Shown here one piece after another: positions 1 through 64,000 of a stretch of 64,000 bases of DNA. The translations under genes and the position numbers were made by a program. The stretch covers positions 299,018 through 363,017 of the forward strand of contig NZ_JAHAMK010000001.1 of the NCBI RefSeq assembly GCF_018383585.1. The letters are read 5' to 3'. Below the pieces are notes generated by a model. It was not told the origin of the DNA. It saw only the letters and a list, made by a program, of their open reading frames with translations, and did not search any database. Source of the stretch: Microvirga sp. 3-52. GTDB lineage: Bacteria > Pseudomonadota > Alphaproteobacteria > Rhizobiales > Beijerinckiaceae. Each line of letters begins with the position of its first letter. Position 1 is the stretch's first letter.

Positions 1-1055
1 GCCGAAACCTCAATGCGAGAGCCGCGCCGATTGACGGGGTTTGTCATGGGTGGCGTTCCGAAGCGGGTTCGGTACTCCGTGGGACATACACCCGTATGGC
101 GTTTGAACAGGTCGCGGAAAAAAATCACGTCCTCATAGCCAACCGCCTGACTCACTTCCTGAATGGTCTGCTGCCCGTCCTCCAACAATCGCTTCGCCAT
201 AGTCACGCGAATGGTGTGGATGTAGCTCAAAGGGGTATGCCCAGTCGCGTCCTTGAAACGGCGGATGAAGTTGCGAGGGCTCATCCCAACCCTCGCTGCT
301 ATGGTGTCAACACCAATGGGGTGTTGAAAATGCCTGTGAACCCAGTCCTGCGCGCGCTGGATGCTTTCGTCGTTATGGTCCTGGCGCAGCATGACATCGG
401 CGAACGCGACCTGCCATGTGCGAGGCATCTCGATCAGCAGGGCCTTGGCACATTCCAAGGCAATCTCACGACTTGCAAACCTCTCGACCAGATAAAGGCT
501 CAAATCCGCGGCTGAGTTGATGCCGCCGCTGCAGGCAATATCTCCGGCGTCGGTAATGAGATATTCCGGTTGCCAGTCAACATCGGGAAAGCGCTTGCGG
601 TAGATTTCGGCCAGTCCCCAGTGCGTTGTTGCGCGTTTTCCAGCAAGCAGTCCTGCCTCGGCCAGCAGGGCGACACCCGAGCAGACCCCTGCGATCTTTA
701 TGCCCGCGCTTGCCCATTTCTGCAGCCACGGGATGATGGCGGCGTTAGGCTCGATGACGGCATCGATCATATAGCCTGTCTGCATCATTGTATCGAACGG
801 CAATCCGCCTGCGGGAACGAAGATGATATCGGGTTGCTCCACATTCTCAACGGCGCAGGAAGGGAGAAGCGATACCAGTTGATCCGTGACGGCAGGGCCA
901 CCACCGAGCGATGCCGTTGTCACGCGAAAACGCGGCTCCGGTGCCTTGCCGCTCAGGAGATTCCAGAGGACGCCCGCATTGCGGAAGATCTCCATCGGCA
1001 GAAGGGCTGTCGAGGCGCATCCGCCATTCAGGAACAGAACGACCACGTGGAGCAT
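1..1055 (-). CDS. GlxA family transcriptional regulator (3' end outside window)
   Basis: The minus-strand frame is open from an ATG at 1053-1055 to the window edge, about 351 codons without a stop, so only the extreme C-terminus can be missing. The N-terminal half is a DJ-1/PfpI-like domain with a GVCSGV nucleophile-elbow motif. The C-terminal part is an AraC-type double helix-turn-helix, with recognisable segments GMSPRNFIRRFK and VGYEDVIFFRDLF. GlxA-type regulators usually sense small metabolites and control neighbouring catabolic genes. It is divergent from the TPR protein at 1223, with about 170 bp between them. The ligand cannot be told from sequence. Confidence 0.88.
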   Translation of the reverse strand, partial: MLHVVVLFLNGGCASTALLPMEIFRNAGVLWNLLSGKAPEPRFRVTTASLGGGPAVTDQLVSLLPSCAVENVEQPDIIFVPAGGLPFDTMMQTGYMIDAVIEPNAAIIPWLQKWASAGIKIAGVCSGVALLAEAGLLAGKRATTHWGLAEIYRKRFPDVDWQPEYLITDAGDIACSGGINSAADLSLYLVERFASREIALECAKALLIEMPRTWQVAFADVMLRQDHNDESIQRAQDWVHRHFQHPIGVDTIAARVGMSPRNFIRRFKDATGHTPLSYIHTIRVTMAKRLLEDGQQTIQEVSQAVGYEDVIFFRDLFKRHTGVCPTEYRTRFGTPPMTNPVNRRGSRIEVS

Positions 1056-1222
1056 CGGTGCGTCTCCTTGGCAGTTTTGCCCTCTCACGTTGTCATGATC
1101 GCCTCTCCCGAGCAAGTAAACTTCCCGGCACAATCAAGCTGAGTTTGCTGCGTCCGTCGCACAGCGTTGGGACTATCGCCTGCGGGCGCAGCCCCTTTCC
1201 TCCAACCTGGGAATCCGTGCTC

Positions 1223-3103
1223 ATGACGACTTTTATCGCTCAGCGCTGCCGTCTCTCAGCAAGATCCGTGCTTCTCTCGGCAACTGCCGCCTTGGCAATT
1301 CTGGCGGCAGGTCCTGTCGACGCCTGTCCGCTCGGAAGTCATGACAGTCCGCGGGTACGGATGCTGCATGCTCTGCAGAAGCCGAGCCAGCATGGCGCAG
1401 GGCATCATACGACAGTCACGCAACTCCAATCGCAGCCGCAGGAGGCTCATCCGAAACGCACGGAACTCGGCACTTACAGCCGGGATCTGCCGCGAGGTGC
1501 CGCGGCGCCTCGCTCGGAGGGCAAGCCGCCCCTATACGACAATCTCGGTCAGCTCTCCTGGGCCGTGACCAAAGATCGGAACGGGCAGGCTCAGGCCTAT
1601 TTCGACCAGGGTTACCGCCTGGGCTGGGGCTTCAATCATGCGGAGGCGGCGCGCGCCTTCCGGACTGCCCAGGAACTCGACCCGGACTGCGACATGTGCC
1701 TATGGGGTGAGGCATGGGTTCTAGGCCCACATATCAACTATCCGATGGATGCAGACGCGAATGCGCGCGCCCTTGTCGTGCTCGAGAAGGCACGAGGCCT
1801 CGCAGCCGGCAGCGGCGACCTGCAGGCTGCATTGGTGGAAGCGCTCTCGAAACGGCACTCACCCGATCCTAACGCCGATCGCAAGGCATTGGACCAGGCC
1901 TATGCGGATGCCATGGAAGCGGTGCAGGCCCGCTTCCCGCAGAACGCCCATGTGGCATTGCTTACAGCCGATGCGCTCATGAATCTCACGCCTTGGGATT
2001 ATTGGGCGGACGGGGGAAAAACCCCGAAAGGAAAGACCGAGAGGATCGTCGCGCTGATCGAGGGCGTTCTTGGGGTGCAACAGCTCGGCCCCTTGGAGCC
2101 ATACCCCGATCATCCAGGTGCCATCCATCTTTACATCCATGCGGTCGAATCATCCGACCATCCGGAGCGTGCCGCACCGCATGCCGAGCGTCTGGAGAAA
2201 CTGATCCCTGGCGCTGGGCATCTGGTACATATGCCGAGCCACATCTGGTATCGCCTCGGACGATGGCGCGACAGCCTCGATGCCAATGTGCGTGCTGCGG
2301 CGGCGGATGAAACATTCCTGAAGCAGGGAGGTGCAAGCCTTCTCTATTCCGAAGCTTATTACGCCCATAATGTCCATTTCGTCATGGTCTCTGCCCTGAC
2401 AGGAGGCGATGGACGCACGGCCATCGAGGCGGCGCAGAAGCTGTCCGGCATCGTGTCGGATCGAGCCAAGCGTGAGGTTCCCTGGACGCAGCCCATTGCC
2501 GCCGCGCCTTATAACGCCCATGCCCTCTTCTCGACGCCTGAGGATGTGCTGGCCCTTCCGAAGCCGCAGGGAGACTTTCCCTTGGTCGAGGCCGCCTGGC
2601 ATTATGCCCGCGGTGTCGCCCTGGCCCGCCTGGGGCGCGCAGACGACGCCCATGCCGAGGCGGCTGCCATCGAGGACCTGGCGAAGAGGCCGGAGATCAC
2701 CGCCTTGCCCGATGCCGGTGTGCCCGGACCGGATGTGCTGACCATTGCCGCACGCGAAGTCGAGGCGCGGATCGCACAGGCTGCGGGAGATCAGGCGAGA
2801 GCTGCCACGCTGTTCACGGAGGCCGCTACGATCCAGGATCGGTTACCCTATATGGAGCCACCATACTGGTATTATCCGGTGCACCAGTCCCTCGGGGCGG
2901 CGCTGATGGCGCAGGGAAAACCCGCGGAGGCCGAGGAAGCCTTCCGTGCCGCCCTCCAGCGCTCGCCGAACAATGGATGGGCTGCTGCCGGATTGCTTCT
3001 CGCTGGAAAGGCGCGCGGTGATCAGAAAACGGTCGAGGAAGCACAGACCCTGATGCAGAAGAACTGGTTCGGCACGGACATGCCTGCCCCCAGTCAACTC
3101 TGA
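1223..3103 (+). CDS. Secreted tetratricopeptide-repeat protein
   Basis: 626 residues. The frame stays open far upstream, but the start at 1223 is chosen because it begins a clear Sec signal (basic MTTFIAQRCRLSAR, then a hydrophobic stretch ending AAGPVDA before Cys). The mature part holds TPR-like helical pairs, first around residues 120-180 (FDQGYRLGWGFNHAEAARAF, then acidic CDMCLWGEAW) and again near the C-terminus (AQGKPAEAEEAFRAALQRSP). It also contains several His-rich stretches such as HLYIHAVESSDHPERAAPHA and HMPSHIWYRLGR, which could bind metal. No catalytic domain is recognised. A periplasmic scaffold role is inferred. The C-terminus faces the cyclase gene transcribed towards it. Confidence 0.85.
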   Translation: MTTFIAQRCRLSARSVLLSATAALAILAAGPVDACPLGSHDSPRVRMLHALQKPSQHGAGHHTTVTQLQSQPQEAHPKRTELGTYSRDLPRGAAAPRSEGKPPLYDNLGQLSWAVTKDRNGQAQAYFDQGYRLGWGFNHAEAARAFRTAQELDPDCDMCLWGEAWVLGPHINYPMDADANARALVVLEKARGLAAGSGDLQAALVEALSKRHSPDPNADRKALDQAYADAMEAVQARFPQNAHVALLTADALMNLTPWDYWADGGKTPKGKTERIVALIEGVLGVQQLGPLEPYPDHPGAIHLYIHAVESSDHPERAAPHAERLEKLIPGAGHLVHMPSHIWYRLGRWRDSLDANVRAAAADETFLKQGGASLLYSEAYYAHNVHFVMVSALTGGDGRTAIEAAQKLSGIVSDRAKREVPWTQPIAAAPYNAHALFSTPEDVLALPKPQGDFPLVEAAWHYARGVALARLGRADDAHAEAAAIEDLAKRPEITALPDAGVPGPDVLTIAAREVEARIAQAAGDQARAATLFTEAATIQDRLPYMEPPYWYYPVHQSLGAALMAQGKPAEAEEAFRAALQRSPNNGWAAAGLLLAGKARGDQKTVEEAQTLMQKNWFGTDMPAPSQL

Positions 3104-3132
3104 AACTGAGTCATTGAATTGACGTATGGGAG

Positions 3133-3158
3133 GCTCTGATGGAGATCATCAGGGCTTT
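3133..3158 (+). terminator. Possible terminator after the TPR gene
   Basis: A 9-bp stem (GCTCTGATG with CATCAGGGC, one G-T pair) and a GAGAT loop are followed by TTT. It sits 30 nt past the TPR stop and overlaps the last codons of the convergent cyclase gene. The T-tract is short, so strength is uncertain. Confidence 0.4.
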
Positions 3159-5029
3159 CCCCATCGGGCCTCTGTGGACCTTTTCCTCCAGAGCCAGACC
3201 GGTAGCGAACCCGCTCGCCCCCGGATCGACGTGGCAAATGGCCCGTCCAGAACACCAGATTCAAGGACCGAGCGTGCCGGACCCGCCGCGTCGTAGAGAG
3301 CATCGCTCAAAGCAAGGCTGGCGTGGTGGGCCGCCGCTACTTCCATCAATCGGCTTGCCACATTGACCGTATCGCCGGTCGCGGTGATGTGTTGGTGGCT
3401 GTCTCCTCCGAGCCGCGATGCGATGATCCGCCCGTAATGGGCGCCGATCTTGAACCCGATACGCGATGCAATCGGCTGCGGCAGCGTCGCAAGCCAACTC
3501 TCCGTGCGCATGCAAAGGGCAACGCAGGCAGCCAGGGCGTGCCCGGCATCCTGAGGAGAGGGATCGGGAAGTCCGAACAGGATCATGGCGCCATCTCCCA
3601 TGAAGCTGGCGACAATTCCATGGTTACCCACGGCTTCCTGATCGACAAGGGTATGGAAGCTTCGAAGAACCTCGCGTGTCTCGTCGAGAGGAAGGATTTC
3701 GCTTAGACCGGTGAACCCCGACAGATCGATGAAGATCACCGCAGCCTGTTGGCGCACCGGTTTGATGAGAAAGGTTGAATCCTTCGTCAGACGCTCGGTC
3801 AGGCGCGGATGCTGAAAGCTCTGCAGGGTTCTGCTCTGCACGGTAAGGCGCTCCGCCCGGCTGCGATCCAGCCAGATCCGGGCCGCCCCAAAGAGAATGA
3901 CAGGTGGCGCTGAGGCCAAAATTGGCAGAGCGGCACTGAGCCAGACACCCTGCATGAACGCCACGACAGTCACGCAGATCCATAGGATGGCGATGCCGGC
4001 GATAGAGGCAAAGCCCCAAATGCTGCGATGCCAGGAGAGAAGCAGTACGAAAAGAACGGGCAGAACGACGGCCATGGTGGCATCGATGAGGCGAACATGC
4101 CGGTCTCGCACGAGGCCATCGCCTTCCATCAGATGAGCGATTGCAGTCGCCAAAACCTCCACACCCGGAAGAACCGGATCGAAAGGGGTTGGAAAGCTGT
4201 CGCCGCCGCCCGTCACCGTCGCGCCGATGACGACGACTTTGTCGCGAACCGCATCTTCCGCAACATTGCCGTTTAGGATCTGGCCTGCGCTGATCGTGCG
4301 AACAGTGCCGCCGGGCCCATAGAAGCGAAGCGGCAAGGCGTACCCTCTCTCGGTGCTCGTCGATGTCCCGCCTATATCGATTCCATCCGAGTGAAGAACA
4401 GGATCGCGGTTCACGGCAATGGAGACGGCCCGCAGCGGAAAAGAGGGAATAATCCTGCCGTCCGACTGCAGCAGAAGAGGAACATGGCGCGGAACGCCGG
4501 ACGCGTCCGTCGCAATATTGACAACACCTACGGCTGCCACTCTGGTCAGTAATTCAAGCGGCAGAAGCAGGCTTTGCGCGGCAGGAAGGCCCTCACGGGC
4601 GTCGGTACGTTCGTGAGGGCGGTGCGAGTCGCGCCTGAACTGGCCTGCGGCCGCGAGAACGCTCGGCGCTCCACGAAGGGCGTCCGCGAGTGCCAGATCG
4701 CCTTCCGCCGGACCTGGATCAATGAACAGGATATCAAGCGCGATCACCTTGGGCTTCATGCGTCCGAGGGCTGAAACAAGGCGGGCCATTGTTGCTCTGG
4801 ACAGGGGATAGGATCCTGCCGCGTGGATCGTCTGATCGTCGATCGCGACGATCGTGACCCCATCCGGCGCCGGACGTGGACCCCGGATCAGAAAGCGCAA
4901 ATCGGCCAGAGGCGCTTCCACGCGGTCGAGGAAGGCCGCGCGACCTTCCCAGTACGACAGCGCGAGTCCGGCACCCCAGAGCCCGGCCAATGCTGCCGCG
5001 ATCAGAGTGAAGGCGTAGCGCCGACCCAT
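3149..5029 (-). CDS. CHASE2 domain class III nucleotide cyclase
   Basis: 626 residues from the ATG at 5027-5029. The longer open frame would overlap fecR, whose stop lies only 7 nt upstream, so the short start is preferred. Order: one TM helix (about 6-25), a periplasmic CHASE2 sensor with the typical VTIVAIDDQTI and DILFIDPGPAEGD motifs (about 35-310), a cluster of TM helices (about 310-395), and a cytoplasmic class III catalytic domain (about 430-565). The metal-binding aspartates are visible in FIDLSGFTG and FMGDGAMILFG, and the transition-state Asn/Arg in VNVASRL. The two substrate-specifying positions, normally Lys and Asp, are not Lys/Asp here (VASFMGDG and HITATGDT). Nucleotide specificity or activity is therefore doubtful. 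It probably forms an operon with fecR. Confidence 0.9.
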   Translation of the reverse strand: MGRRYAFTLIAAALAGLWGAGLALSYWEGRAAFLDRVEAPLADLRFLIRGPRPAPDGVTIVAIDDQTIHAAGSYPLSRATMARLVSALGRMKPKVIALDILFIDPGPAEGDLALADALRGAPSVLAAAGQFRRDSHRPHERTDAREGLPAAQSLLLPLELLTRVAAVGVVNIATDASGVPRHVPLLLQSDGRIIPSFPLRAVSIAVNRDPVLHSDGIDIGGTSTSTERGYALPLRFYGPGGTVRTISAGQILNGNVAEDAVRDKVVVIGATVTGGGDSFPTPFDPVLPGVEVLATAIAHLMEGDGLVRDRHVRLIDATMAVVLPVLFVLLLSWHRSIWGFASIAGIAILWICVTVVAFMQGVWLSAALPILASAPPVILFGAARIWLDRSRAERLTVQSRTLQSFQHPRLTERLTKDSTFLIKPVRQQAAVIFIDLSGFTGLSEILPLDETREVLRSFHTLVDQEAVGNHGIVASFMGDGAMILFGLPDPSPQDAGHALAACVALCMRTESWLATLPQPIASRIGFKIGAHYGRIIASRLGGDSHQHITATGDTVNVASRLMEVAAAHHASLALSDALYDAAGPARSVLESGVLDGPFATSIRGRAGSLPVWLWRKRSTEARWGKP

Positions 5030-5036
5030 ATTGATG

Positions 5037-5594
5037 CTATCGTCCGAACCGCGCCAGGAGAGCAGACGCACGAGCGGCGGGCCACCGCCTGACGACCAGA
5101 GGCGCCGTTCCCGGCTCCACATCCACGCCTTCCCCCGGGCCGAGATTGACACTGCGTGTTCCGCCGCTTACCCGTCTGACCGATACGCGACCGGTCACCA
5201 CGAAAACAGCAGTCTTGCCTCCGGCGACATCGACGGCCCACTGCGTGCCGCGCACGGCTGCAATGGCCTGAGGGGTCAGAATCTCGAAGCCTTGTCTCCT
5301 GGATCGTGCCGGTGCATCGATGAGAATGGCGCGGTTCCGCAGGCTGACCGCATCGGGCTGGCTATCCCCGTTCCGGTCGACGAGATTGTAGTCGGCTCCT
5401 GCCTCGGCCTCGATGGTCAGCCCGTCACGGCAGCGCAGAACCTGCCTTTGTGGAGCCGCCGCAGCCTCCAGCACGCACCCGACATTCTGCGCCTGCGCCT
5501 CTCCAATGAAAACAAAGCAGGCAAGAAGGACAGGCAGAATGTGCCCGACCGCCATAAGCGAGATCGCCCGGCGGCCCGTCCCATCCCATCTCAT
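5037..5594 (-). CDS. FecR domain periplasmic protein
   Basis: 185 residues with an N-terminal signal peptide (hydrophobic VGHILPVLLACFVFIGEA, cleavage near AQA). The body carries the FecR beta-rich pattern: a segment ending ILTPQAIAAVRGTQWAVDV, then TAVFVVTGRVSV and LGPGEGVDV. In this class FecR proteins paired with CHASE2 cyclases are not iron regulators but presumed periplasmic partners or ligands of the sensor domain. The 7-nt gap to the cyclase start supports co-transcription and a shared sensing role. The upstream 168 bp (5595-5762) must hold the promoter; no clear operator was seen there. Confidence 0.85.
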   Translation of the reverse strand: MRWDGTGRRAISLMAVGHILPVLLACFVFIGEAQAQNVGCVLEAAAAPQRQVLRCRDGLTIEAEAGADYNLVDRNGDSQPDAVSLRNRAILIDAPARSRRQGFEILTPQAIAAVRGTQWAVDVAGGKTAVFVVTGRVSVRRVSGGTRSVNLGPGEGVDVEPGTAPLVVRRWPAARASALLARFGR

Positions 5595-5762
5595 GATGTA
5601 ACTCCGTCGCCAATGGGTCGGACGTCATCCCGAAGCGAATGTAACTTTTCGATGGTTTATACTATGAAGTCATTCGAAGTGCTAGAGAAGGCCAGTAGTA
5701 GACCTTTCGGCGGACCGATCATGGACGCACGAGGGGTTTGCCGCATTCCATCGATGCTCGAT

Positions 5763-6536
5763 CTATTTACGTTGTGCGATGAAGAAGAGGCGTGGAAAGC
5801 GCAGTAAAACCTTTCCGTCTTGTTGAACAGGATACGCTTCGGCGATCGCTGCTTGGTATCGACTTAGATACTCGGAACGCTCCTCAGTCGAGAGACGATC
5901 GAGATAGGGCTTCAGGCCAGTGCTCTTGAACCACTCGACGATAGCCTCGGCACCATCGAGCGGATGAACATAGATCGTTTGCCAGATGTCAACCGAGCAT
6001 CCGGCCTGCTGCAGCCAGGCATAATAATCCTCGAACGATCCGATCGTCTCTCTTGCCTGTGCGGCGAAGGACAGCTTTTCGGCCCAGGGTCCCTCCCGCG
6101 CAACCTGTACCATGAGCCGGTGGGAGGGCTCATACAGATTGTCCGGCATTTGAACGGCAAGACATCCTCCGTCTTTCAAGAACGAGACAAGACGTGCGAG
6201 AAGGCCGGGATGGTCAGGAAGCCATTGCAGGACGGCATTGGCGAATATCAGGTCGAAACGCTCCTCCGTCTGCCAGTTTGCGATGTCAGTCTCCTCAAAG
6301 TCTCGATCCGGCAATCGTGCTCGGGCCTTGGCGAGCATGTCGGGCGAATTGTCGAGCCCGAGGACTCGCGCCGTCGGATAGCGGCGGGCGATCAGTTCCG
6401 TGCTGTTTCCGGGTCCGCATCCGATATCGACGCAGTTCGTTGTTTCTTCCAAGGGCACGCGCCTGAGCAGGTCGATGGATGGCCGGGTACGCTCATCCTC
6501 GAACTTCAGGTACTGTCCCGCATTCCAATCAGCCAA
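5763..6536 (-). CDS. tam: Trans-aconitate 2-methyltransferase
   Basis: 257 residues. It methylates trans-aconitate, a spontaneous by-product of the TCA cycle that inhibits aconitase, using S-adenosylmethionine in the cytosol. The family signature is complete: [18 protein letters not shown] at the N-terminus, the SAM-binding [12 protein letters not shown] and [10 protein letters not shown], and the [14 protein letters not shown] segment. I chose the TTG at 6534-6536, because it follows a strong GAGGAGGG ribosome-binding site by 7 nt and gives the family's usual MADWN-type beginning. An upstream in-frame TTG at 6557 would add seven residues with no such site. It stands alone, between two cyclase genes. 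Confidence 0.93.
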
Positions 6537-6601
6537 CGGAAAGCCCTCCTCGTTCAAGCCCCCAGTGTTGCAAAGGATGCATGTGCTCCGTACAGCAAAT
6601 C

Positions 6602-7771
6602 CTATTCGAGCGGGGCGAAAACCTGCTGAGGACGATCAACGCCCGGCAGATGATGGCGGCCGAGATCGGACAGAGGTTGGTCGAGCTCTTGGGCAAAGAC
6701 GCGTGACACGACCACCTTTCGATCCAGCTGCTTTGCCAGATCCAGAAGCCTGCTCGCGCGGTTCACGGCTGGGCCGATGACTGTAAAGTCGAGGCGATGA
6801 GGCGCGCCTACATTGCCATATGCGACCTCTCCGAAATGCAGAGATAGGCTGTGCATCAGCGGCGTGCGACCAATGGAACTGCGGAGATCGTTCTCTGCGT
6901 CCGTCCTCAGGCCAAACTCCTGAGCGGCCGCAAGGGCGCTCCGGCACGCGGACATGCCGTTCTGCGCAGAGGAGGTTGGAAATATCGCCAGTACGGAGTC
7001 GCCGATGAACTTGAGAACCTCGCCGCCATGCGCTTCGACGACGTCCCCGATGATCCCGAACCAGGAATTCAGGTCGGCCAGCACCTCGGGGATCGGTGAG
7101 TGCTCCGACAATCGGGTAAATCCGCGAAGATCGGTGAACCAGATCGCCGCCTCGATGAGTTCCATTGCCCCTCGGTCCACACGGCCTTCGATGATGCGCT
7201 GGCCCGTTCGCGGGCCCACATAGGTGTCGAGCAGATCGACCGCGATGCGTCGCAGGACGTGACGCTCCAGATAAGGGCTCAACATCTTCGCGGCGCGTGC
7301 CAGGCAGTCGATAGTCGCCTCATCGAACCCTTGTGCATCTTGCGTCGCGAAGGACATGGCCGCGGTCCGGGTCTGATCCAAGAAGGGCAACGGATACATG
7401 ACGTAATCCGTCGCGCCGGATAGTCTCAGTTCCTCGAGCAGCGGCATCTCGGGGCAGGGCACGTCAAGCCTGCGGCGGAACGGCTTGCTCGTTTCATCCA
7501 CGATGCGGGTCGGGCTGCTGAGATACGATGGCGACGATGCTGCGGTGGCGCGGTCGGATTGCCGCACGGAAAGGCTCTCGTCCACCCAGATATGCTGCCA
7601 GCCACTGACCTCCGGATGCAGCACTTCCAAGCCGAGGGACGCACGCCAGACGGGCCAGCCCGCCCGGACGGCCTCCCGGCAGAAGCCTGCGAACAGGTCC
7701 TTCACATTTCCGTGCGGCGCTTGATCGATCAGCCAGCGCGCAATCCCATCAATCCGATCCATAGCGCCCAT
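6602..7771 (-). CDS. Soluble adenylate/guanylate cyclase
   Basis: 389 residues from the ATG at 7769-7771; ATGs at 7762 and 7795 are also in frame and no ribosome site decides between them. The N-terminal 180 residues form a soluble, unrecognised (possibly GAF-like) sensor region without membrane segments. The C-terminal class III catalytic domain carries all expected residues: metal aspartates in WFTDLRGFT and [10 protein letters not shown], the substrate Lys in EVLKFIGD, the substrate Asp in RLDFTVIG, and Asn/Arg in VNRASRL. It is thus a canonical adenylate cyclase candidate, unlike the CHASE2 cyclase 1.6 kb away. The stop lies 65 nt before the tam start, so co-transcription with tam is possible. 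Confidence 0.88.
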
Positions 7772-7965
7772 ACCTGTCTCGCCATGATGCCTCATCTGAC
7801 CACCCCGACGGAATTCTGGCAAACACTTCAGGGGTAGCCTGCGCTTACACCGGTCGTGATGATTCTCCTTTTGCCTGCGCGAGGGAGGCGGTAAAACGGC
7901 TCGGCCCTGCCTTGAAAATCCGTTCCAGCGCCATTCCTTCGTGGCGAGCTAAAGAGGAACTTTCC

Positions 7966-9354
7966 GTGACAGACCATCTTCCCGCCGTTCTCGACCGTAT
8001 CGATGCCGACCTGGATAAGAGCCTTGAGCGTCTCTTCGAGTTCATCCGCATCCCCAGCATCTCGACGGACCCGGCATATAAGGAAGAGTGCCGTCGGGCG
8101 GCGGACTGGCTCGCGGGCGAACTGCGCGGGTTGGGTTTCGATGCTTCAGCCCGCGCGACTCAGGGCCACCCCATGGTCGTCGGACATCAGGTGCAGCCTG
8201 CCAAGGGGCCACACGTGCTGTTCTACGGTCATTACGATGTGCAGCCTGTCGATCCCATCGAGCTGTGGAGCACGCCACCGTTCGAGCCGACCCTCGTAGC
8301 GGCACCCAACGGCGACACCTGGATCGTCGCGCGGGGCACGTCGGACGACAAGGGAGCCTTGATGACTTTCATCGAGGCCTGCAGGGCGTGGAAGGCTGTG
8401 TCCGGCGAGTTGCCGATTCGCGTGTCAATTCTGCTTGAGGGTGAGGAGGAATCCGGCAGCCCGAGTCTCAAGCCTTTCCTGGAAGCCTATCGGGATGAAC
8501 TGGCGGCTGACGTCGCCCTCGTCTGCGACACCGACATGTGGGACAATGATACACCAGCCGTGACCACCATGCTGCGTGGCTTGGTGGGAGAGGAAGTGGA
8601 AATCACCTGCGCGAACAGGGATCTTCATTCCGGCATGTTCGGCTCTGCCGCACGCAACCCGATCCATGTTCTGACCGAGGTTCTCGCGACACTGCGCGAT
8701 GTCGAAGGGCGCATCACCTTATCGGGATTCTACGACGGCGTGCAGGAACTCCCGACGGCCGTGAAGGAACAATGGGACCGTCTGCCATTCGACGAAGTCG
8801 GCTTTCTCGGGCAGGTCGGCCTGAGCATTCCGGCAGGCGAGAAGGGGCGCAGCGTGCTGGAGCAGATCTGGGCCCGGCCGACCTGCGAAATCAACGGGAT
8901 CGTAGGCGGCTATACGGGCGAGGGCTTCAAGACGGTCATCCCATCAAAGGCTTCTGCCAAGGTTTCTTTCCGCCTTGTGACCGGGCAGGATCCAGCCAAG
9001 GTTCGAGAGGCTTTCCGTGCCCATGTCCGGGCCCGCATTCCCGCGGATTGCACCGTGACGTTCAAGGAGCACGGGGGCAGCCCAGCGCTCAGTCTTCCGC
9101 TGGATGGACCTTGGCTCAAGCCGACCCTGGAGGCTCTCACGCAGGAGTGGGGCCGTGAAGCCGCGCTGGCGGGAACGGGTGGTTCCATTCCGATCGTCGG
9201 GGATTTCAAACGCCTGCTCAACATGGATGCGTTGATGGTCGGCTTCGCACGGTTCGACAACCGCGTGCACTCGCCCAATGAGAAATACGATCTGTCAAGC
9301 TTCCATCACGGCATCCGTTCGTGGGCTCGAATCCTGGCAGCCTTTGCGCGTTAA
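7966..9354 (+). CDS. M20 family dipeptidase
   Basis: 462 residues. This is a zinc-dependent cytosolic dipeptidase or N-acyl amino acid hydrolase of the M20 (CNDP-like) group. Visible motifs are the metal ligand and proton-shuttle region FYGHYDVQPVD, the catalytic glutamate pair in LEGEEESGSPSL, the dimerisation region with NRDLHSGMFG, and the C-terminal metal His in RVHSPNE. The GTG at 7966 is chosen because AGAGGA lies 6 nt upstream; an in-frame ATG at 7912 would add 18 unconserved residues. It is divergent from the soluble cyclase. A second, more distant M20 enzyme lies at 59720-61117. Confidence 0.92.
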   Translation: MTDHLPAVLDRIDADLDKSLERLFEFIRIPSISTDPAYKEECRRAADWLAGELRGLGFDASARATQGHPMVVGHQVQPAKGPHVLFYGHYDVQPVDPIELWSTPPFEPTLVAAPNGDTWIVARGTSDDKGALMTFIEACRAWKAVSGELPIRVSILLEGEEESGSPSLKPFLEAYRDELAADVALVCDTDMWDNDTPAVTTMLRGLVGEEVEITCANRDLHSGMFGSAARNPIHVLTEVLATLRDVEGRITLSGFYDGVQELPTAVKEQWDRLPFDEVGFLGQVGLSIPAGEKGRSVLEQIWARPTCEINGIVGGYTGEGFKTVIPSKASAKVSFRLVTGQDPAKVREAFRAHVRARIPADCTVTFKEHGGSPALSLPLDGPWLKPTLEALTQEWGREAALAGTGGSIPIVGDFKRLLNMDALMVGFARFDNRVHSPNEKYDLSSFHHGIRSWARILAAFAR

Positions 9355-9537
9355 GCGTCGCGCCTAGGCTTGTTGTCCCTGAATCAGGTCCCTCATGCGT
9401 CGTGCTCTAATCCGGGGCGACAGCCAGATTGTTCCGGCGTATACTCAAGGCATAGGTTACGGCTACGCGTGACCCGCTGGATGACACACGCAAGGCCGTG
9501 ATCTCAACTGCCAAGGTTCAGCCCTGGAGGAGCGATT

Positions 9538-10362
9538 ATGGCCAATTTTCATATTGTTGCCGGCGCAGGCGAGGCTCCGGCACATCCGGTTGTCAGAAAG
9601 ATCACACCCGCCGACTTGAAAGAAGCCCTGGCGAAGGGATTTGATGATTTCTGGGCCATGCCGTCACACTTGGTTTTCCTTGGTCTGATCTATCCTGTCG
9701 TCGGCGTTTGCCTTGCCGCGCTTACCTTCAGCAACAACGCACTGCCGCTCCTCTATCCACTGGCCTCAGGCTTCGCGCTGATCGGCCCGTTCGCAGGCAT
9801 CGGCCTTTATGAGATCAGCCGCAGGCGGGAACTTGGCTTGTCGACATCGTGGCAGGACGCGTTCAACGTACTGAAGTCCCCTTCGATCCCGTCGATCATC
9901 GCACTCGGCGTTCTGCTGCTGGTGATCTTCCTGACCTGGCTGACGACGGCTCGTCTTCTTTATCAATCGATCTTTGGCTATGCGGTGCCCACGTCCTATG
10001 CGGACCTCGTCAATCAGGTTCTCACGACGTCGGAGGGCATGCGATTGATCGTATTGGGCAACATTCTCGGCTTCATCTTCGCCGTAGCTGTCCTGAGCAT
10101 CAGCGTGATTTCGTTCCCGCTTCTTCTCGACCGTGACGTCGGCGCGGCCGTTGCCGTTTATACTTCGATCAAGGCAGTCGCGATGAACCCGCTCACCATG
10201 GCGCTCTGGGGCCTCATCGTTGCGGCGGCGCTCCTCGTCGGATCCATCCCGCTCTTCGTCGGACTTGCCATCGTGATGCCGGTGCTCGGCCATGCAACCT
10301 GGCATCTCTACCGCCGGGTCGTGGAGCCTCCGCATCCTGACGAGGCTCATTCTGCGAGGTAG
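9538..10362 (+). CDS. DUF2189 domain integral membrane protein
   Basis: 274 residues with about six predicted TM helices, in the DUF2189 family arrangement: KITPADLKEALAKGFDDFWA, then LIGPFAGIGLYEISRRRELG, and a late SFPLLLDRDVGAAVAVYTSI segment. The family is common next to respiratory oxidase genes in Alpha- and Betaproteobacteria, but its biochemical role is not established. A good ribosome site (GGAGGAG) precedes the ATG at 9538. It ends 58 bp from the convergent oxidase operon and appears to share a terminator with it. Confidence 0.85.
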   Translation: MANFHIVAGAGEAPAHPVVRKITPADLKEALAKGFDDFWAMPSHLVFLGLIYPVVGVCLAALTFSNNALPLLYPLASGFALIGPFAGIGLYEISRRRELGLSTSWQDAFNVLKSPSIPSIIALGVLLLVIFLTWLTTARLLYQSIFGYAVPTSYADLVNQVLTTSEGMRLIVLGNILGFIFAVAVLSISVISFPLLLDRDVGAAVAVYTSIKAVAMNPLTMALWGLIVAAALLVGSIPLFVGLAIVMPVLGHATWHLYRRVVEPPHPDEAHSAR

Positions 10363-10386
10363 CTGAAGTTCTGGAGAGAAATCTGG

Positions 10387-10411
10387 AGGCGGTCCGTCCA
10401 TCGGGCCGCCT
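10387..10411. terminator. Bidirectional terminator between DUF2189 gene and cox operon
   Basis: A 9-bp stem, AGGCGGTCC with GGGCCGCCT (one T-G pair), has a 7-nt loop. It is placed exactly between two convergent stops (10362 and 10421). There is no strong T-run on either side, so termination could be moderate. Confidence 0.55.
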
Positions 10412-10420
10412 TCATGCTGT

Positions 10421-10762
10421 TCAGGAGCCGGGTCCGAAGAACACGACCCTGGACAGAAGCGTGTAATCCGCTTCGAGCACCATGATCGCCACGAACACCA
10501 GAACGGCGCTCATCGGTATCAGGATGGCGTAGACCAGCGAGAGGCGCTCCCAGGCCATGTGCATGAAGACGGCGATGATGAGACCTGCCTTCAGCAGCAT
10601 GAACAGGATGATGAGGGAGTATCTGAGCAGGCCCTGAAGCTGGAAAAAGTCGACGAAGTAGGAGCAGGCGCTCAGAATGAACAGCCACGCCCAGACCACC
10701 AGATAAAGCTTGATCGGGTGGTGCTGTCCCTGTGCGTGTGCCGATGCCTGTGCCTGTGCCAT
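10421..10762 (-). CDS. Cytochrome c oxidase subunit IV family protein
   Basis: 113 residues with three TM helices (about 20-40, 47-68 and 80-102) and the family core LLKAGLIIAVFMHM followed by Trp-Glu. This is the last gene of the oxidase operon, 10 nt after the second subunit III gene. Bacterial subunit IV proteins of this family are small, non-catalytic stabilising subunits of heme-copper oxidases. The N-terminus is Gln/Ala/His-rich (AQAQASAHAQGQHH). Confidence 0.9.
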   Translation of the reverse strand: MAQAQASAHAQGQHHPIKLYLVVWAWLFILSACSYFVDFFQLQGLLRYSLIILFMLLKAGLIIAVFMHMAWERLSLVYAILIPMSAVLVFVAIMVLEADYTLLSRVVFFGPGS

Positions 10763-10772
10763 GGCGTGCCTC

Positions 10773-11495
10773 TTACCAAAGGTAGAAGAATGCGAAGATG
10801 AAAACCCAGACCAGATCGACGAAGTGCCAGTAGAGACCCATGATCTCGACAGCCTCGTACCGTCCCTTCCGGCTGGTGAAATAGCCCCGCCTCTCGTGAT
10901 CGTAATCGCCCCGCCAGACTTTTCGTGCGATAATGAGAAGGAACAGCACGCCGAAGCTCACATGGGTGCCGTGGAAGCCGGTGATCATGAAGAATGACGA
11001 ACCGAACTGGGCCGCCCCCCACGGATTGGCCCAGGGGCGGGCCCCCTCGTGGATGAGTTTGGTCCATTCGAAGGCCTGCATGCCCACGAAGGTGGCGCCG
11101 AGGAGAGCCGTCACCAGCATCAGGACGGCGGTTTTCTTGCGATCACGGCGGTATCCGAAGTTCACGGCCATAGCCATGGTTCCGCTACTGCTGATCAGGA
11201 CGAAGGTCATGATCGCGATCAGAATCAGGGGAAGCGTGACGCCTCCGATGGTGAGGGCGAAAACTTCGCTCGGATTGGGCCACGGCACAGTCGTAGACAT
11301 GCGCGCGGTCATGTAGGAGATCAGAAAGCAGCTGAAGACGAAGGTGTCGCTGAGGAGGAAGATCCACATCATGGCCTTGCCCCAGGACACATTCCTGAAG
11401 GCCTGGCGATCCGAGGAGAAGTCGGCAGCGACGCTGCGCAGGCCCGAGGCCTCGTTATGGGTGGTTCTTAAATCCGTCAGAGCCTGTTCCGCCAT
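10773..11495 (-). CDS. Cytochrome c oxidase subunit III (CoxP-like)
   Basis: 240 residues, about five to six TM helices, with the subunit III hallmarks FFMITGFHGTHVSFGVLF and IMGLYWHFVDLVWVFIF near the C-terminus and MWIFLLSDTFVFSCFL at the N-terminus. It is a non-catalytic core subunit that helps sustain proton uptake and stabilises subunit I. It lies 14 nt after another subunit III-type gene. The order II-I-III-III matches the coxMNOP arrangement I recall from Bradyrhizobium, where CoxO and CoxP are both subunit III-like. Confidence 0.92.
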   Translation of the reverse strand: MAEQALTDLRTTHNEASGLRSVAADFSSDRQAFRNVSWGKAMMWIFLLSDTFVFSCFLISYMTARMSTTVPWPNPSEVFALTIGGVTLPLILIAIMTFVLISSSGTMAMAVNFGYRRDRKKTAVLMLVTALLGATFVGMQAFEWTKLIHEGARPWANPWGAAQFGSSFFMITGFHGTHVSFGVLFLLIIARKVWRGDYDHERRGYFTSRKGRYEAVEIMGLYWHFVDLVWVFIFAFFYLW

Positions 11496-11509
11496 ACGCA
11501 GGACTCCTC

Positions 11510-12208
11510 CTATGTCAGCAATTGCCGACAGATATCCACGAATTCACCCGCCCAGCCTGTCAGCACGCTGAGGAAGACGAGCCAGACGAGGAGCATGAAG
11601 TGCCAGTAAGTGGCGCAGAGCTCCACGGACAGGCGCAGGGGCTCCGCGGTCGTCTCGCGCCATGCCTTCTCGGTGGTCCTCCCCAGCGCCACCAACCCGC
11701 CGAGGAGATGAAGGCCGTGCATGCCGGTCAGGACGTAGAAGAAGGCGTTGGCCGGATTGGCAGCCAGAAGGTAGCCTTCGCCGGTCAGCTGCCGCCAGGC
11801 CAGGAGCTGGCCCGAGAGAAAGGCCAGGGCCGATATGCCTGCCGCGAGGAGGCCCAGCCTCAATTCGGGCATCGCTCCCCGACCGGCTGCGTTCTTTGCG
11901 CCATGCAGAGCAAGGCTGCTCAGAACGAGCATCGCCGTGTTGAGCCACAGAATCCGTGGCATCGGCACCATGCGCCAGTCGGGCAATTGCATGCGCATCG
12001 CGTAGGCACTGATGAAAAGCGCAAACAGGGAGCCGACCACTGCGAGAAAGATGCCGAGCCCGATCTTGGATGGAGGCGTGGCATTTGCTTCCACCAAGGC
12101 GCTCGCCGTTCCCTGTTCCAGCCAGGGCTTGGACGCCAGCCCCTGTCGCGAGAGCCACCAGGCGCCGATAACGGCCAGCACACTCAGGAACAGGAGGATG
12201 CTACCCAT
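11510..12208 (-). CDS. Second cytochrome c oxidase subunit III-like protein (CoxO-like)
   Basis: 232 residues, starting at the ATG 12206-12208, which overlaps the stop of subunit I by 8 nt (translational coupling). An open frame runs upstream inside the subunit I gene but has no conserved sequence. The first ~20 residues are hydrophobic (ILLFLSVLAVIGAWWLSRQG), giving an extra TM helix. The C-terminal half has the subunit III signature FYVLTGMHGLHLLGGLVALG and ELCATYWHFMLLVWLVFL. It is clearly diverged from the adjacent 240-residue paralogue, so the pair is old rather than a recent duplication. Confidence 0.9.
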   Translation of the reverse strand: MGSILLFLSVLAVIGAWWLSRQGLASKPWLEQGTASALVEANATPPSKIGLGIFLAVVGSLFALFISAYAMRMQLPDWRMVPMPRILWLNTAMLVLSSLALHGAKNAAGRGAMPELRLGLLAAGISALAFLSGQLLAWRQLTGEGYLLAANPANAFFYVLTGMHGLHLLGGLVALGRTTEKAWRETTAEPLRLSVELCATYWHFMLLVWLVFLSVLTGWAGEFVDICRQLLT

Positions 12209-13982
12209 GGGACGATCCTGGCACTGTTCGCGTGATCCCGGGCTGGTTTTGCGGCAGGAAATCCTGATCGGCTCCCGGAACGCTGTAATCGTAGGCCCAG
12301 CGATAGACGACCGGCAGGTCCTTGCCCCAGTTGCCGTGGGGCGGCGGTGTTTCCGGCGTCTGCCATTCCAGCGTGGTGGCCTGCCAAGGATTGCCGCCGG
12401 ACGGACGGCCATGACGCAGGCTCCAGAACAAATTGAAGACGAAGACCAGTTGCGTGGCGCCGACGATCAGGGCCACGATGGTGATGAACGCATTGAGCGT
12501 ATGGGCCGATGGCGGAACGAAGGACATGTCGGCGATGTCATGATACCGCCTTGGGATGCCCATCAGCCCCAGGTAATGCATGGGAAAGAAGATCGCATAG
12601 GCTCCGAGGAACGTGACCCAGAAATGGAGCTTGCCGAGCGTGTCGTTCAGCATGCGCCCGGTCACCTTCGGATACCAGTGATAGATTGCTCCGAAGATCA
12701 CGAGGATCGGGGCCACGCCCATGACCATATGGAAATGTGCGACCACGAACATGGTATCCGAGAGCGGCACGTCCACCACCACGTTGCCGAGGAACAGGCC
12801 CGTGAGACCGCCGTTCACGAAGGTCACGATGAACGCAAGTGCGAACAGCATGGGAACGGTAAGGTGGATGTTGCCGCGCCAGAGCGTCAGGATCCAGTTA
12901 TAGACCTTGATCGCCGTCGGAACGGCGATGATCAGCGTCGTCGTGGCGAAGAAGAACCCGAAATAGGGATTCATGCCGCTCACATACATGTGGTGCGCCC
13001 ACACCACGAAGCTCAGGGCGCCGATGGCGAGCAATGCCCAGACCATCATGCGATAGCCGAAGATGTTGCGTCGCGCATGGGTGCTGATCAGGTCCGAGAC
13101 GATGCCGAAGGCGGGCAGGGCGACGATGTAGACTTCCGGATGCCCGAAGAACCAGAAGAGGTGCTGGAAGAGGAGGGGGCTGCCGCCGTTGCGATCCAGC
13201 GGTTGGCCCATCTCGACGATGGCCGGCATGAAGAAGCTCGTGCCGAAGATCCTATCAAAGAGCATCATCACGGCGCCGACGAAGAGGGCAGGGAAGGCCA
13301 GCAAGGCCATGAAGCTCGCCGTGAAGATGCCCCAGACGGTGAGCGGCATGCGCATCAGCGTCATGCCGCGCGCGCGCGCCTGCAGCACCGTCACCACATA
13401 ATTAAGGCCACCCATGGTGAAGCCGATAATGAAGATCATCAGAGAGGCGAGCATCAGGACGATGCCCCAATCCTGTCCTCCCGGCGTGCCCGACAGAATA
13501 GCCTGGGGCGGATAGAGCGTCCATCCGGCGCCTGTAGGTCCTCCCGGTGCGAAGAAGCTTGCGACAAGAACCAGAACCGCGAGCAGATAGATCCAGAAGC
13601 TCAGCATGTTGATATAGGGAAAGACCATGTCGCGCGCGCCGACCATCAGCGGAATGAGGTAGTTGCCGAAACCTCCCAGGAACAGGGCGGTAAGCACATA
13701 GACGACCATCATCATGCCGTGCATGGTGATGAATTGATAATAGGCATTGGCATCGATGAAGGAGAAGACGCCCGGAAAGCCGAGCTGCAACCGCATCAGC
13801 CAGGACAGCACGAGAGCGATCAATCCTACCGACAGAGCGACGAAAGAATACTGGATCGCAATGATCTTCGCATCCTGACTGAAGACGTACTTCGTCACCC
13901 AGCTATGAGGATGGTAAAGCTCAACGTCTTCGACATCGGCCGGCGCAACGGCACCAGTCGGACCAAGTGGCACATCGACCAT
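12201..13982 (-). CDS. ctaD: Cytochrome c oxidase subunit I (CoxN-like)
   Basis: 593 residues with 12 or more TM helices. This catalytic subunit reduces O2 to water at the heme a3-CuB centre and pumps protons. Ligand motifs are present: FITMHGMMMVVYV (heme a His), WFFGHPEVYI (CuB His with the cross-linked Tyr), VWAHHMYVSG (two CuB His) and VVAHFHMVMG (heme a3 and heme a His). The GHPEVYI motif marks an A-type oxidase. The start at 13980-13982 follows GAGGAG by 9 nt. The longer frame into coxB is rejected because it runs antisense-like through the subunit II reading frame. Confidence 0.96.
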   Translation of the reverse strand: MVDVPLGPTGAVAPADVEDVELYHPHSWVTKYVFSQDAKIIAIQYSFVALSVGLIALVLSWLMRLQLGFPGVFSFIDANAYYQFITMHGMMMVVYVLTALFLGGFGNYLIPLMVGARDMVFPYINMLSFWIYLLAVLVLVASFFAPGGPTGAGWTLYPPQAILSGTPGGQDWGIVLMLASLMIFIIGFTMGGLNYVVTVLQARARGMTLMRMPLTVWGIFTASFMALLAFPALFVGAVMMLFDRIFGTSFFMPAIVEMGQPLDRNGGSPLLFQHLFWFFGHPEVYIVALPAFGIVSDLISTHARRNIFGYRMMVWALLAIGALSFVVWAHHMYVSGMNPYFGFFFATTTLIIAVPTAIKVYNWILTLWRGNIHLTVPMLFALAFIVTFVNGGLTGLFLGNVVVDVPLSDTMFVVAHFHMVMGVAPILVIFGAIYHWYPKVTGRMLNDTLGKLHFWVTFLGAYAIFFPMHYLGLMGIPRRYHDIADMSFVPPSAHTLNAFITIVALIVGATQLVFVFNLFWSLRHGRPSGGNPWQATTLEWQTPETPPPHGNWGKDLPVVYRWAYDYSVPGADQDFLPQNQPGITRTVPGSSHG

Positions 13983-14040
13983 CAGGCGGCTCTCCTCGGT
14001 AGTTTCCGTTTCCTCTCCGTCCAATGAGGCAAACGCCCCG

Positions 14041-14847
14041 TCAGTTGGCGGCGGGCGTGAGGCGCGCGAAGCTTCGCGCTGCCTGATCCTGCAGCCATGC
14101 CTGATAGTCACTTTGTTCCTGAACCACGAGCTTTCCGCGCATCTGTGAGTGACCGACGCCGCAGAGTTCCGCGCAGAGGATATCGAACGTTCCCGTCCGA
14201 GTCGGCGTGAACCAGATGTAGGAAACCTGGCCCGGTACCAGATCCATCTTGGCCCGCAGCTCCGGCACATAGAAATTGTGAAGGACATCGACAGAGCGCA
14301 GGAGCGCCTTGACGGGCTTTCCGATCGGAAGGTGCAGTTCGCCGCCTTCGATCACGACATCGTCCTGCGATTTCGGATCCTCCCGGTTGATGCCGAGGGG
14401 GTTGTCCGGATCGATCAGGTGCGCGCCCGAGGTGGCGAGTTGGCCATCAGCTCCGGGCAAGCGGAAACTCCATTGCCATTGCTGCCCAAAGATCTCGATG
14501 TCGGTTGCATCTTCCGGAACCGTGATGAACTGCCGCCAGACGAACAATCCGGGGGCCAGCATGGCTGCAACGCCGATGCCTGTGACAACCGTCAGCCACC
14601 ATTCGAGCCGCTTGTTCTCAGGCTCGTAGTGTGCCTGTCGGCCGGCCTGATGGCGGAACCGATAAACGCAATAGGCCATGAAGAGCACGACGGCGACGAA
14701 GACTGCTCCGGTGATCCAGAAGGTGATGATGATCGTGTTGTCGATGTAGCGCCAGTTCGAGGCAATCGGCGTCCACCACCAAGGGCTGACGAGGTGGAAC
14801 ACGACCGAGCCGACGGCCACCAGAACGAGTATGAGCGCTACAGCCAT
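14041..14847 (-). CDS. coxB: Cytochrome c oxidase subunit II (CoxM-like)
   Basis: 268 residues: two N-terminal TM helices (about 3-25 and 40-62) and a periplasmic cupredoxin domain. The complete CuA site is visible in CAELCGVGHSQM, with the upstream His in VLHNFYVPE, and the electron-entry aromatic run FGQQWQWSFR. There is no fused cytochrome c domain, so the enzyme is aa3-type with a separate cytochrome c donor. It is the first gene of the operon; 58 nt separate it from subunit I. A ~29-residue insertion (LPGADGQLATSGAHLIDPDNP onward) lies between the aromatic run and the CuA loop. Confidence 0.96.
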   Translation of the reverse strand: MAVALILVLVAVGSVVFHLVSPWWWTPIASNWRYIDNTIIITFWITGAVFVAVVLFMAYCVYRFRHQAGRQAHYEPENKRLEWWLTVVTGIGVAAMLAPGLFVWRQFITVPEDATDIEIFGQQWQWSFRLPGADGQLATSGAHLIDPDNPLGINREDPKSQDDVVIEGGELHLPIGKPVKALLRSVDVLHNFYVPELRAKMDLVPGQVSYIWFTPTRTGTFDILCAELCGVGHSQMRGKLVVQEQSDYQAWLQDQAARSFARLTPAAN

Positions 14848-15392
14848 TCCTCACCCATCTTGCCATGAGAGGCCTTGGACATGAAGCAGAAGGCAATAAC
14901 TCTTTTTACGCCATTACATTGTTTTTGGTCGGAAAACTCTACACGAGGATTCAACCATAACAAATCTATTGGCAATATTGGTTGCTCTACATCGGAGCAA
15001 CTTGGAATAAGCCATAAGCCGAACTGAAAAATTACACCCGGCGGAACGGTTGGTCAATCAGCCTTGGCTATCGGATATCTGAGAGACATACTTCAGCATC
15101 GTTCTTAGGGAGATGCCAATAAGAACTCATTTTCGCCACATTCTGCGAATCCGAGCAATCCGCAGTCGATCGGAATCCAGAATAGGGTAGATTGTGATCG
15201 GCTCGCTGGTGGCGGTACTCTTTAGGGGCTGGTTAACTTGCTTCTTCGACGGTCTCTATTGGAAGTATATTTTCCTCGCTGCTGCATGTGATCTTTCATC
15301 AACTATCAACCCAAATTCGAGCGGTCAGGGTTTTGTCGTTGGGGAAACTGTGGTTAGGTGCCTCTCGATAGACTGAACTCGTCTTCATCCGA
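14848..15392. other. AT-richer intergenic region, divergent promoters of cox and tamA
   Basis: 545 bp without a credible gene; a 60-codon frame at 15194-15376 has no family features. The region is visibly AT-richer than its surroundings. A perfect 7-bp inverted repeat, GTTGCTC/GAGCAAC with a 7-nt spacer, lies at 14981-15001 and could be an operator. I found no FNR/FixK-type TTGAT-N4-ATCAA box, which argues against simple oxygen control of this oxidase. Confidence 0.55.
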
Positions 15393-17438
15393 ATGCGCGA
15401 GCTGGACGAGGGCGGCTGTGACACAAGGGAATATTGGTCCGTTTTGACCAGAGGGATCGTGCCTCAATTGCGGTGGCTGAGTAACAAACGACGGATCGTA
15501 ATTCCCGTTCTAGTAGGCGTTCTGTTCAGTGGACTGCCGACCGCGCCTGCCGTCGCTCTGGATCTCTTCGGTTGGCTCCGTGGGGGTGGCGATGCGCCAC
15601 CGCCTCCGAGCCAGCAGGCCCTGCCTTACTCCCTCGATATTGTGGTAGGCGGCGACAACAGCGACCTGAAGCGGACCCTGAAGGACGCTTCGACCCTTCA
15701 AAGCCTGCAATCGGATCCGCCGCCCGATGCCGCGGCTCTTGCCAGCCGGGCCCAGGCCGATCTGCCCCGCCTGATCGATGCGCTCTGGGGCGCCGGGTAC
15801 TACAATGCCCGCATCACCATCAACGTCGCCGGCGTTCCGATGATGTTGCAGGCGCCCCGCACGGATGCCGCCACCCGGGCAGCCTCAGGCTATCTCGCTC
15901 GCGCGCTCGTGCCCGTTCAGATCATCGCAGACCCCGGTCCGCAGTTTGCCTTGAGAGATGTCGCGGTTCTCGATGCGAGGACCGGCCGGCCCTTCCCACC
16001 GGGCGAGCTTCCGCCGCGGGTCGTGCAGATCAAGCCGGGAGATCCGGCCCGCTCCGCCGACATCGTCGCCGCCGAGGCGCGCATCGTCGACCATTTCCGG
16101 TCCCAATCGCGCCCCTTCGCCAAGATCCGGCGGCAGGATCCTGTGGTAATCCATCCAGCGCAAGCGATGGATGTGAGCCTTGCCGTCGATCCGGGGCCGC
16201 GGGCGGGGATCGGAGCGGTTTCGATCCACGGGGCGGAGAATGTCGATCCGGCCGTGGTGCGCTCCTTCATCTATACGGAGCCAGGCGATCCCTATTCACC
16301 GGCGGAACTGGCCTCCATGCGCAAGTCGATCTCCCAGATCGAGGCTCTGGCGTCAGTGCGCATCCGTGAAGGCGAGGCCCTGGACGCCTATGGCAACCTG
16401 CCCCTTTTCGTGGAGCTGACCGAGCGTCCGCAGCGGGTCGTCGGAGCCTCGGTTCAGTATTCGACGACCGATGGACCGGCCGTACGGGCCTACTGGGCCC
16501 ATCGGAACCTGTTCGGCGGCGCCGAGCGGCTGAGGTTTGAGGGCAGCATCTTCTATCTCACCGAGGATGGCGGCCAGCCCGACCGGAACCAGGATTTCAC
16601 ATGGGACAACCTGGGAGGCCGATTCCGCGCGAGCTTCCTCAAGCCTGCTCTCTGGGGCACCCGCAACGATTGGCTGGTCGATGGCCTCGTCGAACGCGAC
16701 AGGACGGAAGGCTATACGAGCCGCCTCGTCAACGCGAGCACCGGCATCCGCCACCGCTTCAGCGAGACCTTCTCGATCCAGGGTGGAATTGAGTACGAGA
16801 AAGGGCAGACGACAGACGTTCTCGGGCAGATCGATTACACTCTCGTCGGCCTGCCGGTCTCCCTCAGCTACGACTCGACCGACAATCTCCTCAATCCCAC
16901 TGAGGGCATCCGGGTGCTCGCCTCCGTGGCTCCTTACCCGGAATTCCTCGGCTCATCCGTGCCGATGACCATCGCGAGGGGAACGGCCTCCGCGTATTAC
17001 TCCCTAGACGAGGAAGCCCGCTACATCCTGGCCGGCCGAATCGGCTTGGGTTCTATCGTCGGCGCGGATCTCGATGAGATCCCGGCCAATCGGCGCTTCT
17101 TCGCCGGCGGCGGCGGTTCGGTGCGCGGCTACCGCTACCGGACCCTCGGTCCGACCTTCCTCGGGGAGCCGATCGGTGGCCGGAGCCTGCTCGAAGCCTC
17201 GCTCGAGGCTCGCATCAAGATCACCAACACGATCGGCATCGTGCCCTTCGTCGACGCCGGAACGGCCTTCGAGTCGAGCTTCCCCGATTTCGACGAGGAC
17301 ATCCGCGTCGCGGCAGGCCTGGGCCTGCGCTACTACACGGCCATCGGCCCTATCCGCTTGGATGTCGCGATTCCGGTCAATCCGGGACCCGGCGATCCCT
17401 CTTACGCCATTTATGTCGGAATCGGGCAGGCCTTCTGA
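15393..17438 (+). CDS. tamA: Translocation and assembly module outer-membrane protein TamA
   Basis: 681 residues. An internal hydrophobic signal (RIVIPVLVGVLFSGLPTAPAVA) is preceded by ~33 residues, so a start downstream of 15393 (for example GTG 15459) is possible. The mature protein has N-terminal POTRA domains (about 60-330) and a 16-strand-type Omp85 barrel, with the conserved FFAGGGGSVRGYRYRTLG loop and a terminal aromatic (GIGQAF), the beta-barrel signal. TamA is the outer-membrane partner of TamB in exporting autotransporters and moving lipids. Its stop overlaps the tamB start (TGATG), so the two are translationally coupled. Confidence 0.93.
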   Translation: MRELDEGGCDTREYWSVLTRGIVPQLRWLSNKRRIVIPVLVGVLFSGLPTAPAVALDLFGWLRGGGDAPPPPSQQALPYSLDIVVGGDNSDLKRTLKDASTLQSLQSDPPPDAAALASRAQADLPRLIDALWGAGYYNARITINVAGVPMMLQAPRTDAATRAASGYLARALVPVQIIADPGPQFALRDVAVLDARTGRPFPPGELPPRVVQIKPGDPARSADIVAAEARIVDHFRSQSRPFAKIRRQDPVVIHPAQAMDVSLAVDPGPRAGIGAVSIHGAENVDPAVVRSFIYTEPGDPYSPAELASMRKSISQIEALASVRIREGEALDAYGNLPLFVELTERPQRVVGASVQYSTTDGPAVRAYWAHRNLFGGAERLRFEGSIFYLTEDGGQPDRNQDFTWDNLGGRFRASFLKPALWGTRNDWLVDGLVERDRTEGYTSRLVNASTGIRHRFSETFSIQGGIEYEKGQTTDVLGQIDYTLVGLPVSLSYDSTDNLLNPTEGIRVLASVAPYPEFLGSSVPMTIARGTASAYYSLDEEARYILAGRIGLGSIVGADLDEIPANRRFFAGGGGSVRGYRYRTLGPTFLGEPIGGRSLLEASLEARIKITNTIGIVPFVDAGTAFESSFPDFDEDIRVAAGLGLRYYTAIGPIRLDVAIPVNPGPGDPSYAIYVGIGQAF

Positions 17439-20400
17439 TGATCAAGCCAATCCGAACCATCGCCTTCGTCTCGATCGTCATCGTTCTGGCGATTGCCGCA
17501 TTCTGGCTGCTGGCCGGCCGTCCGAGCCAGGCGCAGAGCGACCAGGGCATTCTGGCCAATCTAATCTCACGTCTCCTATCGACGCCGACCACGCGCGTTA
17601 CCATCGGAAGCATCGAGGGAGCGCTCTCCTCGAATGCGGTCATTCGTGACATCCGCATTGCCGATCGGGATGGCGTGTGGCTCAACCTCGATCGCGCCCG
17701 CCTCGTCTGGAGCCGCACCGCGCTGCTGAGCGGGCGGCTCCAGGTCGATGAGCTCACCATCGACCGGTTGCAGATTTCACGCAGGCCGCTGCCTGCCGAG
17801 GAGGATGCGCCGGTCTCCGATGAGCCGATCCTGCCCGAACTGCCGGTGCGTGTCATCGTCGATCGCTTCGCCCTGCAGGAACTCAATCTCGGTCAGCCGG
17901 TGCTCGGTACGCAGGCGCAGCTCTCGGCCGCCGGCTCTGCTCAACTCGGCAATCCGTCCGAGGGGCTCGATCTGAACTTCCAGGCGCAGCGTCTCGATGC
18001 TCCCGGCCGGCTGTCGATTGATCTCACCTATGTTCCGCAGACGAACCGTCTCTCCCTCGACCTCGCGCACCAGGAGCCCGCGGGCGGCATTGCGGCCCGG
18101 TTGATGGATCTGCCCGGCCTTCCTCCTGTCGACCTGAAGATCGTCGGTCAGGGACCCATGAGCGATTTCGCAGCACGGCTCGATTTCTCCGCCGGGCCAA
18201 CGATCGGCGCGGCGGGGACGGCGACCGTCAAGCGCGCGACAGCTGCTTATGATGTTAATCTGGACCTTGCCGCCCGCATCGAGGGATTGCTGCCGGCACC
18301 GGCCGCGCCGGTCTTTAGCGGGACCACCCAGCTCGTCGGCAATGTCACCGTCGGTGATGACAGCAGTCTGCGCTTCCAGCCGGTGCGCATCACGTCGAAC
18401 GTGGCGCGCTTCGACATGACCGGAACCGTCAGCTCCGGCCAGATTCTCGATCTGACGCTCAACGCCCGCGCCTTGCCGACCGACGGTACGAAAACGCGTG
18501 CAGGGGAGGCGGAGATCGCCCGGCTCAATTTCGACGGGACGGTGCAGGGTCCGTTGACGGCGCCACGGATCAACGGCCTGCTCGATGCAGCAGAGATCAG
18601 ACTGCCGCAGGGAGCGTTGGACACGCTGACAGCGCAGGTGACGATGAATCCGGTGGACGGCACGTCACCTCCCAGCCGGTTCTCCTTTGCCGTCGACGCC
18701 AATGCCGGAGGTATTCGGCCTGCCGACCGGGCGCTCGCCCGAGCGATTGGGACGACGCTTTCGGTCACCTCGCGTGGCTCCTTCGGCCTGGACGGCATTG
18801 CTGATGTCGAGACGGCGCGTATCGAGACCTCCACAGCCCGGGCAGGCTTCACGGGACGGGTGGGAGGCACAATCCTAGATGGCACACTCGATGCCAACAT
18901 TCCGGCACTGGCGTCCTTTTCAGGGATCGCAGGCCGACCGTTGCAGGGCGCCGCTACCCTGAGGGCACAATTGTCAGGCAATCCGCGTCGGTATGACATG
19001 GCGGCTGTCGTTGATGCCCGGCTGCGGGAACTCTCGACGGGAACCCCGGCAGTCGACGGTCTCCTGGGGCGCACGGTTACAGCTGCGGGCACGGTGCGCC
19101 GCATCCCCAATGGTTTCGCCTTCGAGAACTTCCGCGTCGACGGGGCGCATCTCGATGCCCGTGTTGACGGGCGTGCCACGCAAACCGCGGCCGATCTGGG
19201 CCTCGACATTACCATCGACGAGTTGAGGCGAGTGGATCAGCGGGTCACCGCAGGCCGGGCGAATGTCATGGCTCGTCTTGCAGGTTCGCTCGAACGGCCG
19301 GACGTGAGGGGCGTTGCAACGCTCACCGACGTGCGCGCCTTGAACCGATCGATCCCGCGCCTTGCGATCAGTCTCGACGCCAAGGACGTGACGGGGGCGC
19401 TCGACGCCGCCCTGATGCTCGATGGGGAAGTGAACGGGAAGCCCGCAACGGGCTCCGTCCATCTCGCAAGGCCCCCGGAAGGCGGGTGGCTCCTGGACCG
19501 GCTCGATATCGATATCGGCTCGGTCGGGTTGAACGGAAATCTCCGTCTGGGCTCCGACGAGCTGGCGCAGGGTGAGATCACCCTGTCCGGCAGCAGCTTC
19601 GACGATCTCTCTCCGCTCGTGCTGATGAAGCTCGACGGGGCGCTCAATGCCGTCATCTCACTCACTGCACGTGACGGCGGTCAGAACGCCGAGATCACGG
19701 CGCGGGGCACGCGCTTTGCCGTGGCGGATGTGTCGGTGAGGGATTTCGATGCAAAGCTCAGCGTTCAGGATCTCTACCGCCGTCCCATGATTGACGGCAC
19801 CATCTCCGCCGAGGCGCTGACCGCTGGCGGTCAAACCTACAGAACCGTGAGGTTCGTCGCTGATGGGGCGCCGGATGTTTCGCGCTTTACGGCGTCTGCC
19901 GTCGGGCAGGGCTTCAACCTCGATGCACAGGGGCGCGTCGTTCCGGGTGATGCGACACGGATCGAGCTCGCCAGCTTCACGGCACGTCGCGGAGGCAGGC
20001 GGTTGGCCCTGGCCCAGCCTGCTGCCATTACGCTTCAGAATGGCGCGGTCACCCTGTCAAACCTTGTGATCGCGGCGGATCAGGGCCGTATCGCGGTTTC
20101 CGGCACGATTGCCGACAGGCTCGATCTCTCCGTCGACGTCCGCAGCCTGCCGCTTCAGGTCGCCGACATCGTGGTGCCCAATCTCGGTCTGGCCGGCACG
20201 GTCAACGGAAATGCTTCCATTGGCGGAACCATGGAAGCTCCTACCGGAAACTACCGTGTCAACGTATCAGGCCTTGCCACGGCGGAGACCCGCCGGGCCG
20301 GATTGCCGCCGCTCACCATCGAGGCGCAGGGGCGTCTTGCCGATCAGCGGGCAGGGATCGATGCCCGGATCGCCATCGGGCGCGGCGGAACCTTGCAGGT

Positions 20401-21739
20401 TTCGGGAAGCCTTCCGCTCGATCCGGCCGAGGAACTGGCGCTCAGGGTGGCGGGGCGCACCGATCTTGCCATCGCCAACTCGTTTCTGTCCGCATCTGGT
20501 CAACGTCTGACAGGAGCTGCCAATCTCGACCTGTCAATCGCCGGACGCTTCTCGAACCCGCGCATCGAGGGGACCGTCAACTTGGCAAATGGCAGCTTCG
20601 TCGACTCGCTCCAGGGCATCCAGCTGAACGGCATCGCCGGACGGTTCGTCGCGCGCGGGCAGGTGCTTTCCATCGAGAATCTGACGGCGCAGACGCCGAG
20701 CGGTGGCTCTTTGGCCGCTCGAGGCCAGGTGACGATCGATCCGGCCGCGGGGTTGCCTGGCGAGATCCGCATTACGGGCAATCGCGCCCAGCTCGTCTCC
20801 AATGAGACCATCGAGGCCAGCGCCGACCTGGATCTCACCATCTCGGGGCCGCTTCTGAGCAGGCCGCGGGCCGCGGGCCGCATCAACATCATCACGATGA
20901 ACGTCTCGGTGCCCGACCGGCTGCCCACCACCCTGAGGCCGCTCCCCGGAACCAGGCATGTGAGGCCGACGCCGACCGCCGCCGCGCGGCTTGCTCTCGC
21001 GCAGCGGCGGCAATCCGCTTCTGCGAGAGGCACCCCGTTCCGCGCCGAACTCGATCTGATGCTGACGGCGCAGAACCGGATCTTCGTGCGAGGACGCGGC
21101 ATCAATGCCGAACTCGGCGGCGACCTGCGTCTCCAGGGCACGAGCCAGGATCCTGTCGCCATCGGCGCCTTCGAACTCCGGCGCGGCCGCTTCGACCTTC
21201 TGGGCCAGAGGCTCGAGTTCGTGCGCGGGCGGCTGGACTTCACCGGCGATCTCACGCCGTCCCTCGATTTCCTGGCGGAGACGCAGGCAGGCGACGTGAC
21301 GGCTCGCATCGGCGTGACGGGCCCGGCCTCGAGCCCCGAATTCACGTTCAGCTCCGAACCCTACCTGCCCCAGGACGAGGTCCTCTCCCGCATCCTGTTC
21401 CAGAGGCCGTCGGGCGGGCTGTCGGCGGGGCAGGCCCTGCAGCTCGCGCAGGCCGTCGCGCAGCTCTCCGGCGGTTCCGACAACGACGCGTTCGAACAGC
21501 TGCGTCGTTCGCTCGGCGTCGACAGCCTTGACATCACCGTCGGTGCCAGCGGAGGACCGGGCGTGGGCGTCTCTCGCTATATCAGCGACAATGTGCGGGT
21601 GGGCGTCAAGGCCGGCGCTCAGCCCGAGGAGAGCGGCGTCACGGTCGATATCGACCTGACCCGGCGCCTGAAGGCCCAGGGCGAGATCAATGCCGAGGGC
21701 GGCAGTTCCGTCGGGCTTGGGTTCGAGCTGGAGTACTGA
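17438..21739 (+). CDS. tamB: Translocation and assembly module protein TamB
   Basis: 1433 residues. A single N-terminal TM anchor (TIAFVSIVIVLAIAAFWLLA) is followed by a very long periplasmic, beta-rich AsmA/TamB-like region made of repeated strand pairs, and a C-terminal DUF490/TamB domain (about 1090-1433) containing LPQDEVLSRILF, GVGVSRYISDNVRVGVKAG and an aromatic terminus (GLGFELEY). TamB-type proteins form a hydrophobic groove bridging inner and outer membranes. The length fits alphaproteobacterial homologues. Stop is followed within 4 nt by a strong hairpin. Confidence 0.93.
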   Translation: MIKPIRTIAFVSIVIVLAIAAFWLLAGRPSQAQSDQGILANLISRLLSTPTTRVTIGSIEGALSSNAVIRDIRIADRDGVWLNLDRARLVWSRTALLSGRLQVDELTIDRLQISRRPLPAEEDAPVSDEPILPELPVRVIVDRFALQELNLGQPVLGTQAQLSAAGSAQLGNPSEGLDLNFQAQRLDAPGRLSIDLTYVPQTNRLSLDLAHQEPAGGIAARLMDLPGLPPVDLKIVGQGPMSDFAARLDFSAGPTIGAAGTATVKRATAAYDVNLDLAARIEGLLPAPAAPVFSGTTQLVGNVTVGDDSSLRFQPVRITSNVARFDMTGTVSSGQILDLTLNARALPTDGTKTRAGEAEIARLNFDGTVQGPLTAPRINGLLDAAEIRLPQGALDTLTAQVTMNPVDGTSPPSRFSFAVDANAGGIRPADRALARAIGTTLSVTSRGSFGLDGIADVETARIETSTARAGFTGRVGGTILDGTLDANIPALASFSGIAGRPLQGAATLRAQLSGNPRRYDMAAVVDARLRELSTGTPAVDGLLGRTVTAAGTVRRIPNGFAFENFRVDGAHLDARVDGRATQTAADLGLDITIDELRRVDQRVTAGRANVMARLAGSLERPDVRGVATLTDVRALNRSIPRLAISLDAKDVTGALDAALMLDGEVNGKPATGSVHLARPPEGGWLLDRLDIDIGSVGLNGNLRLGSDELAQGEITLSGSSFDDLSPLVLMKLDGALNAVISLTARDGGQNAEITARGTRFAVADVSVRDFDAKLSVQDLYRRPMIDGTISAEALTAGGQTYRTVRFVADGAPDVSRFTASAVGQGFNLDAQGRVVPGDATRIELASFTARRGGRRLALAQPAAITLQNGAVTLSNLVIAADQGRIAVSGTIADRLDLSVDVRSLPLQVADIVVPNLGLAGTVNGNASIGGTMEAPTGNYRVNVSGLATAETRRAGLPPLTIEAQGRLADQRAGIDARIAIGRGGTLQVSGSLPLDPAEELALRVAGRTDLAIANSFLSASGQRLTGAANLDLSIAGRFSNPRIEGTVNLANGSFVDSLQGIQLNGIAGRFVARGQVLSIENLTAQTPSGGSLAARGQVTIDPAAGLPGEIRITGNRAQLVSNETIEASADLDLTISGPLLSRPRAAGRINIITMNVSVPDRLPTTLRPLPGTRHVRPTPTAAARLALAQRRQSASARGTPFRAELDLMLTAQNRIFVRGRGINAELGGDLRLQGTSQDPVAIGAFELRRGRFDLLGQRLEFVRGRLDFTGDLTPSLDFLAETQAGDVTARIGVTGPASSPEFTFSSEPYLPQDEVLSRILFQRPSGGLSAGQALQLAQAVAQLSGGSDNDAFEQLRRSLGVDSLDITVGASGGPGVGVSRYISDNVRVGVKAGAQPEESGVTVDIDLTRRLKAQGEINAEGGSSVGLGFELEY

Positions 21740-21742
21740 CAG

Positions 21743-21763
21743 GGGGCGCCTTCAAGGCGCCCC
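21743..21763. terminator. Terminator between tamB and the Bug-type gene
   Basis: A perfect 8-bp GC stem, GGGGCGCC with GGCGCCCC, has a TTCAA loop and lies between convergent stops at 21739 and 21777. It can serve both strands. Confidence 0.7.
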
Positions 21764-21776
21764 TCGTTCCCGACGA

Positions 21777-22778
21777 TCAATCGACTTTGGCGCCGGAGGC
21801 TTTGACCACCTTGGCCCATTTCTCATGCTCGGTTCTCACATAGGCCATGAGCTCGTCCGGGCTCATCGGCTGGATCTCGCCGCCGAGATCGGCGAACCGC
21901 TTCTGCAGCTCCGGCGTCTCCAGGGCCTTGCGCACTTCCTGGTTCAGCCTGGAGGTGATTTCAGGCGGCGTGCCCTTCGGGGCAAACAGGGCAAACCAGC
22001 TCGACGCCTCGAAATCGGGCAGGCCCGCCTCGGCCAGGGTGGGCTTGTCCGGGATGGCGGGCGAGCGCTTGGACGAGGTGACCGCGAGCGCGCGCAGGTT
22101 TCCGCTTCGCACCTGCTCGATGGAGGAGGGCAGGTTGTCGAACATCACGTCCACCTGACCGCCGATCAGGTCGTTCACCGCCGGCCCGCTGCCGCGATAG
22201 GGAACGTGCGGCATCTCGATCCCCGTCATCTGCTTGAAGAGCTCGCCTGACAGATGGATGGAGGTGCCATTGCCGGAGGATGCCATCGTCATCTTGCCCG
22301 GCGTCGCCTTCGCCTCGGCGATGAATTCCTGGACGGTGGCCGCCTTCACTTTCTTGGGGCTCACCACCATCAGGTTCGGCACCCCGGCCACGTAGGCGAC
22401 CGGTGCGAAATCGGTGAGCGCGTCATACGGCATCTTGGCATAGAGGCTCGGGTTGATGGCATGGGTGCCTACGGTTCCCATTACGAGGGTGTAGCCATCC
22501 GGGTCGGCCTTGGCGACCGCATCGGTCCCGATATTGCCGCCCGCTCCGCCGCGGTTCTCGATGACGAATTGCTGTCCGAGGGATTGCGACAGCTTCTCGC
22601 CGACGAGGCGGGCGAAAATGTCGGTGGTGCCGCCTGGCGTGAACGGCACGATGAGGCGCACGGGCCGGGAGGGATAGGTGGCCTGCTGCGAGAGCGCGGC
22701 TCCGGATACCAGGCAGGCCGAAGCACTCAAGGCAAGGCCGAGCACATGCCGACGCGTGAGGCTGGAAAGGAATGGCAT
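21777..22778 (-). CDS. Bug family tripartite tricarboxylate transporter binding protein
   Basis: 333 residues with a Tat-like/Sec signal (LTRRHVLGLALSASACLVSGAAL). Bug hallmarks are YPSRPVRLIVPFTPGGTTD, the IENRGGAGGNIGTDAVAKADPDGYTL motif (in part) and VPYRGSGPAVNDLIGGQVD. These periplasmic proteins bind carboxylated small molecules, but no TctA/TctB membrane partner is encoded nearby, as is common for this expanded family. It follows metI by 99 nt on the same strand, with its own ribosome site (GGGAG) and a hairpin in between, so it may be an independent unit. Ligand unknown. Confidence 0.9.
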   Translation of the reverse strand: MPFLSSLTRRHVLGLALSASACLVSGAALSQQATYPSRPVRLIVPFTPGGTTDIFARLVGEKLSQSLGQQFVIENRGGAGGNIGTDAVAKADPDGYTLVMGTVGTHAINPSLYAKMPYDALTDFAPVAYVAGVPNLMVVSPKKVKAATVQEFIAEAKATPGKMTMASSGNGTSIHLSGELFKQMTGIEMPHVPYRGSGPAVNDLIGGQVDVMFDNLPSSIEQVRSGNLRALAVTSSKRSPAIPDKPTLAEAGLPDFEASSWFALFAPKGTPPEITSRLNQEVRKALETPELQKRFADLGGEIQPMSPDELMAYVRTEHEKWAKVVKASGAKVD

Positions 22779-22808
22779 TGCGGCTCCCTATAGGGTTGAT
22801 GTCGTTGA

Positions 22809-22829
22809 CCGCACCAAGTTCCGGTGCGG
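22809..22829 (-). terminator. Hairpin between metI and the Bug-type gene
   Basis: A 7-bp stem, CCGCACC/GGTGCGG, with a 7-nt loop lies 49 nt after the metI stop on the minus strand. No T-run follows, so it may attenuate or protect mRNA rather than terminate. Confidence 0.35.
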
Positions 22830-22877
22830 CAACCACCATGAGAGCGCAAGGTCCTGCCCGAGGCAACGGCTTTCCAG

Positions 22878-23531
22878 TCAGCGCCGGTCGAAGCGGCTTG
22901 CGATGAGGTCTCCCGTGGACTGGACCACCGTGACGATGACGATCAGGACGGCGATGACGCTGACCATGACGGTGGTGTCGAAGCGCTGATAGCCGTAGCG
23001 CATGGCAAGATCGCCCAACCCGCCGGCACCTACGGCCCCTGCCATGGCCGAGGAGCCGATCATCGACACCAGCGTGATGGTGAAGCCCCGGATGATGCCC
23101 GGCAGGGCTTCCGGCAGAAGCACATGGACGATGATCTGCCAGCGGCTCGCGCCCATGGCCTGGGCCGCCTCGACGAGGCCGTGATCGACTTCCCGCAGGC
23201 TGACTTCGGCGATGCGGGCGAAGAACGGTGTTGCCGCGATGCTCAACGGCACGACCGCGGCCCAGAGCCCGATCGATGTGCCGACGATGAGGCGCGTGAA
23301 CGGGATGAGGGCGACCAGAAGGATGATGAAGGGGGTCGAGCGGAAGCCGTTGATGACGCTGCCCAGGACCCGGTTGAGACGGGGCATCTCGTAGATGCCC
23401 CCGATGCTGGTGGTGACGAGAACGACGGCGAGGGGAATCCCGGCCGCGAAAGCGAAGAGACCGGCCGTGCCGACCATGATCAGGCTCTCGAGGAACGCAT
23501 CCCAGAACATCGGGAGGAAGTTTGTGGGCAT
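22878..23531 (-). CDS. metI: MetI-type ABC transporter permease
   Basis: 217 residues, five TM helices, with the MetI/BPD permease core: NGFRSTPFIILLVALIPFTR, GLVEAAQAMGASRWQIIVHV (the EAA coupling loop that contacts the ATPase) and SSAMAGAVGAGGLGDLAMRYGYQRFD. It forms the membrane channel of a methionine-type importer. In this cluster the binding protein (26329-27201) is present but no MetN ATPase gene is found, and two flavin monooxygenases separate metI from metQ. That suggests a substrate other than methionine, possibly an organosulfur compound, with an ATPase supplied from elsewhere. Confidence 0.92.
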   Translation of the reverse strand: MPTNFLPMFWDAFLESLIMVGTAGLFAFAAGIPLAVVLVTTSIGGIYEMPRLNRVLGSVINGFRSTPFIILLVALIPFTRLIVGTSIGLWAAVVPLSIAATPFFARIAEVSLREVDHGLVEAAQAMGASRWQIIVHVLLPEALPGIIRGFTITLVSMIGSSAMAGAVGAGGLGDLAMRYGYQRFDTTVMVSVIAVLIVIVTVVQSTGDLIASRFDRR

Positions 23532-23552
23532 GTCTGATGATCCCGTCTCTGG

Positions 23553-24866
23553 TTATGGATTCCGTGCTGAGGCGCCAGTGGCGTTCTTCGCCTGGGCTTC
23601 GCTCTGGATGACCGCCTGGAGGACGCCGACGGGCGGCGTGCCGTTCAGCCAGTAATCGCCGATGGCACGCGCACGCTGAACGGCGGGATTGTGGGATGCC
23701 AGCGTGCGGGCATTGCGCCAGTAGCGGTCGAGGCGCCGCGTCTCGCTCACGGCGGATGCGCCGCCGATCTCGAAGAGCAAGGTCGTCGCTTCGAGCACCT
23801 GCTCGATCACGATCTGCTGCGCCTGATAGGCCTTGATGTTGGCCGACGTATAATGCTCCGTCGCGTCCTGGCCATTGAGAGCGGTCCGGTAGGAGTCCTC
23901 GATGGCATCGGCAACGCCTTCCACCAGCGTGTCCGCCGTGAAGGAGAGGCTCGCGAGACGTCCGATCACGCTCTGGACGAGCGGGTCATGGCGCGGGCTG
24001 GACTTGCCGGGAACCGCAAAGGTCCTGGTCTTGGCCCGGGTAAACTCGATGGCGTCCTTCAGGACGGCCCGCGCGATGCCCGCGAGGGCGGCCAGGTGGA
24101 ACAGCTGGTAATACGCGATGATGTAGGATGTCTTGGGCGGCTGCTCGACGGAGACCCGGCGCAGGATCTGATCCGCCCCGATCTCGACCCGGCTGAAACG
24201 TGTCGTGCCGCTGCCGGTCAGGCGCTGGCCGAAGCCGTCCCAATCGTCTTCGATCACGACACCCGGAGCCGTCGTCGGGAGGACGAGGGACACATACTCC
24301 GTTCCCTCGAGGGCGACCGCCACGATCCACGTCGCATAGATCGTCCCGGTGCTGTAGAATTTATAGCCGTCGAGAAGCCAGCGATCGCCTTCCTTCGTGA
24401 GGGTGACGGTCGTCTCGGTGCCTTCCGTCTTCTCGGCCATGGCGGCGCCGAAGAGGGCGCCGTCGACGATGAGGGAAAACCATCGCCGGCGGTCGGATTC
24501 GTCCGGGCTGTTGAGGCGCTCTTCCACGAAAGCGAAGTGAGCGCGGAAGATCTGGGGCAGGTTGGAATCGGCCTCGCCCAGTTCGATGAGAAGCCGGAAC
24601 GCCTGGGGCAGGCTGGCGCCGAGACCGCCATAAGCCTGCGGAATGCGCAGGGCACCGAAGCCCGCTTCGCGCAGCCAGGCGACGGCCTCGAAGGCCAAGG
24701 CGCGCGACTGCTCCCGGGCGACGGCTCCCTCGGCAATCCTTGCGAAAATCGGCCGGAAGCGCCGCGCCAGCTCGTCATAGGAGACGGGCGGGGACGCAAG
24801 CCGGTGTGGGGCGTCACCGGGTCCGACATGCGGGTCAGATGCGAAAAGGCTCGTGGCGGCAGACAT
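23553..24866 (-). CDS. SfnB/DszC-like flavin monooxygenase (acyl-CoA dehydrogenase fold)
   Basis: 437 residues of the acyl-CoA dehydrogenase fold: an N-terminal helical part with GFGALRIPQAYGGLGA, the flavin-binding middle MAEKTEGTE and GYKFYSTGTIYATWIVAVA, and a C-terminal four-helix bundle. The similarity I recognise is to the SfnB/DszC group of FMNH2-dependent oxygenases used in sulfone and thiophene-type desulfurisation, not to true beta-oxidation enzymes. Lying next to an LLM monooxygenase and MetI/MetQ transport genes supports a sulfur-scavenging role. It needs a flavin reductase, which is not encoded in this cluster. Substrate unassigned. Confidence 0.82.
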   Translation of the reverse strand: MSAATSLFASDPHVGPGDAPHRLASPPVSYDELARRFRPIFARIAEGAVAREQSRALAFEAVAWLREAGFGALRIPQAYGGLGASLPQAFRLLIELGEADSNLPQIFRAHFAFVEERLNSPDESDRRRWFSLIVDGALFGAAMAEKTEGTETTVTLTKEGDRWLLDGYKFYSTGTIYATWIVAVALEGTEYVSLVLPTTAPGVVIEDDWDGFGQRLTGSGTTRFSRVEIGADQILRRVSVEQPPKTSYIIAYYQLFHLAALAGIARAVLKDAIEFTRAKTRTFAVPGKSSPRHDPLVQSVIGRLASLSFTADTLVEGVADAIEDSYRTALNGQDATEHYTSANIKAYQAQQIVIEQVLEATTLLFEIGGASAVSETRRLDRYWRNARTLASHNPAVQRARAIGDYWLNGTPPVGVLQAVIQSEAQAKNATGASARNP

Positions 24867-24896
24867 CGTTGCTTCCGTTCGAATGGAGAGAGGGGA

Positions 24897-26297
24897 TCAG
24901 GCAATTTTTCTGGCGGGAGCAGGCTGCTCCGCGTTCGAACGATAGCGAGCACCCCAATGCTCGGACGGAAGACGGCTTCGGCCCTCGCCGAACAGCTTCT
25001 CGCGCAGGGTGCCGTCGGCATAATCGGCCTTGAACAGGCCCCGCTCCTGGAGCGCCGGCACGACCAGATCGACGAAGTCGGCCAGGCTTTCCGGCGCTAC
25101 CGTGCGGGGCAGGTTGATGCCGTCGATATCGGCGGTCTCGACCCATGAGGCGATGTGGTCGGCGATCTGCTCCGGCGTTCCCACGAACGGCTTCTGCCGG
25201 CTGCCCAGGATCATCTGATCGATCAGCTTGCGAACCGTCCAGACCGTGCCGGCGCTTCGCGTGGTGATGGCTTCGAGCGTCGAGTTGTTGGCGTTGTTCT
25301 TCTCGTACTGGATCGGCTCGTCGAGATCGTATTTCGAGAAGTCCACGCCCGACGAGCTCGAGAAATGCGCCAGAGCGCCTTCCACGCTTGCGTGCCGGCG
25401 ATACTCCTCCAGCTTGTCCTGGGCTTCCTTCTCCGTGCGGCCGACCACGACGCTCATGCCGACGAAGACCTTCACGTCACGGGGATTGCGGCCGTAGCTT
25501 CCGGCCCGCGCACGGATATCGGCGATGATGTCACGGGCGACATTCGGATTCGGCCCGCCGGTAAACACGCATTCGGCGTGCTTGGCCGCGAACTCGCGTC
25601 CGCGGGTCGAGGAACCGGCCTGATACAGAACGGGCGTGCGCTGAGGAGACGGTTCGCTCAGGTGAATGGCGTCGATCTGGTAATAGGGCCCATCGTGCTT
25701 GATGGACCTGACCTTCTCGGGACGCGCATAGATGCCTTCGGCGCGGTCGCGGATGACGGCATCGTCGTCCCAGCTGCCTTCCCAGAACTTGTAGAGCACG
25801 TCGAGATAATCGTCCGCGATGTCGTAGCGGTGATCGTGGTCGAGCTGCTCGGAAAGCCCCATGCCGCGCGCCGCGCTGTCGAGATAGCCGGTGACGATGT
25901 TCCAGCCGACGCGGCCCTTGGTCAGATGATCGAGCGTCGACATGCGGCGGGCATGAAGATAGGGCTGCTCGTAGGTCGTGTTGACGGTGACGCCGAAGCC
26001 GAGGTGCTTCGTGGCATGGGCCATGGCCGGCACGAGGAGCATCGGGTCGTTGACGGGAACCTGCACGCCGGCCGCGATGGCGCTCCCGGGCCCGCCCTTG
26101 TAGACATCGTAGACGCCCACGATGTCGGCCAGGAAGATGCCGTCGAGCTTGCCCCGCTCGGCGATCTTCGCGAGGTTCACCCAATAGTCCAGGCTCGTAT
26201 AGGACGAGGAGAGATCGCGCGGGTGGGTCCACATCCCGTGATTGATGTGGCCCACGCAGTTCATGTCGAAGGCGTAGATGTTGATCTTCTTGGTCAT
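24897..26297 (-). CDS. LLM class flavin-dependent monooxygenase (NtaA/SnaA/DszA group)
   Basis: 466 residues. The bacterial-luciferase-like fold is indicated by KLDGIFLADIVGVYDVY, RMSTLDHLTKGRVGWNIVTG, YLDVLYKFWEGSWDDDA and PVLYQAGSSTRGREFAAKHAE, which are typical of the NtaA/SnaA/DszA family. These enzymes use FMNH2 and O2 to cleave C-N or C-S bonds. The gene lies 30 nt before the SfnB/DszC-like gene, the same oxygenase pairing seen in Dsz-type and dimethylsulfone pathways. Downstream of metQ by 31 nt, it is almost certainly in one operon with it. Confidence 0.88.
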   Translation of the reverse strand: MTKKINIYAFDMNCVGHINHGMWTHPRDLSSSYTSLDYWVNLAKIAERGKLDGIFLADIVGVYDVYKGGPGSAIAAGVQVPVNDPMLLVPAMAHATKHLGFGVTVNTTYEQPYLHARRMSTLDHLTKGRVGWNIVTGYLDSAARGMGLSEQLDHDHRYDIADDYLDVLYKFWEGSWDDDAVIRDRAEGIYARPEKVRSIKHDGPYYQIDAIHLSEPSPQRTPVLYQAGSSTRGREFAAKHAECVFTGGPNPNVARDIIADIRARAGSYGRNPRDVKVFVGMSVVVGRTEKEAQDKLEEYRRHASVEGALAHFSSSSGVDFSKYDLDEPIQYEKNNANNSTLEAITTRSAGTVWTVRKLIDQMILGSRQKPFVGTPEQIADHIASWVETADIDGINLPRTVAPESLADFVDLVVPALQERGLFKADYADGTLREKLFGEGRSRLPSEHWGARYRSNAEQPAPARKIA

Positions 26298-26328
26298 TGT
26301 CTCACCCGGCTCGATCGTCAGCTGACGC

Positions 26329-27201
26329 TCAGTTCGTTGGATTGGGTTCGGATTTCTGCGCGGGCTCCCACGCGGGAACGGTCATGTCGCCGAAGTGCTT
26401 CCTGAGGATGGCTTTGACCTCGGGCGAGTTCTGGTAGATGGACACGAACCTGTTGATCCGGGGATCCTTCGCATCTTCGGGGCGGACGACCCATTGGATG
26501 GCGAAGCGCTTCTGCACGTCGTCGAAGATCAGGGCCGAGTTCGGATCGATGTCGAATTGCTTGAGGGTCGCCGGATAGCCCTGGCCGAGATCCACGTCAT
26601 CGAGTGCCGTGGGCAATTGCTGGGCGATGAGCTCGGTGATCTTGATGTTCTTGGGGTTGGAAACGATGTCGGCGACCGTCGCCTTGTATTCCAAGCCTTC
26701 CTTGAGCTTGATCAAGCCGATCCGCTCGAGAAGAACGAGGCCCCTTCCGCCGTTCACCGGATCGTTGGCGATGGCGACCTTCGCGCCATTCGGCAGGTCG
26801 GCGACATTCTTGTATTTCTTCGAGTAGAGGCCGACCTTCGACATCGTGCCGACGCCGATGGAGACGAAATCGTAGCCCCGCGCCTTCTTGGCATCTTCCA
26901 GGAAGGGGATGTGCTGGAAGTAGTTGGCGTCGATGTCCTTGTTGGCGAGCGCGGCATTGGGCGTGACCCAGTCTGTGAACTCGATCACCTTCACGTCGAG
27001 CCCCTGCGCCTTGGCCTCCTTGGCGGCCTGATGAACGGCGTCGGCCGAGAGGCCGGAATTGATCCCGATCCTCAATGGGGATGCGGCCTGAGCCGCACCC
27101 GGAACGAGCGCCCAGGTGGATGCGGCCAGAAAGGCCAGGACCGCAAAGGATCTGGAGCGTGATCGGCGGCGGTTCCATTCGGATAAAAACGTAATCGGCA
27201 T
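26329..27201 (-). CDS. MetQ/NlpA family ABC transporter binding protein
   Basis: 290 residues from the ATG at 27199-27201, which follows AAGGGA by 7 nt; a longer frame starting upstream has no ribosome site. A basic N-terminus and hydrophobic stretch end in PGAAQA, so the protein is secreted to the periplasm without a lipobox cysteine. Family motifs include DIDANYFQHIPFLEDAKKA, PNGAKVAIANDPVNGGRGL and DVDLGQGYPATLKQFD. NlpA-type proteins bind methionine or related amino acids; the two oxygenases in this operon suggest a sulfur-containing analogue. First gene of the minus-strand operon, divergent from the Lrp-type regulator. Confidence 0.9.
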   Translation of the reverse strand: MPITFLSEWNRRRSRSRSFAVLAFLAASTWALVPGAAQAASPLRIGINSGLSADAVHQAAKEAKAQGLDVKVIEFTDWVTPNAALANKDIDANYFQHIPFLEDAKKARGYDFVSIGVGTMSKVGLYSKKYKNVADLPNGAKVAIANDPVNGGRGLVLLERIGLIKLKEGLEYKATVADIVSNPKNIKITELIAQQLPTALDDVDLGQGYPATLKQFDIDPNSALIFDDVQKRFAIQWVVRPEDAKDPRINRFVSIYQNSPEVKAILRKHFGDMTVPAWEPAQKSEPNPTN

Positions 27202-27429
27202 CGGTCTGTCCCTTGTGTTTAACGAAAGTATAGGCTGGCCTTTCCTGTGTCCGGATCGGACGAACAACAGGATGAGTGGTCGTCATCTTGGGAGATGACG
27301 AGTTTTGGCAGCTATGAAGATCTGCGTACTGGATGGCAGATGCTTCGTTGTGCTTTCACATCCGGCACATGCTGCGCTTCGGAAACTTGCAGGAATGGTG
27401 CCCAGGAGACGGGCCGGGGTCAATTAGAT

Positions 27430-27447
27430 TGTTCTTTTTTTAGAACA
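27430..27447. promoter_or_regulatory. Operator candidate 1: TGTTCT-N6-AGAACA
   Basis: A perfect 6+6 dyad, TGTTCT TTTTTT AGAACA, identical in both arms to the second copy at 27603. Probable binding site of the adjacent Lrp-type regulator, placed 229 bp upstream of metQ. Confidence 0.65.
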
Positions 27448-27602
27448 CGGGAGTGAAGAAAAAACTTCTTCCTTCCCGGAACGCCGCAGCAATAATCTTC
27501 CTGCGGGGGTTCTGATTTTCTCCCGGCCCGGCTTTTCAAAGGAAAAGGGTGCCAAGGTCGAGTTGCCTTTTGCATGTCCGAGAAGGCTGGCCGGCTTGAC
27601 CT

Positions 27603-27620
27603 TGTTCTATATAAAGAACA
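27603..27620. promoter_or_regulatory. Operator candidate 2: TGTTCT-N6-AGAACA
   Basis: A perfect dyad, TGTTCT ATATAA AGAACA, 36 bp upstream of the regulator start, so well placed for autoregulation. The distance from copy 1 is 173 bp. Both arms are identical to copy 1 while the AT-only centre differs, which is what a protein-binding site would show. Confidence 0.65.
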
Positions 27621-27655
27621 TAACTGGTGCAGCGAAACGCTGCGCAGGTCTGCTG

Positions 27656-28111
27656 ATGGATGCAATCGACGCCAAGATCTTAGGGTTCCTGCAGGAGGAT
27701 GCGAGCATCTCCGTGGCTGAGCTCGCCCAAAGGGTGAACCTGTCCCAGACGCCGTGCTGGAAGCGGATCCAGCGGCTGGAGGCGTCCGGGGTCATCAAGA
27801 GGCGGGTGGCCCTCGTCGATCCGGAGAAGGTCGGCCTCAGCTTGACGGCTTTCGTGGCCGTCGAGGCCCACGATCATTCCGAGGCCTGGATGCAGCAATT
27901 CGCCGATTTCGTCACGGCGATCCCCGAGGTGATGGAAATCTATCGCATGGCCGGCGACGTGGACTACATCCTGCGTGTCGTGGTGCCCGACATGGCGGCC
28001 TACGACCTCTTCTATAAGCAGCTCGTCAAGGCGATTCCGCTCAAGAACGTCACGTCGCGGTTCGCCATGGAGCGCATCAAGTCCACGACGGCCTTCGTGC
28101 TGCGGTCCTGA
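27656..28111 (+). CDS. Lrp/AsnC family transcriptional regulator
   Basis: 151 residues from the ATG at 27656; the longer frame begins inside the operator and lacks conservation. The N-terminal winged helix (MDAIDAKILGFLQEDASISV, then VAELAQRVNLSQTPCWKRIQ in part) is followed by a RAM effector domain (TAFVAVEAHDHSEAWMQQF, VMEIYRMAGDVDYILRVVV). Such regulators respond to amino acids and often control a divergent transporter. Here the neighbour is the metQ-monooxygenase operon, so a sulfur amino acid or product is a natural effector, though that is inference. Confidence 0.93.
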   Translation: MDAIDAKILGFLQEDASISVAELAQRVNLSQTPCWKRIQRLEASGVIKRRVALVDPEKVGLSLTAFVAVEAHDHSEAWMQQFADFVTAIPEVMEIYRMAGDVDYILRVVVPDMAAYDLFYKQLVKAIPLKNVTSRFAMERIKSTTAFVLRS

Positions 28112-28150
28112 GAGCGGGTCATCGGGGGGGGCGCAAGCCTCTTCCTCCCT

Positions 28151-28228
28151 CGTCATGGCCGGGCTCGTCCCGGTGATCTCGTTTCGGTGAGGCGCGGCGT
28201 TCTTCCATCGGGATGGCCGGCCATGACG
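28151..28228. repeat. REP-like inverted repeat element
   Basis: The arms CGTCATGGCCGG (28151-28162) and CCGGCCATGACG (28217-28228) are a perfect 12-bp inverted repeat separated by 54 nt. The text GTCATGGCCGGGCTCGTCCC resembles the short palindromic element commonly scattered between genes in Bradyrhizobium and Methylobacterium relatives. It lies between convergent lrp and gntR genes. The rest of 28112-28358 shows nothing else. Confidence 0.6.
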
Positions 28229-28358
28229 TGGTGGGCGTTGTTCCCGGCGTAACATTGGCGGAGGGGGCGAACCCGCACACACGCTCAGCGCCATGGATCC
28301 TCTTCCCCCGCCTTCGGCACGCCGAGCATGAGAGGGGGCAGCCTGCGACACTGGCCTC

Positions 28359-29039
28359 TCACGAACTGAACAGCTCCGGATGCTCGGTCTCGACCCGGGG
28401 CAGGGCACGCAGGATCTCGGTGAGATGCCGGCGCATCGCCTCGGCGGCCCCCTCTTCGTCGCGGGCATCGATGGCGGCCATGATGGCACGGTGCTGATCG
28501 ATCAGCGGCAGCATCGCCTCCGGTCCGGGGAGGGTGAGCTGACATACCCGATCCATGTGGGCCTTGATGTCCTGAACGGCCTCCCAGGCCAAGGGGCACC
28601 CGGCGCCCTCGGCCAGCGCGATATGGAAGAGCTCATCGTAACGCTGGAAGGCATCGTGGTCGTCCCGCCGGGCGGCCTGTTCCTGCATCTCCAAGAGATC
28701 GTTGATCCGCTCACGGCTCTGCTGATCGAAGGACGAGCAGGCGCGGCGCACGACCGCCGTCTCGATCGCCTCCCGGACGAATCGGGCCTCCATCATCTTC
28801 CGGACCGAAATCTTGACCACCGTGGTGCCGCGCTGCGGCTGGATTTCCACCAGACGCGTTCGCGCCAGGCCGATCAGCGCCTCGCGCACCGGCTGGCGCG
28901 AGACCCCGTGGCGCTCGGCGATGTCCTGCTCGGAAAGTCGGCTCCCGGGCGGAAGCTCCAAGGCGATGATCAGGCGGCGCAATTCGCTCTCGATGCGCTG
29001 GGCGGCTGAGCCTTGGCCGACGGGGAAGGGCGTGTTCAC
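28359..29039 (-). CDS. GntR family (FCD) transcriptional regulator
   Basis: 226 residues from a GTG at 29037-29039. N-terminal winged helix (RIESELRRLIIALELPPGSR, then AERHGVSRQPVREALIGLAR) and C-terminal FCD ligand domain with the metal-binding pattern residues in DELFHIALAEGAG and IDQHRAIMAAID. FCD regulators usually repress sugar-acid genes. Its position divergent from TRAP-kduI-kduD-kdgF, 190 bp away, makes it the likely repressor of that operon, released by an uronate intermediate. Confidence 0.92.
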   Translation of the reverse strand: MNTPFPVGQGSAAQRIESELRRLIIALELPPGSRLSEQDIAERHGVSRQPVREALIGLARTRLVEIQPQRGTTVVKISVRKMMEARFVREAIETAVVRRACSSFDQQSRERINDLLEMQEQAARRDDHDAFQRYDELFHIALAEGAGCPLAWEAVQDIKAHMDRVCQLTLPGPEAMLPLIDQHRAIMAAIDARDEEGAAEAMRRHLTEILRALPRVETEHPELFSS

Positions 29040-29080
29040 GGCACTCTCATTCTTTTGGCGGGTTGCGTAACATATAAGTG

Positions 29081-29093
29081 CATACTACCATAC
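29081..29093. promoter_or_regulatory. Possible GntR binding site (CATAC-N3-CATAC)
   Basis: A direct repeat CATAC TAC CATAC lies in the 190-bp gap between gntR and dctP, overlapping a weak plus-strand promoter-like pair (TTGCGT at 29063, TACCAT at 29086, 17-nt spacer). It is a candidate operator by position only. Confidence 0.3.
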
Positions 29094-29229
29094 AACGGTC
29101 GACCAGGTAAGCCGCAGTAAGCAGCGTCTGGTCCCGTCCTGATGGGTCGCATGGGCCACGGGCGCAGGACAAGCCGGCTGAAGGTCTGGTTTGAAACAAT
29201 AAAGCACTTGAGGAAGCTTAAGGAGGAAC

Positions 29230-30213
29230 ATGATGTTGACCAGGAGAACTCTCGCCGCAACCGCTCTCGGCGTGTGGGCGGCTCTTATGAGTGGCACGGC
29301 AGGCGCCCAGACGACACTGCGCTCGGCCGATATCCATCCGGACGGATATCCCACGGTCGAAGCCGTGAAGCATTTCGGCTCCCTGCTCGAGAAGAAGACC
29401 AACGGCCGATATAAGGTGCAGGTCTTCCACTCCGCGCAGCTGGGCCAGGAAAAGGACACGATCGAGCAGACCCGCTTCGGCGTGATCGACCTGAACCGGA
29501 TCAACATGGGTCCGTTCAACAATCTCATTCCCGAAACGCTTGTCCCGTCGCTGCCCTTCATCTTCCGGTCGGTAGACCATATGCGCAAGACCATGGATGG
29601 CCCCGTCGGTGATCAGATCCTGAAGGCGTTCGAGCCCCATGGACTCGTGGCGCTGGCCTTCTACGATTCGGGCGCGCGCTCGTTCTACAATTCGAAACGC
29701 GCCATCAACACGCCCGCCGATCTCAAGGGCATGAAGGTGCGCGTGATCCAGTCCGACCTGTTTCTCGACATGGTGAACGCACTCGGCGCCAATGCGACGC
29801 CGATGCCCCCGGGCGAGGTCTATTCCGCACTCCAGACCGGCGTCGTCGACGGAGCCGAGAACAACTGGCCGAGCTACGATTCCTTCCGCCACTTCGAGGT
29901 GGCGAAGTTCTACTCGCTGACCGAGCATTCCATGTCGCCGGAAGTGCTGGTGATGTCGAAGAAGAGCTTCGACAAGCTGTCACCGGAAGACCAGAAGGCG
30001 GTGCGCGAGACGGCCAAGGAGTCCGTCGTGAAGATGCGCGAGCTCTGGGAAGCCCGCGAGAAGGAAGCCGAGAAGAAGATCCGGGCGAGTGGCAGCCAGA
30101 TCAACAATGTCGACAAGCAGCCCTTCATCGATGCCATGAAGCCTGTCTACGAAAAATACGCCAAGGATGCGAAGGTGAAGGAGCTGGTCTCCCGCATCCA
30201 GGCGATGAACTGA
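29230..30213 (+). CDS. TRAP transporter substrate-binding protein DctP
   Basis: 327 residues with a signal peptide (RRTLAATALGVWAALMSGTAGAQ). DctP-family features are TLRSADIHPDGYPTVEAVKH, LPFIFRSVDHMRKTMDGPVG, and the carboxylate-binding region LKGMKVRVIQSDLFLDMVNALG with GVVDGAENNWPSY. TRAP binding proteins clamp the substrate carboxylate with a conserved Arg in the KVRV segment. Next to kduI, kduD and kdgF, an unsaturated or saturated uronate is the likely ligand. AGGAGG precedes two adjacent ATGs (29230 and 29233); the second has the better spacing. Confidence 0.93.
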   Translation: MMLTRRTLAATALGVWAALMSGTAGAQTTLRSADIHPDGYPTVEAVKHFGSLLEKKTNGRYKVQVFHSAQLGQEKDTIEQTRFGVIDLNRINMGPFNNLIPETLVPSLPFIFRSVDHMRKTMDGPVGDQILKAFEPHGLVALAFYDSGARSFYNSKRAINTPADLKGMKVRVIQSDLFLDMVNALGANATPMPPGEVYSALQTGVVDGAENNWPSYDSFRHFEVAKFYSLTEHSMSPEVLVMSKKSFDKLSPEDQKAVRETAKESVVKMRELWEAREKEAEKKIRASGSQINNVDKQPFIDAMKPVYEKYAKDAKVKELVSRIQAMN

Positions 30214-30236
30214 GCCATATAAGGCTGATAGATTAA

Positions 30237-30258
30237 CGGACCGGCTCCGGCCGGTCCG
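30237..30258 (+). terminator. Intercistronic hairpin after dctP
   Basis: An 8-bp stem, CGGACCGG/CCGGTCCG, with a 6-nt loop lies in the 73-nt gap between dctP and dctQ. Such hairpins after a binding-protein gene usually stabilise its mRNA or partly terminate transcription, raising binding protein over permease. Confidence 0.6.
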
Positions 30259-30286
30259 CCTCTAGCTACACTGGAGACCTTCACCG

Positions 30287-30826
30287 ATGCGCGCTGAACT
30301 TGCCGCGCTATCCCGCATCCTCGCCGTCGTGAACCGTGCGGCTCTCTGGATTTCCGGGATCGGCCTCGTCGTCATGACCGCCTTTGTCGCCTGGCAGGTG
30401 TTCGGACGTTATGTGCTGAACCAGTCGCCGAGCTGGACGGAGCCCGCCTCCCTGCTCCTCATGAGCTGGTTCATCCTGCTGGGATCCGCCGTGGGGGTGC
30501 GCGACGGTAACCATCTCGGCTTCGAGATCGCCCTCCACTATGCCCCTCATGGCCTGCGCCATATCATGCTTGCCGTGACCGAGGTGTTGGTGGCGATCTT
30601 CGGCGGTGCCATGGCCTGGTACGGCACGGCGCTCGCCGTGGAGACCTGGACCGCCGCGATGCCCGGCCTGCCGATCCCGCAGGGGTTCGATTATGTGCCG
30701 CTTGCCGTCGGCGGTGTGCTGATCGCCCTCTTTTCCCTGGAAAAGCTCGTTCGCCTTCTGCTGGTTGGAGACGACGCGCCCATGGTGCGCGTCGACGAGC
30801 CTCATCTCGTTGCCGTGAAGGATTGA
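30287..30826 (+). CDS. TRAP transporter small permease DctQ
   Basis: 179 residues, four TM helices, with the DctQ pattern VFGRYVLNQSPSWTEPASLL then LLMSWFILLGSAVGVRDGNH and LGFEI. It pairs with DctM in the sodium-driven TRAP complex. Spacing of 4 nt to dctM indicates tight coupling. Confidence 0.92.
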   Translation: MRAELAALSRILAVVNRAALWISGIGLVVMTAFVAWQVFGRYVLNQSPSWTEPASLLLMSWFILLGSAVGVRDGNHLGFEIALHYAPHGLRHIMLAVTEVLVAIFGGAMAWYGTALAVETWTAAMPGLPIPQGFDYVPLAVGGVLIALFSLEKLVRLLLVGDDAPMVRVDEPHLVAVKD

Positions 30827-30830
30827 GACA

Positions 30831-32111
30831 ATGGAGATCTGGGTTCTCTTCGGCGTCTTCACGCTCCTGCTCATCATCGGCACGCCGGTCGCCTTCTGTC
30901 TCGGCATCGCGTCGCTGGCGACCGTGCTCTACATGCAGCTCCCGCCGGTCGTGGTGTTCCAGCAGATCAATTCCGGCATGAACGCGTTCGCCATGATGGC
31001 GATCCCGTTCTTCATCTATGCCGGCGATCTTATGATGCGCGGCGGCATCGCCGACCGCCTGATCCGTCTCGCCGCCGGTTTCGTCGGCCATCTGCGTGGC
31101 GGCCTGGGGCAGGTGAACGTGGTCGCCTCGACCCTGTTCGGCGGCATCTCGGGCTCGGCGATCGCAGATGCCTCGGCCATCGGCGGCATCATGATCCCGC
31201 AGATGGAGAAGCGCGGCTACGCCAAGGATTATAGCGTCAACGTGACGGTGAACGCCGCCATCATCGCGCTGCTCATTCCGCCGTCCCACAACATGATCAT
31301 CTATTCGATCGCGGCGGGCGGCACGATTTCCGTGGCGGATCTGTTCACCGCCGGCGTCGTGCCAGGGTTCCTCCTGGCCGCCGCATTGATGATCACGGCC
31401 TATGTGGTGGCCGTTCGTCGCGGGTATCCGGCCGATCCGTTTCCGGGCTTTCGGATGCTGGCCTATTTCTTCGTCTCCGCCGTGCCCGGCATCCTGCTGA
31501 TCTTCATCATCTTCGGCGGCGTGCGTTCGGGGATTTTCACGGCAACCGAGAGTTCGTGCATCGCCGTCGTCTATGCCTTGCTCGTCACGCTCTTCGTCTA
31601 TCGCGAGATGAACTGGGAGAGCTTCGTCGAGGCGACGCTCGGCGCCGTGCGCACCACCGCCATGGTCCTGCTCGTCATCGGGACCGCCAGCGCCTTCGGC
31701 TGGCTCATGGCCTTCCTGCAGGTGCCGCAGGCGACGATCGCTCTCATGAAGACGGTGTCCGACAACCCGATCGTCGTGCTCCTCCTCATCAACGTGATCC
31801 TGCTGGTGCTCGGCACCTTCATGGACATGGCGCCGATGATCATCATCTGCACACCGATCTTTCTGCCCGTGATCAAGGCCTTCGGCATCGATCCGGTGCA
31901 TTTCGGCGTGATCCTGATCCTCAATGCCGGCATCGGCCTCAACACGCCGCCGGTCGGCTCGGTGCTCTTCGTCGGATGCGCGGTGGGCAAGATCAGCATC
32001 GGCGAGGCCATGAAGACCATCTGGCCGTTCCTGGGCGCTAGCATCGTCGTCCTGCTGCTCGTCACCTACATTCCCGGCCTGTCGCTCTGGCTTCCGGCCC
32101 TGTTCCGCTGA
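30831..32111 (+). CDS. TRAP transporter large permease DctM
   Basis: 426 residues, about 12 TM helices. Diagnostic segments are AMMAIPFFIYAGDLMMRGGI, GGISGSAIADASAIGGIMIP, ALLIPPSHNMIIYSIAAGGT and GIGLNTPPVGSVLFVGCAVG. It is the ion-coupled channel subunit of the importer. It lies between dctQ (4 nt) and kduI (20 nt), so the whole uronate set is probably one transcript. Confidence 0.94.
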   Translation: MEIWVLFGVFTLLLIIGTPVAFCLGIASLATVLYMQLPPVVVFQQINSGMNAFAMMAIPFFIYAGDLMMRGGIADRLIRLAAGFVGHLRGGLGQVNVVASTLFGGISGSAIADASAIGGIMIPQMEKRGYAKDYSVNVTVNAAIIALLIPPSHNMIIYSIAAGGTISVADLFTAGVVPGFLLAAALMITAYVVAVRRGYPADPFPGFRMLAYFFVSAVPGILLIFIIFGGVRSGIFTATESSCIAVVYALLVTLFVYREMNWESFVEATLGAVRTTAMVLLVIGTASAFGWLMAFLQVPQATIALMKTVSDNPIVVLLLINVILLVLGTFMDMAPMIIICTPIFLPVIKAFGIDPVHFGVILILNAGIGLNTPPVGSVLFVGCAVGKISIGEAMKTIWPFLGASIVVLLLVTYIPGLSLWLPALFR

Positions 32112-32131
32112 TCCATTCAATCAATGAGGTA

Positions 32132-32971
32132 ATGATGACCATCGAAATCCGGCAGGTATGCCACCCCGAGGCCGTCCGCCATTTCAGCTCGGCCGAACTG
32201 CGCCGCCATTTCCTGATCGAGACGCTTTTCGTTCCCGGAGAGGTCAAACTGACCTACAGCCATATCGACCGGCTGGTGGTCGGCGGCGTGACGCCGACTT
32301 CCGGCGCGATCAGGCTGGAATCGCACAAGCAGATCGGCTCTCCCAACTTTCTCGATCGACGGGAACTGGGCGTCGTCAATCTCGGCGGTCCCGGACGCGT
32401 CCACACGGATGGTGAGGTTCACACTCTCGAGCCGCGCGATGCGCTTTACATCGCCATGGGCACGAAGGAGGTTCGCTTCGAGAGCCTCGATGAAGGGACT
32501 CCAGCAAAGTTCTACCTCGTCAGCACGCCGGCTCATGCCCGCTTCGAGACGGTGAAGATCGGCCTCGACCGGGCCCGCCGCGTCGATCTCGGCGATGCCG
32601 CGAACGGAAACGTCCGCACGATCTTCCAGATGATTCACCCGGAGGTGTGCCGCTCTGCCCAGCTCGTCCTCGGCATGACGCAACTGAAGCCCGGCAGCAT
32701 GTGGAACACCATGCCGGCGCACCTGCACGATCGCCGCTCCGAGGTCTATGTCTATTTCGACATGCAGCCCGACACGCGCGTCTTCCACTTCATGGGCGAA
32801 CCGGACGAGACGAAGCACCTCGTCGTCGCCAACGAGCAGGCGATCCTGTCTCCCGGCTGGTCGATCCATTCCGGCGTCGGCACGAGCAATTACACGTTCG
32901 TCTGGGCCATGGGAGGCGACAACCAGGACTTCACCGACATGGACATGGTGCCCATGGATAAGCTGCGGTGA
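32132..32971 (+). CDS. kduI: 5-dehydro-4-deoxy-D-glucuronate isomerase
   Basis: 279 residues, the usual KduI length. It converts 5-keto-4-deoxyuronate (DKI) to 2,5-diketo-3-deoxygluconate in the cytosol. KduI signatures are RHFLIETLFVPGEVKLTYSH, AIRLESHKQIGSPNFLDRRE and the zinc site TMPAHLHDRRSEVYVYFDMQ, with Glu and a later His in IHSGVGTSNY. Together with kduD and kdgF it makes a continuous path from unsaturated uronates to 2-keto-3-deoxygluconate. Confidence 0.96.
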   Translation: MMTIEIRQVCHPEAVRHFSSAELRRHFLIETLFVPGEVKLTYSHIDRLVVGGVTPTSGAIRLESHKQIGSPNFLDRRELGVVNLGGPGRVHTDGEVHTLEPRDALYIAMGTKEVRFESLDEGTPAKFYLVSTPAHARFETVKIGLDRARRVDLGDAANGNVRTIFQMIHPEVCRSAQLVLGMTQLKPGSMWNTMPAHLHDRRSEVYVYFDMQPDTRVFHFMGEPDETKHLVVANEQAILSPGWSIHSGVGTSNYTFVWAMGGDNQDFTDMDMVPMDKLR

Positions 32972-32981
32972 GGGTGCTGCG

Positions 32982-33740
32982 ATGACATTGTCCTTCGATC
33001 TGACCGGCAAGACTGCCATCGTGACCGGCGCCAATACGGGACTCGGTCAAGGGATCGCGGTGGCGCTGGCACAAGCGGGGGCATCCATCGTCGCCGTCGG
33101 GCGCTCATCGATGGAAGAGACCGAGCGCCTGTGCCGCGACACGGGCGCGGGCTTTCATGCCGTGCAGGCGGACCTGTCGAGCCTGGAGCCGATCGAACGG
33201 ATCGTCGGCGAGGCAGTATCGGTCAGCGGCCGGATCGACATTCTGGTCAACAATGCCGGGATCATCCGCCGTGCCGATGCGATCGAGTTCTCGGAAAAGG
33301 ACTGGGACGACGTGATGAACGTCAACCTCAAGTCCACCTTCTTCCTGTCTCAGGCCGTGGCGCGCACGATGCTGGCGGATGAGGGAGGCGGCAAGATCAT
33401 CAACATCGCCTCGCTCCTGTCCTTCCAGGGGGGCATCCGCATTCCGTCCTACACGGCGAGCAAGAGTGGTCTTGCCGGTCTCACGCGATTGCTGGCCTGC
33501 GAGTGGGCCGCCAAGGGCATCAATGTGAATGCCATTGCGCCCGGCTACTTCGTGACCAACAACACAGAGGCGCTTCGCAACGACCCGAAGCGAAGCAGCG
33601 AAATCCTTGGACGGATCCCGGCCGGACGCTGGGGCGATCCGACTGACCTCGGCGGCGCTGCCGTCTTCCTAGCGTCACCGGCCGCAGACTACATCCACGG
33701 CGTCGTTCTGCCGGTGGACGGTGGTTGGCTCGCCCGCTGA
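32982..33740 (+). CDS. kduD: 2-dehydro-3-deoxy-D-gluconate 5-dehydrogenase
   Basis: 252 residues from the ATG at 32982, 10 nt after kduI. Classical short-chain dehydrogenase: TGANTGLGQG cofactor loop, NNAG, catalytic Ser in IASLLSFQGG and the YTASK pair. It is recognised as KduD by the LSFDLTGKTAIVTGANTGLG start, ILNRIPAGRWG-like region (here ILGRIPAGRWGDPTDL) and the kduI neighbour. It reduces 2,5-diketo-3-deoxygluconate to KDG with NAD(P)H. Confidence 0.93.
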   Translation: MTLSFDLTGKTAIVTGANTGLGQGIAVALAQAGASIVAVGRSSMEETERLCRDTGAGFHAVQADLSSLEPIERIVGEAVSVSGRIDILVNNAGIIRRADAIEFSEKDWDDVMNVNLKSTFFLSQAVARTMLADEGGGKIINIASLLSFQGGIRIPSYTASKSGLAGLTRLLACEWAAKGINVNAIAPGYFVTNNTEALRNDPKRSSEILGRIPAGRWGDPTDLGGAAVFLASPAADYIHGVVLPVDGGWLAR

Positions 33741-33758
33741 AACCCTTTTGGAGGAACC

Positions 33759-34097
33759 ATGAACCGTATCAATCAGCCTTTCGCCTTCGACAGCGAGATC
33801 GAATGGGAGCCCGCAGGCGAGGGCATCCGCCGCAAGATCCTCACCTATAATTCAGAGGTGATGATGGTGCGTGTCGACTTTCAGGCCGGAGCTGTCGGTA
33901 CCCCGCACTCGCATCCCCATATCCAGTGCAGCCTCGTCGAGACGGGTGTCTTCGATATCACCATCGCCGGCCGGACCGAGCGTCTCAAGCAGGGCGACAG
34001 CTTCCTCGTCCCGCCCGACGCCGTCCACGGAGCCGTTGCCGTCGAAGCAGGCACGCTGCTCGATGTCTTCACTCCCATGCGCGAAGACTTTGTGTGA
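33759..34097 (+). CDS. kdgF: KdgF-like cupin, unsaturated uronate ring-opening protein
   Basis: 112 residues, a single cupin with the metal motif PHSHPHIQCSLVETG and the second-motif GDSFLVPPDAVHGAVA. Sequence style, length and the ending VFTPMREDFV match KdgF of pectin-degrading bacteria as I remember it. KdgF speeds conversion of 4,5-unsaturated uronates to the linear 5-keto-4-deoxyuronate used by KduI. Good ribosome site (GGAGGAACC). Last gene of the operon, 18 nt after kduD and followed by a hairpin. Confidence 0.88.
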   Translation: MNRINQPFAFDSEIEWEPAGEGIRRKILTYNSEVMMVRVDFQAGAVGTPHSHPHIQCSLVETGVFDITIAGRTERLKQGDSFLVPPDAVHGAVAVEAGTLLDVFTPMREDFV

Positions 34098-34131
34098 TCT
34101 GAAGCCTGAGACGAGCGATCGGTGTTCTCCC

Positions 34132-34158
34132 TCAAGCCGCAACCATGTTGCGGCTTGA
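34132..34158 (+). terminator. Terminator after kdgF
   Basis: A perfect 11-bp stem, TCAAGCCGCAA/TTGCGGCTTGA, with a CCATG loop lies 34 nt past the kdgF stop. The downstream sequence ATTGCGTTT has only a short T-run, but the long stem makes termination likely. Confidence 0.7.
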
Positions 34159-34377
34159 ATTGCGTTTGGAACGATCATCTCTCGGCCTCGGAGTCTGTAC
34201 CCTAACGTAACGTATATGGGGCCTCGATCATCCGCTTGTCTCGGTTCTCGGGGCGCCCAATTCCTCTATGCAGGGGCAAGACGTAGCAACGAACTTGGCC
34301 TCCTCGAACGCACGTTCTGCGTTAATATGGTTATAACGTATCGCGTTAACCGAGCTCCTCAGAAATTCTCCCCTGCG

Positions 34378-34402
34378 GGAACTTCGGCCCTTGAAAAGCG
34401 TT
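34378..34402 (+). promoter_or_regulatory. EcfG-type general stress promoter
   Basis: GGAAC (34378-34382), 16 nt, then CGTT (34399-34402): an exact match to the alphaproteobacterial EcfG consensus GGAAC-N16/17-CGTT. It lies 108 bp before the start of the HAMP-array hybrid kinase on the same strand and in the right orientation. It is the only such match I noticed in the upstream regions I searched by eye. Confidence 0.62.
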
Positions 34403-34509
34403 AAACGGGGTCGAATTCCATCTGAAGACGAACACAATAGCTTTTGGGACGTCGGCACATATGGGGACCCGGGCGAGAGTAGGCCTGGGACAGCGTAACG
34501 GGGGGCCTT

Positions 34510-37500
34510 ATGTCACAAGTCGAAACCGCCACTTCGCAGCTTGATCCCAGGCTGCTTCTCAAGACATTGCGTGCCTTCAGAAAAGGCGATTTTTCTGCCC
34601 GTCTGCCATCAGACCTGACCGGCATTGATGGCGAGATCGCTGAAGCTTTCAATGACATTGCCGATCTGAACCACGGCCTCGCGCAGGAACTCGAGCGAGT
34701 CGCCAAGGTCGTCGGCAAAGAGGGCCGGATCGAGGAGCGCGGGCGGCTGGCAGGGGCGACCGGCTGCTGGAGCGAATGTGTCGATTCCGTCAATGCCATG
34801 ATCGGCGACATCGTTCAGCCGACCGTCGAGGTGGCCCGGGTCATCGGCGCCGTGGCAAAGGGCGATCTGAGCCAGACGATCGATCTCGCGACGGACGGGC
34901 GACCGCTACGTGGCGAGTTCCTGCGCATCGGCAAGGTCGTGAACACCATGGTGGGGCAGCTCGGCAGCTTCGCCTCGGAAGTGACCCGCGTGGCGCGTGA
35001 GGTGGGCTCGGAAGGCAAGCTCGGTGGTCAGGCGAAGGTCAAGGGCGTTGCCGGCACCTGGAAGGACTTGACTGAGAACGTGAACCTGATGGCGGCGAAC
35101 CTGACCGGTCAGGTGCGTAACATCGCCGAGGTCACCACCGCGGTCGCAAATGGCGATCTGTCCAAGAAAATTACCGTGGATGTGAAGGGTGAAATCCTTG
35201 AGCTCAAGGACACCATCAACACGATGGTCGATCAGCTGAACTCCTTCGCTTCCGAGGTGACCCGCGTCGCGAAGGAAGTGGGCTCGGAGGGCAAGCTCGG
35301 CGGACAGGCGCAGGTGCGCGGCGTCGGCGGCGTCTGGAAGGACCTGACCGACAACGTCAACATGATGGCGGCCAATCTGACCGGTCAGGTGCGTAACATT
35401 GCGGAAGTCACCACGGCGGTCGCCCGGGGGGATCTGTCGAAGAAGATCACCGTCGATGTGAAGGGCGAGATTCTGGCTCTCAAATCCACCATCAATACCA
35501 TGGTGGACCAGCTCAACTCCTTTGCCTCCGAGGTGACGCGCGTCGCCAAGGAGGTGGGCTCGGAAGGCAAGCTCGGCGGTCAGGCGCAGGTCGAGGGCGT
35601 CGGCGGTGTCTGGCGCGACCTGACCGAGAACGTGAACATGATGGGCTCGAACCTCACCGCCCAGGTTCGCAACATCGCGGACGTGACGACAGCGGTCGCG
35701 AACGGCGATCTCTCCAAGAAGATCACCGTGGAGGTGCGCGGCGAAATCCTTGAGCTCAAGAACACCATCAACACCATGGTGGATCAGCTCAACTCCTTTG
35801 CTTCGGAAGTGACGCGCGTTGCGAAGGAAGTGGGTTCCGAGGGCAAGCTTGGGGGACAGGCACAGGTGCGCGGCGTGGCCGGCACCTGGAAGGACCTGAC
35901 CGACAACGTGAACCTGATGGCGGCGAATCTAACCGGTCAGGTGCGTAATATCGCCGAGGTCACCACAGCGGTGGCCAATGGTGACTTGTCGAAGAAGATC
36001 ACCGTGGAGGTACGCGGCGAGATTCTGGAGCTGAAATCGACCATCAACACCATGGTGGACCAGCTCAATTCCTTCGCCGGAGAGGTGACCCGCGTCGCGA
36101 AGGAAGTGGGCTCCGAGGGCAAGCTCGGCGGCCAGGCCCGTGTGGAAGGCGTTGCCGGCACCTGGAAGGACCTCACCGACAATGTGAACCTGATGGCGGC
36201 GAATCTAACCGGTCAGGTGCGTAATATCGCCGAGGTCACCACAGCGGTGGCCAATGGTGACTTGTCGAAGAAGATCACCGTGGATGTGCGCGGCGAGATT
36301 CTGGAGCTGAAGTCGACCATCAACACGATGGTCGATCAGCTGAACTCCTTCGCCGGAGAGGTGACCCGTGTGGCCCGCGAGGTGGGCACGGAAGGAAAGC
36401 TCGGCGGGCAGGCGCAGGTGCGCGGCGTTGGCGGCGTCTGGAAGGACCTGACCGACAACGTCAACATGATGGCGGCGAACCTGACGGGTCAGGTGCGCAA
36501 CATCGCCGAGGTCACCACAGCGGTCGCGAACGGCGACCTGTCGAAAAAGATTACTGTTGCGGTCGAGGGCGAGATCCTGGAGCTGAAGTCGACCATCAAC
36601 ACCATGGTCGATCAGCTGAACTCCTTCGCCGGAGAGGTGACCCGTGTGGCCCGCGAGGTGGGCACGGAAGGAAAGCTCGGAGGGCAGGCCCAGGTGCGCG
36701 GGGTCGGTGGCGTGTGGAAGGATCTCACCGACAACGTCAACATGATGGCGGCGAACCTGACGGGTCAGGTGCGCAACATCGCCGAGGTCACCACAGCGGT
36801 CGCGAACGGCGACCTGTCGAAGAAGATCACCGTGGATGTGCGCGGCGAGATCCTCGAGCTGAAGTCGACCATCAACACCATGGTGGACCAGCTGAACTCG
36901 TTTGCCTCCGAAGTGACGCGTGTGGCCCGCGAAGTGGGCATCGAGGGCAAGCTCGGCGGACAGGCGCAGGTGCGCGGCGTGGCCGGCACCTGGAAGGACC
37001 TGACCGACAACGTCAACATGATGGCGAACAATCTCACCGGTCAGGTGCGAGGCATCGCCAGCGTGGTGACGGCAGTTGCCGAGGGCGATCTCAAGCGCAA
37101 GCTGATCGTGGATGCCAAGGGCGAAATCGCGGCACTCGCCGAAACCATCAACGAGATGATCGATACCCTCGCGACCTTCGCCGATCAGGTGACGAACGTT
37201 GCCCGTGAAGTGGGTGTGGAAGGAAAGCTCGGCGGTCAGGCGAGGGTGCCCGGTGCCGCCGGCCTGTGGCGCGATCTCACGGATAACGTGAACCAGCTCG
37301 CCGCCAACCTGACCACCCAGGTGCGAGCCATCGCCGACGTCGCCACCGCCGTGACCAAGGGCGACCTGACCCGGTCGATCTCGGTGGAAGCCTCGGGCGA
37401 GTTGGCTTCGCTGAAGGATAACGTCAACGAGATGATCCGCAACTTGCGCGATACGACGCTCAAGAACGCGGAGCAGGATTGGCTGAAGACCAACCTCGCC

Positions 37501-40359
37501 AAGTTCACCCGTATGCTGCAGGGCGAGCGCGATCTCACCACCGTGTCCAACATGATCCTGTCGGAGATCGCCCCGCTCGTGAACGCCCAGCAGGGTGTCT
37601 TCTACACAGTCGGGAGCGATGGCAGCGAGCCCATGTTGGAGATGGTCGCCTCCTATGCCTTCACCGAGAGGAAGCATCTCAACAACCGCTTCCGCCTCCG
37701 CGAAGGTCTCGTCGGGCAGGTCGCCTATGAGAAGAAGCGGATTCTCCTCACCAACGTGCCGGGCGACTACATCACCATCAGTTCGGCTCTCGGAGAGGCC
37801 CCGCCCCTGAACATCATCGTGCTTCCGGTCCTGTTCGAGCAGGAGGTGAAGGCGGTGATCGAACTTGCCTCGTTCAGCCGATTCTCAGAAACGCATCAAT
37901 CCTTCCTTGAGCAGCTCACCGAGTCGATCGGTATCGTTCTGAACACCATTGCCGCCAACATGCGGACGGAAGGCCTTCTGAAGCAGTCTCAGCTTCTGAC
38001 CACCGAACTGCAGAGCCAGCAGGAGGAGTTGAGGAACACCAACGACCGGCTGGAGCAGCAGGCCGCAACCTTGCGTCAGTCGGAGGAGCTCCTGCGGCAA
38101 CAGCAGGAGGCACTCCAGAAGACGAACGAGGAGCTTGAGGACAAGGCGCAGTTGCTCGAACTCCAGAAGAGGGAAGTCGAGGCGAAGAACCAGGAGGTCT
38201 CCGTCGCAAAGACGGCCTTGGAGGAGAAGGCCGAGCAGCTTTCGCTGACCTCGCGCTACAAGTCGCAGTTCCTGGCCAACATGAGCCACGAGTTGAGAAC
38301 GCCGCTGAACTCGCTCCTGATTCTGTCGAAGCTCCTGACCGAGAACTCGGACGGCAACCTGACCGACAAGCAGAGAGAGTTCGCCAAGACCATTCACGCG
38401 GCGGGCTCGGACCTGCTTTCGCTCATCAACGATATCCTGGATCTGTCCAAGATCGAATCCGGCACCGTCAGCATGGAAGTGTCGAGCGTCGGCTTCAAGG
38501 ATCTCGTCGAGAATATGGAGCGGACCTTCCGCCAGATTGCAGAGGAACGAAAGCTCGACTTCCATGTGGAGGTCGATCCCAAGCTGCCGCTGGCGATCAG
38601 GACGGATTCGAAACGGCTGCAGCAGGTGCTGCGCAACCTGCTCTCGAATGCCTTCAAGTTCACGGAGCGCGGAGGCGTGACGCTCCAGATCGGTTCGGCC
38701 GAGGGATCGCCGCTGCGAGCCGGCAGCCAGTGGATCGCCATGTCGGTGACGGATACCGGCATCGGCATCCCGGAGGAAAAGCAGCGGATCATCTTCGAGG
38801 CCTTCCAGCAGGCGGATGGTACGACGAGCCGGAAGTACGGCGGGACCGGTCTCGGTCTGTCGATCAGCCGTGAAATCGCCCGCCTGCTCGGCGGCGAGAT
38901 CGTGGTGTCGAGCACACCGGGAAGCGGCTCGACCTTCACGCTCTTCGTGCCGGTTGAGCCTCCTGCAAGTCATGGGATCGCCGGAGCGGGATCGTCCGTA
39001 CGGTCAAACGGCGACGGGGCGGGGCAATACACGCCGTCTGACGATTCGGCGGGAACGATGATCCGCCAGCCGTCGGCCGCGATGGCACTCTCGGCTTCCC
39101 TGGATGATCGCCACGCGATCACCAATGGCGACCGGGTCGTCCTTATCATCGAGGACGATGCAATGTTCGCCTCGGTGCTACTGGAGCTTGCCCGTGAGGA
39201 GGGCTTCAAGGGACTGATTGCCATGGATGGCGCTTCGGCGCTTGCCCTCGCGCATCGCTATAAGCCCCATGCGATCACTCTCGATATCGGGCTTCCCGAT
39301 ATGGACGGCTGGGCGCTCCTGGATTTACTGAAGCATGATCCGCGGACCCGCCATGTGCCGATCCACGTGATCTCGGTCGACGACCAGAAGAAGCGCGGTC
39401 TCAGGGCAGGGGCCTTCGGCTTCCTGGAGAAGCCTGTCGACCGGGAGGCTCTCATGGGAGCGCTCAACCGCACGAAGGAGTTCATCGACCGGCCCGTGAA
39501 GAAGCTGCTTCTCGTCGAGGATGACGACAATCAGCGCATGAGCTTGTCCGAGCTCATGAAGAGCGAGCAGGTCGACGTGACGGCGGTGGGAACGGCCGAG
39601 AGTGCCCTGGAGGTCATCCAGTCACGGCAGTTCGACTGCGCCGTCGTCGACTTGGGCTTGCCGGATCTTCCCGGGGCAGAGCTCATCGAGCGCATCCGCA
39701 AGACGAAGGGCGGTGAGGAACTGCCGATCGTCATCTATACGGGACAGGATCTAGCGAAGTCCGAGGAGCGTCGACTGCAGGGCATCGCTGCAACGCTCAT
39801 CGTCAAAGGCGAGGGGTCGTCCGAACGTCTTCTCAACGACACGGCTCTGTTTCTGCACCGGGCGATCAGTGCCATTCCCGAAGAGAAGCACATCATTGTC
39901 GAACGGCGGGCCGATGGCTCGCTCGACGGCCGGAAGGTTCTGATCGTCGACGACGACATGCGCAACATCTTTTCGCTGACGAGTGCGCTCGAGCAGCACG
40001 GGATCTCGGTCGTCTTCGCCGAGAATGGCCTGGAAGGCATCGAAAAGCTCCAGGCCAACCCGGATGTCGATTTGGCCTTGATCGACATCATGATGCCGGA
40101 GATGGACGGCTATGAGACCATGCGGGAAATCCGGAACATCCCGCGTTACCGTGACCTTCCCCTTGTCGCAGTGACTGCAAAGGCCATGAAGGGCGATCGG
40201 GAGAAATGCCTCGAAGCAGGTGCGACCGACTACGTCTCGAAGCCTGTGGATGTGGATCAACTTCTGGCTGTCTTGCGCGTTCAACTCAGTCGGAGCACAT
40301 ATATCCCGGACGGGAGAATTGCTCCCAATGGTGCGGCAGAGACCGGGTTGAACTCATGA
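34510..40359 (+). CDS. Giant HAMP-array hybrid histidine kinase with three receiver domains
   Basis: 1949 residues, no TM segment, so cytosolic. Order: a HAMP array (about 10-975) of tandem 92-residue units each containing [16 protein letters not shown] and [17 protein letters not shown]; a GAF domain (about 1005-1155); a coiled coil (about 1160-1250); HisKA with His1260 in [10 protein letters not shown]; HATPase (about 1365-1490) with [10 protein letters not shown]; then three receivers (about 1540-1660, 1665-1790, 1812-1930) with acceptor aspartates in [20 protein letters not shown] and [10 protein letters not shown]. The array resembles fungal group III (Nik1-type) osmosensing kinases. Its stop overlaps the next kinase start by 4 nt. 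The candidate EcfG promoter upstream ties it to general stress. Signal unknown. Confidence 0.93.
34819..37317 (+). repeat. Tandem 276-bp coding repeats (HAMP units)
   Basis: Eight units start exactly every 276 bp (35110, 35386, 35662, 35938, 36214, 36490, 36766, 37042), preceded by one diverged 97-residue unit from 34819 and followed by a partial unit from 37318. Some neighbours are identical at DNA level over long runs: 35908-36008 equals 36184-36284 (101 bp), and 36328-36403 equals 36604-36679 (76 bp). This includes rare synonymous choices such as AATCTAACC. That indicates recent gene conversion or unit duplication inside the gene. Confidence 0.92.
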
Positions 40360-42464
40360 CGGACGACGCAAGGCGAGGGGAGTCGGGTCCGAAGCTGGAT
40401 GATTTTCATCTGGTCGCGGCCCGTCCTCAGTCCGATCCCATCCCCGCCAAGATTTTGGTGGTCGATGACGACCCGAGAAACCTTATCGCTGTCGAGGAGG
40501 TCCTCCGGTCTCCCGGTGTGGAGATCGTGACAGCCGATTCCGGCGAAGGAGCTCTGCGCCACGTTCTGAAAGATGATTTCGCCGTCATTCTGCTCGACGT
40601 GCAGATGCCGCGCCTCGACGGATACGAGGTTGCCAGTCTGATCCGGAACCGGCCCCGTTCTTCACGGGTGCCGATTCTGTTTCTGACGGCATTCAACAAG
40701 GACGAGATGCACGTCTTCAAAGGGTACTCGGCAGGTGCTGTCGACTACGTCTTCAAACCCATCGAGCCCTTGATCCTCAAATCCAAAGTCGACATCTTCG
40801 TCGATCTTTACCGGAAAACGGAAGAGATCCGCCGGCAGGCGGAGCAGGAGCGCCGCCTGCTGATGGACAACCTTCATGTCCGCAGCGAGAAATTGAAGGC
40901 GGAGCAGGCCCTTCGGCGCCGCGAGGAACATCAATCGATCGTTCTGCAATCGCTTCCGATCGCGCTTTATACGGCGTCCGTCGAGGAGGACCACCGGCGG
41001 CTTCATTTCACCAACGAGAGTATCGAGCGCATCACGGGATTTCGACCGGAGGCTTTCCTCGAGCGCCCGGATTTCTGGTCCTCCCGGATCAACCCGGACG
41101 ACCAGGAGCGTGTCCTGGCCCAGTTGAAGCGGCTGGAGGAAGAGGGTTCCGTCAATCTCGAGTATCGCTGGCTTTGCGCCGACGACGTCGAGCGGCATTT
41201 CCTCGATCAGACGGTTCTGATGAAGGATGAGGACGGCCGTCCACGCGAATTCTTCGGTATGTGGTTCGATATCACCGAGAGCAAGCAGATGGAGCAGAAC
41301 CTGCTCCACGCCAGCAAGCTTGAGGCGGTCGGCCGCCTCACGGGTGGGATCGCGCATGATTTCAACAACATGCTGAGTGTCGTGATCGGCAATCTCGATC
41401 TCTTGAAGAAATCCATTCAGGGCAATGAGAAGGCGGAGCGAAGGGTACGGATGGCCCTGGAGAGTGCCCAGCATTGTGCCGATCTCACCTACAGGCTGCT
41501 GACCTTCTCACGGCGTCAAGCCCTGCAGGTTTCAACGATCGATGTCACGAGCCTCATGCCGAGCCTTCTGGAGCTGATGCGTCGAACGCTTGGCGAGCAT
41601 GTCAATGCGGATTTCCGCTCCGGCGCCAAAATATGGCCGGTCCAGGTCGACCGTGCTCAGTTCGAGGCAGCCCTATTGAACCTCGCGGTCAACGCCCGCG
41701 ATGCAATGCCCGACGGCGGCGATCTGACGATCAGTGTCGAAAACCAGGTAGTAGAGGAGGGGAGATCCGCACCCAGCGGTGAGTTCGTCGTGATCTCCGT
41801 GAGCGATACAGGAATCGGCATGCCGCCGGAGGTGCTGGAGAAGGTGTTCGAACCTTTCTTTACCACCAAGGAAAGCGGAAAAGGCACCGGCTTGGGCCTT
41901 AGCATGGTGTATGGTTTCGTGCAGCAGTGCCATGGCCATGTGGAGGTTGAGAGTGCGCCGAACGCGGGCACGACCATCCGCATCTTCCTTCCTCGCTCCC
42001 ACGAGACCGCGGAAAGTGCGCCGGATGACCAGTCGGCCATTACGCACCCTTTCGGTGAGGGGCGTACGGTGCTTGTGGTTGAAGATAACCCGGCTGTTCG
42101 TCAGGTAGCGCTCTCAACTCTTCACTCTCTCGGCTTTAGGGTGCTGGAGGCGGAGACCGGTGATGAAGCCGCTCGCCTCCTGAAGACGAAGAAAGATATC
42201 AAACTCGTGCTCTCCGATGTCAGGATGCCGGGAGAACTCAGCGGCATCGACTTGGCCCGGCTCATTCAGCGCGAGCAGCCGGATATCCAGGTGCTTCTGA
42301 CGACAGGCTATTTTGACGGGGAGGACAAGCTCGAAGATCTCAATCTTCTCTACAAACCCTACCGGGCGACCGATCTTGCAGAAAAGATCCAGTCGCTGAT
42401 GAAGACCCCGCACAAGATCGAATTCGAAGCCGCAGCGATCCACCAGGCTGCTGCCGTTGCATGA
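40356..42464 (+). CDS. REC-PAS-histidine kinase-REC hybrid sensor
   Basis: 702 residues from the ATG at 40356, which overlaps the previous stop (ATGA). Order: N-terminal receiver (about 32-145, acceptor Asp81 in [11 protein letters not shown]), a coiled coil (150-195), a PAS domain (205-310) ending FDITESK, HisKA with His334 in [11 protein letters not shown], HATPase with [13 protein letters not shown], and a C-terminal receiver (about 585-690, [12 protein letters not shown]). The HDFNN-type HisKA belongs to the NtrB-like/HWE-distinct group common in alphaproteobacterial hybrid kinases. Overlap with the giant kinase suggests the two proteins are made in fixed ratio and may exchange phosphate through their receivers. 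No DNA-binding output is encoded. Confidence 0.93.
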
Positions 42465-42595
42465 TTCCCCTACGGCGTTGCACAGGAAACGAAGGTTGGA
42501 TTTTGATCGATCGCGTGTCTTGGTCTCGGGCGCCGTCGACTCTGGATCAGATCGTCCCGATCATGCTGTTTCGTTGCAGCCCTCGCGACCGGCGC

Positions 42596-42826
42596 TTACG
42601 TCTCGGCGCTGAGACTGTCCCTGCCATCGCACCAGGCGGTATAGAAATCGCCGGTCCGGTCTAGGACAAAGACAGTCGGTCTGTTCGACACGGCCGACCA
42701 GCAGGCGGATTCAACGGCGAACTTCAGGGCCTTTGCGCGAAAATAGAACGATCCGAGATCTCTTCCGAATTGAGAAACCGTCCAACGATTATGCTTGAAT
42801 GCAACGCAGTATGCTCCGTGGGGCAT
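42596..42826 (-). CDS. Small protein of unknown function
   Basis: 76 residues from the ATG at 42824-42826, which follows GGGAGG by 6 nt; the frame is open 24 codons further up without a ribosome site. The sequence (MPHGAYCVAFKHNRWTVSQF) has a short beta-hairpin then a helix, loosely reminiscent of DUF2188-type proteins, and contains three Cys and several Trp. I do not recognise a family with confidence. Convergent with the REC-PAS kinase. Confidence 0.6.
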   Translation of the reverse strand: MPHGAYCVAFKHNRWTVSQFGRDLGSFYFRAKALKFAVESACWSAVSNRPTVFVLDRTGDFYTAWCDGRDSLSAET

Positions 42827-42951
42827 GAAGCACCTCCCAAGTAGCTTTTCTGGCAAATCACAGGTGCCGTAGCTAACGGTCCTGGACGGATATTGCAACC
42901 GCGAATGACGGTTTATGCCGACAAAGCTTAAGGATCAGTTTCGAGGCGGAT

Positions 42952-43728
42952 TCAGAGTGAGGCCGTCACGCCTCCATCAACATAGATGATCTGCCCGTTG
43001 ACGAAATTCGCGGCATCGGAGGCGAGATAGACCGCAGTACCAATAAGATCCTCCAGTTCTCCCCAGCGACGGGAGGGAGTGCGGGCAATGAGCCAGTCGG
43101 AGAAGGCTTTGTCGTCAACCAGGGCTTGGTTGAGTTCCGTCTTGAAATAGCCTGGCCCGATGCCGTTGACCTGAAGGCCGTACTTGCCCCAATCGATCGC
43201 CATGCCTTTCGTCAACATCTTCACGGCACCCTTCGTCGCCGTATATGGCGCGATGGAAGGGCGGCCCAGTTCACTTTGAACCGAGCAGATGTTGATGATC
43301 TTTCCCCGAGCGCGCGGGATCATCTTTCTGGCAACTGCTTGGCCCACATAGAAGACGCTGTCGACATTCGTCGTCATCAACTCGTGCCAGGTTTCCTCCG
43401 GATAATCCTCAAGGGGGGCTCGGCACTGCATTCCCGCATTGTTGATCAGAATATCAATGGGACCAATGCTGCCTTCGATCCGATCGACGGCAGCCTTGAC
43501 GGCCGTGCTGTCCGTCACATCGAAGGGCATCTCGAAGACGTGCAATCCCTCATCTCGGAATTTTTGAGCCGCATTGGCGACTTTGTCCGGCTGGCGGCCG
43601 TTCAGGACGACACGTGCTCCCGCACGCCCCAGGCCAAGTGCGAGAGCAAGGCCAATGCCCGTGCTCGATCCCGTCACGAGGGCAATGCGTCCGGAAAGAT
43701 CGAAGAGACTCGGCATTTTCACGTTCAT
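42952..43728 (-). CDS. SDR family oxidoreductase (gluconate 5-dehydrogenase-like)
   Basis: 258 residues from the ATG at 43726-43728, preceded by AGGAG with 6 nt spacing. Motifs: TGSSTGIG cofactor loop, NNAG, catalytic Ser in ICSVQSELGR and YTATK. The segments FDLSGRIALVTGSSTGIGLA and SRRWGELEDLIGTAVYLASD are typical of IdnO/gluconate 5-dehydrogenase-type enzymes, which interconvert keto and hydroxy sugar acids. It lies 29 nt downstream of the FAD-dehydrogenase gene, in one operon with it and the enolase-family gene. Confidence 0.9.
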   Translation of the reverse strand: MNVKMPSLFDLSGRIALVTGSSTGIGLALALGLGRAGARVVLNGRQPDKVANAAQKFRDEGLHVFEMPFDVTDSTAVKAAVDRIEGSIGPIDILINNAGMQCRAPLEDYPEETWHELMTTNVDSVFYVGQAVARKMIPRARGKIINICSVQSELGRPSIAPYTATKGAVKMLTKGMAIDWGKYGLQVNGIGPGYFKTELNQALVDDKAFSDWLIARTPSRRWGELEDLIGTAVYLASDAANFVNGQIIYVDGGVTASL

Positions 43729-43757
43729 CCTCCGCTCCTGAATGAGCGAATGCATTC

Positions 43758-45134
43758 TTAGAGAATGCGGCCCGGATTGAGGATACCCTCAGGATCAAGC
43801 GTTTGTTTCATCTTCATCATCAAGGCAAGCTCGGTTTCGGTCCGACTCAAAGCAAGGTAGGGGCGCTTGATGCGTCCGATCCCATGCTCCGCGGATATGG
43901 ATCCACCGAGCCTTGAGACCAGTTCGTAGACGAGCCCCTGAACGCCTTTCTTGATATCGTCGGTCATGTCGTGGATTGCCACGTTGATGTGGATGTTGCT
44001 GTCGGCCACATGCCCGAAGACGACGTAAACGGCATCGGGCCATTGCTTCGGCATTTCCCGGCGCAGATGGGCGACCGCCTCCGTCATGCGGTTCAGGGGC
44101 ACGCTGACGTCGAAGCGGATCTCTTCCGGCAGGAAGCGGCCATACTCGTAGGGTGTTTCCCGATAGGCCCAGAACCGGTTCCTGTCGGCTCGTGACTGGG
44201 CGATGACGGCATCCTTGATGAGATCCTGTTCGTAGAATTCACTGAGCAGGAGAGAGAACGCTTCTGTTCCTGCCGGACCCTCGCCCATATCGGCCTCGAT
44301 CAGGAGTGTCACGTCGTGTTCCGACTCGAAGGCAGGCGGAAGTCCGCAGATCTCGGTTGCGACGGTCATGAATTCCCGCCACATGGCCTCGAAGACCAGC
44401 AGGCGTCCTGGATGAGCCTGCTGGAATCGGCGCAGGACAACGAGAGCATCATCGAATCGGTCGACGGCGCAGAGAGCCGTTTGAAGGCCTTGAGGTTTGG
44501 GATGCAGACCGATCACCGCCCGGGTGATGATCCCAAGTGTTCCCTCGCTGCCGATGAAGAGCTGCGTCCAGTCATATCCCGCATTGTTCTTCAGCATCTT
44601 GTTGAGCGAGCGCACCACGGTGCCGTCCGCGAGAACGACTTCGAGTCCGAGCGTGTTGCGCCTGGCCATGCCGTAGCGCAGCACCTGATTGCCGCCGGCA
44701 TTGGTTGCGATGTTGCCGCCGATCGTGCAGGTTCCGCGCGCTCCGAGATCGATCCCGCACAGGAAGCCGGCCTCGTCCGCCGCCTGTTGAACGACCGCGA
44801 GGGGCGTTCCAGCGAGCGCCGTGAGCGTCGCGCTCGCCGGGTCGATCTCCTCGACCCCGTTCATCCGCTCGAGGGACAGCGCGATCTCACCCGTCTGCGG
44901 GTGAGCACCGCCGGCAAGTCCAGTCAGCCCTCCTTGCGTGACGACGGATTGGCGATGCTCATGGCAGATCCTCAAGGCCGTTGAGACATCCTCCGTCGTC
45001 TGAGGAAGGATGAGCGCCTGGGGAACTGCCGGCTGGAGACCGCTGGCATCCGCATGATTGCGGGAGGGAATGTCGGGGCCGGTGCGGATCTTTGATCCCA
45101 AGGCTTCGACAAGGGCGTCAATCACATTGCTCAT
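43758..45134 (-). CDS. FAD-linked 2-hydroxyacid dehydrogenase (GlcD/D2HGDH family)
   Basis: 458 residues from the ATG at 45132-45134 (an in-frame TTG lies 15 nt upstream). The N-terminal PCMH-type FAD domain shows VVTQGGLTGLAGGAHPQTG, LGARGTCTIGGNIATNAGGN and LFIGSEGTLGIITRAVI. The C-terminal cap has the metal-site motif YVVFGHVADSNIHINV and ISAEHGIGRIKRPYL. Family members oxidise D-lactate, glycolate, D-2-hydroxyglutarate or related hydroxyacids to ketoacids. Here it probably oxidises a hydroxyacid produced from a sugar acid by its neighbours. Confidence 0.92.
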   Translation of the reverse strand: MSNVIDALVEALGSKIRTGPDIPSRNHADASGLQPAVPQALILPQTTEDVSTALRICHEHRQSVVTQGGLTGLAGGAHPQTGEIALSLERMNGVEEIDPASATLTALAGTPLAVVQQAADEAGFLCGIDLGARGTCTIGGNIATNAGGNQVLRYGMARRNTLGLEVVLADGTVVRSLNKMLKNNAGYDWTQLFIGSEGTLGIITRAVIGLHPKPQGLQTALCAVDRFDDALVVLRRFQQAHPGRLLVFEAMWREFMTVATEICGLPPAFESEHDVTLLIEADMGEGPAGTEAFSLLLSEFYEQDLIKDAVIAQSRADRNRFWAYRETPYEYGRFLPEEIRFDVSVPLNRMTEAVAHLRREMPKQWPDAVYVVFGHVADSNIHINVAIHDMTDDIKKGVQGLVYELVSRLGGSISAEHGIGRIKRPYLALSRTETELALMMKMKQTLDPEGILNPGRIL

Positions 45135-45201
45135 CGTGTTCCAACTCAAACTCTCAAATCGTCGCGGTCGAATGACGTAGCCGTACGTGGTCCCTTTTTG
45201 A

Positions 45202-46401
45202 CTAGGGCTCGTTCGTCAGCCGGATGATCGCGTCCGGGCGCTTCCAGAGTTCCGGCTGCAGTTCAAGCCCCAGACCTGGCTTCATGTTCACCGTGACCTC
45301 TCCTCTTCTGACCGTCGGCAACTCCGTCACGAGTTCCGTGTACCAGCCAGTATAGAAGGCCCGGACGCTCTCCTGAATCAAGGCATTGCGCGCATGCAGG
45401 GAGAAGTGACAGGAGGCGGCGTAGACCACGGGGCCCGTGCAGTCATGGGGCGCGACAGGAACATGCCAGGCTTCGGCCAGCGCTGCGATCTTACGTGCCT
45501 CTGTCAGACCGCCGCACCAGGACAGATCGAGCATGGCCACGCCGGCGACGCCGGTTTCGAGGTATTCCCGGAAGGCGTGGGTGTAGGACAGGGTCTCCGA
45601 GGCACATACCCAGGCCTTCGAGTGCTCCGCATATTCCTTGAGGTCGCCGATATTGTCGAGGCGGAAGGGGTCCTCGTGCCAGTAGGTCTCGAACTCGGTC
45701 AGCGCCGAAGCAAGCTTCTTGGCCATCGGCAGGCTCCACAGGGAGTGGAACTCGACCATGATGTCCATCTTGTCGCCCACGGCATTTCGAATCTTGGCAA
45801 AGGGCTCGAGCGCCGTCCTCATTTCGTCGGGTGAGATGTCGTATCCATGGCTCCGTTCGGCCGCGACGTCGAACGGCCAGATCTTCATGCCCGTGATGTC
45901 TTGCTCCAGGAGGGAATGAGCGAGATCGTCGGCATGGTGCAGGAATGCCTCCAGATCTTCATAGGCACCCTCGGCATCACCGATACCCCAGTTGGCGACT
46001 TTCTGGGCACGACTGTCGCGAATGTAGCGGTAGCCCGCACAGGTATTGTAAACCCGGATCTTGTCCCGGGAGCGGCCACCCAGCATATCGCAGACTGGTT
46101 TGCCATGAGCTTTGCCGAACAGATCCCACAAGGCGATGTCGATGGCCGAATTGCCACGTGTCTCGACGCCCGCGGAACGCCAGCCCAGATAGTTCTGGAG
46201 ATCGCGGTTGATGCCTTCGATCTGAAGAGGATCGCGGCCGATCAACTTGGCCGCGACCGTCTCGTGAACATACGCCTCGACGGCCGCAGCTCCCATGAAG
46301 GTCTCACCAAGGCCGACAAGCCCCTCGTCCGTGTGGAGAAGGACCCAGATGATGTTTGCGAATTCCTGGAGACGGATTGTCTCGACGCCTGTGATCTTCA
46401 T
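45202..46401 (-). CDS. Mandelate racemase/muconate lactonizing enzyme family protein
   Basis: 399 residues, enolase superfamily: N-terminal capping domain (to about 130) and (beta/alpha)7 barrel. Visible active-site strands: TGMKIWPFD (Lys), DIMVEFHS (metal), YWHEDPF (metal Glu), WVCASETLS (metal Glu) and VPVAPHDCTGP (His-Asp). Members of this group dehydrate or epimerise sugar acids. The start ATG at 46399-46401 has GAGGAT 6 nt upstream. First gene of the minus-strand set, divergent from TRAP system 2. Substrate not assignable. Confidence 0.9.
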   Translation of the reverse strand: MKITGVETIRLQEFANIIWVLLHTDEGLVGLGETFMGAAAVEAYVHETVAAKLIGRDPLQIEGINRDLQNYLGWRSAGVETRGNSAIDIALWDLFGKAHGKPVCDMLGGRSRDKIRVYNTCAGYRYIRDSRAQKVANWGIGDAEGAYEDLEAFLHHADDLAHSLLEQDITGMKIWPFDVAAERSHGYDISPDEMRTALEPFAKIRNAVGDKMDIMVEFHSLWSLPMAKKLASALTEFETYWHEDPFRLDNIGDLKEYAEHSKAWVCASETLSYTHAFREYLETGVAGVAMLDLSWCGGLTEARKIAALAEAWHVPVAPHDCTGPVVYAASCHFSLHARNALIQESVRAFYTGWYTELVTELPTVRRGEVTVNMKPGLGLELQPELWKRPDAIIRLTNEP

Positions 46402-46843
46402 GGGATCCTCGTCGCGGCTACGCTCTTGTAATTGTCAGCAGAGGCGGAAGGAGCAATCCGTCTCCCGGATATCATCGAAGCTGCCGCGCCGGCGATATCC
46501 ACGGAAATGCTCTGCATAAGCAGGTATTCATAAGTCTAAGATGAAACAAAGGTGCATTTCAATACGTGCTCTGGTTCGCCCGGATTACCCCAATGACACT
46601 CACCTTGAAATCAGCATTGATCCTGTTCCAGGCGAAAAAACAAGAGAACGAAACCACGGATGGGCCATCCCCGCTGTCATGCATGGCAGTTTGCCTTCGG
46701 AACCGTTCCATCCGCTGAATTGACACGTTATGTACCTGAGCCTTAGATCGGGCACCATGTTTCGCCTTCAGAGGACTTGAAGAGTCCTCCGGAGCGAACA
46801 GAATCAATGGGCGCCGAGAAGGGTCCAAGGGCAGGGAGAGATT
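46402..46843. other. Divergent control region between sugar-acid operon and TRAP 2
   Basis: 442 bp without a gene but rich in dyads: GGATATC/GATATCC at 46467-46500 (20-nt spacer); GGATGG-G-CCATCC at 46658-46670; CTGTCATG/CATGGCAG (one mismatch) at 46674-46689; and a leader hairpin, GAGGACT-tgaag-AGTCCTC at 46771-46789, inside a longer TTCGC/GCGAA pair (46761-46798), ending 45 nt before the dctQ start. No regulator gene is adjacent, so control must come from elsewhere. Confidence 0.55.
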
Positions 46844-47386
46844 GTGAGCAGGATAATTTCCTTCTTCTTCAAAGGCTTGGAAGGCCTGCTGGTTCTTCTG
46901 CTGGCGGCCATGGTCGTCATGGTCTTCGGCAATGTCGTATTGCGCTACCTTTTCGATACCGGGATCGACGTTTCGGAAGAGCTCTCTCGCTTCTTCTTCG
47001 TATGGCTGACCTTCATCGGTGCCGTGGTAGTGGGACGTGAGAATGCCCATCTGGGCGTCGAAACACTGGTCGCCCGGCTGGGCGATAACGGGCGTAAAGT
47101 TTGCATGGTCCTGTCCGACCTGTTCATCATCGGCTGCTGCGCCGTCTTCTTCTGGGGGACATGGCAGCAGGCCGAGATCAACGCCACGAATTACGCGCCT
47201 ATCACCGAGATCTCGATGCTCTGGGTTTACGGGGTCGGGTTCTTCACAAGCATCGGTCTGGGACTGATGGCCATCCTTAGAATCCTGCGTGTCGTCACCG
47301 GGCGCGTGAGCGAGCATGAGCTCAAGGCCTTTGCCGGCGACTACAGTGGTGATGAAGCCCATGCTCTGAGGGAGCGACTCGAGTGA
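46844..47386 (+). CDS. TRAP transporter small permease DctQ (system 2)
   Basis: 180 residues starting at a GTG (46844) with GGGAGAG upstream. Four TM helices; DctQ pattern NVVLRYLFDTGIDVSEELSR then FFFVWLTFIGAVVVGRENAH and LGVETLV. Its stop overlaps the dctM start (GTGA). Distinct from the system 1 subunit at 30287. Confidence 0.92.
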   Translation: MSRIISFFFKGLEGLLVLLLAAMVVMVFGNVVLRYLFDTGIDVSEELSRFFFVWLTFIGAVVVGRENAHLGVETLVARLGDNGRKVCMVLSDLFIIGCCAVFFWGTWQQAEINATNYAPITEISMLWVYGVGFFTSIGLGLMAILRILRVVTGRVSEHELKAFAGDYSGDEAHALRERLE

Positions 47387-48666
47387 CAATCGTCGTATTC
47401 CTCACATCGCTTCTCGGAGCCATGGCACTCGGAATGCCGATCGCCTTCGCGCTGATCGTCTGTGCTCTCGCGCTCATGCTCTGGCTCGGCAATTTCGACA
47501 GCCAGATCGTGGCTCAGAACATGATCATCGGTGCCGACAATTTTCAGCTTCTGGCCGTCCCATTCTTCCTGTTGGCCGGAGAATTGATGAATGTCGGAGG
47601 CCTGTCGAAGCGCATCGTCAATTTCGCCTTGGCATGTCTCGGGCATATCCACGGCGGCCTTGGCTATGTTGCGATTGTGGCCGCACTCATTCTCGCTGCG
47701 TTGTCCGGCTCCGCCGCCGCGGATACGGCGGCTCTCGCGGCGATCCTGATCCCCATGATGCGGAATGCCGGATACGATATTCCACGGGCGGCGGGTCTCA
47801 TCGCGGCTGGCGGCATCATCGCTCCGGTGATTCCACCATCGATCGGCTTCATCGTCTTTGGCGTTGCGGCTAACGTTTCGATCTCCCAGCTCTTCCTGGC
47901 AGGCGTTGCGCCTGGATTGATGATGGGTCTGTCTCTTGTCGTCGCCTGGGCCATCGTCAGCAGAAGGGACAAGATGAAGACGGCCCCGCGCACCACCATG
48001 CGTGAGCGCGGCAAAGCCTTCATCGATGGATTCTACGCCCTGCTCATGCCAGTGATGATCCTCGGCGGCATCAAATGGGGCATCGTGACTCCGACCGAGG
48101 CGGCCGTGCTGGCGGCCGTCTATGCGCTCGTCATCGGCATGTTCGTCTATCGCGAACTGAAGCCGTCGATGCTCTACGGCGTCTTCCTCACGGCCGCTAA
48201 GACGACAGCCGTGGTGATGTTTCTTGTCGCCGCGGCGCTCGTTTCCGCCTGGCTCATCACCCAGGCGAACATACCGGCCGAAATCAGCGGTCTCATCGAG
48301 CCTCTGTTGGGCAACAAGACCCTGCTCATGTTCGCCCTGATGTTCCTGGTCGTCATCGTCGGAACCGCATTGGACTTCTCGCCGACGGTTCTGATCCTGA
48401 CGCCTGTTCTCATGCCGATCGTCAAACAGGCTGGCATCGATCCGGTCTATTTCGGGGTGCTTTTCATCATCAACAACGCCATCGGTCTCATTACGCCTCC
48501 GGTTGGAATTGTGCTCAATGTGGTGAGCGGCGTGGCCCGCGTACCCATGGGGGCCGTTATCCGCGGCGTGAATCCGTTCCTGATCGCCCAGCTCATCGTG
48601 CTCGTTCTGCTCATCGTCTTCCCCGACCTGGTTATGGTTCCCTTTTCCTGGTTGCGGGGACGATGA
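47383..48666 (+). CDS. TRAP transporter large permease DctM (system 2)
   Basis: 427 residues, GTG start overlapping dctQ by 4 nt. Diagnostic segments: LLAVPFFLLAGELMNVGGLS, ALSGSAAADTAALAAILIPM, GGIIAPVIPPSIGFIVFGVA and NNAIGLITPPVGIVLNVVSG. About 12 TM helices. Ion-driven import of a carboxylate. Confidence 0.94.
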   Translation: MTIVVFLTSLLGAMALGMPIAFALIVCALALMLWLGNFDSQIVAQNMIIGADNFQLLAVPFFLLAGELMNVGGLSKRIVNFALACLGHIHGGLGYVAIVAALILAALSGSAAADTAALAAILIPMMRNAGYDIPRAAGLIAAGGIIAPVIPPSIGFIVFGVAANVSISQLFLAGVAPGLMMGLSLVVAWAIVSRRDKMKTAPRTTMRERGKAFIDGFYALLMPVMILGGIKWGIVTPTEAAVLAAVYALVIGMFVYRELKPSMLYGVFLTAAKTTAVVMFLVAAALVSAWLITQANIPAEISGLIEPLLGNKTLLMFALMFLVVIVGTALDFSPTVLILTPVLMPIVKQAGIDPVYFGVLFIINNAIGLITPPVGIVLNVVSGVARVPMGAVIRGVNPFLIAQLIVLVLLIVFPDLVMVPFSWLRGR

Positions 48667-48701
48667 GCATGCTGACAAATCAAAAGAGAGAGGAAACTAC
48701 C

Positions 48702-49712
48702 ATGAAAGCTTTCAAATTCGCTCTTGCTGCCGGTATCGCCGCAAGCGCAATGGCGGCCCTTCCGGCCTATGCCCAGTTCACGGAGCGCAACATCCGACTG
48801 TCCAACGGCGTGAACGAAGATCACCCCAACGGCAAGGGTGTCGAGAAGTTCAAGGTCTGCCTTACCGACAAGTCCGGTGGCAAGATGAAGGTCCAGGGCT
48901 TCTGGGGCAACGCCCTGGGCGGCGATCTCCAGGCCACCCAGGCTCTCCGCTCCGGCACGCAGGAGATGGTCGTCACCTCGAGCTCGCCGCTCATCGGCAT
49001 CCTGCCTGAACTTGGCGTTTTCGACCTGCCGTTCCTGTTCGCCAATGAGAAGGAAGCAGACACCGTTCTCGATGGCGAGTTCGGCAAGCATGTGGACGCG
49101 AAACTCGAAACGGTCGGTCTCGTCAATCTGGCCTACTGGGAGAACGGCTTCCGTAACCTCACCAACTCACGTCGTCCCGTCGAGAAGTGGGAGGATTTCA
49201 AGGGTCTGAAGGTTCGTGTCATGCAGAACAACGTGTTCCTCGACACGTTCAAGAACATGGGCGCCAATGCTGTGCCGATGGCCTTCGGCGAAGTCTTCAC
49301 GGCCCTTGAAACTAAGGCAATCGACGGGCAGGAAAATCCGTTCGTGACCATCGACACCTCCAAGTTCTACGAGGTGCAGAAGTACCTGTCCGTGACCCGC
49401 CATGCGTATACCCCGTTCCTCGTTCTCTACTCCAAGAAACTTTGGGACGGGCTGTCGAAGGATGAACAGGCGGCTCTGCGTGATTGTGCCGTCGTCTCTC
49501 GCGACGAACAGCGCAAGGTTTCGCGCGAGCTCTCGCAGGCCTCGTTGAACAAGATCAAAGGCGAAGGCATCGTGGTCAATGAGCTGAATGCCCAGGAAGC
49601 CAATCGCATGCGCGAGCAGGCGAAATCGGTCTGGGAGAAGCATGCGGCAACGATCGGTCCTGAGACGGTCAAGTTGATGCAGGCAGAGCTCGACAAGGTT
49701 CGGCAAAAGTAA
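48702..49712 (+). CDS. TRAP transporter substrate-binding protein DctP (system 2)
   Basis: 336 residues from the ATG at 48702, with an AGAGAGG site 8 nt upstream; the frame is open from the dctM stop but without a signal sequence. Signal peptide FKFALAAGIAASAMAALPAYAQ. Binding features: DLPFLFANEKEADTVLDGEF, FKGLKVRVMQNNVFLDTFKN and ETKAIDGQENPFVTIDTSKF. The cargo is probably a four- to six-carbon sugar acid, judging from the denD and enolase-family neighbours. Confidence 0.93.
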   Translation: MKAFKFALAAGIAASAMAALPAYAQFTERNIRLSNGVNEDHPNGKGVEKFKVCLTDKSGGKMKVQGFWGNALGGDLQATQALRSGTQEMVVTSSSPLIGILPELGVFDLPFLFANEKEADTVLDGEFGKHVDAKLETVGLVNLAYWENGFRNLTNSRRPVEKWEDFKGLKVRVMQNNVFLDTFKNMGANAVPMAFGEVFTALETKAIDGQENPFVTIDTSKFYEVQKYLSVTRHAYTPFLVLYSKKLWDGLSKDEQAALRDCAVVSRDEQRKVSRELSQASLNKIKGEGIVVNELNAQEANRMREQAKSVWEKHAATIGPETVKLMQAELDKVRQK

Positions 49713-49731
49713 TCCAGTCGCTCTGATCGGA

Positions 49732-49782
49732 GCTGCGCCGCTCGAACAAGTCAAACATCGAGCGGCGTAGCGATCCTTTTTT
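49732..49782 (+). terminator. Rho-independent terminator after TRAP 2
   Basis: A 14-bp stem (GCTGCGCCGCTCGA at 49732-49745 with TCGAGCGGCGTAGC at 49758-49771, one G-T pair), a 12-nt loop and then TTTTTT at 49777-49782. The clearest intrinsic terminator in the window. It separates dctP from denD. Confidence 0.88.
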
Positions 49783-49836
49783 CAACCTGGACGTCACTTG
49801 AGACGAACGGGTAAAATTTGAAAAGATTGTTGATCG

Positions 49837-50817
49837 ATGCAGATCCTCATTCTCGGGGCGGCCGGGATGGTCGGCCGCAAGCTTACGGAACGCTTGGTGA
49901 AGGAAGGCCGATTAGGGGGAGACGCGATCACGCGTCTCGTTCTGCATGACGTGGTCGAGCCCGAGCGCCCTCAGGCATCCTTCGCCATCGATACGCTGAA
50001 CTCCGATTTCTCCATTCCGGGAGAGGCGGCGAAGCTCGTTGCGAGCCGTCCCGATGTCATCTTTCACCTTGCCGCCATCGTTTCCGGCGAGGCCGAGGCC
50101 GATTTCGACAAGGGATATCGGATCAATCTCGACGGCACCCGGTTTCTGTTCGATGCTGTCCGCACCATTGGAGACGGATACAAGCCACGGCTCGTCTTCA
50201 CGTCCTCCATCGCCGTCTTCGGTGCACCGTTTCCGGAGGCGATCGGGGATGAATTCTTTCTGACGCCGCTCACGAGCTATGGCGCGCAGAAGGCGATGGG
50301 TGAGTTGCTGCTGGCCGATTATACGCGGCGTGGATTCTTCGATGGCGTAGGAATCCGACTCCCTACCATCTGCGTACGGCCTGGGAAACCCAACAAGGCG
50401 GCATCGGGCTTCTTCTCAAGCATCATCCGCGAGCCACTGAATGGCCAGGACACGGTCTTGCCGGTCTCGACGGATGTTCGCCACGCCCATGCCTCGCCGA
50501 GATCGGCCGTCAATTTCCTTGTCCATGCGGCGACCATCGATACATCCAAGATCGGTCCGAGACGCAATCTGACGATGCCGAGCGTGTCGGTAACCGTGGG
50601 TGAGCAGATCGATGCGCTTCGTCGCGTTGCCGGCGAGGGGGCCGTTGCCCGAATCCGGCATGAACTCGACCCGAACATCATACGTTTCGTCGAGGGATGG
50701 CCTCGCCGCTTTGATGCCAACCGTGCTGAAAGTTTGGGCTTCCGTGCCGAGGCCAGTTTTGACGAAATCATATCCATCTACATCGAGGACGAACTTGGCG
50801 GCGTCGTTCCAGCGTGA
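49837..50817 (+). CDS. denD: NAD-dependent epimerase/dehydratase, D-erythronate dehydrogenase-like
   Basis: 326 residues, extended SDR: GAAGMVG Rossmann loop, catalytic Tyr in TSYGAQK and Ser/Thr in VFTSSIAVFGAPFP. The DenD-type segments VIFHLAAIVSGEAEADFDKG and IRLPTICVRPGKPNKAASGF are recognised. DenD oxidises D-erythronate to 2-oxo-tetronate for catabolism. No OtnC, OtnI or tetronate kinase gene is nearby, so the substrate may differ. It sits 54 nt beyond a strong terminator and must have its own promoter or rely on read-through. Confidence 0.82.
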   Translation: MQILILGAAGMVGRKLTERLVKEGRLGGDAITRLVLHDVVEPERPQASFAIDTLNSDFSIPGEAAKLVASRPDVIFHLAAIVSGEAEADFDKGYRINLDGTRFLFDAVRTIGDGYKPRLVFTSSIAVFGAPFPEAIGDEFFLTPLTSYGAQKAMGELLLADYTRRGFFDGVGIRLPTICVRPGKPNKAASGFFSSIIREPLNGQDTVLPVSTDVRHAHASPRSAVNFLVHAATIDTSKIGPRRNLTMPSVSVTVGEQIDALRRVAGEGAVARIRHELDPNIIRFVEGWPRRFDANRAESLGFRAEASFDEIISIYIEDELGGVVPA

Positions 50818-50867
50818 CCGATGCTCCATGGGGGAGTGATGGAGGTGATCGACCGTCGAGAAGGCTC

Positions 50868-51212
50868 TCAGCCCTGAGGTCGCTCAGGAAAGAAGCGCTG
50901 TCTGAAGGAAGCCCATTTATGGATTGCCCAGAGCGTGAAGCGTCCCACGGGCTTCTGCAATATGGGTACATCATAGGCGATCAACAGAAGCCCCAAGGGA
51001 AGCATCCATAATCCCAAGAACGGGAGGATGGAGAAGATCCCACCAAGGATGAGGAGGATTCCCGCCGGAATCCTGACCCATCGCGAATCGGGATGGCGGA
51101 GGCTGCGAAGGGCGCGGGCGACCTTTCCCGGCACCTCATGCTCCAGGCGTCTGAATGCCCTCCTCAAAACGGCTCTTCCGCTTTCCTGTCTCATGCTCTT
51201 TGCAATATCCAT
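50868..51212 (-). CDS. Small membrane protein of unknown function
   Basis: 114 residues with one long or two close TM segments (IPAGILLILGGIFSILPFLG, LWMLPLGLLLIAYDV). The N-terminus is basic, with RRAFRRLEHEV. A second in-frame ATG at 51194 has a slightly better upstream AAAGAG. The PAGILLILGG-to-P(L)GL pattern is common in small alphaproteobacterial inner-membrane proteins with no known role. Convergent with denD. Confidence 0.7.
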   Translation of the reverse strand: MDIAKSMRQESGRAVLRRAFRRLEHEVPGKVARALRSLRHPDSRWVRIPAGILLILGGIFSILPFLGLWMLPLGLLLIAYDVPILQKPVGRFTLWAIHKWASFRQRFFPERPQG

Positions 51213-51367
51213 CGCCGAGAGGAGTTCCGTGAATGTCTCGGAAGAGAGGCTAGGATGCTCTCAGGCTCGGCCTTTCTGGTCTATGGATATTGAACGCAAG
51301 CTGAATCCGCGCCTTATGTTCCGGTGCACGTCAGACAAAGAACAGGTGCGGTTACGCCTGCATAGCG

Positions 51368-51667
51368 TTAGAGATTGAGATCGGAGAGTGCGTCGGCGAC
51401 AGCCTGCGCACCTTGTTCCCGAACCCGCATGATCCTGAGAGCGCGTTCTTTCTGCTCAAGACGGTAGAGATAAGGATCGAACTCGAGCGGAAGGACCGGA
51501 TCGCCGAGATAGCGCGGCTTTTCTCCCCGTTCGTGATAGTCTGCCCTCAGCATCTGCCCGAGATGTTCCTGTACCGAGTGGGGGAGCGGCGGCACGTTAT
51601 GACGCGCCGATAGTGCCATAGAGCCCGGTTGAACGGAATTTAGACCATTTGCAATGTTATCAAGCAT
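51368..51667 (-). CDS. Conserved-looking hypothetical protein
   Basis: 99 residues from the ATG at 51665-51667 (an upstream alternative start at 51682 adds five residues). The sequence is charged and soluble: HSVQEHLGQMLRADYHERGE, then FDPYLYRLEQKERALRIMRV. No TM segment or known domain. Its codon choice looks coding. It is divergent from the globin-coupled receptor, 177 bp away. Function unknown. Confidence 0.6.
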   Translation of the reverse strand: MLDNIANGLNSVQPGSMALSARHNVPPLPHSVQEHLGQMLRADYHERGEKPRYLGDPVLPLEFDPYLYRLEQKERALRIMRVREQGAQAVADALSDLNL

Positions 51668-51844
51668 CGTGTAGCCCCGCAAAACTGCCTAGGTTAACGC
51701 GCAACCAGCGACCGGGTTTCAGTTCCGATCGGCACAAAATGACGCGGATTCCGCGTTCAGCCCTCGGGCGGGGTTGGTTCGGCAAGCCCCGACCAAGCCC
51801 GGCAACATAGAGATCTTCTCCATTACCGAGTTTGGAGAAGAACC

Positions 51845-53179
51845 TTGCAACACGACTCATTGCTTGCTGAACGGCTCAGGTTCATGGGCATCGATGGTGG
51901 GGTTTGCCACGATCTTCAGTCGGTATGGAAAGATATATCCCCTGAACTGCCGAAAATCCTCGAGCGCTTCTACACGCATATGCATCGGCAGCCGCAGCTG
52001 TCCAAATTGATTGGGTCGCAACAGTCCCGGCTCGTTTCAGCTCAGATGTTGCACTGGGGTAGGCTTTTCAGCGGCAGCTTCGACGCAACCTACGTGGAAG
52101 GTATTCGCCGCATCGGTCTGATCCATAACAGGATTGGCTTGGAGCCCCGCTGGTACATTGGAGGCTATGCCTTCATTCTCAATGAGTTGGTTCATGTCCT
52201 CTCGAAGAAGCATCGCTTCAGTGGGGCATCGTTCGCGCGCAAGCTGACGGTGGTGAACCAGGCGGTCATGCTGGACATGGACTTAGCCATTTCCGTGTAT
52301 CAGGACGCCTTCGTTCAGGATCGTCAGAAGAAAGGTGAGGTTCTGTCGCAGGCAATCGATTCGTTCTCCAACGCGGTGCGGGAGAGCCTGCAGATCTCGG
52401 GCCAGGCGAGCGGCGCTCTCTCGGAGAGTGCGACGGTCCTCGATGAGGCAACCGGAAGTGCCAGTAACCTTGCCATTCAGGTCACGACGGCGGCCGAGCA
52501 GACGGCTTCCAACATGCAATCGGGAGCCGCCGCGACGGAACAGCTGGCATCGTCCGTTCGTGAGATCGGGCAGCAGGCCAGCCGATCGGCGGATGTCGCG
52601 CGGCACGCCCTCGAGAGCTCTCAACGCACGAAGGAATCCGTCAACGGATTGGCCGACCAGGCCAAGCAGATCGGGGATGTGGTCGATCTGATCGAGCGGA
52701 TTGCGGCTCAGACCAATCTGCTCGCACTGAATGCCACGATTGAGGCGGCCCGTGCCGGGGAGATGGGAAAGGGCTTTGCCGTTGTGGCGCAAGAGGTCAA
52801 AACCCTCGCCAACCAAACCGCCAAGGCGACAACCGAGATCGGCTCACGTATCGGTGCGATCCAGGAAGCGACGCAGCGCAGCGTGTCCGATATCGACGAC
52901 ATAGGCCGCATCATGGAGGAACTGAGCGGCATTGCGACGGCAATCGCGGCTGCCGTCGAAGAACAGGCTGCCGTGACATCGGAAATCGCCGTAAACGTCA
53001 ACCAAACCACCGATCATACCCACGCGGTTGTCCGGAGCATCGAGGCTTTGACCGGATCGACTGCCTCTGCGGCAGCCGCAGCGCAGCACGTCTCAAGCGC
53101 CAAGCATACCCTGGATCAACAGCTTCAGCGCCTGAGACAGGACATCGACCAATTCCTTGCAACGGCAAGGGCCGCCTGA
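51845..53179 (+). CDS. Globin-coupled methyl-accepting chemotaxis protein
   Basis: 444 residues, soluble heme-based aerotaxis receptor of the HemAT type. The N-terminal globin domain (about 10-165) has the proximal His94 in [18 protein letters not shown]. The C-terminal MCP signalling domain has the hairpin tip [40 protein letters not shown] and repeated [20 protein letters not shown]. No TM segment. Start is a TTG at 51845 with GGAG 8 nt upstream; the first in-frame ATG (51884) would cut into the globin pre-helix. No other chemotaxis gene is in the window, so it signals to a distant Che system. Confidence 0.93.
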
Positions 53180-53455
53180 AGAAGGAGCGCGGAGAAGAGC
53201 GAACGTCACCGGCTCCTCCCGGCTTCAGGCGTCGGTCGGAGCGGACACGGCACAGCTGGAGGAATAGGGCCGACAGGGTCCGATCTACTTGTCTTGTCTG
53301 CCTGTACAAAGTCGACGGAAGTAGTTTTGGCCCCGAATCGTGTCTTTTCGGGTACAGACAGGACTCCGCAAATCAGACATCTTGCCGACAGTTGATGCCG
53401 GAATTGCTTTCCGGGTATTTGACGGAGCCGTGGGGGCTTCTGTGTGGGGGCACAG

Positions 53456-53668
53456 GTGGATCAGACGGATCAGGAAATCGAGCATATCGCTCGGGCATTT
53501 TTTGTCGCTAGGCATGAAGCTGGGGTTTGGGAAACTGCGTCGCGGATTTTGAAGCACGAGTTCCGTCTTTATGCCCGACATGCTCTCTGTATGCTTGAAA
53601 AGAAGCAAGAGAACACTTGGGTCGACAGCTATGATGTGGCCCCGGCTCAATCCCTTGAGGCTGCCTGA
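53456..53668 (+). CDS. Small hypothetical protein
   Basis: 70 residues from a GTG at 53456 with GGGGG 5 nt upstream (a GTG at 53444 adds four residues). Largely helical and charged: QTDQEIEHIARAFFVARHEA, then SRILKHEFRLYARHALCMLE. An overlapping frame on the other strand (53285-53650) looks less protein-like. Codon use is plausible but AT-richer than neighbours. The rest of the 53180-53871 gap shows nothing clear. Confidence 0.5.
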   Translation: MDQTDQEIEHIARAFFVARHEAGVWETASRILKHEFRLYARHALCMLEKKQENTWVDSYDVAPAQSLEAA

Positions 53669-53871
53669 CGAAGCCCTCCTGCCGCCGGAGGGACAAAGGT
53701 TTGATCCCTAAAGCACCTCCGGGAATGGACCCTATGGTTAGACGTCTGATCGAGCCGATACAGGCATCACGGCTTTTTGTGCGTCAAAAGGGGGAGGCCT
53801 GTTGAAGGCTTCGCATTTCCTGCCATTTTGAATGGGTGCAGACTCTCTGCCGGGAGTCTGAGGAGCATTTC

Positions 53872-54852
53872 ATGCAATCACCCGACGAATGGGAAATCCC
53901 TCCTGAGTACCAGCCTGATCCGAGAACCCTCGGGTATGACCTCAAGGATGCTCTGGCCGCCGTAGTTTCCCTTCGGGCACGGGTTTCCGACGATGCGTTC
54001 ACCGCTGAGACGCTCGGTACGGAACGGGCAGGACAGGGTGTCGTCATCCGGGATGATGGCCTTGTCGTCACTATCGGCTACCTGATTGCCGAAGCCGAGG
54101 AGGTCTGGCTGACCACCAACAAGGGCCGGGTCGTCCAGGCGCATGTCCTTGCTTACGATTATGAGAGCGGTTTCGGATTGGTGCAGGCGCTCGAACCCCT
54201 GGGCGTGCCGGTGCTGGCCCTCGGCGACTCCCGCCATCTGGAACCCGGCGATCAGGTCGTCATCGGGGGCAGCGGAGGACAGAGCCATTCCCTCGCCGCA
54301 CAGGTCGTCGCCTGCCAGGAATTCGCCGGCTATTGGGAATATCTCATCGATCCGGCCATCTTTACCGCGCCGGCCCATCCCAACTGGGGTGGAACGGCTT
54401 TGATCGGGCCGCGTGGGGATCTGGTCGGCATCGGTTCGCTCCAACTCCAGCATCAGGCTTCCGGCGGCACGGTGGTGCCCCTCAACATGAGCGTGCCGAT
54501 CGACCTCTTGAAACCTATCCTGGATGATCTCTTGACCCGCGGGCGGACCAAGAGCCAGCCGAGGCCTTGGCTCGGATTCTATGTTGCGGAGGCAGAGGAC
54601 GACCAGCTCACGATCATCGGCTTGGCCGGTGATGCGCCAGCACAACGGGCGGGGTTGCGGGCCGGGGATCAGATCCATGCGGTTGCCAGCCAGCCCGTGA
54701 CATCCCTGGCGGAATTCTATCGCGCCATCTGGGCCCTGGGCGCCGCCGGCGTCGACGTGCCGCTGACACTTGAGCGGGAAGGGGACATGTTCGATGTGAC
54801 CGTTCGGTCTGCTGACCGGGGCCGCTTCATGAAGGGGCCCCGCCTGCAGTAA
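53872..54852 (+). CDS. Trypsin-like/HtrA pseudoprotease with PDZ domain
   Basis: 326 residues from the ATG at 53872, with AGGAG 7 nt upstream. No signal peptide, so cytosolic. Residues about 25-215 follow the HtrA protease fold and about 230-320 form a PDZ domain (LGFYVAEAEDDQLTIIGLAG, APAQRAGLRAGDQIHAV). The three catalytic positions are not conserved: the His site reads VVTIGYLIAE, the Asp site YDYESGFGLVQA, and the Ser site HPNWGGTALIG instead of GNSGGPL. The protein should not be an active serine protease. A peptide-binding or adaptor role is inferred. Confidence 0.85.
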   Translation: MQSPDEWEIPPEYQPDPRTLGYDLKDALAAVVSLRARVSDDAFTAETLGTERAGQGVVIRDDGLVVTIGYLIAEAEEVWLTTNKGRVVQAHVLAYDYESGFGLVQALEPLGVPVLALGDSRHLEPGDQVVIGGSGGQSHSLAAQVVACQEFAGYWEYLIDPAIFTAPAHPNWGGTALIGPRGDLVGIGSLQLQHQASGGTVVPLNMSVPIDLLKPILDDLLTRGRTKSQPRPWLGFYVAEAEDDQLTIIGLAGDAPAQRAGLRAGDQIHAVASQPVTSLAEFYRAIWALGAAGVDVPLTLEREGDMFDVTVRSADRGRFMKGPRLQ

Positions 54853-54956
54853 CCGTCGTCGGACGGAAGCGAGTGCTTTGCGCTGACCGCTGCGTCGTTC
54901 TCGCCACAATCCGGCAATTCCTGAACGGGCATCGATCCTCAGGTGGAGATTGAGAC

Positions 54957-55793
54957 ATGAGCCTGAAAGTCGCGCTGCCAAGTGGTGAAACCGTGCCGGC
55001 CCTCGGGCAGGGAACGTGGCAGATGGCCGAGACGGCAAGCCGCCGGGGGCAGGAGATCGAAGCGCTTCGCGTCGGTGTCGGGCTTGGGATGACGCTCATC
55101 GATACGGCCGAAATGTATGGCGAGGGCGCCGCAGAGGAGCTCATCGCCGAAGCTCTTGTAGAACAGCGGGAACGGCTTTTCCTCGTAAGCAAAGTCTACC
55201 CCCATAATGCGAACCGCGTTGGCGTCGTGCAGGCCTGCGAGCGCAGTCTCAGGCGCCTGAAGACAGACCGGCTGGATCTCTATCTGCTGCATTGGCGTGG
55301 AGGTGTGGCATTGGAGGAGACGATCGCCGGGTTCGAGGAGCTTCGCAGCTCCGGCAAGATCCGCCAATGGGGCGTCAGCAACTTCGATGTCGACGACATG
55401 CAAGAACTGCTTGAAATTCGTGGAGGAGAGAACTGCGTCACCAATCAGGTACTTTACAATGTGACACGCCGAGGTCCGGAGTTCGATCTTATCCCCTGGA
55501 TGGCCGAGCATCGTATGCCGCTCATGGCCTACAGCCCGATCGAACAGGGCAGGCTTCCGCGTGGTGGTGTTCTACAAAAGATCGGACGGAAGCATGGAGC
55601 AAGCGCGTTCCAGATTGCTCTGGCTTGGCTTCTCCAAAAGCCGGATGTGATTGCGATTCCGAAGGCTTCCAGTCCCGGCCACGTGCGGGATAATCATCGA
55701 GCACTTGAGATCCGGCTCGATCCGGAGGATCTTGAGGCCATCGATGCAGAGTTTCCCCCGCCAGAGCGCAAGCGCCCGCTTGAGATGATCTGA
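54957..55793 (+). CDS. Aldo/keto reductase
   Basis: 278 residues, (beta/alpha)8 AKR fold. Catalytic tetrad visible: Asp and Tyr in LIDTAEMYGEGAAEELI, Lys in LVSKVYPHNA, His in YLLHWRGG. The NADPH region is IPKASSPGHVRDN. It reduces aldehydes or ketones in the cytosol; substrate unspecific by sequence. It lies 104 nt after the pseudoprotease and 32 nt before the phosphatase-family gene. Confidence 0.93.
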   Translation: MSLKVALPSGETVPALGQGTWQMAETASRRGQEIEALRVGVGLGMTLIDTAEMYGEGAAEELIAEALVEQRERLFLVSKVYPHNANRVGVVQACERSLRRLKTDRLDLYLLHWRGGVALEETIAGFEELRSSGKIRQWGVSNFDVDDMQELLEIRGGENCVTNQVLYNVTRRGPEFDLIPWMAEHRMPLMAYSPIEQGRLPRGGVLQKIGRKHGASAFQIALAWLLQKPDVIAIPKASSPGHVRDNHRALEIRLDPEDLEAIDAEFPPPERKRPLEMI

Positions 55794-55825
55794 TACGCTA
55801 TCGAGACGCAGGACACCGAAAACCC

Positions 55826-56659
55826 ATGACCTTCACCCGAGCCGACGCACTCGCCGTCGCGGATATTCTCAGAACAACGGCGCAAGCCGAGATCCTGCCG
55901 CGCTTCCGGAACCTGTCGGCTGACGCCATCCGTACGAAGTCCTCGCAGCTCGATCTTGTAACGGATGCCGATGAGGCGGCCGAGCGTGTCATCGAGACCG
56001 AGCTCCTGCGCCGGTTTCCGGCGGCTATCGTCATCGGGGAGGAGGGTGTCAGCCGAAATGCGCGGCTGCTCGACGGACTCGGCGAGGCCGATCTCGCGTT
56101 TATTCTCGACCCCGTCGACGGCACCTTGAATTTTGCCTCAGGCCTGCCGCTCTTCGGCGTGATGGCCGCCGTGGCGATGAAGGGCGAGATCGTCTGCGGG
56201 GTGATCCTGGATCCGATCTCTGACGATTGGGCCATGGCGGTTCGCGGAGAAGGTGCCTGGACTCAGCGCCCGGACGGCAGCACCAGTCCGCTTCAGGTTT
56301 CTTCGCCGGTGCCATTGGCGCAGATGGCGGGCAACGTTTCATGGCGTTATCTGCCCGAGGACGTTCGCCCCATAGTGACGGGAAATCTGCCGAAGGTCGC
56401 TATGGCGGCCGATCTCCGCTGCGCGGCGCATACCTATCGCCAAATCGCGGCCGGTTACCTTCACTTCTCGTTCTCGTCGAGCGTGATGCCATGGGATCAT
56501 GCGGCAGGCTGGCTGATCCATCGTGAGGCTGGCGGCTACACGGCGCATTTCGACGGTTCGCCCTACCGCCCTGTCAATCGCGGCGGCGGTCTCATCAGCG
56601 CGCCCGACAAGGAAAGCTGGCAGGCCGTGCGCGATGCGCTTCTCCCGCCTCAGGACTGA
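55826..56659 (+). CDS. Inositol monophosphatase family protein
   Basis: 277 residues with the Mg-dependent phosphatase motifs: GEEGVSR, DPVDGTLNFASGLP and the C-terminal PWDHAAGWLI. Members hydrolyse inositol phosphate, histidinol phosphate or 3'-phosphoadenosine-type nucleotides; the exact substrate cannot be set. Its last 10 nt overlap the end of the convergent YheO-type regulator gene. Confidence 0.92.
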   Translation: MTFTRADALAVADILRTTAQAEILPRFRNLSADAIRTKSSQLDLVTDADEAAERVIETELLRRFPAAIVIGEEGVSRNARLLDGLGEADLAFILDPVDGTLNFASGLPLFGVMAAVAMKGEIVCGVILDPISDDWAMAVRGEGAWTQRPDGSTSPLQVSSPVPLAQMAGNVSWRYLPEDVRPIVTGNLPKVAMAADLRCAAHTYRQIAAGYLHFSFSSSVMPWDHAAGWLIHREAGGYTAHFDGSPYRPVNRGGGLISAPDKESWQAVRDALLPPQD

Positions 56660-57291
56660 TCTTTTTTAAGATAGTTGTAGACCGTTGCGCGGCCCAGACC
56701 CAGCAGGCGCGAGATATAGGCCGCTGCATTGCGCCCGCCGAAGGCCCCATCGCCGGCAAGATCGGTAACAAGCTGCTGTTTCTGGGCGCGGCTCATCTCT
56801 GCGATGGTGACGCCGCGTGCGCGGATCCATGACTGGATGTATTCGTTGATGCGCTCGTGCCAGTCCTCCTTGAACAGCGAGGCCGGCTTCTCGGGGGATT
56901 GAGGCACGGCAACGAGCGCAGTCAGGGTCTGCATCACGGCGTGAAAATGTGAAACATCCATGTTGATGCAGAGAATGCCGACGGCCTTTTCTGCTAAGCG
57001 CAGGACAGCACTGACCGATTTGATGCGCCGCCCGTCCCAGTTCACCTTCTCATAAGGTCCGATGATGATGTCCGACGGCTTGAAGTCGATCTCGTGCAGG
57101 AGAGACGGCTCACCGAGCTCCCGCTTGGAAAAGGGATTGGACAGGTAGACCACAGTCTCGGTCGAGAGATCGTGGAGCACCACCTCCGCATAGGGTTGGA
57201 AGAGCAGCGCGATGGCATCGCAGACAGGCGCATAGCTCGCCAGTTCCGGCGCGAGCGTCACCGTGGCGTCGGCTTTGCGCGTCCGGCTCAT
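56650..57291 (-). CDS. YheO/DauR-type PAS-HTH transcriptional regulator
   Basis: 213 residues. The N-terminal YheO-like PAS domain (about 20-130) shows LLFQPYAEVVLHDLSTETVV and VGILCINMDVSHF. The C-terminal HTH (about 165-213) ends SRLLGLGRATVYNYLKK. DauR, a member of this family, represses D-arginine catabolism in Pseudomonas. Here the gene overlaps the aminotransferase stop by 4 nt (ATGA), so the two are co-transcribed. It probably controls the divergent catabolic operon through the palindrome at 58465. Confidence 0.88.
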   Translation of the reverse strand: MSRTRKADATVTLAPELASYAPVCDAIALLFQPYAEVVLHDLSTETVVYLSNPFSKRELGEPSLLHEIDFKPSDIIIGPYEKVNWDGRRIKSVSAVLRLAEKAVGILCINMDVSHFHAVMQTLTALVAVPQSPEKPASLFKEDWHERINEYIQSWIRARGVTIAEMSRAQKQQLVTDLAGDGAFGGRNAAAYISRLLGLGRATVYNYLKKDQS

Positions 57292-58403
57292 TTGAGCCCT
57301 GTACGCACGAAGGACGCAAGCCGATCCAATCCTGCCTCAAGATGATGGGCGGGTGCCCCGATTCCGATCCTGATGTAGTGATCCATGCCATAGACGTCGC
57401 CTGGCAGAAGCATGATGCCGCGCTCTTCGCGCAGGCGGTGCACCAGTTCGGTCGAGTTCATCGACATGGCGTAGCGGATGAAGGCCATGCCTCCGGCTTC
57501 GGGCGGCACGAAGGAGAAAAGGTCGCTGTTGGCATCGACCCAGCGCTGCAGCAGCGCAAGGTTCTCACGCAGGATGCGCTTGCTGCGGGCGAGGATCTCC
57601 TGCCGCTTGGCAGGCTGCACGGCGATCTCCGCCACGAACTCGCTCACGGCGCCCGTCGTGATCGAGGTGTAGTCCTTGCGCTGCCAGGAGGCGTAGATTT
57701 CCTGAGCAGGACCGACGAGCCAGCCGATGCGCAGGCCCGGAAGTGCCATCGCCTTTGACAGGCCACTCGTGATGATGGCTTTTTCATAGAGATCGGCGAA
57801 GCTCGGAGGCTCGTCCTGATTGAGCTCCGCGCCCTTATAGACCTCGTCCGCATGGAGGTAGATGCCGTGATGGCGGGCGATCGCGACGAGACCGTCCATC
57901 GTCTCGCGGGACAGAACGCTGCCGGTGGGGTTGTTGGGGTTACAGATCGTCATCATCTTCGTGCGATGCGAGATGGCCTTGCGCACGTCATCGAGATCCG
58001 GCGTCCACCCGAGTTCCTCGCGCAGCAGGACCTCCTTGACGGTCACACCGATGGCGCGGGCCCAGCCCCAGATCTGCAGGTAATTCGGAACGAAGACCAC
58101 AAGTTCGTCCCCAGGCTCCAGGAGCGACATCACGAGAAGGAAGTTCGCCTCGGCCGAGCCGTTGGTGACGATTACGTGGTCCTCGTTGCGATCGGGGTGA
58201 AGGCTGGCAATTGCCCGCCGTAGCTCCACGCGGCCGTTGGTCCAGCCATAGCCGAGTTCCACGTCGAGCACCTGGCTTTGCTGCTCCGGCGTCAGAAGCT
58301 CGCGCAGGGAATAGGGGTGCACTCCGCTGTCGGACAGGTTGTACTCAACCGTATTCTCGTAGAGCGACTGAATGCGCTCGAGCGTGAACTCTTCGATCTT
58401 CAT
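57288..58403 (-). CDS. PLP-dependent aminotransferase class I/II (VioD-like), paralogue 1
   Basis: 371 residues, fold type I. PLP Lys217 in TSGLSKAMALPGLRIGW, Asn157 in NPNNPTG, Asp186 in ADEVYKG and substrate Arg in YIRIGIG. The N-terminal YNLSDSGVHPYSLREL resembles, from memory, capreomycidine synthase (VioD) rather than ordinary aspartate aminotransferases. It has a clear paralogue transcribed in the opposite direction at 58595. Substrate unknown; arginine-like or beta-hydroxy amino acids are possible given the neighbours. Confidence 0.88.
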   Translation of the reverse strand: MKIEEFTLERIQSLYENTVEYNLSDSGVHPYSLRELLTPEQQSQVLDVELGYGWTNGRVELRRAIASLHPDRNEDHVIVTNGSAEANFLLVMSLLEPGDELVVFVPNYLQIWGWARAIGVTVKEVLLREELGWTPDLDDVRKAISHRTKMMTICNPNNPTGSVLSRETMDGLVAIARHHGIYLHADEVYKGAELNQDEPPSFADLYEKAIITSGLSKAMALPGLRIGWLVGPAQEIYASWQRKDYTSITTGAVSEFVAEIAVQPAKRQEILARSKRILRENLALLQRWVDANSDLFSFVPPEAGGMAFIRYAMSMNSTELVHRLREERGIMLLPGDVYGMDHYIRIGIGAPAHHLEAGLDRLASFVRTGLK

Positions 58404-58464
58404 GGCGATCCCCGCATCGTAGGACAGTTTATCCGGGCTCTAACATTAGATTATTAGACTTCAT

Positions 58465-58479
58465 AGTCCAAGTTGGACT
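58465..58479. promoter_or_regulatory. Operator candidate: AGTCCAA-G-TTGGACT
   Basis: A perfect 15-bp palindrome (7-bp arms, central G) in the 191-bp AT-rich gap between two divergent aminotransferase genes. Upstream sequence TAACATTAGATTATTAGACT may hold promoter elements. Likely site for the YheO/DauR-type regulator encoded in the left operon. Confidence 0.65.
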
Positions 58480-58594
58480 TGACCGTTTAATTCCTTGTCT
58501 GCCATGGTCCGCCTCTGCCGGCTGCCATGACGATGCTGTGGCGCGGCAGGTTCTCTAAGCTTGCCTCGACGCCATACCTCATTGGAGCATTTGG

Positions 58595-59716
58595 GTGCAG
58601 TTCGATACTTTCCTGATGGAGCGAAACCAGACGCTGTTTGAGAACGGCGTCGAGATCAATCTCACGGAGAGCGGGGTGCATCCCTGCACCATCGAAGAGA
58701 TCCTGCCGGGGGACGAGGCCCAGGCTCTGCTGCGTCAGCCCCTCGGCTATGGTTGGACGGACGGGCGGCCGGATCTCAGGGCCGCGATTGCGACCTGGTA
58801 TTCCGGAGCCTCTGCCTCCAACGTTCTGGTGACGAACGGCTCATCGGAAGCGACGATGATCACGCTGATGGCGATGATCGATCCCGGCGACAAGGTACTC
58901 TTTGCCGTTCCCAACTTCATGCAGGTGGACGGACTCGGACGCGCCTTGGGCATGTCCATCCAGCGCCTTCCTCTGCTGGCCGATCAGGGCTGGCAGGTCG
59001 ATCCAGAAGCTCTGAAGAAGGCGATGGAGGGCGTGAAGCTAATTTCCGTCACCAATCCCGCCAATCCGACCGGAGCCGTTCTGTCGCGCCGGAGCCGCGA
59101 GGCTCTTCTGGACGCAGCGCAGGGATCAGGCGCTTGGCTTCTCGTCGACGAGATCTATCGCGGCGGCGAGATCGACGGGGCGGAGACGGAGACTTTCTAT
59201 GGCGACTATCCTCGCGTCATCGTCACCAGCAGTCTGTCGAAGTCCTTCGCGTGCCCGGGACTGCGTCTTGGCTGGATCGTCGGACCTGAAGGCGCGGTCG
59301 AGGAAGCGGCGAAGCGGCAGGATTACACGACCATCGGAAGCGGAATTCTGAGCCAGATCCTCGGGGCTGCCGTCATGGAGCCGAAGAACCGCGAACGCAT
59401 TCTGGCCAGGGGGCGAGCCCTGCTGCGCGAGAATGCCGATATCGTGGAGCGTTGGGTCGAGAAGCGGAATCGCTGGTCCTGGCAGCGCCCTGATGCCGGC
59501 GGTATGGCGTTTCTTCGCTATGATTTCGACATGCCGTCAGAAGATTTATCGAACCAGCTGAGGGAAGAGGAAAGCGTCTTCGTCGTTGCGGGAAGCTGGT
59601 TCGGGGTTGAAAACCACGTCCGTATCGGCATCGGGGTGAAGACCGAGCATCTGGTGGAAGGATTGGCCCGTCTGGACGCATTCCTTTCCCGGCATGGCTT
59701 AGCCCAGAGAGCATAG
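58595..59716 (+). CDS. PLP-dependent aminotransferase class I/II (VioD-like), paralogue 2
   Basis: 373 residues, GTG start at 58595 with GGAG 8 nt upstream. PLP Lys216 in TSSLSKSFACPGLRLGW, NPANPTG, VDEIYRG and HVRIGIG. The N-terminus INLTESGVHPCTIEEI matches paralogue 1 (YNLSDSGVHPYSLREL) position by position, showing common origin. Possibly one enzyme is catabolic and the other acts on a related stereoisomer or oxidation state. Followed 4 nt later by the M20 gene. Confidence 0.88.
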   Translation: MQFDTFLMERNQTLFENGVEINLTESGVHPCTIEEILPGDEAQALLRQPLGYGWTDGRPDLRAAIATWYSGASASNVLVTNGSSEATMITLMAMIDPGDKVLFAVPNFMQVDGLGRALGMSIQRLPLLADQGWQVDPEALKKAMEGVKLISVTNPANPTGAVLSRRSREALLDAAQGSGAWLLVDEIYRGGEIDGAETETFYGDYPRVIVTSSLSKSFACPGLRLGWIVGPEGAVEEAAKRQDYTTIGSGILSQILGAAVMEPKNRERILARGRALLRENADIVERWVEKRNRWSWQRPDAGGMAFLRYDFDMPSEDLSNQLREEESVFVVAGSWFGVENHVRIGIGVKTEHLVEGLARLDAFLSRHGLAQRA

Positions 59717-59719
59717 ACG

Positions 59720-61117
59720 ATGCTACCGTCTGAACACCTGGTGCGGGCAAGAGAGGATCTCCGGCGCCTTGTCCGCATTCCATCGGTGAGTGCGCGGGGG
59801 GAATGCCTTTCCGAATGCGCCCATGCCGTTCGCGACCTGCTCGTCGCGGCTGGATTTCGGACGGAGATCTGCGCTGGGGAAATCGGCCCATTCGTCGTCG
59901 CCGAGATCGGTGACGGTCCCCTGGCCGTCATGGTGTACAACCATTACGACGTGCAGCCCGAGGACCCAGCACCATTGTGGAAAAGTCCTCCGTTTGAACT
60001 GAGCGAACGCGATGGGCGATGGTATGGACGCGGCGTTGCCGATGACAAAGGGGAGTTCATCAGCCGCCTCGAGGGCTGGCGCCTGTTCCGCGAAGAACAT
60101 CCCGGACCTTTGCCCTTCCGATTCATCTGGCTCATCGACGGCGAGGAGGAGATCGGCAGCCCATCGCTCGAGACATTCCTGAAGACACGGTTCCAGGATG
60201 AGAAGGTCGATGTCTGCTGGTGGGAATATGGCGAGATCGACTCCACCGGCCGCCCCATCGTCCTCTGCGGCTTCAAGGGCGTGATGGCCGTCGAGCTGCG
60301 TTGCCGGACGGCCAGGGCCGATCTGCACTCGAGCCTGGGTGCGGTCTTCGACAACCCATTGTGGCGGCTTGCTGCCGCCACGGCCTCCTTGCGCGACGGG
60401 TCGGGCCGCGTTCTGATCGAGGGTTTCTATGATGCAGTTCGGCAGCCTGCGCAGGACGGGCTCGATGTCGCGGCCAAGCCTCCATTTTCGTTCGACAGCC
60501 TGGTTCAGGCAACGGGCGGACAGAAGGTTCTGGACGGCATCGATGAGGCCAATTTCTATGCGGCGATGAATTTCGAGCCGTGCATGAACGTCAACGGCTT
60601 TTCCGGCGGTTATGCCGGCGAGGGCGCCAAGACCGTGGTTCCGGCCGAGGGCTCCGTCAAAATCGATTTCCGCGTCGTGCCGGATCAGGATCCGCAGCAC
60701 GTTGTACGTCTCCTACGAGCTCATCTCGACCGGCTCGGCTTCGAGGATGTCGAGCTCATCGTTCACGACGCCAATGTGAAGCCTGTCCGGTCGTCGACAG
60801 ATCACTGGTTCATTCAGGATGCCCGAGAGATCCTGGAAAAACATTTTGAGCGACCCGTCATCGTGCAGCCGAGTTCGCCCGCCTCCGGCACGGCGCATCC
60901 CTTCGTCGAGCAGCTCGGCGCGGATATCGTGGGTATCGGACTTACCCATCACGGGGCCATGCTACATTCGCCGAACGAGAACATCATCATCGAACAGTTC
61001 GAGGCCATGATCGAATGCTCCGCGGCGCTCTTTCGGAGGTTTGCGGAGCGGGCAGCCGGAATGAGATCGGAGATCAAGTCAAACGACGTCTTTCCGATGA
61101 ACGGGGTGACACCATGA
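59720..61117 (+). CDS. M20 family metallohydrolase (dipeptidase-like)
   Basis: 465 residues. Zinc motifs: MVYNHYDVQPED, RGVADDKGEF, IDGEEEIGSP with catalytic Glu, TARADLHSSLGAVFD and C-terminal MLHSPNEN. A dipeptidase or N-acyl amino acid amidohydrolase of the same broad group as the protein at 7966-9354 but clearly different in sequence. Its place between the aminotransferase and the dehydratase suggests it releases the free amino acid from a dipeptide or N-acyl conjugate. Its stop overlaps the next start (ATGA). Confidence 0.92.
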   Translation: MLPSEHLVRAREDLRRLVRIPSVSARGECLSECAHAVRDLLVAAGFRTEICAGEIGPFVVAEIGDGPLAVMVYNHYDVQPEDPAPLWKSPPFELSERDGRWYGRGVADDKGEFISRLEGWRLFREEHPGPLPFRFIWLIDGEEEIGSPSLETFLKTRFQDEKVDVCWWEYGEIDSTGRPIVLCGFKGVMAVELRCRTARADLHSSLGAVFDNPLWRLAAATASLRDGSGRVLIEGFYDAVRQPAQDGLDVAAKPPFSFDSLVQATGGQKVLDGIDEANFYAAMNFEPCMNVNGFSGGYAGEGAKTVVPAEGSVKIDFRVVPDQDPQHVVRLLRAHLDRLGFEDVELIVHDANVKPVRSSTDHWFIQDAREILEKHFERPVIVQPSSPASGTAHPFVEQLGADIVGIGLTHHGAMLHSPNENIIIEQFEAMIECSAALFRRFAERAAGMRSEIKSNDVFPMNGVTP

Positions 61118-62076
61118 ACAGCATCGTTCTCGAAACCGCTGCACGGTCGGTTCAGGCGCGTCGGCGTATTCGCCAGCATATCTTCGAGACGCCATTGCTG
61201 CCGTCCCGCCAGATCGGCCCTCAGAGAGGATCCTCCGTCTTCTTCAAGGCCGAGAACTTTCAGCTCACCGGCTCCTTCAAGATCCGGGGTGCTGCGAGCA
61301 AGATGACAGCGCTCGGGCTCGACCGGGGCGTCATCACGGCATCGTCCGGCAACCATGGCATCGCATCGGCACAGGCTGCTGCGTCGACCAGGCAGGCCTT
61401 GACCGTCGTGCTGCCTGAGAACGTTTCGCAGGCAAAGCTCGAACGGATCCGCTCCTTCAACGTGGATGTGATCCTGCACGGCGCCGAGAGCGGAGAGGCG
61501 GAGCTTTACGCACAGCAGCAGGCTGCTTCCCGCGGCCTCGTCTATGTCTCACCCTATAACGATCCCGAGATCGTCGCAGGACAGGGCTCCATCGGACTGG
61601 AACTGCTCGAACAGGCCGACAGCATCGACAATGTCTTCGTTGCCATGGGCGGAGGCGGTCTGATCGGCGGCATCGGATCCGTGCTCAAGAGCTTCAGCCC
61701 GCGAATGCGGATTTACGGGGTGGCCGCTCAAAACTCGGCAGCCCTTGCAGCATCCATGGCAGCAGGGTGCGTGGTCGAAACCGAGCATTTCGACACACTT
61801 GCCGATGGTGTCGCCGGAGGCATGGACGAGGACAGTATCACGCTGCCGCTTGCACTCTCCGTCATTGACGAGGTCGTCACATGCACGGAAGCGGAAATTG
61901 CCGACGCCCTCAGGGACCTGGCCTTCAGGGAGAACCAGATCGTCGAGGGCGCGGCGGCTCTTGCCCTGGCAGGGTTCCTCAAGGTTGCGGATCGCTGCAA
62001 GGGGCAGACAAGCATCGTGATTCTTTGCGGAGCCAATTTCGATCGCGACAAGATTCTTTCTGTCCTGAACGGTTAG
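61114..62076 (+). CDS. Threonine dehydratase-family PLP enzyme (EutB/BhcB-like)
   Basis: 320 residues, fold type II: PLP Lys56 in FQLTGSFKIRGA, SSGNHGIASAQAAA and the phosphate-binding MGGGGLIGG. The length lacks the regulatory ACT domain of biosynthetic IlvA, so it is a catabolic dehydratase. The closest remembered relatives are EutB of ectoine utilisation and beta-hydroxyaspartate dehydratase BhcB, both of which also pair with an ornithine cyclodeaminase-family gene. Start at 61114 overlaps the M20 stop. Probable substrate: a beta-hydroxy amino acid. Confidence 0.9.
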   Translation: MNSIVLETAARSVQARRRIRQHIFETPLLPSRQIGPQRGSSVFFKAENFQLTGSFKIRGAASKMTALGLDRGVITASSGNHGIASAQAAASTRQALTVVLPENVSQAKLERIRSFNVDVILHGAESGEAELYAQQQAASRGLVYVSPYNDPEIVAGQGSIGLELLEQADSIDNVFVAMGGGGLIGGIGSVLKSFSPRMRIYGVAAQNSAALAASMAAGCVVETEHFDTLADGVAGGMDEDSITLPLALSVIDEVVTCTEAEIADALRDLAFRENQIVEGAAALALAGFLKVADRCKGQTSIVILCGANFDRDKILSVLNG

Positions 62077-62080
62077 GCCA

Positions 62081-63049
62081 GTGAGCATGATGGCGGCTGC
62101 CTCTCCGATCGCCTTTCTCGATCTTCCGCAAATCGAGGAGCGCCTCAAAGGCCTTGATCTGGTCGGCCTGATGGAGGGTGCATTCGCGGCCTTCTCCCGT
62201 GGTGAGGCGGTGGTGCCGACACCCGGTGAACTGCTCCTCAGGGATCCGCCGGGCGAGGTTCATATCAAGTACGGGTATCTGACTGGAAGCGATACCTACG
62301 TGATCAAGATTGCTTCCGGATTCTGGAACAATCCGGAAAGAGGCCTCAGCAGCAGCGATGGCCTCCTTCTCGTCTTTAGAAAGGAGACGGGCGAGCTGGC
62401 CGCGGTGCTCAACGACAGGGGGCGGCTGACGGATCTGCGCACGGCTGCTGCAGGCGCGGTTGCTGCAAAGCACCTCGCTCCCGAGAGAGTCGATGCGATC
62501 GGTGTTCTCGGCTGCGGCATACAGGCGGACCTGCAGGTGCAATTGCTGCAATCCGTGCGGCCCTGCCGCGACATCGTGGTCTGGGGGCGCAATCCGGAGC
62601 GTGCATCGGCCTATGCGAGACGGATGCAGGACAAGGACTTTTCCGTCGAGATCGTATCATCGCCGTCAGAGGTTGCGTCTCGCTGCCGTCTGATCGTCAC
62701 CGCAACCGCAAGCCCGTCGCCACTGCTCCAATGGAGCGATCTTCACCCAGGCACTCATGTTACTGCCATCGGGGCCGACAGCGCCAACAAGCAGGAACTC
62801 GATGAGACGATCATCCGTAATGCCGACGCTGTTGTGACTGACAGCAGGGTCCAGGCCCGGTCGCGCGGCGAGTTGGGGCGCGCCTTCGGGGTCGATATCA
62901 ATGCTATGAACAGAGTGATCGAGATCGGCGAGATCGTTCTGGAAACGGCGAAGGGGCGTGTGAAACCGGACCAGATTACCGTATCGACCTTCTCAGGATT
63001 GGCTGTTCAGGACATCGCGATCGCATCGGCGGTTCTGAAGCAGCCATGA
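62081..63049 (+). CDS. Ornithine cyclodeaminase/mu-crystallin family protein (EutC/BhcD-like)
   Basis: 322 residues from a GTG at 62081 (an ATG at 62087 is also possible). Motifs: EVHIKYGYLTGSDTYVIKIA, GRLTDLRTAAAGAVAAKHLA and the Rossmann segment AIGVLGCGIQADLQVQLLQ. Family members reduce imines or cyclise ornithine with NAD(H). Paired with a dehydratase, it could take the imine made by dehydration and reduce it to an amino acid, as BhcD does with iminosuccinate. Last gene of the operon, convergent with a small membrane protein. Confidence 0.9.
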   Translation: MSMMAAASPIAFLDLPQIEERLKGLDLVGLMEGAFAAFSRGEAVVPTPGELLLRDPPGEVHIKYGYLTGSDTYVIKIASGFWNNPERGLSSSDGLLLVFRKETGELAAVLNDRGRLTDLRTAAAGAVAAKHLAPERVDAIGVLGCGIQADLQVQLLQSVRPCRDIVVWGRNPERASAYARRMQDKDFSVEIVSSPSEVASRCRLIVTATASPSPLLQWSDLHPGTHVTAIGADSANKQELDETIIRNADAVVTDSRVQARSRGELGRAFGVDINAMNRVIEIGEIVLETAKGRVKPDQITVSTFSGLAVQDIAIASAVLKQP

Positions 63050-63064
63050 GGCGAATTCCGTCGT

Positions 63065-63667
63065 TCAGGCTGTCCGCGCGATGCGATCAATCAGAGCATC
63101 GATGTCCGCGATCTTCTTGAGACGGCGCTTGCATTGCCGGTCGAGATACCAGGCTCTGCCAATACTGAGGCCGAGAAAGGGCAGGGCCCAGAGGATGCTC
63201 ACCGCATCAAGCAGAACCAAGCCCAGAAACGCGATGGAGAGAATCCATGCTTCCATCCGCCCAAAGCCTTCCGTCAGCCCGTTCTTCACCAGCAATTGCT
63301 GTCGCTCCATCAGAAGGTGAGCCTTGGCGTGGTCCATTCTGGACCTTTGCGCGACGGAGGGAAGAGCGCTGCGCAGGTTCCCGAGAGCCGCTTCGATATC
63401 CGTCAGGCGCGCTGCTCGTTCCGGCGTTTCGGGCTCTCGCGGAATTGGGACGAAAGCTGCAGCGATGCGGCGGTAGAACGCCACGAGCGCAGGCGGATGG
63501 TTATCCTGTTCGGTCCCGCACGGGCTGGATTGAAAGTTGCCCGTGATGCGGTTGCGGATCTGGACAACAACCGCCCCATCCTTGTTTCGCTCGTTTCTTT
63601 GAAAGGAACTGGCGACATGCTCGGCGATCGCAAGTTCCACCGCGGCCTCAGCCCTGTCCGTCGACAT
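63065..63667 (-). CDS. Membrane protein of unknown function
   Basis: 200 residues from the ATG at 63665-63667, preceded by AAGGAGG with 7 nt spacing; the frame is open 52 codons further up without support. The N-terminal ~125 residues are soluble and Arg/Glu-rich, then come two close TM helices (WILSIAFLGLVLLDAVSILW, ALPFLGLSIGRAW) and a basic C-terminal tail (DRQCKRRLKKIADID). No family recognised. Confidence 0.7.
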   Translation of the reverse strand: MSTDRAEAAVELAIAEHVASSFQRNERNKDGAVVVQIRNRITGNFQSSPCGTEQDNHPPALVAFYRRIAAAFVPIPREPETPERAARLTDIEAALGNLRSALPSVAQRSRMDHAKAHLLMERQQLLVKNGLTEGFGRMEAWILSIAFLGLVLLDAVSILWALPFLGLSIGRAWYLDRQCKRRLKKIADIDALIDRIARTA

Positions 63668-63871
63668 CAACAGCCTCCTTCGCCTCTGGTGCTTCGGTGG
63701 GGAACGGGCCGTGTTGGTGAAGCGAAATGCACAGGCCGAAACATCCGGCAGCGCCAATGTGGCGGCTTCCTCAAGGTGAAGGAGCATGGTTAATGGATGG
63801 TTAAGCTTGGCGCCAACCTCCACAGTATCAGGGAGATCACGCGCCCTTTCATCGGGAATGCCGATCGCTCT

Positions 63872-64000
63872 TCAGCGCTGATCGCCCGGGAGCATGTCTG
63901 CGAGATCCTGGAGGAACTTGATGGACGCGGGCGGCCGGCCCTCCTGTTCCGCGATCTTGATGATGTTGTGCAGGATATGGGCGATCTCGCTCAGCTTGGC
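63872..64000 (-). CDS. C-terminal end of an unidentified protein (5' part outside window)
   Basis: The last 42 codons of a minus-strand frame that stays open to the window edge and stops at 63872-63874. The peptide is helical: AKLSEIAHILHNIIKIAEQE, then GRPPASIKFLQDLADMLPG. Codon use matches neighbouring genes. No family can be named from this fragment. The gap 63668-63871 shows nothing else. Confidence 0.55.
   Translation of the reverse strand, partial: AKLSEIAHILHNIIKIAEQEGRPPASIKFLQDLADMLPGDQR

What the first reader, a model, noticed from the sequence alone, without database searches (positions are those of the whole stretch)
56650..63049. Unassigned amino-acid catabolic island: two VioD-like PLP enzymes, M20 hydrolase, EutB/BhcB-like and EutC/BhcD-like enzymes, DauR-type regulator
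The dehydratase plus imine-reductase pair occurs in ectoine degradation and the beta-hydroxyaspartate cycle, but the other genes of those pathways (eutA, doeA, bhcA, bhcC) are absent. Instead there are two paralogous capreomycidine synthase-like enzymes and an amidohydrolase, with near-zero spacing. A route for a modified (for example hydroxylated or N-acylated, arginine-like) amino acid is plausible and, as far as I know, not described. This is my best candidate for a new system.
Basis: partly seen in the sequence, partly recalled or inferred. Interest (0 to 1): 0.75.

Follow-up and report, generated by a model that had tools for sequence, protein, structure and literature searches.

The report
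Conserved unassigned basic amino-acid catabolic operon
A soil bacterium (probably Microvirga) carries six tightly packed, probably co-regulated genes that look like a pathway for breaking down an arginine-like amino acid; related sets of these genes recur from rhizobia to distant phyla and some archaea, and I found no described pathway that explains them.

Summary
Window 56650-63049 holds two divergent operons: AT1-R (minus strand) and AT2-M20-DHT-OCD (plus strand), with 3-4 bp gaps or overlaps. All 22 carrier relatives examined keep AT1, AT2, R and M20; 21 keep DHT and 21 the OCD ortholog. A perfect palindrome, AGTCCAAGTTGGACT (58465-58479), lies between the operons; it is conserved (0-2 mismatches) in those 22 loci, lies upstream of AT2 in 6 of 8 Bosea-group loci, and its exact form occurs once in the genome. 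Combinations of AT, OCD, DHT and R recur in Rhizobium, Bosea, Kordiimonas, Sulfitobacter, Aminicenantes, Saprospiraceae and Asgard archaea. It is not ectoine degradation: the genome has a separate ectoine locus, and cluster OCDs form their own tree group. The ATs are not capreomycidine synthases: cyclase residues are replaced by the aminotransferase Tyr. Some relatives add a lysine/arginine/ornithine-type binding protein and a DoeB-like deacylase. Best reading: import and deacylation of a basic amino-acid derivative, formation of a 2-imino/2-keto acid by DHT or AT, and reduction by OCD under a DauR-like regulator. Substrate and step order are inferred. New variant of a known kind.

The parts
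56650..57291 (-). R: DauR/YheO-like regulator (PAS_6 + HTH_22), 213 aa; overlaps AT1 by 4 bp
   Evidence: within 6 kb of the AT in 17 of 17 Microvirga, 11 of 11 Rhizobium/Pararhizobium and 8 of 8 Bosea-group loci
57288..58403 (-). AT1: fold-type I PLP enzyme, PRK07324/GntC/VioD-like, 371 aa; Lys217 and Arg345 present
   Evidence: AT1 clade spans phyla
58465..58479 (.). perfect palindrome AGTCCAAGTTGGACT, proposed operator shared by both operons
58595..59716 (+). AT2: paralogous PLP enzyme, 373 aa, 41% identical to AT1 (GTG start)
59720..61117 (+). M20 metallohydrolase (dipeptidase/deacylase family), 465 aa
61114..62076 (+). DHT: threonine/serine dehydratase-like PLP enzyme (PRK06815 > EutB > BhcB)
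   Evidence: searched as 61111-62076
62081..63049 (+). OCD: ornithine cyclodeaminase/mu-crystallin family, probable imine reductase (PRK06823 > EutC > BhcD), 322 aa

Best explanation
A substrate-inducible catabolic system for a modified basic (arginine/ornithine-like) amino acid. Shown: six intact genes in two divergent operons around one conserved palindrome, with cross-species co-conservation. Inferred: R binds the palindrome and responds to the amino acid or an intermediate. A lysine/arginine/ornithine-type importer (its binding protein is encoded in the cluster in some relatives) brings the compound in. M20, helped in some species by a DoeB-like deacylase, hydrolyses an N-acyl, peptide or ring-opened amide form to the free amino acid. 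DHT removes a beta-hydroxyl (or other beta leaving group) by PLP chemistry, giving a 2-enamine/2-imino acid. OCD reduces that imine with NAD(P)H to the ordinary L-amino acid, as proposed for EutB-EutC and comparable to DauB in D-arginine use. AT1 and AT2 act at the amino-acid alpha carbon (transaminases or side-chain lyases, not ring-forming cyclases) and feed the same imino/keto-acid pool or drain its product. The recurring R-OCD pair, combined with AT1 in some lineages and DHT in others, suggests that the imino acid handled by OCD is the hub.
For: Co-conservation and control. Operator. Modular recombination of R-OCD: with AT1 in Rhizobium and Bosea; with DHT in Sinorhizobium/Ensifer L208-L209 and Rhizobium BG4 L211 and in unnamed G653 L175; with DHT, ABC importer and an annotated amidohydrolase in Agrobacterium L159 and Shinella L160 (R and OCD hits labels); with ArgE, AT and DHT in Sulfitobacter L161. 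Basic substrate: the binding protein in L046 is over the TIGR01096 lysine/arginine/ornithine cut-off (275.6 vs 256.35 bits); its best solved relatives are the octopine- and nopaline-binding proteins, then LAO further down; the palindrome lies upstream of it in L046, L056 and L066. OCD not a typical cyclodeaminase: 101.6 of 350 bits with the ornithine cyclodeaminase model PRK07589, 25% identical to a genuine one, Glu56 of 1u7h/1x7d replaced by Arg, Asp228 kept (roles of these residues recalled). Dehydrate-then-reduce precedent: EutB/EutC proposal in PMC5924519 (passages). DauB and iminoarginine precedent: PMC5619798 (passages). AT not a cyclase: Tyr52 in 78 of 78 rows of the three AT clades, where GntC has Asn52 and OrfR an Asp.
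Against: No enzyme here has been assayed, and no over-cut-off NCBIfam model hits any of the six proteins (best 25 models shown per protein). The importer and the deacylase are absent from the window's own cluster; the three best homologues of the binding protein in this genome lie on other contigs without the palindrome. In Rhizobium the AT1-R-OCD set lacks DHT and M20, and in Ensifer R-OCD-DHT lacks AT, so no single linear pathway fits all lineages. 25 of the 44 distant AT1-family loci have no OCD hit within 6 kb (several contigs are short). DHT appears to have joined the module more than once. The Glu56 test is weak: the S. meliloti relative L158 keeps a Glu and Sulfitobacter L161 has Asp in that column. 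A beta-hydroxyl on the substrate is inferred only from the DHT family.
Confidence: 0.37

Rival explanations
1. Ectoine/5-hydroxyectoine degradation, a second eut operon.
For: EutB- and EutC-like proteins and, in four Microvirga loci, an EutE/DoeB-like protein (one scanned).
Against: The genome has an ectoine locus about 240 kb away on the same contig: EutB, EutC, DoeA-like and EutE genes, Ehu-type ABC genes, MocR and AsnC regulators, aminotransferase and dehydrogenase (several named by me from sequence). Cluster DHT and OCD are only 33% and 39% identical to those; no DoeA in the cluster; EutB, EutC and EutE scores are below cut-off; OCD and DHT trees separate the Microvirga cluster proteins from the genome's own EutC and EutB.
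Confidence: 0.04
2. The ATs are gamma-lyases acting on a gamma-substituted amino acid (canavanine, homoserine or gamma-hydroxyarginine), and DHT and OCD process the resulting unsaturated or imino product.
For: GntC, a family relative, eliminates a gamma-hydroxyl from gamma-hydroxyarginine (PMC10367076, passages and part 1 of section 10); homoserine-dehydrogenase-like genes (naming mine) follow the AT in acidobacterial loci; some hosts come from legumes (R. etli Mim1 from Mimosa, Mesorhizobium from Lotus).
Against: GntC's gamma-hydroxyl-side Asn52 and its His250 are Tyr and Ile here. This genome has a separate B3/4 protein near a methionine-gamma-lyase-like gene, a better place for canavanine handling by analogy with the CtdA operon (PMC10018355, passages).
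Confidence: 0.15
3. An arginine/ornithine racemisation or D-amino-acid salvage system: the PLP enzymes interconvert L-, D- and keto forms and OCD acts as a DauB-like L-amino-acid dehydrogenase.
For: DauR-like regulator beside an OCD-family enzyme, as in dauBAR (operon layout and DauB family recalled; iminoarginine and DauB reaction in PMC5619798, passages); DHT belongs to the fold of serine and aspartate racemases; an Asp/Glu-racemase-like gene lies beside the AT in loci L124 and L138 (naming mine).
Against: No D-amino-acid dehydrogenase (DauA-like) gene in the cluster; M20 and the DoeB-like deacylase are then unexplained; DauB itself was not available for comparison.
Confidence: 0.2
4. An ornithine-type cyclodeaminase route: OCD cyclises a basic amino acid (for example to proline) after hydrolysis and PLP steps.
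For: OCD family; a Glu in the Glu56 column of the S. meliloti relative and Asp228 kept throughout; annotated arginase and ornithine cyclodeaminase near the M20 operon of Rhizobium CIAT894.
Against: Window OCD has Arg in that column and scores 101.6 of 350 bits with PRK07589.
Confidence: 0.08
5. Biosynthesis of diaminopropionate and capreomycidine, as in viomycin-type clusters (PALP + OCD + VioD).
For: The same three fold families co-occur in those clusters (recalled).
Against: DHT scores 67.5 bits with SbnA against 341 with PRK06815; OCD 95.9 with SbnB against 329 with PRK06823; VioD far below cut-off. No peptide-synthetase domain among the ten proteins scanned (53.8-63.8 kb).
Confidence: 0.02

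Closest known systems
Ectoine/hydroxyectoine catabolism, eutBCDE/doeAB
   Same: PALP dehydratase plus OCD-family reductase in tandem; in four Microvirga loci also an EutE/DoeB-like deacylase; amino-acid ABC importer in relatives
   Different: M20 instead of the M24 ectoine hydrolase DoeA; two fold-I PLP enzymes; PAS_6 instead of MocR/AsnC regulators; separate group in the OCD tree; ectoine locus present elsewhere in the genome
Beta-hydroxyaspartate cycle (BhcABCD)
   Same: Logic of aminotransferase + dehydratase + imine reductase (pathway recalled)
   Different: BhcB and BhcD scores far below cut-off (208/550 and 158/500 bits); no aldolase in the cluster; basic-type binding protein in relatives
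D-arginine utilisation dauBAR of Pseudomonas aeruginosa
   Same: PAS_6/HTH_22 regulator coupled to an OCD-family enzyme (dauBAR layout recalled); link to basic amino acids
   Different: No DauA-like flavoenzyme; DHT, M20 and two ATs instead; DauB sequence not compared
GntC, OrfR and VioD arginine cyclases; PRK07324 aminotransferases
   Same: Closest families by sequence for AT1/AT2; Glu9, Ser26, catalytic Lys and carboxylate Arg shared with GntC; SGVHP motif shared with OrfR
   Different: Tyr52 and Ile248 where GntC has Asn52 and His250; all models below cut-off
XRE-OCD-AT(PRK07324)-SBP-M20-ABC operon of R. etli Mim1 and Agrobacterium CFBP6625
   Same: M20 61% identical, OCD-family and PRK07324-family neighbours, amino-acid ABC importer
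   Different: XRE regulator, different OCD and AT subfamilies, no DHT; function also undescribed as far as I found

Membership tests
Ectoine/hydroxyectoine degradation operon | EutB, EutC, EutE over curated cut-offs | tested here: not met
   EutB 221.6/413.35 and 253.2/413, EutC 235.6/471.65; relative's EutE 289.3/402.7
Ectoine/hydroxyectoine degradation operon | Ectoine hydrolase DoeA/EutD (M24) in the operon | tested here: not met
   none among the six genes; a DoeA-like gene is in the genome's own ectoine locus (naming mine)
Beta-hydroxyaspartate cycle | BhcB and BhcD over cut-off | tested here: not met
   207.9/550 and 158.4/500 bits
Beta-hydroxyaspartate cycle | BhcA and BhcC present | not tested
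   absent from the cluster; not searched genome-wide
Capreomycidine synthase (VioD/OrfR) or GntC | Model over cut-off | tested here: not met
   TIGR03947 237.9 and 209.9 against 390.9; GntC model 255.1 and 242.6 against 415
Capreomycidine synthase (VioD/OrfR) or GntC | Cyclase active-site residues (GntC Asn52/OrfR Asp, Thr84, His250) | tested here: not met
   Tyr52, Ala or Ser84, Ile248 in AT1/AT2; position 84 is Ser in OrfR too
PRK07324 aminotransferase | Model over cut-off | tested here: not met
   325.3 and 270.3 against 476; the Agrobacterium relative passes at 552
Ornithine cyclodeaminase | PRK07589 over cut-off | tested here: not met
   101.6 of 350 bits
Ornithine cyclodeaminase | Glu56 and Asp228 of 1u7h/1x7d | tested here: inconclusive
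   window: Asp kept, Glu56 column Arg; but at 25% identity, and relatives L158 and L161 have Glu and Asp there (roles recalled)
M20 peptidase/deacylase | Peptidase_M20 and M20_dimer domains | tested here: met
   79.8 and 42.3 bits, both over cut-off
YheO/DauR-type regulator | PAS_6 plus HTH_22 | tested here: met
   80.3 and 63.3 bits, over cut-off
Canavanine gamma-lyase pathway | CtdA-type B3/4 protein beside the cluster | tested here: not met
   two B3_4 matches in the genome, both on other contigs; the standalone one is near a Cys/Met-type gamma-lyase-like gene
dauBAR D-arginine system | OCD is a DauB ortholog | not tested
   no named DauB sequence was fetched

The most novel reading that the evidence does not exclude
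AT + OCD + DHT is an old, undescribed amino-acid module, found in full or in part in Proteobacteria, Acidobacteriota, Actinomycetota, Bacteroidota, Aminicenantes, Chloroflexota and Asgard archaea. It converts modified basic amino acids to ordinary ones through a released 2-imino acid that is reduced by an OCD-family enzyme. The ectoine EutB-EutC pair would be a later specialisation of it, and a DauR-like regulator with a dedicated palindrome took it over in rhizosphere Alphaproteobacteria.
Probability: 0.25. Interest if true: 0.75.

Novelty: new variant of a known kind. Interest (0 to 1): 0.55.

Why it matters
The three enzyme families carry guessed names (threonine dehydratase, ornithine cyclodeaminase, aminotransferase) across phyla. 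Here they form a recurrent, probably regulated unit with a predicted operator and, in relatives, an importer component and an accessory deacylase, which makes the substrate question directly testable. An answer would correct many annotations, add a route for plant- or peptide-derived arginine-like compounds in rhizosphere bacteria, and could clarify how hydroxyectoine dehydroxylation (EutB/EutC), which a 2018 review stressed had not been evaluated biochemically (PMC5924519, passages), arose.

Tried and rejected
Canavanine operon: the key paper (10.1039/d2cb00128d) is not held; what I say of it comes from passages of PMC10018355 and PMC12508155. E. coli genomes with the DHT-OCD DNA: no match. 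M20 in 385 class-level genomes at E <= 1e-110: only the window's own genome, so M20 is rare at that threshold. Paper searches, seen as listings, for S. meliloti SMa0486/SMa0495 (no paper), dauB/dauR, hydroxyarginine, the MocR/eut comparison (passages of PMC5320631), the beta-hydroxyaspartate cycle, a canavanine/Rhizobium operon and the cluster's gene combination showed no description of this system in that library. The three best own-genome homologues of the binding protein have no cluster enzyme beside them. No structure prediction was run; sequence relatives with solved structures sufficed.


Full report
WHAT IS THERE. The window lies on contig C40 of a 5.19 Mb genome. Six intact genes occupy 56650-63049: R and AT1 on the minus strand, overlapping by 4 bp, and AT2, M20, DHT and OCD on the plus strand, with gaps of 3, -4 and 4 bp. 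The 191 bp between AT1 and AT2 separates two divergent operons. Upstream flanking genes are HtrA-, aldo/keto-reductase- and HisN-like; downstream is an ORF without a Pfam or NCBIfam match.

FAMILIES. By NCBIfam (best 25 models shown per protein) no model is over its cut-off. AT1 and AT2: PRK07324 (325 and 270 bits of 476), GntC (255 and 243 of 415), VioD (238 and 210 of 390.9). DHT: PRK06815 (341 of 371), EutB (253 of 413), BhcB (208 of 550). OCD: PRK06823 (329 of 438), EutC (236 of 471.65), BhcD (158 of 500). M20: PRK06446 (319.5 of 369). R has no NCBIfam hit. Solved relatives: 3op7 and 8fft (GntC) for the ATs, threonine dehydratases and serine racemases for DHT, archaeal alanine dehydrogenase and iminosuccinate reductase for OCD, Sso-CP2 for M20.

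CONSERVATION IN THE GENUS. In 101 genomes, 27 have an AT2 match at E <= 1e-60. Of handles G000-G047 (same genus as far as listed; 54 hitless genomes were not printed), 23 carry an AT2 ortholog of at least 81% identity, one of them in two pieces. In the 22 relatives among these (L041-L062) all 22 keep AT1, AT2, R and M20; 21 keep DHT and 21 the window-type OCD; L061 (M. flavescens) lacks DHT and has a 39% identical OCD instead. 19 of 22 keep the HisN-like neighbour. A few single genes match in two pieces (AT2 in L062, DHT in L060, OCD in L044); I describe these only. A 23rd same-genus locus, L066 (G009), has the M20, R, DHT and OCD orthologs with a different AT.

EXTRA GENES IN RELATIVES. Four Microvirga loci (L046, L056, L059, L066) have a deacylase gene between DHT and OCD. 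That of L046 matches EutE/DoeB at 289 of 402.7 bits; the others were not scanned. L046, L056 and L066 have a periplasmic binding-protein gene. That of L046 is over the lysine/arginine/ornithine cut-off, and its nearest solved relatives bind octopine and nopaline. By my reading of that alignment it keeps an Asp where the octopine- and nopaline-binding proteins have Asn and Ser; that this Asp contacts the alpha-amino group in LAO is recalled, so a free basic amino acid is my inference.

OPERATOR. Alignment of the AT1-AT2 interval in 15 of 17 Microvirga loci (two longer ones left out) shows one strongly conserved block. Its core is AGTCCAANTTGGACT, perfect in the window at 58465-58479. In the 17 Microvirga loci it occurs with 0 or 1 mismatch 71-78 bp upstream of AT1 in 17 of 17. 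In the 22 loci, which include many of the same species, it has 0 mismatches in 15, 1 in 6 and 2 in 1 (L050). In the Bosea group, where AT2 is not divergent from AT1, it lies upstream of AT2 with 0 or 1 mismatch in 6 of 8 loci; in L066 it lies between R and the binding-protein gene. Bosea (8 loci) and Rhizobium (10 loci) AT1 promoters carry conserved blocks of their own with similar half-sites (my reading). In the whole genome the exact site occurs once; with up to 2 mismatches of AGTCYAANTTRGACT there are 3 sites, against 18 per strand for the reversed control pattern. With 3 mismatches allowed, one match in the window is no more than chance (expected 1.57), so the claim rests on exactness and conservation. 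That R binds it is inferred.

BEYOND THE GENUS. One scan of the genome collection with an AT alignment gave 250 relatives, of which the best 80 were returned. Within 6 kb of the AT: Rhizobium/Pararhizobium 11 of 11 with OCD and R; Microvirga 17 of 17 with OCD, R, M20 and AT2 and 16 of 17 with DHT; Bosea group (7 Bosea, 1 unnamed Rhizobiales) 8 of 8 with OCD, R and AT2 and 2 of 8 with M20; the other 44 loci: 19 with OCD, 11 with DHT, 8 with both. Control on those 44: OCD hits 18 within 3 kb against 1 beyond, DHT 10 against 2, ABC ATPases 1 against 11, on 240 kb near and 414 kb far. By my arithmetic the OCD split has a chance near 2e-7, an overstatement since several loci are related. The 8 with both are Aminicenantes (2), a Hodarchaeota MAG, Acidimicrobiia, Saprospiraceae (2), Thermoanaerobaculia and Rhodoferax. 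25 of the 44 show no OCD within 6 kb; several contigs are short.

MODULES ON NAMED PLASMIDS AND IN OTHER GENOMES. Agrobacterium CFBP6625 and R. etli Mim1: helix-turn-helix regulator-OCD-AT-SBP-M20-permeases. Pararhizobium: AT-PAS regulator-OCD. Mesorhizobium: ABC, OCD, AT, RidA, carbamoylase-family hydrolase. Sulfitobacter dubius: AT, ArgE, PAS regulator, OCD, DHT. Agrobacterium Q15/94 and Shinella HZN7: amidohydrolase-OCD-ABC-DHT-PAS regulator. Sinorhizobium chiapasense and Ensifer: R-OCD-DHT; Rhizobium BG4: ABC-R/DHT-OCD-amidohydrolase, the last named by me. Unnamed G653: DHT-OCD-R. R plus OCD is the most constant pair; AT1, DHT and the hydrolases vary.

TREES (quick method, SH-aLRT only, near-identical loci thinned out before building, long branches flagged). 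OCD (78 rows): the cluster-linked OCDs of Microvirga, Rhizobium, Bosea, Kordiimonas, Sulfitobacter, Aminicenantes, Asgard and S. meliloti fall in one group of 49 (95) apart from the genome's own EutC and the other DHT-OCD pairs; that group also holds L175, L195 and L197 of the phylum sample; three OCDs of the XRE or PhzF sets (L163, L066_1280, L068) fall outside. DHT (53 rows): Microvirga DHT groups (98) with Sulfitobacter, Agrobacterium, Shinella, Rhodoferax, Marinimicrobia and Aminicenantes, whereas AT-linked DHTs of Saprospiraceae, Acidimicrobiia, Thermoanaerobaculia and Anaerolineae sit beside EutB and other DHT-OCD pairs, so a DHT may have joined the module more than once; the Hodarchaeota DHT is unplaced. 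AT (85 rows): AT1 spans phyla; AT2 is a Microvirga-Bosea-Mesorhizobium clade; the PRK07324 type is a third clade that also associates with M20, OCD or DHT.

NOT ECTOINE. The same contig holds an ectoine locus: EutB and EutC (33% and 39% identical to DHT and OCD), EutE, and, named by me from sequence, DoeA-like M24, MocR and AsnC regulators, Ehu-type ABC genes, aminotransferase and dehydrogenase. In 398 Pseudomonadota genomes 42 have an OCD match at E <= 1e-45. Of the 29 relative loci whose 1.5 kb flanks I read, 24 have a DHT beside the OCD; 10 of these show an EutE or DoeA-like gene, the rest cannot be named from so short a flank; 3 loci have R (L175, L177, L195).

ACTIVE SITES. In 78 AT rows of three clades (7 other rows of the 85 left out), Glu9, Tyr52, Lys217, Arg345 and Ile248 are invariant. 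GntC has Asn52 and His250 at two of these places and OrfR has Asp at the first. A Tyr is also there in the aspartate aminotransferase 1o4s. Glu9 and Ser26-Gly27 were partly selected for by the scan patterns, so their conservation in the AT1 clade is not independent evidence. OCD against true ornithine cyclodeaminase: Asp228 kept in all six family members compared; the Glu56 column is Arg in the window, Pro, Asn, Val and Asp in four others and Glu in S. meliloti L158. So the window OCD is not a standard cyclodeaminase by model score (101.6 of 350 bits), but residues alone do not settle it.

MECHANISM. Shown: anatomy, co-conservation, palindrome, family assignment, residue patterns. Inferred: basic substrate, deacylation, dehydration, imine reduction, regulation. 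The EutB/EutC proposal (dehydrate, then reduce; PMC5924519, passages) and DauB (2-ketoarginine to L-arginine; PMC5619798, passages) are the closest chemical precedents. The beta-hydroxyl is the weakest link.

CANAVANINE. A standalone B3/4 protein is on contig C92, near a methionine-gamma-lyase-like gene. CtdA sits beside the canavanine operon in P. canavaninivorans and R. leguminosarum (PMC10018355, passages). This makes the window cluster an unlikely canavanine operon, without excluding it.

VERDICT. Real, conserved and undescribed as far as the searches show; substrate unknown; a new variant assembled from known enzyme kinds.

Noticed in passing
G000:C92:52494-56030 (L076:9495-13031): Standalone B3/4 (CtdA-like) protein, a MocR-type regulator (naming mine) and a methionine-gamma-lyase-like gene side by side: possible canavanine-protection locus in this genome.
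   Followed up: partly
L147, L149, L153, L154 near the AT: Homoserine-dehydrogenase-like gene (naming mine) beside the AT1-family gene in acidobacterial MAGs; seen directly downstream in L147 and L154.
   Followed up: partly
L119, L124, L138: In Aminicenantes/Acidobacteria MAGs the AT lies near a nitrilase-family-like gene (clustered) and, in L124 and L138, an Asp/Glu-racemase-like gene (namings mine).
   Followed up: no
window 63065-63823 (-): ORF without Pfam or NCBIfam match, fast-evolving (48-79% identity) but kept at the end of the cluster in 19 of 22 Microvirga relatives.
   Followed up: no
L062:10970 and L106:5060: A second copy of the palindrome with 1 mismatch between OCD and the downstream ORF in M. 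tunisiensis.
   Followed up: no
G000:C32:54000-58700 (L170): Two tandem octopine/LAO-type binding proteins with permeases and ATPase near a 5-oxoprolinase PxpA-like gene (naming mine).
   Followed up: partly
L094/L061 (Microvirga flavescens): The cluster lacks DHT and carries a different OCD downstream of R that falls with the Bosea/Rhizobium type in the tree.
   Followed up: no
L160 (Shinella HZN7) and L073 (Rhizobium CIAT894): Annotated agmatinase, and annotated arginase plus ornithine cyclodeaminase, lie near related modules: a further hint at guanidino or basic amino acids.
   Followed up: no
L161 and L162 (Sulfitobacter plasmids): The related module lies between methionine gamma-lyase and urease genes in both species.
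   Followed up: no
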